This document shows, piece after piece, positions 1-64,000 of a stretch of 64,000 bases of DNA. The position numbers were made by a program, and so were the translations under genes. The number at the start of each line of letters is the position of its first letter. Position 1 is the stretch's first letter. The stretch is from Hydrogenophaga sp. (lineage in GTDB: Bacteria > Pseudomonadota > Gammaproteobacteria > Burkholderiales > Burkholderiaceae_C), in contig NZ_JAUSCF010000038.1 in NCBI RefSeq assembly GCF_030651625.1, positions 1 through 64,000 on the forward strand, given 5' to 3'. The notes under the pieces were generated by a model. The model was not told the DNA's origin. It ran no database searches and saw only the letters and a program-made list of their open reading frames with translations.

Positions 1-114
1 CTGAAGACCACCGAGGCGCTGGTGGTCCTGGCTCGCAAGCTGCTGCGCATTGCGTTTGCCGTCTGGCACAGTGGCACACCGTTTGACCCGCAGCGGGTAG
101 CCCTGCGCGCTTGA
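1..114 (+). mobile_element. C-terminal fragment of a probable IS110-family transposase, truncated by window edge
   Basis: Frame 1 reads LKTTEALVVLARKLLRIAFAVWHSGTPFDPQRVALRA*, resembling IS110-family transposase C-termini (ARKLLRI...PFDP). Confidence 0.6.
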
Positions 115-120
115 CGAAAA

Positions 121-222
121 CCATAGAACCTCCGCCGGCCCGAGCCGCCGTCCCCCTCCAAGCCGAAGGCGCCAGAGAGGGGGAAGCCGCGTCAGCGGCG
201 CAGGGGGGAGTCCCAATTTTTG
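121..222. repeat. GC-rich REP-like intergenic element
   Basis: Imperfect complementary blocks ccccctccaagccgaaggcgcc...gagggggaagccgcgtcagcggcgcagggggg between two genes. Confidence 0.45.
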
Positions 223-228
223 GGGGAG

Positions 229-981
229 TTACGATTTCCCCGCTGTAAATCCCCCATCCACCATCAGGTTCGCACCCGTGATGAAACTGGCTTCATCGCT
301 AAGCAGGAACAAAGCCGCATTGGCCACTTCTTCAGGCTTGCCCAGACGGCCCACCGGGTGCAGGCCGATCAGGAATTGCCTGGTGTCGTCGTCGAGCAGT
401 GACAACAAGGGCGTATCGATGTAACCCGGACCGATGGTGTTGACGCGCACGCCTTTGGCCGCGCCTTCCAGCGCCAGCGTGCGGGTGAGGTTGACCACAC
501 CGCCCTTGGCTGCGGTGTAGGCCGCGGTGCCGCTCTGGCCGAACACGCCCAGGATGGACGCGCAATTGACGATGCTGCCGCTGCCCTGCGCGTACATGGG
601 TCTGAGCGCCGCCCGTGCCACGCGGAACACGCCGTTGAGGTTGATATCGATGACCCGCAGAAATTCTTCATCGGGGTACGTATCGGCAGGGTTGATGCCG
701 CCAATGCCGGCGTTGTTGAACACCCCATCCAGACGACCGAATTTGGCCACCACGTCGGTCACCATCTGGTTGACCTGCACGGTGGAGGTCACATCCACCG
801 CCGTGAACATGCAGCGCCCGGAGTACTGTTTATCGAGTTCAGCTGCTTTTTCAGCGCCAGCGGAGCCCACCAGGTCGGCCAGTGCGACCTTGGCACCTTC
901 GGCGAGGCAGCGCTCTACCGAAGCGAGGCCGATGCCGCTGGCACCGCCCGTGATGAGAATGACTTTGTTCTGTAGACGCAT
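229..981 (-). CDS. SDR-family oxidoreductase
   Basis: NKVILITGGASGIGLASVERC (TGxxxGIG), NNAGIG, YTAAKGG and GYIDTPL motifs. Confidence 0.93.
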   Translation of the reverse strand: MRLQNKVILITGGASGIGLASVERCLAEGAKVALADLVGSAGAEKAAELDKQYSGRCMFTAVDVTSTVQVNQMVTDVVAKFGRLDGVFNNAGIGGINPADTYPDEEFLRVIDINLNGVFRVARAALRPMYAQGSGSIVNCASILGVFGQSGTAAYTAAKGGVVNLTRTLALEGAAKGVRVNTIGPGYIDTPLLSLLDDDTRQFLIGLHPVGRLGKPEEVANAALFLLSDEASFITGANLMVDGGFTAGKS

Positions 982-1150
982 GGGGAAAACCTCCTTGATT
1001 CAGAAATTGGCAAAAGGGCGCAGGAAACGCCACACCCTTGCACCATTCTGAGACCACAAGGCTTCAAGTGACATCGAAGGGCCAAGTGATCGACCTGAAA
1101 CCGGGAGAGGCAGCGTCGATCAAAGACTGCGCATCGCTGCACGCGAGGGC

Positions 1151-1846
1151 TCAGCTCTTCCCCAGCACCTCAAGCAACCATGCATTCAGGTCGGCCACCT
1201 CTTCAGCACACACTGAGTGCTCCATCGGGTAGGTGTGCCACTGCACGCTGTAGCCCATCGCTCGCAGGGCGTCGCGTGCGTGCATGCCGCGCGCCACTTC
1301 CACCACCGGGTCATGCGTCCCGTGCGCCAGATAGATCGGCACACTCCGGTTGGCTTCGCTGCGTTCGCCTTCCAGCGTGTGGGGCAACGGCAGGTAACCC
1401 GACAAAGCCGCCAGCCCGGCCAAACGCTTCGGTGCCCGCAGGCCTGCCAGCAGCGTCATGGCGCAGCCCTGCGAAAAACCCATCAGCACGGTGCGCTCGG
1501 GTGGTACGCCGCGTTCGGCCTCGCGGTCCAGCAGGCGCTGCACCAGACCCTGCGAGGCACGCAGCCCGGCTTCGTCTTCGGCCCGCGAGCCGTCTGGGCG
1601 AGGTGGGTGAATGTCGTACCAGGCGCGCATCTCGTGGCCGCCGTTGATGGTCACCGGCTGCACCGGCGCGCTGGGAAACACGAAACGCACCGGGCCGATG
1701 GCGTCGAGATCCAGTTCCTGCGCAATGGGAATGAAGTCGCGCCCATCGGCGCCCAGCCCGTGCAGCACCACGATGCTGGCCACGGGCATGGCGTCAGCGT
1801 CACCACCGGTGACGAGTTCGATGATTTCGATGGAAGAGGTGTTCAT
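1151..1846 (-). CDS. Alpha/beta hydrolase, phospholipase/carboxylesterase family
   Basis: VLHGLGADGRDF, GFSQGCAMTL nucleophile elbow, LAHGTHDPVV, H near C-terminus. Confidence 0.9.
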   Translation of the reverse strand: MNTSSIEIIELVTGGDADAMPVASIVVLHGLGADGRDFIPIAQELDLDAIGPVRFVFPSAPVQPVTINGGHEMRAWYDIHPPRPDGSRAEDEAGLRASQGLVQRLLDREAERGVPPERTVLMGFSQGCAMTLLAGLRAPKRLAGLAALSGYLPLPHTLEGERSEANRSVPIYLAHGTHDPVVEVARGMHARDALRAMGYSVQWHTYPMEHSVCAEEVADLNAWLLEVLGKS

Positions 1847-1877
1847 GCCACCAGCATAGCGGCAGCGCGAAGCATGA

Positions 1878-1973
1878 CTACCTCACCATCCCCGGTAACC
1901 ACAGCGAAATGGCCGGAAACGCGCACAGCATCAACAGGCGCATCAGGTCCGCGCCGATGAAGGGCATGGTGCC
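1878..1973 (-). pseudogene. 3' remnant of TRAP transporter large permease (DctM-like)
   Basis: Minus strand reads GTMPFIGADLMRLLMLCAFPAISLWLPGMVR*, typical DctM C-terminus; similarity ends abruptly near 1973. Confidence 0.6.
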
Positions 1974-1974
1974 G

Positions 1975-2157
1975 CAGATGCACGCCGCCAACGCCGGCCA
2001 GCGCGTGGACCTGCGTGTGTGGGAACTGCCGCGTGCGGCGGCCCCCAGCTGCGAAGTGCGCCTGGTCTGGCATGCCAGCACCGCGAAAGACCCGGCCCAC
2101 CAATGGATCCGCGCGCAAGTGCATCGCCTGTTCGGGCGCGTGCCACCGAGCGCGTGA
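1975..2157 (+). pseudogene. 3' remnant of a LysR-family transcriptional regulator
   Basis: Reads QMHAANAGQRVDLRVWELPRAAAPSCEVRLVWHASTAKDPAHQWIRAQVHRLF, typical LysR effector-domain C-terminus (LVWH...DPAHxWLR); no N-terminal HTH present. Confidence 0.65.
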
Positions 2158-2209
2158 ATCAGGGGGTGGCGTCTTCCGGGTGAAGCCGGCGTGTGCCTAT
2201 CATGCGGTC

Positions 2210-3019
2210 ATGACCTCCCTATCTGCACCCATGACCCCTCAAGCCCTGCTCGATCACCTTGACCAAGGTCGCCTCTGGCCACAACCTTGTGGTCTTTCAC
2301 TCGACACAGCGTACGCACGGGCACTTGAAGTGCGGGCCATGCGCATCCAGCGCGGGGATCTTCCAAAAGGCTACAAAGTCGGATTCACCAACCGCACGAT
2401 CTGGCCGCGCTACAACGTGCATGCGCCCATCTGGGGCAGCGTGTGGGACAGCACGCTCACACTGTGTGAAGGTGAAGGTGCTGTGTCGCTCGCCCACGTC
2501 TGTCAGCCGCGCCTGGAGCCCGAGGTGGTGTTTGGCATGAAGGCCACACCCGCCGCCAACGCCACGCTGGACACGCTTTTTCACGCAATCGACTGGGTGG
2601 CACCCGGCTTCGAGGTGGTTCAGTCGCACCTGCCCGACTGGAAATTCGAGGCAGCCGATACCGTCGCCGATGGCGGTCTGCATGCCCACTTGCTGGTTGG
2701 CCAGCGCAAGCCGTTGCACGAAATTGCAGACAGCGCCGCCACGCTGGACAACCTCCTCGCGAATGCCCGCGTGAGCCTGGAAAAAAACAACCAACCGGTC
2801 GAAGAGGGACAGGGCGCCAATGTGCTCGACAGCCCACTGCGCGCACTGCTGTATTTCACTCAGACCTTGCGCGCATGCCCGGGTGCGCCCGACCTGCAGG
2901 CCGGTGACGTGATCACCACCGGTACCTGGACCGACGCATGGCCCGTGCTGCGCGGCGAGCAATGGACAGCACGGTTCAGCGCTCCGCTCGGCAATCTGTC
3001 CCTGCACTTCACGGCCTGA
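2210..3019 (+). CDS. 2-keto-4-pentenoate hydratase / 2-oxohepta-3-ene-1,7-dioate hydratase-like (FAH family)
   Basis: GYKVGFTN, LEPEVVFGM, GFEVVQSHLPDWKF, GDVITTGTWTDAWPV; in-frame ATG at 2210 preferred over upstream 2015. Confidence 0.85.
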   Translation: MTSLSAPMTPQALLDHLDQGRLWPQPCGLSLDTAYARALEVRAMRIQRGDLPKGYKVGFTNRTIWPRYNVHAPIWGSVWDSTLTLCEGEGAVSLAHVCQPRLEPEVVFGMKATPAANATLDTLFHAIDWVAPGFEVVQSHLPDWKFEAADTVADGGLHAHLLVGQRKPLHEIADSAATLDNLLANARVSLEKNNQPVEEGQGANVLDSPLRALLYFTQTLRACPGAPDLQAGDVITTGTWTDAWPVLRGEQWTARFSAPLGNLSLHFTA

Positions 3020-3108
3020 GACGATCTGCGGTAACAGGTGAAACCCTCTAAACACAATGCATGGGGCTTGGTAGATTCATCAAATAGACACACAAAGGAG
3101 ACAACGAC

Positions 3109-4800
3109 ATGAGCAAAATTGCGCCCGATCTGCTGGCCTTGCAACGCCTTTACCACTGGGAGAAAACCGCCCCCACCCGGGTGGCCCTCACCCAGCCAAT
3201 GGGCAAGGGTGCCGTGCAGGACTTCACATGGGCGCAAGTGGCAGATCAGGTCAGGCGCATGGCCACCCATCTGCAGTCGCATGGCTGGGAGCCTGGCTCC
3301 AAGGTGGCCATCCTGTCCAAGAACTGCGCCTGGTGGATGATGAGCGATCTGGCCATCTGGATGGCGGGTTATGTGTCCGTGCCGCTCTACCCGACGCTGG
3401 CGCCAGACACCATCCGCCAGATCCTCACGCACAGTGAATCGAAGGCCCTTTTCGTGGGCAAGCTCGACGGCTGGGAGGGCATGAAGCCTGGCGTGCCCTC
3501 TGACCTGCCTTGCATGAGCTACCCGCTCTCACCCGCCGATGCGATCAAAAACCACGAAGGATGGGACGCGATCTGCCAGCGCAGCCAGCCGATGCAAGGC
3601 GAGCCCGTGCGAGATGGCGACGAACTCGCCACCCTCATCTACACCTCGGGGACGACCGGCATGCCCAAGGGCGTGATGCACACGTTTGCCAATTTCGCAT
3701 GGGCGCTCGACGCCGGCCTCAAGCGCATTCCCATGAGCGCAGACGACCGCATGCTTTCCTACCTGCCGCTCGCCCACGTGGTCGAGCGCATGCTGGTTGA
3801 ACACGGCTGGCTGCGCACCGGCATGCATGTGTTCTTTGCGGAATCGCTCGACACGTTTGCCGCTGACCTGCAGCGTGCGCAACCCACCATCTTCTTCTCG
3901 GTACCGCGCCTGTGGGTCAAGTTCCAGCAGGGTGTTCACCACAAGATGCCGCCGGCCAAACTCAACCGCCTGCTGGGCATTCCCATCCTTGGCGGCATCG
4001 TGCGCAAGAAGGTCATGAAAGCGCTGGGCCTCGACAAATGCACGTTCGCCGCCGGGGGAGCCGCCCCCATGCCGCTCGCGCTGCTGGAGTGGTACAGCAA
4101 GCTGGGCCTGCACATCAACGAGGGCTACGGCATGACCGAGAACCTCGCACTTTCCCACATCACCGAACCCGGCAAGAACCAGCAAGGCACAGTGGGTCCG
4201 GCTTACGAGGGTGTGCAACACCGCATCGACCCCGCCACAGGGGAAGTGCAGATGAAAAATTCCGCCATGATGCTGGGCTACTACAAAGAACCGGAAAAGA
4301 CCCAGGAAACCTTCACCGAAGACGGCTGGCTCAAGACCGGTGACAAAGGCACCATTGACAAGCAGGGCCTGCTGCGCATCACAGGGCGCGTGAAGGATCT
4401 TTTCAAGACCGGCAAGGGCAAGTACGTGGCCCCGGCCCCGATCGAGGACAAGCTGGTGATGCACGACGCGGTGGAAGCCTGCGTGGTGACCGGCGCCAAC
4501 CTCGGACAACCCCTGGGTATCGTGATGCTCAACGCCGAAGCGGTGGCCCAGGTGGCCGATGCCAGCGCACGAAGCGAACTGGAGCAGTCGCTGACAACCC
4601 ACTTGAAGTCCATCAACGCGACGCTCGATCCACACGAGCAACTGCAATGCATCGTGGTGGTCACAACTGCATGGACAGTGGACAACGACGTCATCACGCC
4701 GACCTTCAAGGTCAAACGCAACCGCATTGAGGATCTGTACGCCCGGAACTACGAAAACTGGGAGGCATCGGGCAAACGGGTCATCTGGCAAACCAGTTGA
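3109..4800 (+). CDS. AMP-dependent long-chain acyl-CoA synthetase/ligase
   Basis: LIYTSGTTGMPKGVMHT, YLPLAHVVER, GYGMTE, GWLKTGDKG, ITGRVKDLFKTGKGKYV. Confidence 0.95.
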   Translation: MSKIAPDLLALQRLYHWEKTAPTRVALTQPMGKGAVQDFTWAQVADQVRRMATHLQSHGWEPGSKVAILSKNCAWWMMSDLAIWMAGYVSVPLYPTLAPDTIRQILTHSESKALFVGKLDGWEGMKPGVPSDLPCMSYPLSPADAIKNHEGWDAICQRSQPMQGEPVRDGDELATLIYTSGTTGMPKGVMHTFANFAWALDAGLKRIPMSADDRMLSYLPLAHVVERMLVEHGWLRTGMHVFFAESLDTFAADLQRAQPTIFFSVPRLWVKFQQGVHHKMPPAKLNRLLGIPILGGIVRKKVMKALGLDKCTFAAGGAAPMPLALLEWYSKLGLHINEGYGMTENLALSHITEPGKNQQGTVGPAYEGVQHRIDPATGEVQMKNSAMMLGYYKEPEKTQETFTEDGWLKTGDKGTIDKQGLLRITGRVKDLFKTGKGKYVAPAPIEDKLVMHDAVEACVVTGANLGQPLGIVMLNAEAVAQVADASARSELEQSLTTHLKSINATLDPHEQLQCIVVVTTAWTVDNDVITPTFKVKRNRIEDLYARNYENWEASGKRVIWQTS

Positions 4801-4860
4801 GGGTTCGACGCTGGTGGAGCCTCCCCGGTCGACGGGCAGGCAACAGTTCGGCTGATTGCT

Positions 4861-5343
4861 TCACTCGCCGGCGTCCTCCATCGTCAGTCGCTGAACCACG
4901 CCCAGTGCACCCGCCTCACACAGCCGCATGACGCTCTCAAACCCCTCCGCACTGCCGTGGTACGGATCGGGCACCTCGGTGGTACCCGTGACTCCCGCAT
5001 ACACAAGATAGAGGTGCAGCTTGTGGCGGTACTGCGGCGGACACTGGTGCTCCAAGTGCATCAGGTTGTCGCGGTCCATCGCCAGGATCAGGTCGAAGCG
5101 CTGGAAATCATTCGTCACCACACGTCGCGCACGTTCCATGTGAATAGCAGCGTAGCCCCGCGCAGTGGCCACGGCAAGGGCACGCGGATCGGCCTTCTCG
5201 CCTTGATGCCCTGCGTAGGTGCCGGCTGAATCCACTTCGAACCGATGGGTCAGCTGACGCTGATCCAGCAACCCCTGCAGGGCACTGGATGCCATGGGCG
5301 ATCGGCAGATATTGCCCATGCAAACCACCAGAATTCGAATCAT
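4861..5343 (-). CDS. Low molecular weight protein-tyrosine phosphatase
   Basis: VVCMGNICRSPMA (CX5R P-loop) and DPYHG. Confidence 0.95.
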   Translation of the reverse strand: MIRILVVCMGNICRSPMASSALQGLLDQRQLTHRFEVDSAGTYAGHQGEKADPRALAVATARGYAAIHMERARRVVTNDFQRFDLILAMDRDNLMHLEHQCPPQYRHKLHLYLVYAGVTGTTEVPDPYHGSAEGFESVMRLCEAGALGVVQRLTMEDAGE

Positions 5344-5363
5344 CTTGCAACCCCATCAAGCAC

Positions 5364-5386
5364 AAAGCCCGCCATGAGCGGGCTTC
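5364..5386 (-). terminator. Probable Rho-independent terminator of the H-NS-like gene
   Basis: Hairpin aagcccgccatgagcgggctt downstream of the 5435..5740 minus-strand gene. Confidence 0.5.
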
Positions 5387-5434
5387 GTCAAGTTGTTCGA
5401 CCCATCAACATTGGCTGGCCGGAACAAACCCACC

Positions 5435-5740
5435 TCAGATGCGGAAATCCTCGATGTTCTTGCCATCGGCGAGCACATTACGTACCCATTCTGGCTTGCG
5501 CCCAGGGCCTCCTGCCCAGAGCTCCCCGTTGGGGCCACGGAATTTGGCGGGTGCGCTGGACTTGGATTTGGCGCTTTTCTTGCCACCGACCGCGGCACCC
5601 AGATCGGCCGGCGTAATGCCGTATTGTTTCATTTTGGCCTTGATATCTGCAATCACCGAAGACAGTTCGTCTTTGCGTGCTTGCTCAGCTTGCGCCATCA
5701 ACGCCTGGGCTTGCGCCATCAGTTCTGAATAGGTTGCCAT
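5435..5740 (-). CDS. H-NS family nucleoid-associated protein
   Basis: C-terminal KFRGPNGELWAGGPGRKPEWVRNVLADGKNIEDFRI matches the H-NS DNA-binding motif. Confidence 0.92.
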   Translation of the reverse strand: MATYSELMAQAQALMAQAEQARKDELSSVIADIKAKMKQYGITPADLGAAVGGKKSAKSKSSAPAKFRGPNGELWAGGPGRKPEWVRNVLADGKNIEDFRI

Positions 5741-5814
5741 TGATCGTCCTTGTTTGCTTGAATTTTAAGGTAAGGTAATTTCAACACCACAGCGTGTGCC
5801 ATCTATTCTAATAG

Positions 5815-6855
5815 CTACTGCCGCCAAGCCATCCAACCCTGCAGATCTGAAGGCAATTCAGAATGTAACTCGATTGGATTACCCGTGACGGGATGCGACA
5901 GGCGCAATCGCCATGCGTGCAGGAACATCCGCCTGAAGCCGAGTTTCGACAAATGCTTATTCAAGTCGAAATCCCCGTATTTGTCATCTCCCACGATCGC
6001 GTGCCCGGCGCCTGCCAGGTGAACCCGGATCTGGTGGGTGCGGCCGGTCTTGATCGTCACCTCGAGCTGAGTGAAGCCATCTGCCATGCCGACGGGCAAT
6101 CCCGATGGGGCGGCCACCTTGGCAGCCACTTTGACCAGGGTGACGGCATGCATGCCATCGGGATCGTCCTTGGTGGTGATCCGCACCCTGCGCTCGCCAT
6201 CAGGCAGCAGGTATTTGTGCAGTGGCTGGTCCAGCACTTTCAATCTTGCTGGCCACGCCCCTTTGACCAATGCCAGATACGTCTTGCCCGTTTCACGCTC
6301 GCGAAACTGCTCCTGCAATACTTTGAGCGCGCTCTTCTTTTTCGCAATCAGCAGCAAACCGCTGGTTTCCCGGTCGAGCCGGTGCACCAATTCGAGAAAA
6401 CGCGCCTGCGGACGGGCCTGCCGCATTTGCTCGATCACGCCAAAACTCACGCCGCTGCCACCATGCACCGCTACGCCGGCAGGCTTGTCAACAGCCAAAA
6501 AAAACTCGTCTTCATAAATGACAGGGAATTCTCTCGCTGGCGCTGGATTGGCCACTTTTTCCTGCGCGCGTTCCGATACCCGGAGCGGTGGAATTCGCAA
6601 CACATCGCCCAATGCCAGGCGATCATCTGCACCCACCCGGCCTTTGTTGCGCCGCACTTCGCCCGAGCGAATGATGCGGTAAAGATGGGTTTTTGGCACG
6701 CCTTTGAGCGTGCGAAAAAGAAAATTGTCCAGCCGCTGGCCCACCGACTCCTCGTCGACCGTGAGGTACCGAACAGCCAAAGGCGGCAAAACAGGAGACA
6801 TGGCTATCAGAATGGGGCCACCACGACGACCAGAGATGTCTATAATCCCCGACAC
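5815..6855 (-). CDS. rluC: 23S rRNA pseudouridine synthase, RluC type
   Basis: S4-like N-terminus, HRLDRETSGLLLIAK, GRTHQIRVH. Confidence 0.92.
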   Translation of the reverse strand: MSGIIDISGRRGGPILIAMSPVLPPLAVRYLTVDEESVGQRLDNFLFRTLKGVPKTHLYRIIRSGEVRRNKGRVGADDRLALGDVLRIPPLRVSERAQEKVANPAPAREFPVIYEDEFFLAVDKPAGVAVHGGSGVSFGVIEQMRQARPQARFLELVHRLDRETSGLLLIAKKKSALKVLQEQFRERETGKTYLALVKGAWPARLKVLDQPLHKYLLPDGERRVRITTKDDPDGMHAVTLVKVAAKVAAPSGLPVGMADGFTQLEVTIKTGRTHQIRVHLAGAGHAIVGDDKYGDFDLNKHLSKLGFRRMFLHAWRLRLSHPVTGNPIELHSELPSDLQGWMAWRQ

Positions 6856-7392
6856 CAGTCGTGTGCTGTAAGTGATTGATTTGCCTTGAGTTTAAGGCAG
6901 TCGTTGCAAACAGCCTCTCCCGCGCCGAGGCCCAGGGGACGGTCTGGTAAAAAGTTGCCACCCGCAGCACCCGGACCTTGTCCATTGCCTGACGCATTCG
7001 CAGACGAATCCAGGCGCGGAACCGGTCGGGTTGATGCTGTGGGCGAATCCGCTAAAGAAAACGCGAACCCGAATACGGAATACCAAAGTCATTCAGCCCC
7101 CAACGGGCTGGGTGAGGACGAAGTGAAGCCAGAGACCCATCGGCAAGAGCCATGTCATTGACAACCTCCTTGCCATCCCTGTTCACCCACCTCCACGCGC
7201 CTACGCCCTGACCTGGCGGTTCGACGCGGCACCCATGTGCCCGCCCGTGTCGAACACACCCCGAACCGCAGGTCATCGGCTCTCCGGCAATTCCCTCCCT
7301 CGTTCGCTTTTCCCGCTGATTCAAGGCAGGTTGGATGTGCACGGCCTCGAGGCCGGCATGTCCTTGTGTGTTTGAACGAAGGAAAACGCATC

Positions 7393-10300
7393 ATGAAACG
7401 CATGCTGATCAACGCCACGCAGGCCGAAGAGCGCCGCTTGGCGATCGTGGACGGGCAAAAGCTGCTCGACTACGAAATCGAAATCGAAGGGCGCGAACAG
7501 CGCAAGGGCAACATCTACAAGGCGGTCGTCACCCGCGTCGAACCGTCGCTCGAAGCCTGCTTCGTCGATTACGGCGAAGAGCGCCACGGCTTCCTGCCGT
7601 TCAAGGAAATTTCCCGCCAGTACTTTGCAGCCGGCGTGCCGGTGAACCAGGCCCGCATCAGCGACGTCATCAAAGAAGGCCAGGAACTGCTGGTCCAGGT
7701 CGAGAAGGAAGAACGCGGCAACAAGGGCGCAGCCCTCACCACCTTCGTCAGCCTGGCTGGCCGTTACGTGGTGCTCATGCCCAACAATCCACGTGGCGGT
7801 GGCGTGAGCCGGCGCATCGAAGGTGAAGACCGCCAGGAGCTCAAGCAGGCACTCGACCAGCTCGAATATCCCAACGGCATGAGCATCATTGCCCGCACCG
7901 CAGGCATCGGCCGCGACGCCGCCGAACTGCAATGGGACCTGAACTACCTGCTCAAGCTCTGGAATGCCATCGACGGCGCCACCAAAGGCAGCAAGGGCGC
8001 CTTCCTGATCTACCAGGAATCGAGCCTGGTGATCCGCGCCATTCGCGACTACTTCAACAGCGACATCGGCGAGATCCTGATCGACACCGACGACATCTTT
8101 GAACAGGCGCACCAGTTCATGAGCCACGTGATGCCCGAGCACGGGCACCGCGTGAAGCGCTACCGCGACGACGCGCCGCTTTTCAGCCGCTTCCAGATCG
8201 AACACCAGATCGAAACCGCTTACAGCCGCATCGTGCAACTGCCCAGCGGCGGCGCCATCGTGATCGACCAGACCGAAGCCCTGGTGGCGGTGGACGTGAA
8301 CTCGGCCCGCGCCATCAAGGGCGGCGACATTGAAGAAACCGCCACCCGCACCAACCTCGAAGCCGCCGATGAAGTTGCACGCCAGGCTCGCCTGCGCGAC
8401 CTCGGTGGTCTGCTGGTGATCGACTTCATCGACATGGACGAGTCGAAGAACCGCCGCGAAGTGGAGAACCGCCTGCGCGACGCGCTGCGCCAGGACCGCG
8501 CCCGTGTGCAGTTCGGCTCCATCAGCAAGTTCGGCCTGCTCGAGATGAGCCGCCAACGCCTGAAGCCCGCGCTCAACGAAGGCGCTTCCATCCCCTGCCC
8601 GCGCTGCGGTGGCTCCGGCCACATCCGCGACACTGAAAGCTCGGCGCTGCAGATCCTGCGGATCATCCAGGAAGAGTCGCTCAAAGACAGCACGGCCGCC
8701 GTGCTGGTGCAGGTCCCGGTCGAGGTGGCCAGCTTCCTGCTCAACGAGAAGCGCACCGAGATCACCAAGATCGAACTCAAGCAGCGCATCAACGTGCTGC
8801 TGGTGCCCAACAAGTCGCTGGACACGCCGAACTACAAACTCGAGCGCCTCAAGCACGACGATGCTCGCCTGGACAATCTGGACGTGAGCTACAAGATGGC
8901 CGAGGAAGCCGACGACGTGGCCATGTTCACGCGCCGCAGCCAGGAGCGCAGCAACAAGCAGGAGCCCGTCATCAAGGGCGTGCTCCCGGATGGTCCGGCG
9001 CCCGTGGCGGCACCCCGCCCTGAAGTCGCAGCACCGGTTGCGGCAGCGACGCCAGTTGCAGCACCCGTGACAAAACCTGCAGCGCCGGTGGAAGCCGGTT
9101 TCTTTGGCTGGCTCAAGAGCCTGTTCGGCGCAGACACCGCGCCGGCCGCAGCACCAGTTGCTGCACCCGCTGCCGCACCCAAAGGCGAACGCGAGGAACG
9201 ACCCGATGGACGCCGTGATGGCCGCGATGGCCGTCAACGCGGTGGCCGCCAGGGCAGCGAGGCACGCGGTGGATCACGCGAAGGTGGACGCGGTGCCGGT
9301 CGTGGCGAAGGTCGTGCTGCTGGAGGGCGAGGCGAAGGTCGCGTGGAAGGCCGCGGTGATGCGCGTCCAGACAACCGGGGGGAAGGTCGTACCGAGGGAC
9401 GGACGGACGTTCGATCGGACGGTCGCAACGATGGTCGCGCTGAAGGTCGCCCGGAAGGTCGCGCTGAAGGTCGCAACGGTGAACAGCGTCGGGGTGAAGG
9501 TCGTGGCGAACGCGGTGAGGGCCGCAGCGGCGGACGCCGGGACAATCGCCGCGAGGCACCCGCCGGTGAAGCCACCGCACTGCCCACCAGCACCGCAACA
9601 CAGAGCGAAGCCGGTGAGGCCACCGACACCCAGCGCCGCGAGCGCCGTGGACGCAACGACAACCGTCGCCGCGGTGGCCCGGCAGATGGCGTCGAAGTCA
9701 TGTCGCAGGGCGCCGTGGAAGACAGCAATATCGCCCCTGTCGGCGAAGCGGGCACCGCTGGCGACGCGATTGAGAATGCCACGTCCCAGGCACCAGAAGG
9801 CCGTGAAGATGACAGCACCCCTCGCGCACCGCGTGAGCGTCGCAGTCGCGACCGCTACGGTCGCGATCGACGCGAGCGTGCTCCACGTGACGAGTCGGAC
9901 GCTGCTCAGGACAACACCGCCTCTGCCGAGACCGTGACGCCCGAAGCCCGAACCCAGGACGAAGTCAGCTACGAACCACCAGTGCGGAGCAGCTACTTCA
10001 GTCTGCCCACTGAGGCAAGCCCCGCCGCAGCCGCCTCAATCACCGAGCAGCCCGCAGCCGACGGTCCAGCCGCGCCGCCAGCACCTGTGTCCAGAGAGGC
10101 AACTCAGGCGGTGGTGCCTCAAGTTGTTCCTCAAGCTGCGCCCACGCTCGAACCCCGCATATCGGAAGTGGCAACCGCTCCCGCTGCCCCGCAAACGCCT
10201 GTGTCCACCGGTCTGCCCTCGGTGCCAGCATTCCAGCTGTCCATCGAATCGCTGCAACAGGTGGCCCAGTCCAGCGGACTTGAGTGGGTGAACTCCGACC

Positions 10301-10464
10301 CTGAAAAGGTGGCGCAAGTACAGGCCGCGATCGCTGCAGAGCCCAAGCCGATTCATGTCCCCCGTGAACCCCGCCCCGCTGTGGTGCTCGACGAAGGACC
10401 GCTGGTTCTGGTGGAGACCCGCAAGGATCTGCGCAACGTGACGCTTCCCTTCGAAAACAACTGA
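7393..10464 (+). CDS. rne: Ribonuclease E (Rne/Rng family)
   Basis: [31 protein letters not shown]1 domain, [17 protein letters not shown] zinc-link, R/G/E-rich C-terminal half. Confidence 0.96.
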
Positions 10465-10521
10465 AGGCGTTCTGTAGCCGCAGGCCTTTGACGGCCCTAT
10501 CAAGCCGTCAAGCAATCAGCA

Positions 10522-10554
10522 AGAAGCCAGCCCATTCGGGCTGGCTTCTTTTTG
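10522..10554 (+). terminator. Rho-independent terminator downstream of rne (possibly bidirectional)
   Basis: agaagccagcccattcgggctggcttcttttt: perfect stem followed by a T run. Confidence 0.85.
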
Positions 10555-10784
10555 GGCCATTCAGGCAGCGAGTTCGAATGGTCAAGGCATGGCGAACCCA
10601 TCGCCTTGAATCCTTGAATCTCGACAGACATCTCGACAAACTGGGGGCGCAGGGTTTTCGCCTTGTCGGGCCACCGCAGCAATCCCGAGGGCTTCACTAC
10701 CCCTTCCTGGCTCACAGCGATTGCTTCTGAGCCGCAAATCTGTTCCCCTCTGCACTGTCACGAATCGGGGCAGTCCAGACCGCG

Positions 10785-12071
10785 TTATTCCAGCAGGGCG
10801 GCCTTCTTCCAGGCCTCATGGGCAGCAGGCTCGTCGCCGCGTTCCTCGGCAAGCGCTGCCAGCGCACACCAACAGCGCCGCAGCAGCGTCTGATCGCGCA
10901 GGCTGTGGCTGGCCTGCAACAGCAATTGGGACGCCTTGCCCCACAACTGGTAGTGCATGCAAGCCTGCCCAGCCAGGTACTGGAGATAGGGGTTGTTCGG
11001 CATCTGCCTCTGGCGCTTCTCCAGGCGAGACAACCACTCGGCGTCGATGGGCTCCAGCGCTGGCTCCAGTGCTTTGGTGAGTCGCAATTGCTGGGTTTCA
11101 TCGAGCGACTCGAAGTGCTCCCACACAGGGTCCAGCCAGCTGCGAACCAGCTCTGCCGCAGACTGCCTCGCTGGGTCCGAGGCTTCGGTGTTGCGAGGAA
11201 TGAGGGTGTTCGCGCGCATGGCCGCTGCCACCGCCAGTTCGGGCGTGAGCCGCTCGGCCGCGTCCAGGCCGTCCCATACTTTGCGCAGCTGGGTCAGGTC
11301 GTGGGCTTCGCGCAGGGCGTCCTGCACCAGTCCGCGCACGATGCTTCGGGAGGCGTCGGGCGAGAAGGCACCGTGTTTGGCCAGCAGCCTGGCCGTGTCC
11401 AGTGCCTCGCTGGTGGCACCGCCAAGTCGAGCCACACGCAGTTTGAGCCGAAGGGCCTGGATCCGGCGAGCGGCTCCCTGAGGAAGTTCAGCCAGGCGAC
11501 CTCTTGCGGCTTCGACGTCCCTGTCCTCCACTGCCCAGCGAACCGCACGAAGCAGCGCACCTTCATGGGCTTCCGGCGCCCTGGCCGCCAGTCTGGGGTG
11601 CAGGGCTGCCTGAAGGTGTTCGTCACGTTGATCCGCATTGCGCAAAGATTGGGCACTCTCCGCTGCAAGCAGATGGGCCAGCAGTTTCAGCTGATGGCGA
11701 CGTGGCCATTGCGATGAGTTGCCTGTCTTCAATTGCTCGAGCGCCTGGAGTGCTGCCGCCTGGGCACGCACAAACCTACCTGACAACTGATGAGACAAGG
11801 CATCCATCACGGCCCCCACTGCCGCTCGTTCGACCTGCTGCGCACGCCATCGCTGCGCCTGCGCGGGCAGGTCGCGCAACATGGCGATGGCCCGCAGGCC
11901 CGCATGCAGCAACACGAAGCCTGCCACCAGTGCAAACAGCACCAGGTTGAATGAAACGTCAAACCGGTAGGGAGGCCAGAAAAGCGTGATCGTGGATTGG
12001 TTGTGCCCGACCAGCATGGCCAGCGCCACGGCCAGTGCCGCCAGGCCCAGAAACCAGAAAACGCTGCGCAT
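10785..12071 (-). CDS. hemY: HemY-like protein of haem biosynthesis operon
   Basis: MRSVFWFLGLAALAVALAMLVGHNQSTITLFWPPYRFDVS and TPR-like body; placed after hemX. Confidence 0.85.
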   Translation of the reverse strand: MRSVFWFLGLAALAVALAMLVGHNQSTITLFWPPYRFDVSFNLVLFALVAGFVLLHAGLRAIAMLRDLPAQAQRWRAQQVERAAVGAVMDALSHQLSGRFVRAQAAALQALEQLKTGNSSQWPRRHQLKLLAHLLAAESAQSLRNADQRDEHLQAALHPRLAARAPEAHEGALLRAVRWAVEDRDVEAARGRLAELPQGAARRIQALRLKLRVARLGGATSEALDTARLLAKHGAFSPDASRSIVRGLVQDALREAHDLTQLRKVWDGLDAAERLTPELAVAAAMRANTLIPRNTEASDPARQSAAELVRSWLDPVWEHFESLDETQQLRLTKALEPALEPIDAEWLSRLEKRQRQMPNNPYLQYLAGQACMHYQLWGKASQLLLQASHSLRDQTLLRRCWCALAALAEERGDEPAAHEAWKKAALLE

Positions 12072-12094
12072 CGCGCCACCTTGCCTGTCCCGCA

Positions 12095-13252
12095 TCAACG
12101 CCCCTCCGCAGCGGCATTGAGTGCCGCCAAGGTCTCTTCGGGTCGCGGCAACACGCCATCCACGATGTCCTGCCGCACCTGACCAATCGCCACCCGTGCA
12201 CCCCGAACCAGTGGCGATGCGGTATCAAAATACTTCCCGATGGCCGCTTCCACGGCAATCAGGTCGGCCTGACTGGACACCATGTGACGAGCCAGCATGC
12301 CCAGTCGGGCATTGAGCAGTTTGAGCTTGAGGTTCTCCCTGATAAAGAACGCCTGCTCAGGTGCAAGCAGCACAGCCTCGGGTTCATCGATGCGGCTGAC
12401 CCGCACCAGTTCACGCCCGCTGCGAGTGACATCGGTCCAGATCATCGACCACAGGCCGCTCCACCATCCCGCTGCACGTGCCCACCCATCCCCGAGTCCG
12501 CTGGCGGGGTCGGTCTCGGGTGGCTGAGATACCGCATCCGGATCGGGGGAAGGGGCCACAGGCACCGGGGTCACCACAGGGCGATGGCCCACCTGATTCA
12601 GAAGTGGCCATTCGTCGACCTGACGTGCCACCTCATCAAGTCGCAAGACCAGGGCGGGGATGTCAGCGAGAGAAGCCGCCTGGATGCGCTCGATGTCGCG
12701 GGCGATGGCTCGCTGTACCGGGTTCAACCGGGGCTGCGCCGCGCGCCCGATGCGCTGATCAATCGCCTGAAGGGCCGATATCAGGGGCTGCGCGCTGCCT
12801 GTGAGCTGCGTTTGCTGCTGGGCAAGGCGCAGTGTGGCTTCGAGATCCTGGACCAGGTTGTCGTCGCGCGAGCGCGAAAGCGTCAACATCAGTTCATCGA
12901 GCTGGCTGCGCTGCAGACTGACCTCAGAAAGCCGGACCTCCGCCACGCTCAGGCGCGCCTGCAATTCCTGGGTGAGAGCTTCGGCCTGTGACGCAATGGT
13001 CTTGGCCTCCACCGCCATCTTGCCGCTGTCCAGGCTGCGCCTGGCCAGTTCCTGCTGGGTGAAATCCAGCTTCTGCCAAAGCATGCCGCTGAGCGCCAGT
13101 GCTGACAGGGCAACAACCAGTGCCAGCAGCAGCATCCATTGGCCAGCGCTGCGCACCACAGGCGCGGAGGCAGAAGGATTGCCGCTGACTGGACGCGGCT
13201 GTGTTGGCGGAGGAAGGGGTGCGCTGGGTGATTCGCTCGGGTCTTGATTCAT
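12095..13252 (-). CDS. hemX: Uroporphyrinogen-III C-methyltransferase-like membrane protein (HemX)
   Basis: N-terminal TM, coiled-coil, FLIRENLKLKLLNARLGMLARH; between hemD and hemY. Confidence 0.85.
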   Translation of the reverse strand: MNQDPSESPSAPLPPPTQPRPVSGNPSASAPVVRSAGQWMLLLALVVALSALALSGMLWQKLDFTQQELARRSLDSGKMAVEAKTIASQAEALTQELQARLSVAEVRLSEVSLQRSQLDELMLTLSRSRDDNLVQDLEATLRLAQQQTQLTGSAQPLISALQAIDQRIGRAAQPRLNPVQRAIARDIERIQAASLADIPALVLRLDEVARQVDEWPLLNQVGHRPVVTPVPVAPSPDPDAVSQPPETDPASGLGDGWARAAGWWSGLWSMIWTDVTRSGRELVRVSRIDEPEAVLLAPEQAFFIRENLKLKLLNARLGMLARHMVSSQADLIAVEAAIGKYFDTASPLVRGARVAIGQVRQDIVDGVLPRPEETLAALNAAAEGR

Positions 13253-14139
13253 GCGTGGCTCCATGCCGATTCTAGGGCGAGCATCACGTCACGCAACGCC
13301 GGTCGGCTGGTCACCACATGCCCAAAACCCGCAGCGTGCGCACTTTGTGCAATACGGGGGTGGGTGGCCAGTGCAAATGTGTCTTGCCATTTGGCCTGCG
13401 GCAACAGGACCTGCAAGTTGGCCAGCGCCTCAGAACTGCTGAACAACCAGGCAGAGTCAGGACCTACAGCGGTTTGGGCAAGCCTCTGCTGCCCACTGGA
13501 CCAGACCGGGGCACGGCGTTCGTAGGCGACACAGGCCTCCACCCGGGCGCCAGCAGCCAGACACTGCCTGATCAGCCAGTCCCTTCCGCTGCCTGGCACG
13601 CTGTCGGCAGCGGTCCCCAGCGAAGTACCCCGCACGATCAGCACCTGGGCGCCGGCGCGCACCTGCGCCGCCACGATGGGCCATAGCGTTTCCGAATCAA
13701 ACTGCGGCGCGTCCCGGGCTGGGGAATCAATGCGGGAGAAAGGCACGCCGGCTTCCTGTAAAGCGCTCGCCGTGGCTGGCCCGGGCGCCCAGAACCGGGT
13801 CAATGCCTGGCCCGGAGCGAGCGCAGAGGTCACCTGGGCCGGTTCCATGCCTGCAAAAAAGTGGGTCACCGCAGCACCGCTGACGAACATGGCGGCATCG
13901 GCGTGAAACACCTGCTGCCGCCAATCCTGCAATGCCGTCAATGCTGCGGCGTCGCTCGGCTCGCCAATCTCGATCAGGGGCAGGACATGGGCTGGCCATG
14001 CACGCTCGCGTAGGGCGTCGGCCCAGAGTTGTGCCTCCGGCACAGGACGCGTCACGATGAGCCGACTCAGCCGCGCGGGTCGGCGAGGGTCGGTGGCGAA
14101 GTTCAAGTTCTCAGCCCTCCGAAGTCGGCGGCAGCGCAC
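13249..14139 (-). CDS. hemD: Uroporphyrinogen-III synthase (start uncertain)
   Basis: [32 protein letters not shown]; operon context; start overlaps hemC 3' end. Confidence 0.85.
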
Positions 14140-15067
14140 CGGCCGCTTTCAAGGCTTCAGCAACCCGCTTGCCCAGGGCCTCCGCCTGTTCGAGCGACTC
14201 CACCGTTGCCTGAAACCGCACGCGGACCACCGGTGAAGCGCCCTCGGGGTCGCCCCAGGCGGCATCCAGCCACAAGGGTGCTGCAAGTCCAGGCGAGGCC
14301 TCTTGGCCACCCCACTGGGCAAAGGCCGCCAGTGGCATGGAGCAACTGCCCCCCATGGCCCTTGAGACGGTGCGCTCAGCCGCGACACGCAGCCAGCTGG
14401 GCATGTGAACCAGCGGCGCCAGCGCCGCGACCAGATCGTGACGATCGGAACGAACCTCAATGCCCAGCGCACCCTGACCTGCTGCGGGCAGCGACTCCAC
14501 GGGTTCAAAAACGTGGCGAATGCGCTCTTCAAGCCCCAGGCGCTTGAGGCCTGCTGCAGCCAGCACAATGGCGTGGTACTGGCCCTCGTCCAGTTTTCTC
14601 AGCCGTGTATCCAGGTTCCCGCGCAAGGGTTCGATCCGAACATCCTGGCGGCCCAGGCGGTCCAGCGATTCGCGCAGCAGCACCAGACGACGCAGGCTGG
14701 AGGTGCCCACCACCGCATCGGGTGGCAAATCGGACAAACTGCTGCAAACGGACGAGACCCAGGCGTCTCTGGGGTCTTCCCGCTCCATCACGCAGGCCAG
14801 CGCGAACCCTTCGGGCAGGTCCATGGGTACGTCCTTGAGCGAGTGCACGGCGATGTCTGCCTGCCCCTCTTCCAGCGCCACCTCCAGCTCCTTGACGAAA
14901 AGGCCCTTGCCGCCCACCTTGGAGAGGCTGCGATCCAGGATCTGATCGCCCTTGGTGGTCATGCCCAGCAACTGGACCGTGTGGCCCAGAGCCTCCAGGA
15001 GGGTTTTGACGTGCTCGGCCTGCCAAAGGGCTAGGCGGCTTTCGCGTGTGGCGATGGTGATCTTCAT
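14111..15067 (-). CDS. hemC: Porphobilinogen deaminase (hydroxymethylbilane synthase)
   Basis: [66 protein letters not shown]. Confidence 0.97.
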
Positions 15068-15210
15068 GGCGCTGGGTTGAATGGATGGAGCACGGCTCGA
15101 AAAGAAGAGGCTGATCGAGAGCCAGGTCCGAAATTCGTACCCGATTGGTAACGGCCTGGGTGCACAGGATGCTAGCATGCAGGCTGCCCAAAATATCAGC
15201 ACCCCCAGCC

Positions 15211-18200
15211 ATGAGCCGAGACCCTGCACGTGCCGCCGTATCCCCTGCAAGGTCGCCGGCCAGTGCCGCCACCGCAGCCCAAAAAACCCGGCCAGGGCCC
15301 GACAAAGACAAGCCACTGATCGAAGACATCCGCCTGCTGGGGCGCATTCTGGGTGATGTGATCCGCGAGCAGGAAGGCGAGGCGGCCTTCGAACTGATCG
15401 AGCAGATCCGGCAGCTCTCCGTCGCATTCCGCCGGCATGCGGACCAGTCGGCAGACAAGGCCCTCAAGAAGCTGCTGAAAGGGCTGAGCGGGAATCAGAC
15501 AGTGAGTGTCATTCGCGCCTTCACCTATTTCAGCCACCTGGCCAACCTGGCAGAAGACCGGCATCACATCCGCCGACGTGCCGTGCACGAGCGGGCTGGC
15601 GATTTGCAGGAAGGCAGTCTGGCGCTGACGCTGCAACGCCTGCGCAAGGCGGGCATCGCTCCTGCCGAGGTGCTGCGCACGCTGGCACAAAGCCACATTT
15701 CACCCGTGCTCACCGCCCACCCCACCGAAGTGCAGCGCAAGAGCATTCTGGATGCCGAACGCGCCATAGCCCGGCTGCTCAGCGAGCGCGAGGCGGGTGA
15801 AGCGCGCCTGCCCCGTGAGCTTGTCGACAACGAAGCCCAGATACGGGCGCGCGTCACACAACTCTGGCAGACGCGGCTTCTGCGATTCACCAAGCTGACT
15901 GTGGCCGATGAAATCGAGAACGCGCTGAGCTACTACGAAGCCACGTTTCTGACCCAGATACCCAAGCTCTATCAGGACCTCGAACAGGGTCTGAAAGACA
16001 AGGGCGCGGCAGGCCCGCCGTTGGCACCCTTTCTGCGGATGGGTCAATGGATCGGAGGCGACCGGGACGGCAACCCCAATGTGACCGCCGAAACCCTGGA
16101 ACTGGCCCTCAAGAGCCAGAGCGACATGGTGCTGCGACATCACCTCACACAGGTCCACCTGCTGGGCGCAGAGCTCTCTGTTTCAGCCATGCTGACCAGT
16201 GTCAGCCCGGCCATGCAAGAGCTGGCCGAGCGTTCACCCGACCGAAACGCCCACCGGCAGGACGAGCCCTACCGCCGGGCCCTCACAGGCATCTACGCCC
16301 GCCTGGCCGCCACGCTCACCCAGTTCACAGGTGGCGAAGCCGCTCGCCATGCGGTGGCGCCACAAGATCCCTACACCAGCTCTGATGAATTCCTGGCCGA
16401 CCTGCGCACGATCGAGGCGTCCCTGGTGGCAAACCATGGTGCAGCGCTGGCCAGTGCTCGCCTGCACCCGCTGATCCGTGCGGTGGAAGTGTTCGGCTTT
16501 CATCTGGCCACGGTGGATTTGCGCCAAAGCTCGGACAAGCACGAGGAAGTGATCAACGAATTGCTGGCGGTGGCGCGCATCGAGCCGGCCTACAGCCAGC
16601 TTGACGAAACCGGCAAACAGGCGGTGCTCTTGCGCCAGCTCAACGATGCCCGGCCTTTGCGCGTGCCCGGTGTCACCTATTCGGACCACAGCCGGAGCGA
16701 GCTGGCCATCTTCGAGACCGCCCGCCTCGGGCGCCAGCGCCTGGGTGCGCAGGCCATCCGGCACGCCATCATCAGCCACACCGAAACCGTGAGCGACCTG
16801 CTGGAAGTGCTGTTGCTGCAAAAGGAAACGGGTCTGCTGCATGGTTTGCTGGAGGAAAACGCGGTCTGTGATCTGATCGTGGTGCCCCTGTTCGAAACCA
16901 TTGAAGACCTGCGCAATGCCGCGCCCATCATGCGGGACTACTACGCACTGCCTGGCGTGAGCGCCATGGTGCAGCGCGGCCAGGCAGACGGCTACAGCGA
17001 ACAGGACATCATGCTGGGCTACTCCGACAGCAACAAGGACGGTGGCATCTTCACCAGCAACTGGGAGCTCTACCGCGCTGAAACCGCGCTGGTGAAGCTG
17101 TTCGATGAACTCAATGCCGACATCGCCGCCGGACCGCCCCAAGGCGACGCAGCCCCCTCCGGTGCAGCGACCCGCGCAAGCGGCGGAGCGTGGGGGCATA
17201 CCGAGCCGGCGCCGGGCAGCCCCAAGCCGGATCAGCCCCCTCGGGGGGCAGCGCCCCGCGCAAGCGGCGGAGCGTGGGGGCATACCGAGCCGGCGCCGGG
17301 CAGCCCCAAGCCGGATCAGCCCCCTCGGGGGGCAGCGACCCGCGCAGCGGTGGAGCGTGGGGGCCATATCCAGCTGCGCATGTTCCACGGGCGCGGCGGC
17401 ACGGTGGGGCGTGGCGGCGGCCCCAGCTACCAAGCCATCCTGGCACAGCCTCCCGGTACCGTGCGCGGCCAGATTCGCCTGACCGAGCAGGGGGAGGTGA
17501 TCGGGTCGAAGTACGCCAACCCCGAGATCGGCCGGCGCAACCTCGAAACATTGGTGGCCGCCACGCTGGAAGCCACCTTGCTGCAGACCACGCGCGATGC
17601 ACCCGCCGCCTTCATGGCAGCGGCCGACGCGCTTTCGCTGCACAGCATGGCGGCCTACCGCGCGCTGGTTTACGAGACACCGCGTTTCGCCGAGTTCTTT
17701 TTTGATGCGACGCCGATTCGCGAAATTGCCGAACTCAACATCGGCTCCCGACCCGCATCACGCAAGGCGTCTCAACGCATTGAAGATCTGCGGGCCATCC
17801 CATGGGGTTTCAGCTGGGGTCAATGTCGGCTCACACTGCCAGGCTGGTACGGCTTTGGCTCTGCGGTACAGGCATTCGTTCAACAGAACGGCCCAACAGG
17901 TGTTGCCAGGCAGAAGGCCCTGCTACAAAAGATGGCCATCCAATGGCCCTTTTTTCGCACCTTGTTGTCCAACATGGACATGGTGCTGGCCAAAAGCGAC
18001 CTCGCACTGGCTTCCCGGTATGCGGAACTGGTCAAAGACCGTCGGCTGCGCACCAAGGTGTTTGCCACCGTGCAAGCGGAGTGGCACCGCACGGTTGACG
18101 CGTTGAACATGATCACCGGTGCCAAACAGCGCCTGGTGAGCAATGCGGCCCTGCAACGCTCCATCCGGCACCGCTTTCCCTACATCGACCCGCTGCACCA

Positions 18201-18327
18201 CCTGCAAGTGGAACTGGTGCGCCGCTACCGTGCAGGGGAAACCGATGCCGAACAGGATGGTCGCGTGCGCCGGGGTATTCACATCTCGATCAATGGCATC
18301 GCCGCCGGGTTGCGAAATACGGGGTAA
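15211..18327 (+). CDS. ppc: Phosphoenolpyruvate carboxylase carrying an in-frame repeat insertion
   Basis: [56 protein letters not shown]-terminal [10 protein letters not shown]. Confidence 0.97.
17135..17373 (+). repeat. 84-bp in-frame tandem repeat within ppc (two full copies plus partial copies on both flanks)
   Basis: gcagcg(a/c)cccgcgcaagcggcggagcgtgggggcataccgagccggcgccgggcagccccaagccggatcagccccctcgggg starts at 17164, 17248 and 17332, exact 84-bp spacing. Confidence 0.95.
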
Positions 18328-18484
18328 CCCCCCGCGCCGGTCCTGCGGGCCGCCCCATCCCAGGGGAGCGCACCTTCGGTGTGGCCGAGTCCGTTCTGCG
18401 TTGTTCCGTGTCGCCGCGGCTTCATTCGCGGTGCATCTTTGCCCTGCGCGAGCGCGATCACCCGGCAAAACCTAAAATGAACTC

Positions 18485-19342
18485 GTGACCCAATTCATCA
18501 ACGCCGATCTCCATTGCCATTCCATCGTTTCCGATGGCACGCTGTCACCCGAGGCGCTGGCCCTGCGCGCCAAAGCCAACGGCGTGGAGCTCTGGGCATT
18601 GACCGATCACGATGAAATCGGCGGACAGGCACGGGCGATGGAAGCCGCACGCCTCGCCGGTCTTCGCTACCTGACTGGCACCGAGATTTCGGTCACCTTC
18701 GCCGGAACCACCGTGCACATCGTGGGACTGGGCATGGACCACACCCACCCTGCCTTGGTCAACGGCCTGCGCACCACGCGCGGCGGCCGGGAAATGCGTG
18801 CAAGGGCCATGAGCGACGACCTTCTGGCCAGGGCCGGCATTCCGGGTGTCTACGAAGGCGCCTTGAAATACGTGGACAACCCTGAGCTCATCTCGCGCAC
18901 CCATTTTGCACGCTACCTGGTTGAAGCGGGCGTGTGCAAGGAGACCAATGAGGTCTTTCGCAAGTACATCACCGAAGGCAAACCCGGCTTCGTGCCGCAC
19001 CGTTGGGCCAGCTTGCGCGACGCCGTGGGCTGGATCACCGAGTCAGGGGGGGTCGCGGTCATTGCGCACCCGGGCCGCTACAAGCTGACGGCCAACGAAG
19101 AGTACGCGCTCTTCACTGAATTCAAGACCCTGGGTGGGCAAGGCGTCGAAGTCATGACCGGGGCTCACGGTCAGGCCGATTATGTGAAATACGCCGAGTA
19201 TTGCAAGGAGTTCGGTCTGGCGGCCTCGCGCGGGAGCGACTTCCACAGCCCTGAGGAAAGCCACACCGATCTGGGCAAGTTGCCTTATCTGCCGGGCAGC
19301 GTGACCCCGGTCTGGGAACTGCTGAATTCGCGCATTCACTGA
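18485..19342 (+). CDS. PHP-domain phosphoesterase (RnmA/TrpH-like nucleoside 3',5'-bisphosphate phosphatase)
   Basis: NADLHCHSIVSDGTLSPE, LTDHDEIGG, AHPGRYKLT, GSDFHSP. Confidence 0.92.
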   Translation: MTQFINADLHCHSIVSDGTLSPEALALRAKANGVELWALTDHDEIGGQARAMEAARLAGLRYLTGTEISVTFAGTTVHIVGLGMDHTHPALVNGLRTTRGGREMRARAMSDDLLARAGIPGVYEGALKYVDNPELISRTHFARYLVEAGVCKETNEVFRKYITEGKPGFVPHRWASLRDAVGWITESGGVAVIAHPGRYKLTANEEYALFTEFKTLGGQGVEVMTGAHGQADYVKYAEYCKEFGLAASRGSDFHSPEESHTDLGKLPYLPGSVTPVWELLNSRIH

Positions 19343-20250
19343 TGCGGGGAATCGTTCCAAACAGGTTGCCGGCTTCGGCACTTGGCGTGCTTTTCCTCGT
19401 GCTGGCCACCGCCTGCTTCGCCGTGCTGGACACCACGGTCAAAGTGGTGGGTGCGTCCATGTCGATCCTGGTGGCGGTCTGGTTCCGCTATGTGTTTCAG
19501 GCGATCGCGGTGGCGGCGTTCATGCTGCCAAGGCAAGGGCGCCAGTTGCTCAGGACCGAACACCCTCGCTACCAGGTGGTACGCGGCCTGCTGCTGCTCA
19601 TGGTCAGCGTGCTCTCATTCGTCAGCGTGCAGTACATGCCGGTGGGCGAATTCACCGCCATCATCATGACCACACCACTGGTCGTCACCTTGCTGGCGGC
19701 ACTGCTCCTGAAAGAGCGTGTTTCGGTGCTGCGGTGGGCGCTGGTGGGCGGCGGTTTCACGGGCGCTTTGCTGGTGGTGCAGCCGGGCGATGCGATGATC
19801 GGCTGGACCAGCCTGATCCCGATGGTGATGGTGTTCACTTATGCCTGTTTTCAGATCCTCACCAGCAAGATGGCACGCACTGAAAACCCCATGACGATGC
19901 ACCTCTACACGGGCTGGGTGGGCGCGCTTGTCGCCACTGCCGCGCTGCCCTTCATCTGGCAGGGCATGCCCGACCTGGGCACTTTTGCTCTGCTGTGCCT
20001 GATCGGTCTGGCGGGCACGGTGGGACACTTTCTGCTGATACTGGCATTTGCACGATCCCAGGCTTCCACGCTCACACCTTTTCTGTACTCGCAAATTGCT
20101 TTTGCCATGCTGTGTGGCTGGGTGGTGTTTGACCACATCCCGGGCCGTCTGGAGCTTGGCGGCATCGCACTCATCGTGTTGTGCGGGGCCACGGCAAGCT
20201 GGTTGACCGCGCGCGAGAAGCGCCTTCCGGTCGAACCACCAGAAGCCTGA
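19342..20250 (+). CDS. EamA/DMT-family transporter
   Basis: Ten hydrophobic segments with EamA pattern (PVGEFTAIIMTTPLVVTLLAALLLKERVS). Confidence 0.88.
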   Translation: MRGIVPNRLPASALGVLFLVLATACFAVLDTTVKVVGASMSILVAVWFRYVFQAIAVAAFMLPRQGRQLLRTEHPRYQVVRGLLLLMVSVLSFVSVQYMPVGEFTAIIMTTPLVVTLLAALLLKERVSVLRWALVGGGFTGALLVVQPGDAMIGWTSLIPMVMVFTYACFQILTSKMARTENPMTMHLYTGWVGALVATAALPFIWQGMPDLGTFALLCLIGLAGTVGHFLLILAFARSQASTLTPFLYSQIAFAMLCGWVVFDHIPGRLELGGIALIVLCGATASWLTAREKRLPVEPPEA

Positions 20251-20308
20251 AAAATACGGCGGGAGTTCCCGGGATTGCTTCCGCCAAAGGCCCAAGCACA
20301 ATAGGCAC

Positions 20309-20944
20309 ATGTCCCAGTATTTCGAAGTCCACCCCGACAACCCGCAGCCCCGCCTGCTCAAACAGGCCGCCCAGCTCCTGGAGCGCGGAGGCGTGCTGGC
20401 CGTGCCCACCGATTCCAGCTACGCGCTGGTCTGCCACCTCGACGACAAAGCCGCCGCCGATCGATTGCGCCGGATCCGGCAGGTCGACGACAAGCACCAC
20501 CTCACCCTGCTCTGCCGCGACCTGAGCGAACTGGCCAGCTATGCGCGCGTCGACAATCGCCAATACCGCCTGCTCAAACTGGCCACGCCGGGACCGTACA
20601 CCTTCATCCTCGAAGCCAGCAAGGAAGTGCCCAGGCGTCTCAGCCACCCCTCGCGCAAGACGATCGGCCTTCGGGTGCCTCGCCACCACACCTTGCTTGA
20701 GCTTCTGGCCCTGCACAACGGCCCGTTGCTGGCCACCACCTTGATACCCCCCGGCGAAACGGACCCGATGAACGATGCGCACGAGATCCGCGAACGTTTC
20801 GAACACGACCTCGCGGGTGTGATCGACGCGGGGGCCTGCGCGCTCGAGCCCACCACGGTGATCGACCTCACCCCCATGGGCAGTGGCGGCGAACCGGAGG
20901 TGGTCCGCCAGGGGCAAGGTGCCCTGGGCCCCTTGGGTCTGTAG
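20309..20944 (+). CDS. Sua5/YciO/YrdC/YwlC family protein (YciO-like)
   Basis: GGVLAVPTDSSYALVCHL, KHHLTLLCRDLSELASYA, PGPYTFILEAS, IGLRVP. Confidence 0.9.
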   Translation: MSQYFEVHPDNPQPRLLKQAAQLLERGGVLAVPTDSSYALVCHLDDKAAADRLRRIRQVDDKHHLTLLCRDLSELASYARVDNRQYRLLKLATPGPYTFILEASKEVPRRLSHPSRKTIGLRVPRHHTLLELLALHNGPLLATTLIPPGETDPMNDAHEIRERFEHDLAGVIDAGACALEPTTVIDLTPMGSGGEPEVVRQGQGALGPLGL

Positions 20945-21032
20945 CGCTCGCAAGCACGCCTCCAGGCAAAACGCACCCCCCTCCCGAACCTGTCGTTCCG
21001 TCTGGGACAATATCCGTTTGCCTACGTTTGCC

Positions 21033-21701
21033 ATGGACCTTGCACTGATCATCCAGACCATCGCCATCTACGCCATCCCGGTGCTGTTTGCCATCACCGT
21101 GCACGAGGCGGCGCATGGCTATGCGGCCCGGCATTTTGGCGACAACACGGCACACATGCTGGGTCGCATCACCCTCAATCCTGTCAAGCACATCGACCCG
21201 GTGGGCACCATTGCCATGCCGCTGATGCTGTACTTCGCCACCTCGGGCGCCTTCCTGTTCGGCTATGCCAAACCCGTGCCGGTCAATTTTGGCAACCTGC
21301 GCCGGCCCAAACGCGACATGATCTGGGTGGCGCTGGCGGGCCCGGGTGCCAACCTTGTACAGGCCATTGGCTGGACGGTGCTGCTTTACGTGCTGGTGGC
21401 AACAGGTGTGGAAGAGGTGTTCTTTCTGAAAATGTGTCAGGCAGGCGTGCTGGTCAATCTCGTGATGTTTGCCTTCAATATGTTTCCGCTGCCACCGTTG
21501 GACGGTGGGCGCATTCTGGTCGGTCTGCTTCCCTGGAAACAGGCCGAACTGCTCTCTCGCGTTGAACCATGGGGCTTTTTCATCGTGCTGGCATTGGTCA
21601 TCACCGGCGTGGTCGGCAACCTTTGGTTGCGGCCCCTGATGATCCTGACCCACAGCGCCATTGAAGTCTTGCTGACCCCCCTTCGGCTGCTGATCCTGTG
21701 A
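21033..21701 (+). CDS. Site-2 protease family (M50) membrane metalloprotease
   Basis: ITVHEAAHGYAARHFGD (HExxH), NMFPLPPLDGGRIL. Confidence 0.93.
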   Translation: MDLALIIQTIAIYAIPVLFAITVHEAAHGYAARHFGDNTAHMLGRITLNPVKHIDPVGTIAMPLMLYFATSGAFLFGYAKPVPVNFGNLRRPKRDMIWVALAGPGANLVQAIGWTVLLYVLVATGVEEVFFLKMCQAGVLVNLVMFAFNMFPLPPLDGGRILVGLLPWKQAELLSRVEPWGFFIVLALVITGVVGNLWLRPLMILTHSAIEVLLTPLRLLIL

Positions 21702-21742
21702 GGCCAGGCTTCCCGGCCCTTGATTCGGAACACCCCATTTCC

Positions 21743-23029
21743 ATGAAAACCCTGCGCGTTCTTACCGGTATCACCACTTCGGGCACGCCCCATCTGGGGA
21801 ATTACGTGGGTGCCATCCGCCCCACCGTCCGTGCGAGCCGACTCGCCGAAGTTGAAAGCTTTTACTTCCTGGCCGACTACCATGCCCTCATCAAGGTGGG
21901 CGAGCCGGCCCGGGTACAGCGATCCACACTTGAAATTGCCGCGACCTGGCTGGCGTGTGGACTCGATCCCGAGAAGGTGACTTTCTATCGCCAGTCCGAC
22001 ATACCGGAAATCCCAGAGCTGACCTGGCTGCTCACCTGCGTGACCGGCAAGGGGATTCTCAATCGGGCACATGCCTACAAGGCGTCTGTGGACAAGAACA
22101 CCGCTGCAGGCGATGACCCCGACGCAGGTGTGACCGCCGGATTGTTCATGTACCCGGTGCTGATGGCGGCCGACATTCTGATGTTCAATGCCCACCAGGT
22201 GCCTGTGGGTCGCGACCAGATCCAGCATATTGAAATGGCGCGAGACATGGCGTCCAGCTTCAACCACCTGTATGGTGAGCATTTCACGCTGCCGGAGGCG
22301 GCCATCGAAGATCATGTGGCTACTCTGCCCGGGCTGGACGGCCGCAAGATGAGCAAAAGCTACGACAACACCATTCCTCTTTTCGCGCCCAAGGACCAGT
22401 TGCGCAAGCTCATCATGGGCATCGTCACCGACTCGCGAGCACCCGGTGAACCCAAATCCACCGAAGGTTCGGCGGTGTTCCAGCTGTATCAGGCCTTTGC
22501 CACCGCAGATGAAACGGCCAGTCTGGCCCGCGCCTACGCAGACGGAATCGCCTGGGGCGAAGCGAAACAGTTGGTAGCGGAACGCCTGGAATGTGAAATT
22601 GCACCCTTGCGCGAGGTGTACGATGCATTGATTCAGAATCCAGCCAGCATCGAAAAAACGCTGCTGCAAGGGGCGGAGAAGGCCCGCGTTGTCGCCAAAC
22701 CCTTCATCAGCCGCCTGCGACATGCGGTGGGCTTGCGCGCTTTGCAGGCGGCTCCCGAGGCTGCTGGCAAGCCAAAGAGCAGCAAGGTGGCCGCGCCCAG
22801 TTTCAAGCAATATCGCGCTGACGACGGTCTGTTCTGCTTCAAATTGGTGGATGCCAGCGGCCAGTTGCTGCTCGAAAGTCTCGGGTTTGCTTCACCCAAG
22901 GATGCCGCACAACTCATTACACAATTGCAGCAAACGGGCGCGCTCGCACTGGAGTCAAATCTGCCTATGCTCAAGTTGCACTGTTCGATGGCCGATGTAC
23001 AACGGGCACTGGCCCATTTCAATCCTTAG
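21743..23029 (+). CDS. trpS: Tryptophanyl-tRNA synthetase
   Basis: TGITTSGTPHLGNYVGA (HIGH-like), KMSKS, GRDQIQHIEMARD. Confidence 0.96.
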   Translation: MKTLRVLTGITTSGTPHLGNYVGAIRPTVRASRLAEVESFYFLADYHALIKVGEPARVQRSTLEIAATWLACGLDPEKVTFYRQSDIPEIPELTWLLTCVTGKGILNRAHAYKASVDKNTAAGDDPDAGVTAGLFMYPVLMAADILMFNAHQVPVGRDQIQHIEMARDMASSFNHLYGEHFTLPEAAIEDHVATLPGLDGRKMSKSYDNTIPLFAPKDQLRKLIMGIVTDSRAPGEPKSTEGSAVFQLYQAFATADETASLARAYADGIAWGEAKQLVAERLECEIAPLREVYDALIQNPASIEKTLLQGAEKARVVAKPFISRLRHAVGLRALQAAPEAAGKPKSSKVAAPSFKQYRADDGLFCFKLVDASGQLLLESLGFASPKDAAQLITQLQQTGALALESNLPMLKLHCSMADVQRALAHFNP

Positions 23030-23223
23030 GCTGCTTGAGCAGACCGGGCCTTGTTTTACGTGAAAATGGAGTCAGTTGTTTGTTGCAAGACCCCGGGGGC
23101 AACCCCGTCAAACCCGAAAAAGTAAAAACAAGGTCTGCATCAGTGACCCCCGCACTATCGCCAAATACCTCCTTTGCCGATATGCTCTCGCCTTGAAATC
23201 ATTTATCAACAGCATCCCCTGCC

Positions 23224-23817
23224 ATGAGTATTTTTGTCATTGATGATCACCCGCTGATGCGTGAGGCAGTGGTCATGCTGTTGCGACGCTTGCGTGCATC
23301 CACCCAGGTGGTGGAGTTGGAGCGCCTGGCTTCTGTCAACCGTGCGATTGCCGAACACGGCGAGCCAGAACTGGTGTGTCTTGATCTCAAGCTGCCCGAC
23401 ACCAATGGTGTGTCCGGGGTTCGTGAAGTGAGGCAAATGCTGCCAGACACTTCACTGATCGTGCTTTCCGCGTCTCCAGCGTCCGACTACGAAGACCTGG
23501 CCCGAGAAGCCGGCGCAGACGCCTACGTCGAAAAATCGGCTGGTGCAGCCCAGATTGCAAAGGTGCTGCGAGAGTTTCTGGCCGATGAGGTTGAAGACGA
23601 AAACGCGCCGACGATTCCCGAAAAGCTCTCCAAGCGCCAAAAACAACTGCTGGTCATGCTCGATCGAGGTCTGTCCAACCGGGACATCGCCGAACAACTC
23701 CAGATCAGCGAACACACTGTCAAGGTGCACTTGTGGCGTCTTTTCCGCCGCCTCAATGTGAAGAGCCGTTCGCAGGCCAGTCACCTGGCACGCACCGCGG
23801 GCCTGCTGGACCTCTGA
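23224..23817 (+). CDS. LuxR/NarL-type response regulator
   Basis: REC: FVIDDHPLMREAV, CLDLKLPDTNG; HTH: LSKRQKQLLVMLDRGLSNRDIAEQLQISEHTVKVHLWRLFRRLNVKSR. Confidence 0.94.
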   Translation: MSIFVIDDHPLMREAVVMLLRRLRASTQVVELERLASVNRAIAEHGEPELVCLDLKLPDTNGVSGVREVRQMLPDTSLIVLSASPASDYEDLAREAGADAYVEKSAGAAQIAKVLREFLADEVEDENAPTIPEKLSKRQKQLLVMLDRGLSNRDIAEQLQISEHTVKVHLWRLFRRLNVKSRSQASHLARTAGLLDL

Positions 23818-23850
23818 CCAGCAGCCCCAGCGCGCTCCGCTCAGAACCCG

Positions 23851-23883
23851 AAGGGCACCTTTTCAGGTGCCCTGTTTCTTTTT
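23851..23883. terminator. Rho-independent terminator between convergent genes
   Basis: agggcaccttttcaggtgccctgtttcttttt, strong stem plus T run. Confidence 0.8.
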
Positions 23884-25292
23884 CAGGCTGTCAGCACCTT
23901 GGGCGTCTCGGTCTGGGTGAAAGCTGGCAGCATCACCCGAAACACGCTGCCCCGATTGGCTGTGGACGACAAGGCCAGCTGGTAACCCATCAACGTCGTC
24001 AGCTTGGAAACGATCGTCAACCCCAGGCCCAGGCTGTCTTCCGTGCCCTGGTGCTGGGATACCCGAAAGAACTCCTGAAAGATCGCCTGCTGGTGTTCCC
24101 GGGCAATGCCCACACCGGTGTCCCACACCTCGAACACCAGCATGTCGGTGCGGTGCCGCAGCCCGAGCAGCACGCCACCGTGGTGTGTGTGACGCAAGGC
24201 ATTGGACACCAGGTTGCCCAGAATGCGGCGCAGCACCACAGGATCGGCCCAGATGGTGGTGGACCGGGCATGGGTCCGCAGACTCAGGGATTTACCCGCA
24301 GCAACAGGTTCGAACTGGAGCGCAACATCGGCCAGCAAGGCCCTGACATCCACATGCTGCAGTTTGACCTTGTAGTTGCCGGCATCGATGCGGGTCAGGT
24401 CAAACAAGGAATCGAACAGCTCATTGATGGCCCGGGTCGACTGCAGGATGCGGGGGGCGATGTCGCGAGCCATTTCCGGCTCGGTGGCCAGCCAGTCAGC
24501 GTACAGGCTGAGTGCATGCACGGGCTGGCGCAAGTCGTGTGCGGCAGACGCCAGAAACCGGTTCTTGGTGGCCACAGCCCTTAGCGACGCACGGGTTTGC
24601 TGGGTGAGTGAGTCGATCAGCTCCTGGTTGGAGAACTGCAACTCGAAGCTGGACCGGTGAATCTGGTGAAGGCGGTCGCCCGCCGATCGCAGCAGCCACC
24701 AGAAAATCAGCAACAGTGCCACCAGCGAGAGCAGCAGCTTGAGCTCGGTCATGCTGACCAGCCCCATAGGCACTGGCAGCAAGATACCCAGCAGAACCGC
24801 CCCGAGCAGCGCGCTGGTGTAACCCTTGAAAACCTCCAGGTAGGCGCTGAAAGCCGTGAGCGAGATAAGGCCATGGCCCAAAACGACCATTCCACAAACG
24901 AACTGTGTCAGCAGGTTGGCCTGCATGAAGGTCAACCCGACAGAAGCCCCCCAGCTCAGCCCGACAGCCGGCCAGGTCCAGCCATATCGCCGCATGAACT
25001 CGACCCGCGAGGGACCTTCCATGTTGTCGTACCGCAACCGGTAAATGCCCACCATCCGGTAACGGTAAGCCAGCAGCCCAAACATCACCAACACCCAGAG
25101 CGCCAGCGCCCAGCTGTTGACCTCACCTGCCATCAGGTAGGCCATCACCGGTAACGCCAGGATGGCCGAGATCAGCGATGGCATGGCGTTGTCCATCAAA
25201 ACGCCAATGAGCTGGGCATCGACCCACTGGTCCCGCACTTCCTGAGAAGCGGGCAAATGCTGGTGCGTGGCGGGCTGTGTATCGACGAGCAT
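23883..25292 (-). CDS. Membrane sensor histidine kinase
   Basis: Multiple TM segments, AAHDLRQPVHALSLYADWL H-box, ILGNLVSNALRHT N-box, DTGVGI, GLGLTIV. Confidence 0.92.
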   Translation of the reverse strand: MLVDTQPATHQHLPASQEVRDQWVDAQLIGVLMDNAMPSLISAILALPVMAYLMAGEVNSWALALWVLVMFGLLAYRYRMVGIYRLRYDNMEGPSRVEFMRRYGWTWPAVGLSWGASVGLTFMQANLLTQFVCGMVVLGHGLISLTAFSAYLEVFKGYTSALLGAVLLGILLPVPMGLVSMTELKLLLSLVALLLIFWWLLRSAGDRLHQIHRSSFELQFSNQELIDSLTQQTRASLRAVATKNRFLASAAHDLRQPVHALSLYADWLATEPEMARDIAPRILQSTRAINELFDSLFDLTRIDAGNYKVKLQHVDVRALLADVALQFEPVAAGKSLSLRTHARSTTIWADPVVLRRILGNLVSNALRHTHHGGVLLGLRHRTDMLVFEVWDTGVGIAREHQQAIFQEFFRVSQHQGTEDSLGLGLTIVSKLTTLMGYQLALSSTANRGSVFRVMLPAFTQTETPKVLTA

Positions 25293-25395
25293 GGAGGGTC
25301 GTTGTTCTGGCGGTCCAGCATTGTCGCACCCGCCTTCTGGTGCACCGTGCACGTAACATGACGATTGCGTGCTGCTAGAATCGCGGGCTCGACAC

Positions 25396-25487
25396 GGAGA
25401 GATGGCAGAGTGGTCGAATGCACCGGATTCGAAATCCGGCGTACAGGTTCTCCTGTACCGAGGGTTCGAATCCCTCTCTCTCCGCCA
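25396..25487 (+). tRNA. tRNA-Ser (CGA anticodon)
   Basis: ggagaga...tctctccgcca acceptor, ccgga-ttcgaaa-tccgg anticodon arm, long variable arm tacaggttctcctgta, T-arm gagggttcgaatccctc, encoded CCA. Confidence 0.96.
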
Positions 25488-25527
25488 GAATCGTTCTGCT
25501 GATTGATGGAAGCAACAGAGCGCATCG

Positions 25528-25554
25528 CAAAAGCCCCTGCCGGGGCTTTTTGTA
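25528..25554 (+). terminator. Rho-independent terminator after tRNA-Ser
   Basis: aaaagcccctgccggggctttttgt. Confidence 0.85.
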
Positions 25555-25781
25555 TTTGCAGAGACCGGCGGATCGAACAGCACCTGCTGCTGCACCCGAG
25601 ATCCGTCAGACAGAATTGGCCGCAGCACTTGCAGCCTAGCCACCAGTTCCTCATTTTCCTCGCCATGATCCTCACAGTGGGGGTTGGAGTTGCGCATCGA
25701 CAGGCGTAAAACGGCTTCCGGAAAGGCATCCGGAAAGCTGCCGTCCGTCGTGGGCTGCAGCGATTCCCGAATGGGTGAACA

Positions 25782-28067
25782 ATGGCAACCCAACCCAATC
25801 CTTCGCTGGCGCCCGCAGCGGTCAAGACCGGTACCAATCGGGTCAAGCGCATCACCTCTGCGATGGGCGAGGAGGCAGCACCAGCGGCGGCCTCAGTTCC
25901 GAAAAAGGTGGCCCCGAAAAAAGCAAGATCCAGGACCAAACCCAGGTCCCATGCACCGATCGACTTGGCTTCGCGACTTTTCGACGCCCGGCCCGATCGG
26001 CTTGATTTCCGCGACCTGAACTACGTGCCTCCGCTGCGCTCGCTGGACACCCACTTCCCAGCCCAGGACTTTCTTGCCGAGGCGGTCCCCGCCTACGTGC
26101 AATCGGGCCTGGTGCTGGACCAGGGAGAGGAAGGCGCCTGCACCGGTTTTGGGCTCGCGACGGTGGTCAACTACCTGCTCTGGATCCGTCGCTTCGACCA
26201 GCGTGGCGGGGCCGCCGTGATCAAGGTCAGCCCGCACATGCTGTACGAACTGGCGAGACGCTATGACGAATGGGAAGGTGAGGATTACGAAGGATCTTCG
26301 TGTCGCGGGGCCCTCAAAGGTTTTCACAAGCACGGTGTCTGCCAGATGCGCTACTGGCGCACGGACCACCACGGTGCGCGGGCCCACCTTGAATGGGAGC
26401 TCGACGCACTGAAGCACCCGCTGGGGGTTTACTACCGGGTGAACAAGAGGTCGGTGGTGGAATTGCAGGCTGCGATCAATGAAATCGGCGCCATCTACGT
26501 GTCGGCCAGGGTCCACGACGGCTGGGACAGGGTGGCCCGACTGGCCCGCCCGCCTGAATCACACGATGAAGCAGCGTTGCCGACCATTCCGGCCGCCAGT
26601 CGAAACTCGCCTTGGGGCGGGCACGCTTTTGCGCTGGTGGGGTACAACGACCGCGGCTTTGTGGTGCAGAACTCCTGGGGCACGGGCTGGGGTGCGGGGG
26701 GTTTTGCAGTGCTGCCGTACGCAGACTGGGTGGTTCATGGCACGGACGCCTGGGCCGTGGCACTGGGTGTGCCCCAAAGCCAGGCCATGTCGCCCGAACG
26801 GATTGCGGCGTTGCGATGGCCCACGCGCAGCGGGCGTTCGATCGGCTTTGCCGTGCGCAGCACCGTGAACGAAGACAACCCGGTTGACGATCCCTGGCCC
26901 ATCGACAAGCCGTTTCTGCACAGGGCGTATCAGCCGTGGCCCACGGCCAAAGCCTATGAACACACGCTCGTGACCGGGAACAACGGGCACATCATCGTCA
27001 CCGATCTGGCCGCGGGCATCGACGGAAGCGAAGCGGCGTTCGTTCAGGCGCAGGTGAACCGGGCACTGAATTTCTTTCAATCGCAAGGAAATGCACGCAT
27101 CATGATCTATGCACACGGCGGGCTGAACAGCCAGGGTGAATCGATCGAGCGCATTCGCCTGCTGGCCCCCTATTTCGAAGCAAATGGCATCTACCCCTTC
27201 TTCCTGACCTGGCGCACCGGTCCAATGGAGACGCTGGGGCACATGCTGGAAGACAAGGTACGCAAGCTGTTCGGACTGGACGACGATGCGCGCGCCCGGG
27301 GATTGTTCAATCTGCTGGCTGAAGCACGCGACCGCTCTGTGGAAGTGGTGGCCAGCAAGGCGGTCAAAGGGCTGTGGTCAGAAATGCGCGAAAACGCCCG
27401 ACTGGCGGCCCGGCGCGGCCGCGGCAGCGCCCTGCTGGCCGACGCGCTCTCGCAGCTTCAGGTGCATTTGGGCAACCGTCCGCTCCAGTTGCACCTGGTT
27501 GGGCACTCTGCTGGCTCCATCGTGCTCGGTCACCTGCTGGACCGTCTCGCAGTCAGCCAGGTGAAGGTGGCGGGTTGCACGTTGTTCGCGCCCGCCTGCA
27601 CGGTGGCATTCGCCACCGAAAAATACCTGGACAAGAACACCAGCATCTTTGATTCCAGGCAACTCCACCTCCACTACCTGACCGACAAGCAGGAAAAGGA
27701 TGACGATCTGCTGAAGCTGGGAGCCGTCACGCTGTACGGCAAGTCGCTGCTGTACCTCGTCAGCCGTGCCCTGGACGACGTGCGCAAAGTGCCTCTGCTG
27801 GGCATGGAGCGGGCACATGATCCGCAGCACTTCACAGAAGACCAGTGGGACAGGAGCCACCTGCGTCACCTGCAGGACTGGCACGGTCGCTTTCCTCGAT
27901 CCAACCTGCACCCTGTACCAATGCCCCACGTCCCGGTCAATCGCGAAGGCAAGACCTCTCAGGCGACCCACGGTTCGTTCGACAACAACATCGAAGTGAT
28001 GACCCAGACCATCGAACGCGTCAAAGGCAGCCCGCTGGTGAGCCCGATCGAGTGGCTGGACTACTGA
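25782..28067 (+). CDS. Fusion protein: papain-like (C1) cysteine protease domain + alpha/beta hydrolase domain
   Basis: LDQGEEGACTGFGLATVVNYLL (Cys), GGHAFALVGYNDRGFVVQNSWGTGWGAGGFAVLPY (His, Asn); C-terminal IMIYAHGGLNSQGESIERI and LHLVGHSAGSIVLGHLLDRL. Confidence 0.88.
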   Translation: MATQPNPSLAPAAVKTGTNRVKRITSAMGEEAAPAAASVPKKVAPKKARSRTKPRSHAPIDLASRLFDARPDRLDFRDLNYVPPLRSLDTHFPAQDFLAEAVPAYVQSGLVLDQGEEGACTGFGLATVVNYLLWIRRFDQRGGAAVIKVSPHMLYELARRYDEWEGEDYEGSSCRGALKGFHKHGVCQMRYWRTDHHGARAHLEWELDALKHPLGVYYRVNKRSVVELQAAINEIGAIYVSARVHDGWDRVARLARPPESHDEAALPTIPAASRNSPWGGHAFALVGYNDRGFVVQNSWGTGWGAGGFAVLPYADWVVHGTDAWAVALGVPQSQAMSPERIAALRWPTRSGRSIGFAVRSTVNEDNPVDDPWPIDKPFLHRAYQPWPTAKAYEHTLVTGNNGHIIVTDLAAGIDGSEAAFVQAQVNRALNFFQSQGNARIMIYAHGGLNSQGESIERIRLLAPYFEANGIYPFFLTWRTGPMETLGHMLEDKVRKLFGLDDDARARGLFNLLAEARDRSVEVVASKAVKGLWSEMRENARLAARRGRGSALLADALSQLQVHLGNRPLQLHLVGHSAGSIVLGHLLDRLAVSQVKVAGCTLFAPACTVAFATEKYLDKNTSIFDSRQLHLHYLTDKQEKDDDLLKLGAVTLYGKSLLYLVSRALDDVRKVPLLGMERAHDPQHFTEDQWDRSHLRHLQDWHGRFPRSNLHPVPMPHVPVNREGKTSQATHGSFDNNIEVMTQTIERVKGSPLVSPIEWLDY

Positions 28068-28114
28068 AGGCAACCGAAGCATCTCCTGCGCCGCCTTCGG
28101 CGTCTCACCGCCTT

Positions 28115-31100
28115 TCAAGGATGCGGCAACCGGAACCAGAAAGTCGTACCCTGACCAGGCGCGGAATCGGCCCAGATGCGCCCTCCATGCCGCTCCAGGA
28201 TGCGTGCCACGATCGCCAGCCCTACGCCGGTACCCGGCACATCACTGCCTGCATGCAGGCGCTGGAACAAACCGAACAGCTTGTCGGCATGCGCCATGTC
28301 GAATCCCATGCCGTTGTCGCGCACATAGTAAGCGCGCTGTGCGGCGCTGTACCCCAGCTTCAGCTCCGGTGTTGCCTGATGCCGTGAGTACTTCAGTCCG
28401 TTGTCCATCAGGTTGAACAGCACCTGACGAAGCAGCGTGGCATCACCCATGGCCTCGGGAACCGTGTCGAGTTCGATGCGAGCGTGTTCGTATTGGGGTG
28501 CGAGCACCTCTGCCACCGACTGGGCCAGCACGTGCAGATTGACCGGCACGGCCGCCAGGTCCACGCGTACCACGCGCAGCAGTTCGAGCATGTCGGTGAT
28601 CATCTGCCCCATGTTGCGGGACGATCGCGTGATACGACCGAACATGTCGCGTGCCAGCGGGCTCAACCGGTCACCCTCCTCCTCGGCAATCAGTGAGGCA
28701 AAACCATTGACCGAGCGCAACGGCGCGCGCAAGTCGTGCGCAATGGAGTAGGAGATGGCCTCCATGTCGCGCATGGAACGCTCAAGTTCCGCGGTCCGTT
28801 CGGACACCCGCAGTTCAAGGCTGGCATTGAGTGCCCGCACCTGTTCCTGCGCAGCCACCCGCGCGCTGATGTCCACATGGGTGCCCGACATGAACAACGG
28901 GCGTCCATCGGCATCACGCTGGTGCACCCGCCCCCGATCGTTGATCCAGATCCAGTGCCCTGCCTTGTGGCGCATGCGCAAATCACATTCGTAGAACTCC
29001 GCCTCGCCCGACAGGTGCCGCTCCAGCACATGCTCGGCAAACGGTAGGTCCAGCGGATGCACGAGCCGCCGCCAGGTCTCAAAGGTGGTGGGCAGGAGTT
29101 CTTCCACCGAGTACCCCAGCATGGTGGCCCAGTGTTCATTGATGGTGGTCTCCCACGTCACCAGGTTGGTTTCCCAGACCCCAGGCCGGGTCGCATCCAG
29201 CACCCAGGCAAGCCGCTGCCGCTCGTGGGCCAGCGCCTCCTGAGCCTGCACATACGACGTGACATCGGTGTAAGTTCGCACCATGCCGCCGTCGGGAAGC
29301 TTGCGGGTTCGGATCTCAAGCGTCTTGCCATCGCGGGTACGGCGCAGGTAGGTCTCTGGCGCACTAAAAATGTGCTCCTTGACCAAGAAGGGCCGCATGG
29401 CCGGGTCCACCTGCAACATGTCTTCACCAAAGTCGCCACGATCGACTTGGAACTGGCCGACGCGCTCGAACGAAGGGTTGTCTGCGAACAACCATTCAGG
29501 CAGATCCAGCAATTCCAGCATGCGCCGGTTGTAGAAGCGAAAATCCCCCTGCCCATCGACCATTGCAAAGCCCTGGCTCACGCTGTCCAGTGTGACCTGA
29601 AGGGCGCTGCTTTTTTCTGCCAGCAAGCAGGTGGTGTCTTCCAGTTGCTTGAGCGTCTGCAACCGCTCCTCGTGGTCGCGTTGGGCCAGAACCAGTTGCT
29701 GCACAGCGCCCAGCAAGGGCTGCAGGAACTCGATATCGGCTTCGCTGTAGCCGCCGGGCTGGTTGGCAAGACCCACCATGGCCACCAGACGGTCGCCCAC
29801 CATGAGCGGAATACCCAGGAACGCATACATGCTCGGGTGACCCTTGGGCAGGCCACCGGCACGGGCGTCAGATGCGGGATGATTTGCGATCACGGGCGCG
29901 CGGGTGACCATGCCGTGACCGAACAATGTCTTGAGGTTGTGGAACTCCATGCCGCCCTGGGCCTGCTGGACAAACAGGCGATGCGACATGTCGTCCCAGG
30001 CAATGTTGGTGACCGCATGGGTCTTGAGATACGGGGCGCCTTGCTCATCGTAGAGCACCTCGCCCACGAAGCCGTATTCGCTGCCTGTGACGGAAAGGAA
30101 CGCGTCGAGCAAACCCTCGAAGGCTTTTCGCTTGTCGTCGGCTTCGATGAAACGGGACTGCGCCATGCGCACGGTCTCCAGCATCCTGTTCTGCCGATCC
30201 ACTTTTTGCGCCGCCAGCCTCGCCTCGGTGACGTCGGTGGTGAAGCCGTGCCACACGATGGTCCCGTCTTCCTCGCGCTGTGGCGCCGCCTCCACCTGGT
30301 TCCAGCGCACACCGCGCTGGGGCAGAACCACACGGTAGGTTTGCCGCCAGATCGTCAGGTCGCGGGCCGACTTGCCCAGTGCAGCAACGAGTTCGTCGCG
30401 ATCGTCGGCATGCACCCTCCCGAACAGCAGGCGCACGTCCTTCTGCAAGTCTGCCGGGTCCAGCTCCAGCAACTCCCTCGCCGCCTCATTCACGTAGGTG
30501 ATGGCACTGGTGCCGTCCGGGCGCAGGCGTGCCTGGTACACGATGCCGGGCACCCGGGCCGCGATGTTCTGCAGCAACTGAAGCTGCTGGGCCAACTGAA
30601 GCGTAGCCTCGCGCTCGGTCGTGACATCCTGTATCACCCCGAAGTCGGTTCGTGGATTGCCCGCCACAGTCGTCTGGCCAATGCGGGTGCGAAACCAGCG
30701 TTGTTGCCCGTCCGGCCGGGTCCAGCGGAAATCCACCACGCGGCCATCAAGTGCCTCACGCGCCTCAAGCCAGGCGGGCATGTCGTCCGGATGAATGCCG
30801 CTGCGGCCAACGATTCGCGAGAGCACCTCTTGGGGTTCAATGCCTGTGATGTCAAACAGCCCCTGCGACCAGACAACATCCCGCTCGTTGTCGGAGTTGG
30901 TCCAATGCCCCACGAGCGCCAGCTTCTCGATGGCGTCGTGCAGTTCCACCCGTTGCTGCAGAGCCACGTTGGCGGCGCTGAGCGCCTGGTCAGCCTGAGA
31001 CCTTGCCGCTTCCGCTTTGAGCTCAAGGGTGGCCTCAATGAAATACACAAGCATCAGCGGCTCTGGCTGCACGTCCAGCAAGGTGGTGTGCAGCCGAACG

Positions 31101-31489
31101 TGGTGCCGCTCGCCATCACACAGTGTGAGCGTCTGCACCCCGTGGCTGAAACGCCCCTCTTCCAGGTACCGGTGCCGCTCCGCAGCGTCGGCCCAGTGCC
31201 CCAGCTCAATGGTGGTGCGCCCGATGGCAGTCTCCCGGGTCAGGCCGGTGAATGCCAGCCAGGCATCGTTCACCGCCAGCAGACAGCCATCGCGCTGGCG
31301 CGAAACCGACGCCGCCAGCGGCGACGCCTGGAAAAAAGCCTCGAAGGGCAGGTTCTGTTCGAAGTGGTGACCCAGGGACACGCTACCGTTTCCTTCGGCG
31401 GGGTTCGCGGGCAGGGGCTTCTCGTGTTCCGCATTGGCCATGCTGGCTGGGTCCGCAGTATGAGGTTGACGGTATCGGCTGGGAGACAT
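28115..31489 (-). CDS. Multi-PAS/GAF sensor histidine kinase (start uncertain)
   Basis: Several PAS/PAC modules (GVIQDVTTERE, GFTTDVTEARL), GAF-like mid-region, SIAHDLRAPLRSVNGFASLI H-box, LFNLMDNGLKYS, DNGMGFD, GTGVGLAI. Confidence 0.92.
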   Translation of the reverse strand: MSPSRYRQPHTADPASMANAEHEKPLPANPAEGNGSVSLGHHFEQNLPFEAFFQASPLAASVSRQRDGCLLAVNDAWLAFTGLTRETAIGRTTIELGHWADAAERHRYLEEGRFSHGVQTLTLCDGERHHVRLHTTLLDVQPEPLMLVYFIEATLELKAEAARSQADQALSAANVALQQRVELHDAIEKLALVGHWTNSDNERDVVWSQGLFDITGIEPQEVLSRIVGRSGIHPDDMPAWLEAREALDGRVVDFRWTRPDGQQRWFRTRIGQTTVAGNPRTDFGVIQDVTTEREATLQLAQQLQLLQNIAARVPGIVYQARLRPDGTSAITYVNEAARELLELDPADLQKDVRLLFGRVHADDRDELVAALGKSARDLTIWRQTYRVVLPQRGVRWNQVEAAPQREEDGTIVWHGFTTDVTEARLAAQKVDRQNRMLETVRMAQSRFIEADDKRKAFEGLLDAFLSVTGSEYGFVGEVLYDEQGAPYLKTHAVTNIAWDDMSHRLFVQQAQGGMEFHNLKTLFGHGMVTRAPVIANHPASDARAGGLPKGHPSMYAFLGIPLMVGDRLVAMVGLANQPGGYSEADIEFLQPLLGAVQQLVLAQRDHEERLQTLKQLEDTTCLLAEKSSALQVTLDSVSQGFAMVDGQGDFRFYNRRMLELLDLPEWLFADNPSFERVGQFQVDRGDFGEDMLQVDPAMRPFLVKEHIFSAPETYLRRTRDGKTLEIRTRKLPDGGMVRTYTDVTSYVQAQEALAHERQRLAWVLDATRPGVWETNLVTWETTINEHWATMLGYSVEELLPTTFETWRRLVHPLDLPFAEHVLERHLSGEAEFYECDLRMRHKAGHWIWINDRGRVHQRDADGRPLFMSGTHVDISARVAAQEQVRALNASLELRVSERTAELERSMRDMEAISYSIAHDLRAPLRSVNGFASLIAEEEGDRLSPLARDMFGRITRSSRNMGQMITDMLELLRVVRVDLAAVPVNLHVLAQSVAEVLAPQYEHARIELDTVPEAMGDATLLRQVLFNLMDNGLKYSRHQATPELKLGYSAAQRAYYVRDNGMGFDMAHADKLFGLFQRLHAGSDVPGTGVGLAIVARILERHGGRIWADSAPGQGTTFWFRLPHP

Positions 31490-31572
31490 TCTGACCAAAT
31501 TCTGCCGGGCCGGGAGGGAAACGTTGCGAAGGCCCAAACTGCTACAGTCGCTGGCTGACCTGCCACCGCCCG

Positions 31573-34212
31573 ATGAGCCCTGCCTTGAACGCCCCGCTGG
31601 ACAAACACACCCCCATGATGCAGCAGTACCTGGCCATCAAGGCCGAGTACCCGCACACGCTGGTGTTCTACCGCATGGGCGACTTTTATGAGCTGTTCTT
31701 CGGCGATGCCGAAAAGGCGGCGCGCCTGCTCGACATCACCCTGACCCAGCGCGGGCAGTCGGCCGGTGAGCCGGTGGTGATGGCCGGCGTGCCCTTTCAT
31801 TCGGTTGACACCTACCTCGCGCGCCTGATCAAACTCGGTGAATCGGTCGCCATCTGTGAACAGGTGGGCGACGTTACCACCGCGAAAGGCCCGGTTGATC
31901 GCAAGGTGATGCGGGTGGTCACGCCCGGCACGCTGACCGATGCAGGCCTGCTCTCAGACAAGAGCGAGGCGCTGCTGATGGCGGTGCACCCCGGCGCCCG
32001 CACCGGCTATGGCCTGGCCTGGCTGTCGGTCACGCAGGGCATCGTCTTCCTCGCGCAATGCGCCAGTGACGAACTGGCCGACTGGCTGGCCCGCATTGGC
32101 GCGGGTGAATTGCTCTACAGCGCCGAGGTGAGCACCGCCACCGAACAGAAACTGCAGAACCTCGCTGCAGCGCAACAGCCCGGGGGCCAGCGCATGGTCC
32201 CTGTGGTGCGCCCGGCCTGGGCTTTTGATGCGGCGCTCGGTGAGCGCAAACTGCTGGAACAACTGCAGACCGCCAGCCTCGCCGCCTGGGATGCCCAGGC
32301 CCTGTCAGACGCCCACGCCGCAGCCGCCGCCCTGCTGAACTATGCCGAACACACACAGGGCCGGGCGCTCACCCATGTGCGCACGCTGCGCGTGGCTCGC
32401 AGCGACGAGCTGATCGACCTGCCAGCCAATACGCGGCGCAACCTGGAACTGACCCACAACCTGCGCGGTGAGACCAGCCCCACCCTGTTTTCTCTTCTGG
32501 ACGTGTGCTGCACCGGCATGGGGAGTCGCACGTTGCGCAGCTGGATGCTGGAGCCCCGGCGCGAGCGCGCCCAGGCCACCGAGCGCCTGGCCGCCATTGA
32601 AGCGCTGCGCGACGGGCTGTGGCAAAGCCTGCGCCAGACACTCAAAGCCGCCAGCGACGTGGAGCGCATCACGGCACGAACCGCGCTGCGCCAGGTGCGT
32701 CCACGCGAACTCACCGGGCTCACCCAGACGCTGGCGCGCGCGGTGCAGGTGGCCTCTGCACTGCAAGCTGGCCTGCCAAGTGCGCCACCCCTGCTGCAGC
32801 GGATTCACAGCGAACTCACGCCGCCCCCCGACTGCACCGAACTGTTGAAGGCCGCGCTGCTCGACGAACCGGCCGCCCTGGTGCGCGACGGTGGCGTGAT
32901 CGCCGACGGTTTTGACACCGAGCTGGACGAGTTGCGCGGCATACAAAACAACTGCGATGGCTTCCTGATTGACCTCGAAACCCGGGAGCGCGCACGCACC
33001 GGCATCACCAACCTGCGCGTGCAGTTCAACAAGGTGCACGGTTTCTACATCGAGGTCACGCAAGGCCAGATCGACAAGGTGCCCGACGACTACCGCCGGC
33101 GCCAGACGCTCAAGAACGCAGAGCGCTTCATCACGCCCGAACTCAAGGCCTTCGAAGACAAAGCCCTGAGCGCGCAAGAGCGCGCCCTGGCCCGGGAAAA
33201 GTGGCTGTACGAACAACTGCTGGACCAGCTCCAGGTCTGGGTCGACCCACTCACGCGCCTGGCGCGTGCGCTGTCCGAGCTGGACGCACTGTGTGCACTC
33301 ACGGAGCGCTCACTGACCCTGAACTGGATCGCACCCCGTTTTGTGGCGGAACCCTGCATCGAGATCCGAGGTGGTCGCCACCCGGTGGTGGAGGCGCGGC
33401 TCAACGAAACCAGCGGCGGGAGCTTCATCGCCAACGACACGGTGCTGGGCCCGAAACAGCGCATGCAGGTCATCACCGGCCCCAACATGGGCGGCAAGAG
33501 CACCTACATGCGCCAGGTGGCGGTGATCGTGCTGCTGGCCAGCATGGGCAGCCATGTGCCGGCGCAAGCGTGCCGGCTCGGCCCCATTGACGCCATTCAC
33601 ACCCGCATCGGTGCGGCCGATGATCTGGCCAACGCCCAGTCCACCTTCATGGTGGAAATGACGGAAGCGGCACAGATCCTGCATGCTGCCACGCCACAAA
33701 GCCTGGTGCTGATGGACGAGATCGGCCGTGGCACTTCCACCTTTGACGGCCTTGCGCTCGCCAGCGGCATTGCAGCCCACCTGCATGACAAGGCCAAAGC
33801 ATTCACCCTTTTTGCCACCCACTATTTTGAACTGACCGAGTTTCCCGCTACCCACCACGCAGCCGTGAACGTGCACGTGAGCGCAGTGGAAGGCGGTGGA
33901 AAGGGCAACATCGTGTTCCTGCACCAGATTGAACCCGGCCCCGCCAGCCGCAGTTACGGCATCCAGGTGGCGCGCCTGGCCGGCGTGCCGGCCGCGGTGG
34001 TACAGCACGCCCGCCAAGCCCTGGCAGCCCTGGAAGGTCAAAGTGAGAAGAGCCGCCTGCAGGTGGACCTTTTTGCTGCTCCACCGGTGGAAGAGGTGCC
34101 GGAGCAACACCCGCTGGTCTCGGCCATGCAGGCCATCGAACCTGACGCTCTCTCGCCCCGCGAAGCACTTGAACAGCTCTACCAACTGAAAAAAATCGCC
34201 ACTCAGCCATGA
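31573..34212 (+). CDS. mutS: DNA mismatch repair protein MutS
   Basis: [62 protein letters not shown]. Confidence 0.98.
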
Positions 34213-35036
34213 CCTATTGCGTCGCCGTCAAACTCAACGCCGGGCTGGTCTTTCTGTCCGACTCGCGCACCAACGCAGGTCTGGACCAGATCAGCACCTT
34301 CCGGAAAATGATCGTCTACGAAAAGCCGGGCGAGCGCTTCATGTGCCTGCTCTCTGCAGGCAACCTGAGCATCTCGCAATCGGTACGCGAAATCCTGCAG
34401 GTGGAACAACTGCACGACCCGGACAATGGTGAGCCGATCACGATCTGGAACGCGCGCAGCATGTTCGACGCCGCACGGGTGCTGGGATCGGCGGTGCGTC
34501 GCGTGTTTGAGCGCGATGGCGAATCGCTCAAGCACGCCGGCGTGGAATTCAATGTGTCCATGATTTTTGGTGGCCAGATCCATGGTGAAGGCATGCGCCT
34601 GTTCCAGGTCTATTCGGCCGGCAATTTCATCGAAGCCACGCCCGAAACACCGTTCTTCCAGATCGGCGAATCCAAGTACGGCAAGCCGGTGCTCGACCGC
34701 GTGATCCACGCTGAAACGCCACTGGACGAAGCCGCCAAATGCGTGCTGGTATCGATGGACTCCACACTCAAGTCCAACCTCTCGGTGGGGCTGCCACTGG
34801 ACCTGGCGGTCTACGAAGCGAACCGCCTTCAGTCCGACAAGATCACCTGCATCGATGACCAGAACCCCTACTTCCGCATGCTGCACGACACCTGGGGACA
34901 GAAATTGCGCGAGGTGTTCGACAGCATCGAACACCCGACCTGGGACGGTAGCCACACCGAGGTGCCGCTGCTGTGCAGCGGCCCGCGCAGCCAGCCTCTG
35001 AAGAAGATCACCAATTCACGCGAGAAACTGATATGA
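34209..35036 (+). CDS. Proteasome-type protease, Anbu/BPH-like
   Basis: [59 protein letters not shown]; catalytic Thr2 after Met; overlaps mutS stop (ATGA). Confidence 0.85.
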
Positions 35037-35085
35037 CCCCCGCGCCGCCTGCGGCGCCACCCCCTACCACGGGGAGACACCAGCC
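35035..35085. repeat. GC-rich REP-like intergenic element
   Basis: acccccgcgccgcctgcggcgccaccccctaccacgggg contains a gcgccgcctgcggcgc palindrome. Confidence 0.45.
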
Positions 35086-35145
35086 GTCTGGCAAAGCCAT
35101 CCCGGCGATGTCTCTGGACAAGGTCACCTCTCTCATTCCACCGCT

Positions 35146-36000
35146 GTGTCCCTGATCGTTTTTTCTCACGCCAACAGCTTCCCTGCCAGCACCTACACCG
35201 TGTTGTTCCGCAGCCTGAGGGCGCGCGGCTTCACCGTGCGCGCGGTCGACAAATTCGGGCACGACCCGGCTTATCCCGTCACCAGCAACTGGCCGCACCT
35301 GGTGCAGCAGCTGGCCGACTTTGCTGCGCCCGAAATTGAACAGCATGGCGACGGAGCCTGGCTGGTGGGTCACTCACTGGGCGGATTCCTGAGCCTGATG
35401 TGCGCTGCCCGCCATCCCCAGCTCGGTGGGCATCTGGTCAAGGGCGTGTTGCTGATCGATTCCCCCGTCCTGGGTGGCTGGCGGGCCCGTACGCTCGAGG
35501 TCATCAAGCGTGCCCAGCTGGTGGGCTCGGTCTCGCCAGGCAAGATCAGCCGCAAACGTCGCGCGCACTGGCCCGATGCGCAAAGCGCTTTTGAACACTT
35601 TGCCCGCAAGAAGGCGTTTGCCCGATGGGAACCCCAGGTGCTGCGCGACTACATCGATCACGGCACCCGTGACGCCGCCACACCACAGGGCATGCAACGG
35701 GTGCTCGACTTCGACCGCGAGGTGGAAACCGCGATCTACAACACCTTGCCCCACAATCTGGACCGACTGCTGCGCCGCCACCCGCTTCAATGCCCTGTTG
35801 CATTCATTGGCGGTACGGAATCCCTGGAAATGAAACAGGTGGGCATGACCATGACCCGAAAGCTGGTGGGCAGACAACATCCTGATCGGCTCATCATGGT
35901 CGAGGGCAGCCACCTGTTTCCCATGGAGCAACCGCACCAGACATCACTGGCAATCGACCAGGCGCTTCAAAGCCTGGGTGCATCGAAGCGCGCTGCCTGA
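35146..36000 (+). CDS. Alpha/beta hydrolase
   Basis: VFSHANSFPASTY, LVGHSLGGFLSLM, VEGSHLFPME. Confidence 0.9.
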   Translation: MSLIVFSHANSFPASTYTVLFRSLRARGFTVRAVDKFGHDPAYPVTSNWPHLVQQLADFAAPEIEQHGDGAWLVGHSLGGFLSLMCAARHPQLGGHLVKGVLLIDSPVLGGWRARTLEVIKRAQLVGSVSPGKISRKRRAHWPDAQSAFEHFARKKAFARWEPQVLRDYIDHGTRDAATPQGMQRVLDFDREVETAIYNTLPHNLDRLLRRHPLQCPVAFIGGTESLEMKQVGMTMTRKLVGRQHPDRLIMVEGSHLFPMEQPHQTSLAIDQALQSLGASKRAA

Positions 36001-36131
36001 CGTGCTTGAAAAGGCATCCACGCACGTTGGCTTCGGCGACTGAAGCGGCAGCAAACCCCGGGTTTTCCGGGCCTCAAATGCCCGGCGCTCCGGTATAACT
36101 GGGCCCAGATGAATTCGATGCCGCCTCGCCC

Positions 36132-38099
36132 ATGACCCCCGTCGTGCCCACAATCGACCGGCACCCCCACATATGGGGCCGCTTGCTGGCATGGCGTCCT
36201 CAAACCCACGCTTTATGGGTGCGCCTTCTGGTCGCGGTTGCGCTCACAGTGCTGGCGGCCTGGATGCGCATCAGTCTGGCACCGGCCGAATCGGGCGGGC
36301 GCTTCATCACGTTCTCGCTGGCGGTGGTGCTGTGCACGATGTACGGCGGTTTTTTTGCCGGCATCGTCAGCACCGTACTGGGCATGTTGCTGGCCAACTT
36401 CTTCCTGGTCGAGCCGTACGGCAGCCTGGTTTTCACCGATCCTTGGGAGGCTCTGTGGCTCAACAGCTGGCACCTGATCACCCAAATGGTCGTCATGGGC
36501 TCCATCGCTCTGGTGCAACGCCAGCACCGACGCTTGCAGGATGTGGCGGACCTCGTGCAGCAAGGGCACAAGCAACTGGAAGACACCTTCGAACACAGCG
36601 CCACGGGCATGGCGCACAGCCACATAGATGGTCGCTGGATCCGTGTGAACCAGACCTATTGCGACTTGGTCGGCTACACCCATCAGGAAGTCCTGGGCAT
36701 GACCTTCAAGGACTTCACGCACCCTGACGACATCGACATTGACCTGCAATACCTCTCGCGCACCCTGTCCGGTGACATCGACCACTACAGCATTGAAAAG
36801 CGCTACATCCACAAGCTTGGACACGTGATCTGGGTGTACCTGACGCTGTCCCTGATCCGCAAGACCGATGGGTCGCCAGACTACCTGATTGCCGTCGTGC
36901 AGGACGTGAGCAGGCGCAAGGCATTCGAGGAGGCGCTCGAAACCAGTGAGAAACTGCTTCGCCAGGCCCAGAACATTGCGCGCATGGCCACCTGGCAGGC
37001 CGACCTCACCACCCAACACTTCCACCTCTTGTGGGGCTCCCACAACATCATGCGTTTGCCGGTGGCCGGGTTGTCCGTCGGCGACATGATCGAAATCACC
37101 CACCCCGACGACCGGGAAACGATGATGAAGAAGTGGTCGCTCGCGGTTCAGGGAAAGCAACCCTACGATCTCGAATACCGTGTGGTGATTGAAGGGGAAG
37201 TGCGCTGGCTGTCCGTACAAGCCGACTTTGAACGCGATGCCCAGGGACGCGCGATCCGTGCACTGGGCGTCACCTACGACATCACGGCGCGCAAACAGGC
37301 CGAACTGGAGGTTCTGCGACTCAATGCTTCACTGGAGCAGCGCATCCAGGCACGCACCCATGCGCTCAAAGGCGCCTACGACGAGCTCGAAAGCTATTCC
37401 TACGCCGTGGCGCACGACCTGCGGTCACCGCTGCGCATCATCAATGGTTTTGCCATGGCGATCAAGGAAGACAACCCCTCGCTGGACCCCGACAGTGTCC
37501 AGCACCTCGAGCGCATCATGGGTGCGAGCAAAAAGATGGGGGAACTCATCGACGGCCTGCTCAAGCTCTCGCAGTTCGCGCGAGGCGAGACGCATCGAAC
37601 GCATGTCAATCTCAGCGCGATTGCCGCACGGCAACTCGAAGAACTGGCCGTTCAGGAACCGCAGCGACATGTGACATGGGAGATCGAGCCCGGGTTGACG
37701 GCCATGGCGGATGCGCCCCTGATTGAAGCCCTGCTGCAGAACCTCCTCAGCAACGCCTGGAAATACACGGCGAAAACAGCCAACGCACACCTCCGGATGT
37801 ACGCCTCGCCACGCAATGGTCAGACCCACTTCTGCATAAGCGACAACGGTGCAGGTTTCGACATGGCGCGCATCGACAAGCTGTTCAAGCCCTTTCAGCG
37901 CCTGCACATGCCACACGAATTCACCGGACTCGGCATCGGCCTGGCCACCGCCATGCGCATCGTGCAGCGCCATGGTGGCGTTCTGCATGGGGAATCTGTC
38001 CCCGGGCAAGGCGCCACTTTCTGCTTCACTCTACCCGACGATCACACGGCAGTTTCTGAAGAACCGCAAATTGCACCGGCTGTGGGTCAGGGCGACTGA
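36132..38099 (+). CDS. DUF4118-like membrane, PAS-containing sensor histidine kinase
   Basis: KdpD/DUF4118-type TM block, two PAS domains, AVAHDLRSPLRIINGFAMAI, LLSNAWKYT, DNGAGFD, GLGIGLAT. Confidence 0.92.
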   Translation: MTPVVPTIDRHPHIWGRLLAWRPQTHALWVRLLVAVALTVLAAWMRISLAPAESGGRFITFSLAVVLCTMYGGFFAGIVSTVLGMLLANFFLVEPYGSLVFTDPWEALWLNSWHLITQMVVMGSIALVQRQHRRLQDVADLVQQGHKQLEDTFEHSATGMAHSHIDGRWIRVNQTYCDLVGYTHQEVLGMTFKDFTHPDDIDIDLQYLSRTLSGDIDHYSIEKRYIHKLGHVIWVYLTLSLIRKTDGSPDYLIAVVQDVSRRKAFEEALETSEKLLRQAQNIARMATWQADLTTQHFHLLWGSHNIMRLPVAGLSVGDMIEITHPDDRETMMKKWSLAVQGKQPYDLEYRVVIEGEVRWLSVQADFERDAQGRAIRALGVTYDITARKQAELEVLRLNASLEQRIQARTHALKGAYDELESYSYAVAHDLRSPLRIINGFAMAIKEDNPSLDPDSVQHLERIMGASKKMGELIDGLLKLSQFARGETHRTHVNLSAIAARQLEELAVQEPQRHVTWEIEPGLTAMADAPLIEALLQNLLSNAWKYTAKTANAHLRMYASPRNGQTHFCISDNGAGFDMARIDKLFKPFQRLHMPHEFTGLGIGLATAMRIVQRHGGVLHGESVPGQGATFCFTLPDDHTAVSEEPQIAPAVGQGD

Positions 38100-39379
38100 G
38101 TCGGCGATACTGGCGGCGACGGAGGCGTTGATCCCTCACTGGTATCACGTGGGTCCATTTGCAGTACCGCCTGCGAACCGCTGCCCATCACCACGTAATC
38201 GGCCTTGGCGGCATCCGGCACAGGAGGTGCTGCGCCGATGCGCTTGAGCGTGTACAGCGCCAGCAACACCAGCACCACTGAAAAAAACACCATCAGGCTG
38301 CTGGGGCCAAACTGGTCCATCACACCGCCGGCCAGTACCGGGCCCACTGCCGCACCCACGCCGTGCACCAGCAGCAGACCGCTGGTGAATTCGAGCAGAC
38401 GGGACGAGTCGATCACGTCATTGACGTGCGCCACACCCAGCCCGTACACCGTGAAAACCAGGCCACCATACAACAGCCCCACGCACACCAGCCAGCCCAC
38501 GTTCAGGGCGGGCAACACAAAGGCCACGCCCGCCAGTGTGGCCGCACCCAGACAGACCCACAACAACACGCTGCGCCGGTCATGGCTGTCGGAATAGTGT
38601 CCCACTGGCCACTGAAAAATGGCCCCGCCCAGAATGGTGGCGGCCATGAAAGCCGCAACACCCGCGTCCGTCAGACCCACGCCCACGGCATACAGCGCGC
38701 CCATGCTGTAGAAAGTGCCATTGAGCAGGCCGGATGCAAAAGCCACCGCCACACCCAGCGGTGAAGCCAGGTAGAGCGTGCGCAGACTGAAAGACGGCGC
38801 TTCCACCGGCGTGGGCTGGCTCACGGGTGTGAGCGTGATCGGCAACAGCGCAAACGAAAACAGCACCGACACCATGGCGAACGGCACAAAGCCCAGCCGG
38901 TCGCCCACCAGGATGAGCCATTGCCCCAGCGCCAGGGCCACGAAGTTCACCGACATATAGGCTGCAAACACCTTGCCCCGGTGCTGGTTGGGCGCCAGGG
39001 CATTCAGCCAGCTTTCCACCACGATGTAGAGCCCCACGAGACACACGCCGGTGATCAGGCGCAGCAGACCCCAGAACCAGGGGTCGATCCACAGCGCGTG
39101 CAGGATCGGCATGGTCGACGCGACCGACGCCATGGCCGCAAACGCGCGGATGTGCCCCACCCGGCGAATGATCATCGGCCCCACGTACGTACCCAGCACG
39201 AAACCGGCAAAGTAAGCCGACATCACCAGACCCAGCGTGAGGCCGGAGAAGTTGGCCAGGCCGGCACGCAGACCCACCACAGAGAACAGCAGGCCCACGC
39301 CCACAATGAGCAAACCCACGCCACTCAAGAGAGAAGACAGTGGCCAGAGCAGCCGGCCGAGTTCGGTTCCCCTGAACAC
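38087..39379 (-). CDS. MFS transporter (YcaD-like)
   Basis: 12-TM pattern; SAYFAGFVLGTYVGPMIIRRVGHIRAFAAMAS, ESWLNALAPNQHRGKVFAAYMSVN. Confidence 0.9.
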   Translation of the reverse strand: MFRGTELGRLLWPLSSLLSGVGLLIVGVGLLFSVVGLRAGLANFSGLTLGLVMSAYFAGFVLGTYVGPMIIRRVGHIRAFAAMASVASTMPILHALWIDPWFWGLLRLITGVCLVGLYIVVESWLNALAPNQHRGKVFAAYMSVNFVALALGQWLILVGDRLGFVPFAMVSVLFSFALLPITLTPVSQPTPVEAPSFSLRTLYLASPLGVAVAFASGLLNGTFYSMGALYAVGVGLTDAGVAAFMAATILGGAIFQWPVGHYSDSHDRRSVLLWVCLGAATLAGVAFVLPALNVGWLVCVGLLYGGLVFTVYGLGVAHVNDVIDSSRLLEFTSGLLLVHGVGAAVGPVLAGGVMDQFGPSSLMVFFSVVLVLLALYTLKRIGAAPPVPDAAKADYVVMGSGSQAVLQMDPRDTSEGSTPPSPPVSPTQSP

Positions 39380-39382
39380 GGG

Positions 39383-40213
39383 TCAGGACACCCAGTCGAT
39401 CCAGCCCATGTAGGCCGTCAGAAGAATCAGCAAACCAAAACCAATGCGGTACCAGGCGAACGGCACAAAAGTGTGGTTGCCAACAAAACGCAGCAACCAG
39501 CGCACGCACACCCAGGCCGATAGCCAAGACACCACCAGCCCCACGGAGAACAGAGGAATGTCGGCGACGCTGAGCAAATGGTGGTTCTTGTAGAGGTCGT
39601 AGGCAGCAGCGCCAAAAAGCATCGGGATGGCGAGGAAGAAACTGAACTCGGTGGCGGCCTTGCGATTGAACCCCAGCAGCATCGCGCCGATGATCGTGGC
39701 ACCCGACCGGCTCACACCCGGCACCAGCGCCGTGCACTGCACCAGCCCCACCTTGAGTGCATCGGTCCAGCGCACACTGTCCACATCGTGCACATGCACC
39801 TTGCTGCCGCGCTTTTGCAGGTGTTCGGCCACCAGAATCACCAGGCCACCCACGATGAAGCCCAGCGCCACCACCACCGGCTGGAACAGCACACCCTTGA
39901 TCACGTCGATGAACAACACACCCGCCAGTGCCGCCGGAAAGAAGCCGATCAGCACGTTCAGAGTGAAGCGCTGAGCCTTGGCTTCACGTGGCAAACCAAC
40001 CAGGGTGCCCCACAGGCGCTCAGCATAGAGCGTGACAATGGCCATGATGGCACCCGTCTGGATCACCACCTCAAACAACTTGACCTTTTCGCCGTGCCAG
40101 TCCAGCAAAGCAGCGGTCAGGATCAGGTGCCCGGTGGAAGAGATGGGCAGGAACTCGGTCAGGCCCTCCACCACCCCCATGATGGCGGCCTTGATCAACA
40201 ACGCAAAATCCAT
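39383..40213 (-). CDS. uppP: Undecaprenyl-diphosphatase
   Basis: [56 protein letters not shown]. Confidence 0.96.
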
Positions 40214-40454
40214 GAAGCATCCGTAGCGGGTGTGTGCCCGAAAAGATTGAACCGACGGCAGGCTGGCCCCAGCTTCAAGGCATCAGCACAGACGCAAGCC
40301 GAAAGGGGAATGAGAGGAGAAGCTGCAAATGCAGCCGTTCCCGGCCTTGGGCATCATGGATACCGGCCTTGTGAGCGACCTCCCGAAGCGCTCTATCCTA
40401 CCCTCAGACCCACCGGACTCCTGTCAGGCGAGCCACAGCTTGTGCCCCCGTTGC

Positions 40455-41042
40455 TCAGGGCGTCTGAACCGGGTCGAGTCGCAACTGCAGTCCACCCGGC
40501 ACCACAGTCACCGGACCGGGCTCGTATCCCCAGCGGCCGAATGCCTTCAGGTCTTCGGGTCGGATGCGATACACCACGAAGTCCCTGAGCAGATCTTCGA
40601 CGAGCACGCCACCCATGCGGCTTGCGTGCTGACCAATCGGGGGTGGCAGGCCGGGCACATCGAAGTCATCGACCCGCACTTCATGGAGCCGCACCGTCTG
40701 GTCCGGGTTGTCGATGCGCAAGCCGAAGCTCAGTGTCAGCTTCCCGCGCGCTGCGCGCGCCGACGGTCTGCCTGCAACGCCCAGCACGTAGTCCAACTCG
40801 GTGCCAATGCGGTTCTCCTCAGGAAGAAGCCTCACACGGGGGGTATTCAGAGAGAGCTCGAAGACCTCCATGAATCGGCGTTGCACCGGAAACTGAACGG
40901 CGATGCGTTCGACCAGCCGGGCCTCCGAGATTTCCAGCGTGCGTGGACCGGGGGATGGCAGGGCGCAGCCGGCCAACACCGACACCGCCCCGACACCACC
41001 CACGGCAAGCAGCGTTCTTCTATTGACTCCGGTGGGGTTCAT
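40455..41042 (-). CDS. DUF1439-like lipoprotein
   Basis: Signal peptide and lipobox VSVLAGCALP; amphipathic beta-rich body; family assigned by eye. Confidence 0.65.
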   Translation of the reverse strand: MNPTGVNRRTLLAVGGVGAVSVLAGCALPSPGPRTLEISEARLVERIAVQFPVQRRFMEVFELSLNTPRVRLLPEENRIGTELDYVLGVAGRPSARAARGKLTLSFGLRIDNPDQTVRLHEVRVDDFDVPGLPPPIGQHASRMGGVLVEDLLRDFVVYRIRPEDLKAFGRWGYEPGPVTVVPGGLQLRLDPVQTP

Positions 41043-41209
41043 GCGGGTTCCTGGCGAGGTGAAGCAGCTGAGTGAAACATCCTACCTCCACCCCGTTTTT
41101 GAATCAGTTGGAGGCAAAGAGTTCGAACGGGATCGACGGCGCCCACGACGGGTCAACGGGCGTTGAGCCACACCATCAGGCCCCGCAGCGGTTCATGCCC
41201 GACGTGGGG

Positions 41210-41510
41210 CGATCCGGTTCCACGCATTTTGCAGCGGCCTCTGGTGGAGAATGCACTGAATCACGGGCTGGCGTCCCACCTCAACGGCGGAAAGGTGCAA
41301 GTCACCGCCAATGCCGAGAACGGCCAACGCAAGCTTGCGGTGCGTGACAATGGGATGGGCTGTTGCGAACCCACGCGCCGCATTTCGGCATCTCACAGGT
41401 TCCATGTTGTTCGAGGGGAAGATTGGCTGAAAGGGGCAGATGATCACCAAGGCGCCGCCGGGCAAAGGCACCACCTCCCTCTTCAACCACCGCCCTCGGA
41501 ACATTTCCGC
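41210..41510 (+). pseudogene. Frameshifted remnant of a LytS/YehU-type histidine kinase C-terminus
   Basis: LVENALNHGLASHLNGGKVQVTANAENGQRKLAVRDNGMG, then in another frame THAPHFGISQV and later PPGKGTTSLF; no HisKA region upstream. Confidence 0.65.
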
Positions 41511-41739
41511 GATGGCGCATTGAACCAGACCGCCGAGCACCTACGGCGGCATTGCCAAAACAGGATACGCAACCCGACTCACCGATCAAGGGATATCAGC
41601 GAATGCATGCAGGGCAACAGGAGGGAGCGATCGAAGCAGGCGCAGCAAGGTGCGTCTTCAGAGAGCACGTTCTTTCGGGGAAATTCGAGCGACCGATCCT
41701 TTCCCTGCAAGGCCCTTGCGAGACCCTCGAGGCGCGGGC

Positions 41740-42531
41740 ATGACATTCTTGCCGGACGAAACTGCGGTGCGTGCATGGCTGGACGAACACCGCTTCGAGC
41801 ATGTGATCTTCGTGTCACCCCACCTGGACGACGCGGTCTTCTCTGTGGCCGGGTTTCTGAGCGGAGCACCGGAACGCTCGGAAGTCATCACGCTGTTCAC
41901 GGAGGCCCTGCCCGGTCAGTCATCCAACTGGGCCCGCGCAGCAGGTTTTGGTGACAGCGCGGCCGAGCATGCCGCACGCAGGCAAGAGGACATTCTCGCC
42001 ATGCGAAGCATCGGGTGCCGCTTCCAGCACCTGGGTCTGCGGCCAGGCGACCTGAGCGAGGCACGCGCCACCCGACTGGTCCAAACGCTGGAACGGGCGC
42101 GTCCTGCGGGGCTGGACAACACCCTGGTGCTGCTGCCTGCCGGTGCAGGCAACCCTTCACCGCGGTCGGCAATGCTGGTGGGACTGGCCCTGCGTATCCT
42201 GCGACGCCCCGGCAGCGCCTTCTTGCCGCACGGCGAACATGTGCAGACCCGCGACCGACTGTGGCATGCACTGGCGGGCAGCACAGCCCGCATCGGCTTT
42301 TACGCGGAACTGCCCTATGCCTGGTCACAAACCAACCACCAGTTGCAGCAGCACTTGCTCTCCGACCTGGGTTGCCGGACAGACCTGATTGAACTGAAGC
42401 CGGACACGGTAGAAAAAAACCGCCTGGCCGACCTGTACCGCTCCCAGCTGGCTCTGGTACTGGGCAGGCGATCAGCCTATCGCAGACGGGTGCTCTCCCG
42501 CAACGAATGCCTGTGCATCGTCCCTATGTGA
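41740..42531 (+). CDS. PIG-L family deacetylase
   Basis: VIFVSPHLDDAVFSVAGFL (PHxDD), RRQEDILAMRSIG, FLPHGEHVQTRDRLW. Confidence 0.85.
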   Translation: MTFLPDETAVRAWLDEHRFEHVIFVSPHLDDAVFSVAGFLSGAPERSEVITLFTEALPGQSSNWARAAGFGDSAAEHAARRQEDILAMRSIGCRFQHLGLRPGDLSEARATRLVQTLERARPAGLDNTLVLLPAGAGNPSPRSAMLVGLALRILRRPGSAFLPHGEHVQTRDRLWHALAGSTARIGFYAELPYAWSQTNHQLQQHLLSDLGCRTDLIELKPDTVEKNRLADLYRSQLALVLGRRSAYRRRVLSRNECLCIVPM

Positions 42532-42537
42532 AGCGCG

Positions 42538-42978
42538 TTAGCGGTAGCCGTGGCCGTACCTGTGACCATCGTATCGTCGATCACCGCGGTCGTGCCGATC
42601 ACGCCGGCCATCCCACTGGGAGCGATGGCTCGGGCGTTCGTAGTAGATCGGTGGCGGCGTCACCACCACTGGGCGGACGCCCCGGTGATAAACCGGCGGC
42701 GGTGCGTAATAAACCGGTGGCGGCGCGTAATAGACCTGCGGCGGCGCGTAGTACACAGGAGGCGGCGCGTAGTAAACGGGCGGGCGGTGGTAGCCATGGC
42801 TGTTGGAAACGCCCAGGCTGATGCCCGGCGCGTGCACGCCTACGGAAAACTGCACGTCGCGCGCATGCGCCTGGGTGCTCGAAATGGCCCATGCCCCAGC
42901 TGCAAGGGCGGCCAGCGAAAGGGCTCGGGCCCAAGCCGAAGTGCGGCTCCAGGGTTTGTTCAAAGTCAGGCTGTTCAT
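42538..42978 (-). CDS. Secreted Tyr/Pro-rich repeat protein
   Basis: Signal peptide ending TQAHA; four VYYAPP(P/Q) units then HRSQWDGRRDRHDRGDRRYDGHRYGHGYR. Confidence 0.7.
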   Translation of the reverse strand: MNSLTLNKPWSRTSAWARALSLAALAAGAWAISSTQAHARDVQFSVGVHAPGISLGVSNSHGYHRPPVYYAPPPVYYAPPQVYYAPPPVYYAPPPVYHRGVRPVVVTPPPIYYERPSHRSQWDGRRDRHDRGDRRYDGHRYGHGYR

Positions 42979-43123
42979 GGTGGGCTCCTGGTTGCGGGGC
43001 GATTCTGTGTCCCGTAGAAGCATTACAGACAATTCCCCGGTAACCTGTACCGCATGCTTGGTCAAAGACGTTGCAAAACGTAAGCAGAACGCCGTTGTTA
43101 CACCTCCAGCACCCTTTTCCGTC

Positions 43124-43759
43124 ATGAACACGCCATCCAGTTCCACACCCGCCACAGAAACCCCGTCCAACGCCGTGCTCACCTTCTGGCTGGGCGATGC
43201 CTTGAAAAGCGACTGGCCCGAACAAGACCGCAACGACCTCTGGTTTGGTGGCGGCGCCGCGCAAGACCAGCTCATCACCCAGCAGTTCGGTCATCTGGTG
43301 GAACAGGCGCTGGCCGGTGGTCTCGCAGAATGGGAGACGACGCTTGATCAAAGGCTGGCGCTCATCATCGTGCTCGACCAGTTCACGCGCAACGTGCACC
43401 GGGGCACGGCACAGGCCTTTGCCGGCGACGCCAGAGCCCAGCAGCTGGTGCTGCGCACGCTCGCGCAAGACGAAGACAAGCCCTTGCCTCGTGTGGCGCG
43501 CATCTTCCTCTACATGCCCTTGATGCATGCCGAACACCTGGCGCTGCAAGAAGCCTGCGTGGCGCACTTCACCGAACTGGCAGAAAACGCCCCTCGCGAT
43601 CTGCGCGAGACGCTGAACGGCAACCTGAAGTTCGCGCTGGAACACCGCGACATCGTGGCGGCCTATGGTCGTTTCCCGTACCGCAATGAGGCCCTGGGGC
43701 GCGAAACCACCGCCGAAGAGTTGGAATTCCTGAAAAACGGCCCGCGTTTCGGACAATAG
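43124..43759 (+). CDS. DUF924 family protein
   Basis: VLTFWLGDALKSDWP...WFGGGAAQDQLI, LALIIVLDQFTRNVHRGTAQAFAGD, FLYMPLMHAE. Confidence 0.92.
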   Translation: MNTPSSSTPATETPSNAVLTFWLGDALKSDWPEQDRNDLWFGGGAAQDQLITQQFGHLVEQALAGGLAEWETTLDQRLALIIVLDQFTRNVHRGTAQAFAGDARAQQLVLRTLAQDEDKPLPRVARIFLYMPLMHAEHLALQEACVAHFTELAENAPRDLRETLNGNLKFALEHRDIVAAYGRFPYRNEALGRETTAEELEFLKNGPRFGQ

Positions 43760-43854
43760 TCAGAGCGCGTGCGGGCATCCTCACCGCACTGCCACACCAA
43801 TGTCACGTTCGGTCGGTACAACGTAGGTATTCACAACACCTCCCGTACCCACCC

Positions 43855-45720
43855 ATGAAGAACACACTGACGCCTTCCCGCACCCGCCTGTTCACTGCCT
43901 CACTGGTCGCAGCTGCTGCACTGGTGGCTTGCGGCGGTGGAGAAACGCCCCCGCCACAAGAAGGCAAGGCCACGCCGGTGGGTGTGATGCTGGAGAAGAT
44001 TGGCGGTTACAGCTCCGGTGTGTTTGGAGAAAGCGCCGCCGAGATCCCGGCATTTGACGCCGCAACGCAGCGTGCGTTCGTGGTCAATGCCGCCGCCGGC
44101 AAGATCGATGTGCTCGACCTCAGCGACCCCACCCGGCCAGAGAAAATCGGCGAAATCGCCACCGACAGCATCCTGCCTGGCTCTGTGGTCAACAGCGTGG
44201 CGGTGCACGACGGTCTGGTGGCCGTGGCCATTCAAGCCAGCACCAAGACCGACAACGGCCGCGTGGCCTTGTACCGTGCTCGCGACCTGAAGCTGATCAG
44301 TCATGTGGAAGTGGGCGCCCTGCCCGACATGCTGGTTTTCACGCCCGACGGAAAAACCTTGCTGGTGGCCAACGAAGGCGAGCCCAGCGACGACTACCAG
44401 ATCGACCCGGAAGGCTCGATCAGCGTCATCGACGTCAAGCAGCCGGCCAAGCCCACCGTTCGCACGGCCGGCTTCGCCGCCTTCAATGGCCAGGAAACCA
44501 CGCTGCGCGCTCAGGGTGTGCGCATCTTTGGCCCGGGCGCATCGGCGGCGCAAGACTTTGAACCCGAGTACATCGCCGTCTCTGCCGACGGCAAGACGGC
44601 CTGGGTCGCCCTGCAAGAGAACAACGCTTTCGCCATCCTCGACATCAAGAAGGCCGAGGTGCAGCGCATCGTGGCGCTCGGCCACAAGGACCATGGTCTC
44701 AAGGGTAACGAGATCGATGCGTCCGACACCGATCTGAAGGCCGACATCCGCACCTGGCCCGGCGTGCGCGGCATGTACATGCCCGACGCCATCGCTGCCT
44801 ACAGCGTGGGCAAGCAGAACTACATCGTGAGCGCCAACGAAGGCGACGCGCGCGCCTGGGGCGAAACCAACAAAGCGTACTGGAATGGCGACGCCAGCCT
44901 GGGCTTTGTGGAGGAATTCCGCGTCAAGCACCTCATCAACCGCAACGGCTGGGGCGGTCGTGCGGGCGACGACCTGCCACCGCAACTCAACGCGCTGGCC
45001 GCAGGTGGCCTGCTCAACCCCTCCACCTTCGCCTACTGTGGCGCCGTGGCGGGCAACCCGGGCGACTGCCGGGCCGACAACAACCTGGGCCGGCTCACCA
45101 TCACCTGGACCGAGGGCTACCGCCGCGACACCATGGGCAACCCCATTCTGTTCAATGCCAGCGGTCTGCAGGACCCCGCTGGCAACCGGCTCATGTACGA
45201 CCACCTCTACGCCTACGGTGGCCGATCGATTTCGATCTGGAACGAAAAAGGCGAGCAGGTGTGGGATTCGGGTGCCGACATCGAAAAATTCCTGGCCAGC
45301 GACGAATGCATGGCTGGCGCCAAGCGCAACATTCCCTGCAAGACCTTCTTCAATTCCAACCACGTCGCCGGTAGCTCGCTGGACAACCGCAGCGACAACA
45401 AAGGCCCTGAACCCGAAGGCGTGGCGATCGGCACCATCGGGAAAAAGACCTTTGCCTTTGTGGGCCTGGAGCGCATGGGCGGTGTGCTGGTGTACGACAT
45501 CACCAACCCGAAAGCCCCCGTTCGCATGGACTACCTCAACACCCGTGAAGACTGGACCACGGCAAACCCGTCGACCGTGCTGGACTCGGTGGGCGACCTT
45601 GGCCCCGAAGGCCTGACCTTCATCCCCGCCAACGATTCACCCAACGGCAGACCCCTGTTGCTGGTGGGCAACGAAGTGAGTGGTACCACCGCCGTGCTGC
45701 AGCTCAAGTTGACATTCTGA
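43855..45720 (+). CDS. Choice-of-anchor I family lipoprotein
   Basis: Lipobox ALVACGGG; beta-propeller-like ANEGEPSDDY, PEYIAVSADGKTAWVALQENNAFAILDI, ANEGDARAW. Confidence 0.88.
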   Translation: MKNTLTPSRTRLFTASLVAAAALVACGGGETPPPQEGKATPVGVMLEKIGGYSSGVFGESAAEIPAFDAATQRAFVVNAAAGKIDVLDLSDPTRPEKIGEIATDSILPGSVVNSVAVHDGLVAVAIQASTKTDNGRVALYRARDLKLISHVEVGALPDMLVFTPDGKTLLVANEGEPSDDYQIDPEGSISVIDVKQPAKPTVRTAGFAAFNGQETTLRAQGVRIFGPGASAAQDFEPEYIAVSADGKTAWVALQENNAFAILDIKKAEVQRIVALGHKDHGLKGNEIDASDTDLKADIRTWPGVRGMYMPDAIAAYSVGKQNYIVSANEGDARAWGETNKAYWNGDASLGFVEEFRVKHLINRNGWGGRAGDDLPPQLNALAAGGLLNPSTFAYCGAVAGNPGDCRADNNLGRLTITWTEGYRRDTMGNPILFNASGLQDPAGNRLMYDHLYAYGGRSISIWNEKGEQVWDSGADIEKFLASDECMAGAKRNIPCKTFFNSNHVAGSSLDNRSDNKGPEPEGVAIGTIGKKTFAFVGLERMGGVLVYDITNPKAPVRMDYLNTREDWTTANPSTVLDSVGDLGPEGLTFIPANDSPNGRPLLLVGNEVSGTTAVLQLKLTF

Positions 45721-45959
45721 CCTGCCGATAAAGTTTCAAGGCGGTTGCGCTGCACGGCGCGACCGCCATCGCGCACAGGTCAGGCCCATACAAAGGCGCT
45801 GGCCGGCATCGAGCCGGGCCCAGGGGGTATTCCCCTGGCGCCCGGCTCTCCATTTGGAGATCCGGACAACGCCAGCCGGGCGTCGCTTCCAAGGCCCACG
45901 CAGGCAAGCAGACCGGGTGCTATCGTGCGGTCGTTCCAGCTTCATTGCGCCGATTGCCC

Positions 45960-46526
45960 ATGCCCAACACCCTGGTCATCCACGCCCACCCCCGCCCGGG
46001 CCAGTCCGTCGTCACCCAGACGCTGCTTGAAGCGCTGACCCCACTGAAGCACACCGCCGTGCGTTCGCTCTACGCGCTGTACCCGGACTTTGACATCGAC
46101 GTGGCGGCCGAACAGGAAGCGCTCAGCCGCGCCGACCTGATCGTCTGGCTGGCGCCGGTGCACTGGTACAGCGTGCCCGCGCTCATGAAGCACTGGTTCG
46201 ACCAGGTGCTTACCCACGGCTGGGCCTATGGCCACGGTGCGAATGCGCTTCATGGCAAAACCGCCTGGTGGGTGGCCAGCGCGGGAGGGGCCGAGGCCAC
46301 CTATGCCCCGGGCGGCGCACACATGCGCCCGTTCGCGGACTACGTGGCCCCCATTGAACACACGGCGCGCTTTTGCGGCATGCACTGGTTGCCGCCCTTT
46401 GTGGTGCACGGCGGGCACAGCTGCACCACAAAGCAGGTAGACGATGCGCGCACGGCGCTTGTGCAGCGTTTGCATCACCACCTGGCCAATATGCCAGCTC
46501 GGCCCGCACCCGAGGCACAGCCATGA
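45960..46526 (+). CDS. kefF: NAD(P)H oxidoreductase, KefF/MdaB family
   Basis: MPNTLVIHAHPRPGQSVVTQTLLEAL, WLAPVHWYSVPALMKHWFDQVLTHGWAYG; precedes kefC with ATGA overlap. Confidence 0.88.
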   Translation: MPNTLVIHAHPRPGQSVVTQTLLEALTPLKHTAVRSLYALYPDFDIDVAAEQEALSRADLIVWLAPVHWYSVPALMKHWFDQVLTHGWAYGHGANALHGKTAWWVASAGGAEATYAPGGAHMRPFADYVAPIEHTARFCGMHWLPPFVVHGGHSCTTKQVDDARTALVQRLHHHLANMPARPAPEAQP

Positions 46527-48337
46527 ACCAGGCCATTCTTTTCCTGCTGGCTGCGCTCATTCTGGTGCCGCTGGCGGTGCGCCTGAACCTGGGTTCGGTG
46601 CTGGGTTACCTGCTGGCCGGCGTGCTGCTGGGGCCCGTGGGTCTGGGGCTGGTGTCTGATCCGGCCACCATCCTCCAGGTGTCTGAACTGGGTGTGGTGC
46701 TGATGCTGTTCGTGATTGGCCTGGCACTGGAGCCCCAGCGGCTGTGGGCCATGCGCAGCGCCGTGTTTGGCGGCGGCGCGCTACAGCTGGGGGCCTGCAC
46801 CGTGCTGCTGATGCCGCTGGGCTTTGCCATGGGCTGGACCTGGCAGGCCACGCTGATCGGCAGCCTGGCCATGGCGTTGTCAAGCACCGCCATTACCGTG
46901 CCGCTGCTGCAGGAACGCAACCTCATGGCGCGGCCCATCGGGCAAAAAGGCTTTGCCATGCTGCTGTTTGAAGACATTGCCGCCATTCCGCTGCTGGCAC
47001 TGGCTGCGGTGCTGGGCAGCACGCTGGGCACACCGGCGCCGGTGAGCCCGTCTGCCCACGCCAGCGGCTGGCTGGGCCCGCTGATGCAGGTGGGCGCCAT
47101 CGCTGGCGTGGTGGTGTTTGGTCGCTTTGTGGCCTACCCGGTGATGCGCTTCATTGCAGGGCTGCCGGTACGCGAACTGTTCACCGGCTTTGCGCTGCTG
47201 CTGGTGCTTGGCGTGGCCGCGCTCATGCAGGCGGTGGGCCTGTCCATGGGGCTGGGCGCCTTCATTGCCGGCGTGCTGTTGGCCAGCTCGCCCTACCGCC
47301 ACGCGCTGGAGAACGACATCTTGCCCTTCAAAGGCCTGCTGCTGGGCCTGTTCTTCATCGCCGTGGGCATGGGCATGCAGCTGGACCTGTTCCTGACTTC
47401 CCCAGTGCAGGTGGTGGCGGGGCTGGTGATCATCACCGTGCTGAAGCTGGTGGGGGTGTGGCTGGTTCTGCCTCTGGTTGATTTGCACGGTGCATCGCGT
47501 TCACAGCTGGCCATTCTGCTGGGGCAGGTGGGCGAGTTCGCTTTCGTGATTCTGGCCACCGCCCAGGCCGCGCGCGTGCTTCCGGCCGAAGACGCCGCCC
47601 TGCTCACCTTGATAGCGGCGCTGTCCATGCCCATCACGCCGCTGCTGCTCATGGCGTTTGACAGGTACGCACGCCCCGAAGGCAGCGACCGCCCCACCGA
47701 CGCCATAGAAGACGACAAGCCCGCCGTGCTGCTGGCCGGCTTTGGCCGCTACGGGCAGATCGTGGCGCGCCTGCTGCTGGGGGCAGGCCTCAAGCCCACC
47801 GTGATCGACCACGATTCGGACACCGTGGACAGCGCGCGCCGTTTTGGCTTTCAGGTGTACTTTGGTGACGCCACCCAGCCCGACCTGCTGGCCGCTGCTG
47901 GCGTGGCACGGGCCAAAGTGGTGGTGGTGGCCATTGACGACGCCGCGCAGGCCAACCGGCTGGTGGAAACGCTGCAGGCGCAATGGCCACACCTGAAAAT
48001 CATCGCCCGCGCACGCGACGCCGTGCACGCCATGGAACTGGAAGAAGCCAACGTGCACCACGTGCAACGCGAAATGTTCGAGAGCTCGCTGCGCAGCGGT
48101 CGCGCCACGCTGCAGGCCCTGGGCTTTGACGCCTTCCACGCGCGACAAATGGCCGACGACTTCCGCCGCTATTCAGAAAGCTTTGTCAAGGCGGCACGGG
48201 ACTCCAGGCACAACGAAGACGACCTGATCCAGCGCGTGCGCGAGTCGCGCGAGCAGTTTGAAAAGCAGATGCAGAAAGACCTGGAACGCCAGGTTCGCCG
48301 CACGGGCGACACCGACTGGCACCAGCAGCGGCCGTAG
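46523..48337 (+). CDS. kefC: Glutathione-regulated potassium-efflux antiporter
   Basis: CPA2 membrane domain LGYLLAGVLLGPVGLGL, LALSSTAITVPLLQ, GLFFIAVGM; TrkA-N domain VLLAGFGRYGQIVARLLL. Confidence 0.93.
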   Translation: MNQAILFLLAALILVPLAVRLNLGSVLGYLLAGVLLGPVGLGLVSDPATILQVSELGVVLMLFVIGLALEPQRLWAMRSAVFGGGALQLGACTVLLMPLGFAMGWTWQATLIGSLAMALSSTAITVPLLQERNLMARPIGQKGFAMLLFEDIAAIPLLALAAVLGSTLGTPAPVSPSAHASGWLGPLMQVGAIAGVVVFGRFVAYPVMRFIAGLPVRELFTGFALLLVLGVAALMQAVGLSMGLGAFIAGVLLASSPYRHALENDILPFKGLLLGLFFIAVGMGMQLDLFLTSPVQVVAGLVIITVLKLVGVWLVLPLVDLHGASRSQLAILLGQVGEFAFVILATAQAARVLPAEDAALLTLIAALSMPITPLLLMAFDRYARPEGSDRPTDAIEDDKPAVLLAGFGRYGQIVARLLLGAGLKPTVIDHDSDTVDSARRFGFQVYFGDATQPDLLAAAGVARAKVVVVAIDDAAQANRLVETLQAQWPHLKIIARARDAVHAMELEEANVHHVQREMFESSLRSGRATLQALGFDAFHARQMADDFRRYSESFVKAARDSRHNEDDLIQRVRESREQFEKQMQKDLERQVRRTGDTDWHQQRP

Positions 48338-48417
48338 GCAGGTTCGCAGCGGCTGACAACCTCCAGGGTCTGGCAGGCCGTTCACGCCCTGCCAAGACCC
48401 CGCAACCGTGAGAAGCT

Positions 48418-48807
48418 TCAGTGCAGGACGAGCAACCCCAGAATGGCCAATACACCGCCCACCAGGGCGGCAGCCACCAGACCATAGGGTGAATACAGCT
48501 TCTGCAGCAGCCAGGATCGGGGGGCTTTCGCCGATGCTCGAAACCGGGTGAGTTCTGCGGGGCGGGAGTCGAGTGCGGCCGCCACAAAGACCTCCTCGGC
48601 ACGCAGGCGGGTGGCGGCGCCGGGCGCGGCCCAGGTCGCCCAGAGCGCGTGCGCCGCAGCCGGCACGATCGCCCCGCGCTCCACCGCCGCTTCCACATCG
48701 ATCCAGCCCAGTTGCACCCGCACCGACGGAATGAAAACGTCCTCCAGTTGGGTTTCATCCCACTGGCTTTCTTCCATCGACAGGGTCTCGGGATTGTCCG
48801 GGTTCAT
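48418..48807 (-). CDS. Hypothetical membrane-anchored protein
   Basis: 130-aa ORF with C-terminal TM LVAAALVGGVLAILGLLVL; coding-like composition. Confidence 0.55.
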   Translation of the reverse strand: MNPDNPETLSMEESQWDETQLEDVFIPSVRVQLGWIDVEAAVERGAIVPAAAHALWATWAAPGAATRLRAEEVFVAAALDSRPAELTRFRASAKAPRSWLLQKLYSPYGLVAAALVGGVLAILGLLVLH

Positions 48808-49145
48808 GGTCTGGGAAAGGTGTAGATCATGGCTCGACAGGCCGGCAGACACGGAAGATACCGGAAACCGCACACCGCCGTCACCGTGGTCCACCGTCTG
48901 GTCCGTTCGGGGACCCTGTTTGCGGCACTTGCGTGAAGAATGACCGGTTTGAACCGTTCTCTGACTTCCAAGGAACCGCTCGGGCCGAGCCTGCCGAAGC
49001 CCCGCGCGATACATCATGCACTGCAATGGACCGGGTCGACCTCGCGCTTGGCAACGGCCTGTCAAACCTGACAGGTTCGAGGATCGATCCACGCAGCCTG
49101 CTTCTAGAATCCGCCGCAATTTCGCTGTTTCCCTCACACAAACCC

Positions 49146-49751
49146 ATGCCCGCCTCTCGCAAACCGTTCTTGCGCTCCGCCTTGATGTTGCTGGGGGCGC
49201 TGGGCCTGCAAGCCTGCGCGCTTCAGACCACCCAAACCCACCTATCGCCTGACGCAGCACAACTGACCCATGCCTGCCAGCCCACTGAGACGGTGGGGTT
49301 CAGCTGCGAGCTGCGGAACGGGCAGTTGCTGTCGCTATGCGCTTCGCCGGGTTTCAACGACTTCAAGGGCAAACCGGCTGACAACCCCGGCTACGCCTAT
49401 CTGGCGATCAGCACAAAGCAAGGGAAGAAGCCCTACACCTACCCACCCAACCCACAGGACTACAAGAAGCACATGTACTTCTGGGTATCCATCTCTGCAG
49501 TGCCGCACATGTTCGTGTCAACCGACGAGGGTGCATTTCTTCACCTCAGCCTGGACATTGATTCCCCAGCCGACGTGACCAACGAATACGTGCCAAAGGG
49601 GTGGCCGTTGGCCTCGTCTGAAACCGGCTCGCTCTGCACCAACCAGATCAACCGGGACAGCCTTGATCCGTTCATGGCTCAAATGCTGAAAAAAGCCGAC
49701 TGGGAAAAGGCCCATCGAGACACCGCCCGGCAAGGTGGCACCGGGCGCTGA
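49146..49751 (+). CDS. Small lipoprotein, candidate immunity protein to the downstream GH19 effector
   Basis: Signal peptide with lipobox LGLQAC; FSCELRNGQLLSLCASPGF motif; stop 18 nt before the GH19 start. Confidence 0.7.
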   Translation: MPASRKPFLRSALMLLGALGLQACALQTTQTHLSPDAAQLTHACQPTETVGFSCELRNGQLLSLCASPGFNDFKGKPADNPGYAYLAISTKQGKKPYTYPPNPQDYKKHMYFWVSISAVPHMFVSTDEGAFLHLSLDIDSPADVTNEYVPKGWPLASSETGSLCTNQINRDSLDPFMAQMLKKADWEKAHRDTARQGGTGR

Positions 49752-49769
49752 CGTGCACAAGGTTGAACG

Positions 49770-50861
49770 ATGCCAAACCCGAACATCCCCCACTTGAGCA
49801 GCGCGCGCCAGCATGAGCGAGCCGGGTCGTTGCTGGTAGCCGCCTACCGCAGCGGCCTGACCAACCACGCCGAACTGGCCAACTTCATGGGGCAAACGCA
49901 GCACGAAAGCCTGAATTTCAACCGGCTCGAAGAAAACCTCAACTACAGCGGGACCCGCTTGTACGAGGTGTTCCCCAAGCGCAACGGCTTGACGCGTGAG
50001 CAAGCGCTGATCATTGCCAACATCACCGACGCCACCGAACGGCGGCAAGCGGTTGCGGAACAGGTCTATGGCGGCACTTGGGGACACAACAACCTGGGCA
50101 ACACCGAAGCGGGCGATGGCTACGCCTACCGCGGACGGGGCTATATGCAGCTCACGGGCCGTAGCAACTACGCCGCCTACGGTAAAGCCTTGGGCCTGGA
50201 TCTGGTGAACCAGCCTGAGTTGGCCGCCCAGGAAGAGAACGCAGAGCGCATCGCAGTGCAGTACTGGAAGACGTCCGTTCAACCTGAACACGGCGCCAGC
50301 ACCGACGTGAGCAAAGCTGGTTCGATCATCAACACGGGTGCCGTTGGCGGCAACGTCAAAGGCCTCGCCGAACGCCAAACCCTCGCCGCCGCCTGGCAAA
50401 CCGCTCTCGACAAAGGCTACCTGCAGGAAGCCCTGCAACGCCACCCCGACCCTGCAGCCACACAAGAACCGGCACACTCCATACTGCCCGAACGCCCACC
50501 CCAACTCTCCCCCCGAAGCCAGCGCCTCATCCGCGACAGCGAACAACATGTCCGCGAAACCGCCCGACACCACCACCTGCCCTGGGACGCTGGCATGGAC
50601 AACACCGTGCACGCCCTGGCCTGCGCTGCGCGGCAGCAGGGCCTGAGCGGCATCACGCACTTCCACGTGGAGCAAGGGCAAATGCGCTTCGCGCAATACG
50701 ACGGCATCTGCATTAACGAAGGCGAGCTGAACGCCCACGTCGCCGCCAACACACCCGCGCAAGCATCACTCCGCCAGATGGGGCAAGCAGACCAGCAAGC
50801 CCGGAACCACCACAACGCGGCCGAACACCGCCAGATGGAAGAGCGCACCCTGGCGATGTGA
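49770..50861 (+). CDS. GH19 chitinase/lysozyme-like hydrolase with XVIPCD-like C-terminal domain
   Basis: ELANFMGQTQHESLNFNRLEENLNYSGTRLYEVFP, GDGYAYRGRGYMQLTGRSNY; C-terminal DNTVHALACAARQQGLSGITHFHVEQGQMRFAQYDG...NTPAQASL; no N-terminal signal peptide. Confidence 0.85.
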   Translation: MPNPNIPHLSSARQHERAGSLLVAAYRSGLTNHAELANFMGQTQHESLNFNRLEENLNYSGTRLYEVFPKRNGLTREQALIIANITDATERRQAVAEQVYGGTWGHNNLGNTEAGDGYAYRGRGYMQLTGRSNYAAYGKALGLDLVNQPELAAQEENAERIAVQYWKTSVQPEHGASTDVSKAGSIINTGAVGGNVKGLAERQTLAAAWQTALDKGYLQEALQRHPDPAATQEPAHSILPERPPQLSPRSQRLIRDSEQHVRETARHHHLPWDAGMDNTVHALACAARQQGLSGITHFHVEQGQMRFAQYDGICINEGELNAHVAANTPAQASLRQMGQADQQARNHHNAAEHRQMEERTLAM

Positions 50862-50964
50862 TGGCGCCACGGCGTGCAACCCATGCACACCCACCTCACC
50901 AAAGAGGCACGCCAAGGTCGCAGAACCCAGGGCCGCACCACCAGCGCCGCCCTAGAATGAGCGA

Positions 50965-52821
50965 ATGAGCTCCAAACCCCCCGCTTCCTCCCCCAAGAAC
51001 AACGATTCGGCCGCGCCCGCCAATGCCGGTGACGCCGCCGAACACAAGGTCAGCAACTTCCTGCGACAGGTGATTGAAAAAGACCTGGAACAAGGCACCT
51101 ACAGCCAGCGCCGCTGGGGCGGCAGCCCTGGTGACGCCGCCCACCACCAAGCCGGCCAGCCAGACCCGGCGCGCATCCGCACCCGCTTCCCGCCCGAACC
51201 CAACGGCTACCTGCACGTGGGCCACGCCAAGAGCATCTGCCTCAACTTTGGCCTGGCGCGCGACTACGGCGGCGTATGCCACCTGCGCTTCGACGACACC
51301 AACCCCGAAAAAGAAGACACCGAATACGTCAACAGCATCATCGACTCGGTGAAGTGGCTGGGCTTCAATTGGGAGGCTGAGGGCGAAACCCACCTCTACC
51401 AGGCCAGCGACTACTTCGACTTCATGTACCGCGCCGCGGAACACCTGATCGAATCCGGCCACGCCTACGTGGACGAACAGACCGCCGAGCAGATGCGCAG
51501 CAGCCGCGGCGACTTTGGCAAGCCCGGCGTGGACAGCCCGCACCGGAATCGCACACCAGAAGAAAACCTGGCCAGCTTCCGCGAAATGCGCGACGGCCAG
51601 CACGAAGACGGCTCCATGGTGCTGCGCGCCAAGATCGACATGGCCAGCCCCAACATCAACATGCGCGACCCGGCCATCTACCGCATCCGCCGCGCCACGC
51701 ACCACAACACCGGCGACAAGTGGTGCATCTACCCCATGTACACCTTCGCACACCCCATTGAAGACGCGCTGGAACAGATCACCCACAGCTTCTGCACACT
51801 GGAATTTGAAGACCAGCGCCCGTTTTACGACTGGCTGCTGGAAAGACTGTGCGAAGGTGGCCTGCTCAAAGCCCCGCCCCCACGCCAGTACGAATTCGCC
51901 CGCCTCAACCTCACCTATGTGATCACAAGCAAGCGCAAGCTGGCGCAACTGGTGTACGACCACAAAGTGAGCGGATGGGACGACCCGCGCATGCCAACCA
52001 TCGTGGGTCTGCGCCGGCGCGGCTACACGCCAGAGAGCATCCAGCTGTTTGCCGAACGCATCGGTGTAACCAAGAGCGATTCCTGGATCGACTACAGCAC
52101 CCTGGAAGGCTGCCTGCGCGAAGACCTGGAAAACAAGGCCCACCGCGGCATGGCTGTGCTGGACCCGGTCAAGCTGGTGCTCACCAACTGGGCAGAAGCC
52201 TTTGGAAGTGACGATTACACCGAAGACTGCACCCAGCCCGCCCTGCCCCACTCGGCAATAGCCGAAGGGCAAACCCCGCCGCCCGACCGCGTGTTCAAGA
52301 TCGGCAAACACGTGTGGATCGAACGCGAAGACTTTGAAGAAGTCCCACCCAAGGGATACAAGCGCTTGTTCCCTGGGAACGTCGTGCGCCTCAAAGGCGG
52401 CTACGTCATCGAATGCACTGGTTGCGCAAAAGATGCGGAAGGCACGGTGACCGAAGTACACGCCAAAGTGATCCCCGGCACCAAGAGCGGCACCCCCGGC
52501 GCCGACAGCGTGAAAGCCAAGGCCGCCATCACCTGGGTGAGTGTGGTCAGCGGTGTGCTGGCTGAAGTGAGGTTGTACGACCGCCTGTTCATCGACCCCA
52601 ACCCGGATGCTGGCGGGAAAGACTTTATTGAGGCGCTGAACCCGAACAGCTTGAAAGTGGTGACGGCCTATGTGGAGCCTTCATTGGCCGCTGCGAAGCC
52701 GGACGAGAAATTCCAGTTTGAGCGGTTTGGGTACTTTGTGGCGGATCGGATGGATCACGTGGCGGGGAGCAAGCCGGTGTTCAACCGGGTGACGGGGTTG
52801 AAGGACAGTTGGGGCAGGTAA
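50965..52821 (+). CDS. glnS: Glutaminyl-tRNA synthetase
   Basis: TRFPPEPNGYLHVGHAKSICLNFGLA, LRFDDTNPEKE, VITSKRKL. Confidence 0.97.
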   Translation: MSSKPPASSPKNNDSAAPANAGDAAEHKVSNFLRQVIEKDLEQGTYSQRRWGGSPGDAAHHQAGQPDPARIRTRFPPEPNGYLHVGHAKSICLNFGLARDYGGVCHLRFDDTNPEKEDTEYVNSIIDSVKWLGFNWEAEGETHLYQASDYFDFMYRAAEHLIESGHAYVDEQTAEQMRSSRGDFGKPGVDSPHRNRTPEENLASFREMRDGQHEDGSMVLRAKIDMASPNINMRDPAIYRIRRATHHNTGDKWCIYPMYTFAHPIEDALEQITHSFCTLEFEDQRPFYDWLLERLCEGGLLKAPPPRQYEFARLNLTYVITSKRKLAQLVYDHKVSGWDDPRMPTIVGLRRRGYTPESIQLFAERIGVTKSDSWIDYSTLEGCLREDLENKAHRGMAVLDPVKLVLTNWAEAFGSDDYTEDCTQPALPHSAIAEGQTPPPDRVFKIGKHVWIEREDFEEVPPKGYKRLFPGNVVRLKGGYVIECTGCAKDAEGTVTEVHAKVIPGTKSGTPGADSVKAKAAITWVSVVSGVLAEVRLYDRLFIDPNPDAGGKDFIEALNPNSLKVVTAYVEPSLAAAKPDEKFQFERFGYFVADRMDHVAGSKPVFNRVTGLKDSWGR

Positions 52822-52901
52822 GAGCGCTCCATTCATTTAGCAAAGACCAGGAGTACTGCAACCACAGCTCCCTTTGGCTTTGAACATGCAAACAACTCCA
52901 T

Positions 52902-53309
52902 ATGCTCGCCAACCTCACCCCATTCCTCCTCCACTGGGCCATCACCGCCCTTTCCCTGTGGGTGACGAGCCATTTGTTCAAGGGCATCCGGTTCGGCAGC
53001 ACCTCGGCGCTGGTGGTCTCGGCCCTTCTGCTGGGGCTGGCCAATGCGGTGGTGAGGCCGCTGCTGGTGGTGCTCACGCTTCCCTTGACGCTGCTCACCT
53101 TCGGCCTGTTCCTGCTGGTCATCAACGCGCTGATGCTCATGCTGGTGGCCAAGCTGGTGGACGGCTTCAAGGTCGATGGCTTCTGGACGGCGTTCTGGGC
53201 CAGCCTGTTCATCTCGCTGCTCAGCCTGGTGCTCGGCGCCTTCGTGCTGGGCGGCTCGCCCGACTTCACCATCCAGACCAGCCCGGCGCCAGGGTCGGTG
53301 TGGCTTTGA
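52902..53309 (+). CDS. Phage holin family / YvlD-like membrane protein
   Basis: Four TM segments, GLANAVVRPLLVVLTLPLTLLTFGLFLLVINALML. Confidence 0.88.
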   Translation: MLANLTPFLLHWAITALSLWVTSHLFKGIRFGSTSALVVSALLLGLANAVVRPLLVVLTLPLTLLTFGLFLLVINALMLMLVAKLVDGFKVDGFWTAFWASLFISLLSLVLGAFVLGGSPDFTIQTSPAPGSVWL

Positions 53310-53500
53310 GTTTTCGGTAGGCCGGCCTGATGCCCCTCCAATGCTGATCAGGTCCGCCATCGGCGGTCGGCAATCGGACTTCATCTCCATCAGGGTCAGG
53401 TCTTGCCTTTTGCCTTTGGGAGCCCCGGCCTGATGCGTGGCCCCGCAGCGAAGGATCTGTGGATTGGCATTCAATTTCAGCCATCCACAAGGGAAGCACC

Positions 53501-53734
53501 ATGCCCATCACCGCAAAATCCCTCAGCGCTCAGGCGTTGCAGCTCCCGCCCGACGAACGACTGGCGCTGGTGGATCAGCTGCTGGCCACGCTGGACGAAC
53601 CCGATGCGTCGCTGGATGCGCTTTGGGCGAATGAGGCCGAGTCGAGGCTGGCGGCCTACCGCCGTGGCGAGATTCAGGCCACGTCTTTGTCTGACGTGAT
53701 CGCGAAGTACCAAATCGACTCCCGACCTGCATGA
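53501..53734 (+). CDS. Addiction-module antitoxin (CHP02574-type)
   Basis: LSAQALQLPPDERLALVDQLLATLD...LWANEAESRLAAYRRGE. Confidence 0.88.
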   Translation: MPITAKSLSAQALQLPPDERLALVDQLLATLDEPDASLDALWANEAESRLAAYRRGEIQATSLSDVIAKYQIDSRPA

Positions 53735-54025
53735 ACGTCCGCCTGCTGGCGCCTGCCCAGGCCGAACTGGATGAAGCCATCAGCTGGTATGCAGCCCAAG
53801 CCCCGGGGTTGGGCGATGTGTTCTTGGTGGAGGTGCTGCGCAGCATTCAGCTGATCCAGCGCCACCCCGCAGGCTGGCTCCCACTCACCCCTGGAATTCG
53901 CCGTTGCCGCCTTGCGCCGTTTTCCGTACAGCGTGATCTACACCGTCGAGGCGGGTGAGGTGCTGATACTGGCCGTGGCGCACCAGCACCGCAGGCCCAG
54001 CCATTGGCAGGACCGCATCAGCTGA
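53731..54025 (+). pseudogene. Frameshifted RelE/ParE-family toxin
   Basis: MNVRLLAPAQAELDEAISWYAAQAPGLGDVFLVEVLRSIQLIQRHPAGWLPLTPGIRRCRL, then +1 frame RRFPYSVIYTVEAGEVLILAVAHQHRRPSHWQDRIS*; frame 1 stops at 53958. Confidence 0.88.
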
Positions 54026-54036
54026 TACCTGCCGCC

Positions 54037-54225
54037 ATGGCAAGACCTTTTCGCATTGAATTCCCCGGCGCCGTCTATCACGTGACCTCGCGCGGTGACC
54101 GGCGGGAGCCGATTTTTGTTGATGACGTTGACCGCCGGGCTTTGCTGGATGTTCTGGGCGCGGGTCTGGACCGGTTTGACGCCAGCGCGCTGGCTGAGGA
54201 GCGGCTCAAACGAGAGACGCCATGA
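54037..54225 (+). mobile_element. Truncated REP-associated tyrosine transposase (RAYT, Y1_Tnp N-terminus)
   Basis: MARPFRIEFPGAVYHVTSRGDRREPIFVDDVDRRALLDVLGAGLDRFDA then unrelated SALAEERLKRETP*. Confidence 0.85.
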
Positions 54226-54305
54226 GCGTTTGGTGGACAATCCCCGTTTGCACCCAGGCCACGCACCATGCTGCTGCTCCCCGCTCTTGCGTGCGCAGGC
54301 TCCCA

Positions 54306-54325
54306 GGCCAGACGCACGTCTGGCC
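54306..54325. repeat. Perfect hairpin, possible REP unit
   Basis: ggccagac-gcac-gtctggcc, 8-bp perfect stem, 4-nt loop, 81 bp after truncated RAYT. Confidence 0.6.
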
Positions 54326-54380
54326 GTCGTCGCGCGCCTAGCTTGGCGCTGTTTTCAATCCATTCGCACTTGGAAAAATA

Positions 54381-55619
54381 GTGTTAACAGGCCCTAGCCT
54401 GCCCGCCGCCCACCCGTTGATTCACTGGACCACGCCCGACGGCGTGGCCGCCTCGGCGCGCTGGCGCTCCGAACGAGGTGCCCCGGTGCCACAGCGGGTG
54501 GTGCTGGCCGACGACACCATCACCGCAGACGCCGCCTACCGGCTGGCATGCGCCGGCACCGCCCTGCTCTGGCAGGGCGACTTTCACAACGCCCGCCAAC
54601 TGCTGCAGGCCATGGCCCGCCGCTGCGACGCCACGCCGACCCGCAAAAAACGCAAAGCCGCCCAACCGGCGGGCGCAAGCAGCGCCAGCCCAGACGGCGC
54701 CGAGGCCTTTCACAAACACCGCCAGGCGCAGGCACAACGGGCCCGCATTTTGGGCATGGTCCTGCTGCGCTTTGAACCCGACCACACGCTGAAGCTGCGC
54801 CGTGCGCCCGATGTGCAGCGGGCCTGCACCCATGCCTGGGGCGTCGCCGAAACGGGCGCCATGCACTCAGTGGCGTCTTTGCGCGAACTGCTGGGCTTCA
54901 CCAGCGCCGAGGAGTGGCGTCGTGTGGGGGTCGAAATTCCCGCGCTGGGCGCGCCGCCCCACAACCGCGTGTTTCCGCACTACGGCGTGTTTTCACCGGT
55001 GCGGGGCGAGTACATCGATCTGGTGGCCCAGGCCCCGCTGCCGGTTGCGCCGCCGGGTCAGGCTGGTGCAGGCGCCCAGCCGGTGTTTGACATTGGCACC
55101 GGCACAGGCGTGCTATCGGCCGTGCTGGCTCGCCGTGGCGCAGGTCCCATCACCGCCACCGACCTGGACCCGCGAGCGCTGGCCTGCGCCCGGGAAAACC
55201 TGACGCAACTGGGCGTGAGCGAGCGTGTGACCTTGCTGCAAACCGATCTGTTTCCAGCCGGCAAGGCAATGCTGGTGGTGTGCAACCCACCCTGGCTACC
55301 GGCCCGTGCCAGTTCCCCGGTGGAACGCGCGGTGTACGACGAAGGCAGCCGCATGCTGCAGGGTTATTTGAATGGTCTGGCCGCGCACCTGTTGCCCGGG
55401 GGCGAAGGCTGGCTCATCTTGTCTGACCTGGCCGAACACCTGGGCCTGCGCAGCCGCGCCGAGCTGATGGGCTGGATCGCGCAAGCCGGCCTGCAGGTTC
55501 TGGGCCGTCTGGACGCCAAACCCCGCCACAGCAAGGCGAGCAACGCCAACGACCCGTTGCACAGCGCGCGCTCGGCCGAGGTGACCTCGCTGTGGCGCCT
55601 GGGTCTGGTTGTGCCGTGA
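54381..55619 (+). CDS. Class I SAM-dependent methyltransferase (HemK/PrmB-like)
   Basis: VFDIGTGTGVLSAVLARRG, ATDLDPRALACARENL, VVCNPPWLPA. Confidence 0.88.
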   Translation: MLTGPSLPAAHPLIHWTTPDGVAASARWRSERGAPVPQRVVLADDTITADAAYRLACAGTALLWQGDFHNARQLLQAMARRCDATPTRKKRKAAQPAGASSASPDGAEAFHKHRQAQAQRARILGMVLLRFEPDHTLKLRRAPDVQRACTHAWGVAETGAMHSVASLRELLGFTSAEEWRRVGVEIPALGAPPHNRVFPHYGVFSPVRGEYIDLVAQAPLPVAPPGQAGAGAQPVFDIGTGTGVLSAVLARRGAGPITATDLDPRALACARENLTQLGVSERVTLLQTDLFPAGKAMLVVCNPPWLPARASSPVERAVYDEGSRMLQGYLNGLAAHLLPGGEGWLILSDLAEHLGLRSRAELMGWIAQAGLQVLGRLDAKPRHSKASNANDPLHSARSAEVTSLWRLGLVVP

Positions 55620-56286
55620 GCCTCGCGGCCCAGGCAGTCGACTGGCCCTGGAGCAGCGGGTACAGAAATCATCGCAAGCATTTGCTCACCCCATTCGAGC
55701 CGACCGGTAGACTCTTCCGAGATAAAAACAACCGTGCCGCCGAAAGATCCAACTGAGGGAAGCAACTGCTTCCGGTACACCGCGTCGCACTTCTGTCAAA
55801 GATTCTGAAAAATGGATTCTGCTTCGGTCCATCGCACAGAGAAATCAAACACAGCCCCCAAGGGCGAGCAAGCCCGCATTGATGCGGCACGATCAGCAAC
55901 CCCGTTGTCTGAAGCGGTGGGCACGCAAGCAGCCAGTCGCAGCCCAGAACGCCCTTTCTTCTCACATGCCAAAGATCAGCAGGTACGTGGACCCAGTGGC
56001 GACCCCTCAAAAAATGCTTGACCGGGTAGTGCTCGCCACAGCCTTTGCAGTAAAGATTGCACGCGACCCCAGCCACAGCATTGTTGCGCTCTCAGCCCGT
56101 CATTTCCGTGACCCCTGCGTTGGCGCGTAGCGACGCATGCCATGGCATGAAACACGCGGTGAAATTCCGCGAGGCGGTCAGTTGGTTGACGGTTGAGGCG
56201 CCTCTGTTCCCCTGTAGCGTTGATCCGGGTTCAGATTTACCATTCGGCCAATCAGCTCAGCTCCACAAACAGCACGAGAGGTGACC

Positions 56287-57021
56287 ATGTCGAACACGCG
56301 CATTGACGAGATCGGTGAAGACATCTTCCGTATCTCCACTTACTTGCCGGACTACAACCTGGAATTCAACCAGTTTCTGGTGCGCGACGAGCAGCCACTG
56401 CTCTATCACACGGGCATGGGTTTTCTGTTTCCGGCGGTGCAAGAAGCGGTAGCGAAGCTGATCGCGCCCGAGGATCTGCGCTGGGTGGGTTTCAGCCACT
56501 ACGAGCAGGACGAGTGCGGCTCTCTCACGCAGTGGCTGGCCGTCGCACCCCAGGCGCAGCCGGTGTGCAACATGGTGTCTGCCCTTGTCAATGTGAACGA
56601 CGCCACCGGCCGAGAGAACCGCATCTTTCAAGATGACGAAGTGTTCGCCACAGGCAAGCATCGCTTTCGCTTCCTGAGCACCCCCCACGTGCCCCACGGC
56701 TGGGACGCCAGCCTGCTGTTCGAAGAGACGAAAGGCGTGTTGTTTTGTTCGGATCTGTTCACCCACTCGGGCGAGCAGCCCGCACTCTTCGATGACATCG
56801 CCACCAAGGCGCACGAAACGCTGCTGGAGCAACAGCAAAGCCCCTTCCGCGACTTCATGGCCTACAACGCCACCACAGACGCAACACTCTCCACACTGGC
56901 CGACCTCAATCCGGCCGTGCTGGCCGTGATGCACGGATCAAGCTATGTGGGTGACGGAGCAACCGCCCTGCATGACCTGCGGCGGTCGCTCCGCTCGGTG
57001 CTGGGCACCAAATCAGCGTGA
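56287..57021 (+). CDS. MBL-fold protein of the ODP (oxygen-binding di-iron) type
   Basis: EFNQFLVRDEQPLLYHTGM, WVGFSHYEQDECGSL (HxExD), LFCSDLFTHSGEQP, VMHGSSY. Confidence 0.8.
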   Translation: MSNTRIDEIGEDIFRISTYLPDYNLEFNQFLVRDEQPLLYHTGMGFLFPAVQEAVAKLIAPEDLRWVGFSHYEQDECGSLTQWLAVAPQAQPVCNMVSALVNVNDATGRENRIFQDDEVFATGKHRFRFLSTPHVPHGWDASLLFEETKGVLFCSDLFTHSGEQPALFDDIATKAHETLLEQQQSPFRDFMAYNATTDATLSTLADLNPAVLAVMHGSSYVGDGATALHDLRRSLRSVLGTKSA

Positions 57022-57022
57022 G

Positions 57023-57451
57023 TCAGTGCAGCGTATTCGCCATGATCTGGTGCACCTCCTGCTCCAGACCCTTCGACGGAATGACCACCATCTGCTTGCC
57101 GCCGATTTCAGCCGAGTAGCGCGGCGTTTCGCTGGCGTGCTCATAGGCCTCGCCCAGCCGGACAATCAGCTCTCCGACTTCAACCTGCGACAGATGGTGT
57201 TCTTTGGCGATGTCCTTGAGGCTGGTGATCTTGCCGTCATGAATCCAGGCCACGCCAAAATTCTCGGGGGGCTTGCCGAGGAAGACGAAGGCCTCGTGTT
57301 CTGCCGGCACCACCTCCAGGTGGTCAGACACCTTGTGCGCCAGCTCTTCCAAAGGTGCCTTGATTTCATCGAGTTTCACCAGCGCCTCGCTGCCAGCTGG
57401 CAGAGGTGGGTACTTGACCTTGCTGCCAAAAATCTTGTCCAGTAGTCCCAT
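57023..57451 (-). CDS. Conserved hypothetical protein
   Basis: MGLLDKIFGSKVKYPPLPAGSEA...; start preceded by aggag. Confidence 0.7.
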   Translation of the reverse strand: MGLLDKIFGSKVKYPPLPAGSEALVKLDEIKAPLEELAHKVSDHLEVVPAEHEAFVFLGKPPENFGVAWIHDGKITSLKDIAKEHHLSQVEVGELIVRLGEAYEHASETPRYSAEIGGKQMVVIPSKGLEQEVHQIMANTLH

Positions 57452-57717
57452 GTTGTTCTCCTTTCAGATTAAAAGAAAGAGTCTGGCGACGACTCATGAG
57501 CTCGGGGCTCGGTGGATGTGAGGGGGAGGATGTCGCCAGACGCTTTCACCATAGACCATCAGAGCGATATTTTCAAATCGGATCGACGAAATGACCACGT
57601 GTTCGATCACCTCTTGAACATGACGGCGGTTGGCCGTTGGCGCGTCAGCACTCGGTTTGTGCTGCCCTAAACCATCTATGAACCGCCGCTGTCAGGCGCC
57701 TTATATTTGTGCCCATC

Positions 57718-58026
57718 ATGAGCAACAAGCAGACCATTCTTGACCGGGAGTTGTTCACACAAGCCCTGCGCCACATGGGAGAGGAAGACCTGCTCTACCT
57801 CAACCGGATGGTTGTCGAACGCCTCAACCTGCTGGCCCAGGCCAAGAGCACGGTGGAGCTGGCCCAGTTCGCCGAAGGTGACCGCGTGCACTTCACTCCC
57901 AGCGATGGCAGAGTCAGGCACGGCGTTGTGCTGCGCCTGAACAAGAAGACCGCCAGTGTGCGCACCGACGAGGGGCAGAGCTGGAAAATCTCGCCGGGCT
58001 TGTTGATCAAGGCGGCTGCGCGCTGA
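57718..58026 (+). CDS. Small protein with KOW/SH3-like segment
   Basis: FAEGDRVHFTPSDGRVRHGVVLRLNKKTASVRTDEGQSWKISPGLL. Confidence 0.65.
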   Translation: MSNKQTILDRELFTQALRHMGEEDLLYLNRMVVERLNLLAQAKSTVELAQFAEGDRVHFTPSDGRVRHGVVLRLNKKTASVRTDEGQSWKISPGLLIKAAAR

Positions 58027-58151
58027 TCAAGCAAGCCATGCGTCATCGACGCATTTGGCGAAAAGTGGGCGCCGCAGAACCTTCTGGTCGCGGGAAACAC
58101 GATTTCATGGTCGGATCCTTTCGGTTTGCTGTAGTAGATGCACTCGCCTTC

Positions 58152-58460
58152 ATGCATCCCGCCATTGCCCAACACCGCTCAGGCATCTCTGCCATCTGCC
58201 AGCGCTACGGCATCCGTCGACTGGAGGTATTTGGTTCGGCTGCGCGGGGAGACGACTTCCATCCCGAAAGCAGCGATGCGGACTTTCTGGTGGAATTCGC
58301 ACCAGACGCGCGACCGGACCTTCACAGTTTCTACGGCGCAAAGGCGGCTCTGGAGCAGCTACTTGGCCGGGGCGTCGATCTGGTGGAGCCGGGCGCCGTG
58401 CGCAACCCCTACGTACTGGCAAGCATCAACCGCTATCGCGAACCCGTGTATGCACCGTGA
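58152..58460 (+). CDS. MNT-type nucleotidyltransferase (antitoxin of HEPN/MNT module)
   Basis: RRLEVFGSAARGDDFHPESSDADFLVEF (GSxxRG...DxD), C-terminal VLASINRYREPVY. Confidence 0.92.
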   Translation: MHPAIAQHRSGISAICQRYGIRRLEVFGSAARGDDFHPESSDADFLVEFAPDARPDLHSFYGAKAALEQLLGRGVDLVEPGAVRNPYVLASINRYREPVYAP

Positions 58461-58794
58461 TCCGCGAGCGTTTCTCTGGGATGTGCGCGAGGCGGCGCAG
58501 GCGATCCAGTCTTTCACTGCGGCCCTGGATGCCAATGCCTATGTGAACAATGAACTGGTTCAGGCTGCAGTGGAGCGCAAGTTCGAAGTGATAGGCGAGG
58601 CACTCAACCAACTCGCCAAGCTGGATGCCCCCTTGGCAGCCCGTATCCCAGACGTGCCACAGATCGTCGCCTTCAGAAACCAGTAGATCCACGGCTACGC
58701 GACCATCAATCCAGATACGGTCTGGAATATCGCGAAAAACGCTTTGCCCAGCTTGATCTCTGCAGTTCAGGCGATGCTTGACGAATTGGCATAG
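58450..58794 (+). pseudogene. HEPN-domain toxin interrupted by an amber codon
   Basis: MHRDPRAFLWDVREAAQAIQSFTAAL...KFEVIGEALNQLAKL...VPQIVAFRNQ*IHGYATINPDTVWNIAKNALPSLISAVQAMLDELA*; single in-frame TAG at 58684-58686. Confidence 0.9.
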
Positions 58795-58887
58795 GGTCCG
58801 GCATGAGCTCAGCCAGCAAGCTGAAAAGCCATCCAGTTTCCCAGTAAAAGGCGAATCGTCTTGGGTCGACCGGGTACTCAGCCAAGC

Positions 58888-60744
58888 TCAAGCTACCAAC
58901 CGCTGCCCAAACCGCCCTTCCCCACCCATGCCAATGATCAACCGCTGCGTGGCTCGCGTGGCGCCCACGTAAAACAGCTTGGCTTCTTCGCGCTCGTCTT
59001 CGCCTGGGGCAGGCATGTGGCCAGCGCCTACCAGCGCCACCACCGGGAACTCCAGCCCTTTGCTCGCGTGCATGGTCAGCACCTTGATGGTGTCGCTGGC
59101 CAGGTCGAAGCCGCTGCCTGAACCTTTGCGCACGCGGTGCGGCAGGCCGTGGCGGTTGAGCACGTCGGAACACAGCTCCATTTCGCTGTGGTGGCGGCAA
59201 ATGATGGCCATGTCACCCCAGGCGTGGCCTTCCCGGTGGGAAGCGCTCAGCAGCTCGGCAACCTGCGTGGCTTCGGCGCGCATGTTGGGCAGGCGGATGA
59301 TGAGCGGCGCTTCGCCGTCGCGCCCGCAGCTCACTGGCTTGAGCATGGGGATGCCGTCTTCGTCCTGGTCTGTGGCTGTCAGCAGATCTGCGGCTACAAG
59401 GCTCGCTGTTTGAAGTATTTGCCGCGTGTTGCGGTAGTTGATTTTGAGAATGGTGGTGCGCCCCTGCGCCTGAATGCCCAGGCGCTTGAAGCTGAAGGGT
59501 TTGCTGCCCACATGCTGGCGGCTGCGCTCGTAGATGCTCTGCGCGTCGTCATACAGCAGCAGCAGGCTGTTGGTGGTGGGGTCCACCATCTGGGTGACGA
59601 GCTTGAGCCATTCGGGCGCGAAGTCGTGGCCTTCGTCGATGAGCACGGCCTGATACTGACCGCTTGGAATTTGCTTGCGGTCCACGCCCGTGATGACGCG
59701 CTGGACCATGTCGGCCATCTTCGCGCTCACGGGCTGGTTGTTGGCGGGCAGGGCTTGCCCGTAGGCAACCAGCTGGTCGCGGCACCATTTGTGGAAGTGC
59801 ACCGCATGCACGCGGTCGGCAATGCCTTTGACATCCATCACACGGGCGAGCTGCTTGGCCAGCGGCTCGTTGTAGCAAAGGATGAGAATAGGTTTGCTGT
59901 TCGCAGAGACTTCGTTGTTGAAGGCCTTGGCGAGGTGTTCGGCCCGGTAGCCCAGCAGCATGGTTTTTCCCGAACCGGCCACACCGTGGATCACGCGATG
60001 CCCGTCGCCCAGGCTGCGTGCCAGTTGCTCTTGCTGAATGTCCATCACGCGCATGATGCTGGGCAAGTCGGCTTCCGCCTCATCAACTGCGGCCGCAGCA
60101 AACAGCGCACCCTGATCTGGCACGCGTACCTCGGGAAACATGATCCAGCGCACCCGGTCCATCTGCGGCAGCGACATGGCGCCGCCCATCATGAAGGGGA
60201 ACATGTCCCACAGGCGGCTTTGAAGTGCCTCGGGCTCCACGTGTTCGCCCATTTCGTCCTGGCAGACCACACGGTGCGGCTCAATGGCCTGGCCGAGTTC
60301 GGCTTTGTCGAACTGTGCACGCGTGATGTTGGGCAGCACCACGCCGTAACTCCAGGGAAACGCCAGCTTGCCCTTGTGTCTTCCTTCAGGCTGCACCAGT
60401 TGCGGGTCGCGCTCCAGCGCATTCACCACCTGGTGCGCGTACTGCCGTGCCTGCTCCAATGGGTTGGGGAGCGTCTTGGGACCGGTGTCGCCGTGGATCT
60501 CCCAGCTCTGCTTGTTGACCTGAATGAGGGTGGAAAGCCGGAAGTCCTTGACCTCCAGAATCAGGATGCCCCGGCGCGGGTGCATCACCACGAAGTCCGG
60601 ATGCTGGTGCTTGGGGCCCACGGCCACGTCGTACCAGAGCAGGTAATCGGCATCGAGCTTGTCTTCCAGCCGTTCGGCGGTGCGGCGCTCGCCCGATGTC
60701 ATGCGCGAAACACAGCTGCCAAGTGCGGGGATCAGTATGGCCAT
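58888..60744 (-). CDS. NERD-domain nuclease-like + SF1 (UvrD/Rep-type) DNA helicase
   Basis: PDFVVMHPRRGILILEVKDF (NERD), VIHGVAGSGKTMLLGYRA Walker A, VLIDEGHDF, INYRNTRQIL, VLTMHASKGLEFPVVALVG, LFYVGATRA. Confidence 0.92.
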   Translation of the reverse strand: MAILIPALGSCVSRMTSGERRTAERLEDKLDADYLLWYDVAVGPKHQHPDFVVMHPRRGILILEVKDFRLSTLIQVNKQSWEIHGDTGPKTLPNPLEQARQYAHQVVNALERDPQLVQPEGRHKGKLAFPWSYGVVLPNITRAQFDKAELGQAIEPHRVVCQDEMGEHVEPEALQSRLWDMFPFMMGGAMSLPQMDRVRWIMFPEVRVPDQGALFAAAAVDEAEADLPSIMRVMDIQQEQLARSLGDGHRVIHGVAGSGKTMLLGYRAEHLAKAFNNEVSANSKPILILCYNEPLAKQLARVMDVKGIADRVHAVHFHKWCRDQLVAYGQALPANNQPVSAKMADMVQRVITGVDRKQIPSGQYQAVLIDEGHDFAPEWLKLVTQMVDPTTNSLLLLYDDAQSIYERSRQHVGSKPFSFKRLGIQAQGRTTILKINYRNTRQILQTASLVAADLLTATDQDEDGIPMLKPVSCGRDGEAPLIIRLPNMRAEATQVAELLSASHREGHAWGDMAIICRHHSEMELCSDVLNRHGLPHRVRKGSGSGFDLASDTIKVLTMHASKGLEFPVVALVGAGHMPAPGEDEREEAKLFYVGATRATQRLIIGMGGEGRFGQRLVA

Positions 60745-60903
60745 TGGGTCGTGGGTGTTTGCTTCCCTTGGTGCATGCATGATGCACCAAAGGCTGGGCA
60801 ATAGGCCAGGAGCGCTGGCAACGCAGGCGACCAGGGCCTTTCACATTCGGGTTTCGGGAGCCTTGATGAGGCGTGCGGCCCCGTGAAGCAGCAACGCTGC
60901 GGT

Positions 60904-61857
60904 TCAGTGCTTCAGCACCTGCCGGATGGTGGTCGCCAACTCGGAGGCCACAAATTTGGCCACGTACGCATCGGCCCCTACGGAACTCACGTGCGCTTCG
61001 TTGGCCGTTCCCGTCAGGGACGAATGGATGACCACCGGGATCGACTTGAAGCGCTGGTCGTTCTTGATATTTCGGGTCAGCGTGAAACCATCCATCACCG
61101 GCATTTCCAGGTCGGTCAGCACCAGCGCCACTTTTTCATGAGCCGTCTTGCCTTCGGCATGAGCCTCCACCTCAATGGCCAGCAGGCGGTCCCAAGCCTC
61201 CTGGCCGGTCTTGGTCATCACGTAGGGCGTGCCCATTGCTTTCAGCCCCTGCTCGATCATCATGCGCGCCACGGGCGAGTCGTCCGCCGCAAGAATGATG
61301 GAGCCTTTGGGCAGAGTCACCGCAGCGCCCACCGACTGCTGCGTGATTTCTTCCTGCGCAGTGGGCAACACGTTGCGCAGAATCTGCTCCACGTCCAGCA
61401 CCTGCACCAGGCGACCTTTTTCGCCATCACCGTCCAGCTTGGCGATGCTGGTCACCAGACCGCCACCATTGTTTTCTGCCGCCAGCACGTTGCTCCACTC
61501 CAGCCGCACGATTTCGTCCACTTCCTCTACAGCAAAGGCCTGGGTGGTGCGGGCAAATTCGGTCACCATCAGGATGGTGAGGCCGCGCCTGGGGGTACAG
61601 CCCACCACAGCAGGCAGGTCGATCACAGGGATGATCTGACCGCGAATGTTGGCCACGCCGAGCACATGGGACGGTGCGTTGGCCATTGCGGTGATGATGG
61701 GCATGACCATGATCTCGCGCACCTTGAAGACGTTGATGCCAAACAGCTCGCGGCGATCCGTACCTGGTGCTTCCCCCAGGCGGAACAGCATCAGTTCAAA
61801 CTTGTTGTTGCCCGTGAGGTTGGCGCGCTCTTCAATGTCGTGCAACGTGGTGGTCAT
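60904..61857 (-). CDS. cheV: CheV-like chemotaxis protein (CheW + receiver)
   Basis: Che[60 protein letters not shown]. Confidence 0.93.
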
Positions 61858-62000
61858 GTGGGAAGGCTCCTGTTCTGGATTCCCACAGCATAGGCGGCCA
61901 CGCCCTCCACCAAACCGCACATGAGCCCCGCAAATGCTGCGCAGTTCCCGTTTTACGGGCGGCCCTGTGCCTGGACCAGTGCATCTGTGCGCCACGACCT

Positions 62001-63209
62001 TCAGCGACTGGCAACCGCAACTTCATCGTCCACCGCTTTTTGCACGGCCGCGTAAAACGCATACCTTGCCGCGGTGGCTTGCGGGTCGCTGGCGCCGCCG
62101 CCCCAGTTGGCGTTGGACGCGATCACGATCCTTCGCACAGGGTCAATGAAGATACCCTGACCGAAAATGCCGCGCGCGGCGAAGCTGCCGTCCTCGTAGG
62201 TCCACCACTGGTAGCCGTAGCCTCGCCCGGGTTGGCCTATGCCGGTGCGGGGCGTGGTGGCCTCCTGCAGCCAGCCGTCGGGGACGATGCTCTGGCCGTT
62301 CACCGTGGCCCCATCCAGCATGAACTGCCCGAAGCGGGCAAAGTCGCGCGTGGCGGCCTGGATGCAGCAGCCGCTGATTTCCTGCCCGGTCTTGCTGAGA
62401 ATCCAGGTGGCTTGTTGCTCCATGCCGGCGGGCACCCAGATCTTTTCAGACAGGTAGCTGGCCAGCGGTTTGCCGGTGGCCCGGCTGAGCAAGATCCCGA
62501 CAAGGTTGGTTTCGCCGGTGCTATACAGCCAGCGGGCACCGGCGGGCGCGGCGCGGGGCAACTGCCGCAGGTAGCTCACCAGGGCATCCACGCCCGGCTC
62601 GGGCTCGTGGTTGTTGAACCGGGCCACGTCGGAATTGCGGTCGCCGTAGTCTTCGTTCCACTGAATGCCCGATGTCATGGTCAGCAACTGGCGGATGCTC
62701 ACGTCGTCGTATGCCGAGCCTTTCATTTCGGCGATGTAATCGCTGACCTTGTCGTCCATGCTCTTGATGAAGCCGTCGCGCACGGCCGCCCCCACCAGGG
62801 TGGAGGTGATGGACTTGGCCACCGAAAAGCTGGTCCAGCGACCATCGGCGTCAAAGTCCAGGCCGTACCGTTCCAGCCGCACCTGGCCGTTGTGCACCAC
62901 CATCAGCGCCGCACTGCGTTGGCCCTGCATGTAGGCGTCAACATCCAGCGGCAATGGCAATGGAGGGCCTGGCGGCAACGCAGACGGTGCGTTGCCAGCT
63001 GGAACGACGCGGTGCTTGGCCAGGAACGTCAGTCGGTCAAAGGCCCGAAAGGCCGCATCGCGCTGGGGTTGCTTCCAGAAAAGCACGTCGCTGTTGGTGG
63101 GAATCTGAGCCAGGAACCCTCGGGTTTCCTTGTCCAGGCTGAACCAGCCGGCGGTGCCCGCAGCGGCCAGGGCGAGCAGTCCGACGAGGGCCACAGTTTT
63201 GAATTTCAT
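62001..63209 (-). CDS. Serine hydrolase, class C beta-lactamase-like
   Basis: [11 protein letters not shown] (SxxK), [12 protein letters not shown] (YxxN-like), GYGYQWW; N-terminal TM. Confidence 0.9.
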
Positions 63210-63309
63210 GGGATTGCTCTGGAAATCATTCTTGCGCTGTGTCGGAAGTTGAAGTGGCATCGCAAGGCAGACGCACGAGGGCCGCTGGCAGTGCGCCGCC
63301 AGCCCGGAT

Positions 63310-63597
63310 CTAGTCCTCCCACTGAACCACTGGCCCCAGCTTGCGTTCTGCCATGAACATGGCTTCCCGAATGCTCAGTGCCATGCCACCGTCGTGCCAG
63401 GAGCCGTTCACCCCGGGCGAATGGTATCGAATGTAATAACACTCGCTGGGCTTGTCTTCAGCGAGCTCTGGTGGATCGTCGGGGTCGTGCGTGCCATACA
63501 GGGTGTGATGTCGCACGATGCGCACCAGGCAGGCCGTGACGCCCCCGGAAAACCAATGGCCCTGTTTGACGGCGGGTAGCTGGTCAACTTCGCTCAT
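63310..63597 (-). CDS. Hypothetical protein
   Basis: 95-aa ORF, coding-like, convergent with downstream SRPBCC gene upstream region. Confidence 0.55.
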   Translation of the reverse strand: MSEVDQLPAVKQGHWFSGGVTACLVRIVRHHTLYGTHDPDDPPELAEDKPSECYYIRYHSPGVNGSWHDGGMALSIREAMFMAERKLGPVVQWED

Positions 63598-63834
63598 CTT
63601 GTGTGTCCTGGCAGAAGGAACACTGCCTTTGTTTCATGCTAAGCCGCACGGCGGGCACTCAACAATGCGGGCAACCCTGACCCGCACCCTGTTTTTGATG
63701 GATTTTTTCAAAGGCGGCGATTGGCGATGGCGAGCATGTCGAAAGAACAGCCAATGGTTCGTCGTCTGCATGGAGCGACATGTACCACCCCGCTTCACTG
63801 CAAACTCCCCAGCGCACCCCCGAAAGGAGCCCTC

Positions 63835-64000
63835 ATGCCTTCAAGCACCCCCACCCCATCCACCACCAGCACCGTCTCCCTGCACCGCGTCTTCTGCGCC
63901 CCGCCCGAGCGCGTCTACCGCGCCTTTCTGGAGCCGGACGCCATGGCCAAGTGGCTGCCGCCTCATGGTTTCGTCGTCAAGGTGCTGGAACTGAATGCGC
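63835..64000 (+). CDS. SRPBCC/AHSA1-like protein, truncated by window edge
   Basis: VSLHRVFCAPPERVYRAFLEPDAMAKWLPPHGF. Confidence 0.82.
   Translation, partial: MPSSTPTPSTTSTVSLHRVFCAPPERVYRAFLEPDAMAKWLPPHGFVVKVLELNA

Follow-up and report, generated by a model that had tools for sequence, protein, structure and literature searches.

A conserved fusion of a papain-like protease and an alpha/beta hydrolase in Hydrogenophaga, a possible cytosolic effector of cell death or defence

The window, by which we mean the whole 64,000-nucleotide stretch of Hydrogenophaga sp. DNA that was analysed, contains a gene in which a papain-like cysteine protease and an alpha/beta hydrolase are joined in a single polypeptide. 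The catalytic positions of both halves are invariant across 68 aligned members, which argues for an old two-enzyme family and not a chance fusion. We are confident that the fusion represents a genuine dual-enzyme family. Judged from its sequence and its relatives, the protein may be a cytosolic protease-lipase effector of death or defence, a proposal whose chances we regard as about even. The preliminary description of this DNA had suggested a toxin, an effector or a regulated stress enzyme. This range is plausible and the relatives favour a cell-death or defence effector; a T6SS-delivered toxin is disfavoured by the lack of a sheath gene.

The open reading frame begins with ATG and ends with TGA. 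Its product contains the motifs QGEEGACTGF, GGHAFALVGY, QNSWGTGWG and LHLVGHSAGSIVLG; these motifs and the 761-aa frame agree with the preliminary description. The motifs are well outside what chance would produce, given that all 68 aligned family members keep the catalytic residues. The features of the gene and its product are as follows.

25782..28067, + strand: papain-like protease/alpha-beta hydrolase fusion gene, 761 aa (ORF, homologues and AlphaFold2 models)
25782..25970, + strand: residues 1-63, Lys/Arg/Ala-rich N-terminal region, predicted disordered (pLDDT, sequence)
25971..26039, + strand: residues 64-86, conserved strap DARPDRLDFRDLNYVPPL (family alignment, similarity to xylellain)
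26040..26786, + strand: papain-fold cysteine protease domain, about residues 87-335 (profile, PDB, AlphaFold2, Foldseek)
26121..26123, + strand: Gln114, oxyanion-hole Gln, invariant (alignment)
26139..26141, + strand: Cys120, predicted nucleophile at the head of helix 120-139, invariant (alignment, model)
26622..26624, + strand: His281, predicted general base, invariant (alignment)
26670..26672, + strand: Asn297, third catalytic residue, invariant (alignment)
26949..28028, + strand: alpha/beta-hydrolase domain, about residues 390-749 (Pfam, AlphaFold2, Foldseek)
27507..27509, + strand: Ser576 of GHSAG, predicted nucleophile in a strand-turn-helix elbow, invariant in the full-triad family (alignment, model)
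27693..27704, + strand: Glu638-Asp641, invariant acids past a late strand, candidates for the third catalytic residue (alignment, model)
27969..27971, + strand: His730 of HGxFDN, predicted catalytic His, invariant (alignment, model)

The papain half scored 19.0 bits against Pfam Peptidase_C1 (PF00112), below the gathering score of 20.7; we call this shortfall a matter of detection threshold, not a biological feature, and the half a divergent C1A relative. A PHROGs peptidase family matches residues 107-328 (E=6.5e-10), and the nearest solved sequence is xylellain of Xylella (PDB 3ois, E=2e-9, residues 70-314). Foldseek aligned the model with papain 2cio (E=6e-7, TM(target) 0.70), as expected for the papain fold. 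The oxyanion Gln and Cys-His-Asn set of peptidase family C1A is complete, with Q114, C120, H281 and N297 invariant (n=68). Xylellain and the short bacterial C1A peptidases have this fold and catalytic set in common with the fusion protein, and xylellain carries a similar N-terminal strap, PDxxDxRDxxY. However, the 3ois chain is 291 aa without a hydrolase, whereas the fusion protein adds an alpha/beta hydrolase of about 360 residues. Strap residues D72, D75, R77 and D78 are invariant in the family alignment, and the strap is a possible propeptide-like segment.

The hydrolase half has the GxSxG nucleophile elbow (S576), late acid (E638/D641) and late His (H730) of an alpha/beta hydrolase. In the AlphaFold2 model Ser576 sits between strand 568-575 and helix 578-591. 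Pfam Ser_hydrolase (PF06821) matched at E=4e-4 with 20.6 bits, under its cut-off of 22. The Foldseek neighbours are weak (A. fulgidus lipase as the best with E=2e-3, cutinase, the DDHD domain of Nir2) and profile search found no PDB chain, so we regard this half as an alpha/beta hydrolase to which no solved structure is close. By Pfam, PDB profile and Foldseek it could not be assigned to a named subfamily.

The full-length AlphaFold2 model, built from 46 aligned family members, has a mean pLDDT of 82 and a pTM of 0.79; the hydrolase domain modelled alone reached 90 and 0.90, respectively. Domain search and structure prediction, the checks proposed with the preliminary description, showed both domains well folded, with the catalytic residues in the expected secondary-structure positions. 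The protease-hydrolase fusion with intact catalytic sets is borne out by the 68-member alignment. The basic, disordered N-terminus was recovered too: pLDDT is below 50 for residues 1-44 and 46-76, and residues 1-76 are predicted disordered. As had also been noted, no hydrophobic stretch of the signal-peptide type is visible in the sequence. No match to the fusion protein was found in PADLOC 2.0 up to E=1, NCBIfam gave no useful match, and the fusion as such was named by no library searched.

Searching the GTDB representative genomes for homologues yielded 70 related loci; in nearly all of them one frame encodes both domains. In the alignment of 68 full-length homologues, Q114, C120, H281, N297, H445, S576, E638, D641 and H730 are invariant. 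These homologues come from Pseudomonadota, Bacteroidota, Verrucomicrobiota and Campylobacterota, with Burkholderiales, Alphaproteobacteria and Luteimonas among the sources; many members are from bins, so single taxonomic placements are unsure. The lone, unusual fusion first described is thus solitary in the window but is not a one-off. Two split cases (L051, L065) resemble a frameshift and a premature stop, one each, and not separate genes, and gene fission was rejected. Further apparent members among neighbouring ORFs proved to be either duplicates or shadow ORFs arising in GC-rich sequence. The distribution is patchy: within the genus the gene occurs in its own genome and in 7 of 66 others, and both halves were found in 10 of 398 other Pseudomonadota genomes. 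Plasmid records also hold relatives, labelled "C1 family peptidase" where annotated, with the hydrolase half unnamed. Four phage records matched, limited to the papain half.

The surroundings of the gene contain the following features.

25396..25487, + strand: complete tRNA-Ser(cga); the left-hand genus synteny stops at its 3' end
25529..25550, + strand: terminator-like hairpin past the tRNA, separating it from the gene
25684..25712, + strand: weak promoter-like TTGGAG-N17-TAAAAC, retained at equal spacing in the nearest relative (L102)
28115..31537, - strand: sensor histidine kinase (PAS/GAF), context only; the right-hand genus synteny (kinase-mutS) starts here

The promoter-like site was not called in a stricter consensus scan. 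To the left of the fusion gene the genus synteny runs to 25487-25490, and to the right it resumes at about 28115; the compared genomes showed the intervening stretch at neither place. Apart from the nearest relative, same-genus carriers have the gene but not the flanks in common with the window. In L102, the nearest relative, a 60-bp tRNA-Ser 3' fragment (6889-6948), identical to window 25428-25487, lies upstream of the gene copy at a distance of about 1.1 kb and looks like an attachment-site duplicate. No tRNA-Ser was found at the other same-genus carrier loci checked. The position next to a tRNA, noted in the preliminary description, is therefore true of the window but is not a family property, and a tRNA-linked island was rejected as a general explanation. 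In G035 the tRNA-Ser and mutS lie on one contig about 200 kb apart, so the window junction also reflects a rearrangement. We do not claim an integrated element at the tRNA-Ser; the synteny breaks, together with the same-genus copies sited elsewhere, make the tRNA context and not a partner.

The immediate neighbours of the fusion gene are kinases, a response regulator and MutS; neither a defence gene next to it nor an immunity-like neighbour was found in the window. Among 123 neighbouring proteins, most of them from the Burkholderiales set, metabolic families prevail, and no conserved operon partner was found in Burkholderiales, the window's own branch. The gene's own genome has five trypsin_2 proteins, but a caspase (PF00656), a NucA (PF01223) and the T6SS sheath VipB/TssC (PF05943) gave no match in it.

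More suggestive neighbours occur in relatives. Their linkage is descriptive, with no random-gene baseline, and related plasmids do not count as independent cases; a simple home-made caller was used for the neighbour genes of GC-rich loci. In a full-triad member from a Campylobacteraceae bin (L036), a caspase lies directly upstream. In three full-triad members from Roseobacteraceae (L040, L042, L070), a trypsin-NucA (Endonuclease_NS) protein of about 1,090 aa is encoded directly downstream, starting within tens of bases of the fusion gene; its domains were shown for L040 and follow by homology for L042 and L070. The full-triad locus of R. leguminosarum (L087) has trypsin, hypothetical, YLATT membrane protein and caspase genes within 6 kb, and that of R. 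gallicum (L089) has a trypsin-NucA gene near two fusion copies. In L154, another full-triad member, the gene overlaps one for a haem peroxidase. Over its last third, the L040 neighbour shows homology to the rhizobial caspases, in their N-terminal half; this common region is GDSL-like below the Pfam cut-off, with no obvious GDSL motif.

Some rows of genes were observed beside these. A giant hypothetical protein (>2,200 aa) is encoded divergently beside a papain-containing gene on Roseivivax and Paracoccus plasmids (L086 1-6722, L094 1-5891, L095 1-5840), and its L086 copy has no Pfam match. On the Palleronia plasmid pTHAF1_a (L093 and L169), a same-strand row encodes a subtilisin, a haem peroxidase, the papain protein, a caspase-like protein whose gene spans the record start, and a peptidoglycan-binding protein. 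At L160 and L161, where the papain gene does not adjoin the caspase, the rhizobial caspase gene is followed by chitosanase and L,D-transpeptidase-like genes and, further on, C25 peptidase genes.

The protease partner is exchangeable. In two further genomes a triple fusion joins Amidase_2, the alpha/beta hydrolase and a caspase in one protein (L156 577-3333, L157 538-3408); its hydrolase is that of the papain fusion (28% identity, E=3e-29) with the landmark residues retained, and Amidase_2 and caspase stand in place of papain. L150 has weak PG_binding and GH19-like matches ahead of papain-hydrolase. Decay was seen as well. At five rhizobial loci (L096, L158, L159, L162, L163) a caspase gene lies next to that of the papain protein or overlaps it, and the second domain of the papain protein is homologous to the hydrolase (hhalign 98.4%, E=8.5e-15). 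Here the elbow GHSAG has become CDGAG and the His is lost, while the papain triad is kept; the adjoining caspases keep SGHG and DSCHSG in the copies where both were found. Because of the altered elbow and lost His these are not strict papain-lipases, and we list them apart from the full-triad members. Rhodobacterales also have trypsin-papain fusions (L086 and, by homology, L094) without a hydrolase triad.

The evidence for a cytosolic death or defence effector is of several kinds: the two invariant active sites, the patchy spread and shifting genomic position, the full-triad relatives beside conflict-type genes (caspase, trypsin-NucA), the hydrolase fused to caspase and Amidase_2, and the dead-hydrolase rhizobial branch coupled to a caspase gene. 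A cytosolic site of action is suggested by the missing signal-peptide-like stretch and T6SS sheath gene. Systems combining caspase, trypsin, NucA, papain-like and alpha/beta-hydrolase components have been published (PMC7159879), which points the same way. Against the effector are the absence of a conserved partner in the window's own branch, the absence of caspase and NucA from its own genome, the lack of a PADLOC match, and the lack of a close solved hydrolase. Moreover, the linkage is clearest in Alphaproteobacteria and in the subgroup with the dead hydrolase.

Such an effector would supply two enzymes from a single gene, probably in the cytosol. Its default state would be inactive, with the conserved N-terminal strap or a linker perhaps acting as the restraint, and stress or invasion might switch it on, possibly through proteolysis; the likely trigger, or else a parallel arm, would in relatives be the neighbouring caspase or trypsin-nuclease protein. 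The hydrolase could then attack the membrane or other esters, these substrates being a guess, and the protease could cleave itself, a partner or cell proteins. The carrier cell would stop growing or die as a result, a form of abortive defence.

We consider it rather unlikely that the protein is instead a solitary intracellular housekeeping or stress hydrolase, in which protease and esterase are fused for the turnover of damaged proteins, lipids or a storage polymer without a role in conflict. The gene does stand alone among metabolic genes in Burkholderiales and Luteimonas, it clusters by lineage in the tree, and the window offers no adjacent defence genes. However, it is absent from most same-genus genomes, its position shifts even between close relatives, and caspase, trypsin and nuclease genes are found linked or fused to its relatives. 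The family has no known housekeeping function; neither of the outcomes that the preliminary description had named as refuting it, misaligned catalytic residues or a widespread housekeeping family, came about.

Improbable, in our judgement, is an antibacterial toxin secreted or injected (by T6SS or similar) into neighbours with protease and lipase as two warheads. Lipase, protease, amidase and nuclease are the usual antibacterial warheads, and amidase, GH19, CHAP and peptidoglycan-binding domains occur in or beside relatives. Yet neither a signal-peptide-like stretch nor an immunity-like neighbour was seen in the window, no VgrG or PAAR family recurs among the matches listed for the 123 neighbours, and the own genome, in which VipB/TssC is missing, is 99.98% complete; a T6SS effector was rejected on this ground. 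That the papain domain activates another protein, with the hydrolase mainly a binding scaffold, would fit the rhizobial branch, which lost the hydrolase Ser and His and kept the papain triad, but is very improbable for the window's own family, in which the hydrolase triad is invariant and selection would not keep it for a scaffold.

The published work that comes nearest to the cytosolic effector is an eLife paper of 2020 on NucA-trypsin systems and caspase-hydrolase pairs (PMC7159879). In "System 3" (Kaur et al. 2020), trypsin and NucA belong to the same operon; trypsin-NucA lies directly beside L040, L042 and L070 and near L089, but not in the window, whose genome lacks PF01223. By their description, the MoxR-vWA ternary systems have caspase and alpha/beta-hydrolase pairs, a protease-hydrolase pairing as in the fusion, whose hydrolase family also occurs fused to caspases (L156, L157). 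In contrast, the window protease is papain-type, a single chain carries both enzymes, and neither an NTPase nor a vWA partner lies alongside. A caspase-fold partner is lacking in the own genome and present in L036, L087, L156 and L157. Kaur et al. also mention papain-like peptidoglycan peptidases joined to EAD1, and a papain-hydrolase fusion was not seen in the parts of their paper covered.

In the CARD-NLR/LypABC lysis system, LypC is described as trypsin plus endonuclease (PMC13236601), resembling the L040 neighbour; however, no CARD, NLR or endonuclease partner was seen in the window, and the words "papain" and "hydrolase" are absent from that paper. The caspase-nuclease (canu) and protease-activated nuclease loci (PMC12799240) have in common the idea that a protease gates a second lytic enzyme. 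They differ in that the nuclease is of MBL type, and "papain" is absent from that paper. A 2023 survey of papain evolution did not analyse multidomain prokaryotic C1A proteins in detail (PMC10380794). We found no description of the papain-hydrolase fusion in the portions of the bacterial conflict, cell-death and papain literature searched.

With the balance somewhat against it, we tentatively suggest that the fusion represents an undescribed class of death effector. In this class a papain-type protease and a lipase would share one polypeptide, the hydrolase could take either papain or caspase as its protease module, and in a derived branch the hydrolase would have become a dead pseudoenzyme as a neighbouring-gene caspase took over. 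If this is true, bacteria have, next to caspases and trypsin-nuclease proteins, a single switchable protein that pairs a cathepsin-like protease with a lipase, in effect a small-scale equivalent of lytic cell death in eukaryotes. The class would also give a named, testable family where annotation reads just "C1 family peptidase", and would tie papain-type peptidases to cell death in bacteria, a context in which the papers covered name them just in passing.

Elsewhere in the window, positions 17127-17364 hold a GC-rich tandem array of an 84-bp unit (2.9 copies, 91% match). Parts of the unit recur in several genomes of the genus (L108, L110, L115, L116, L118), and it looks like a dispersed repeat.
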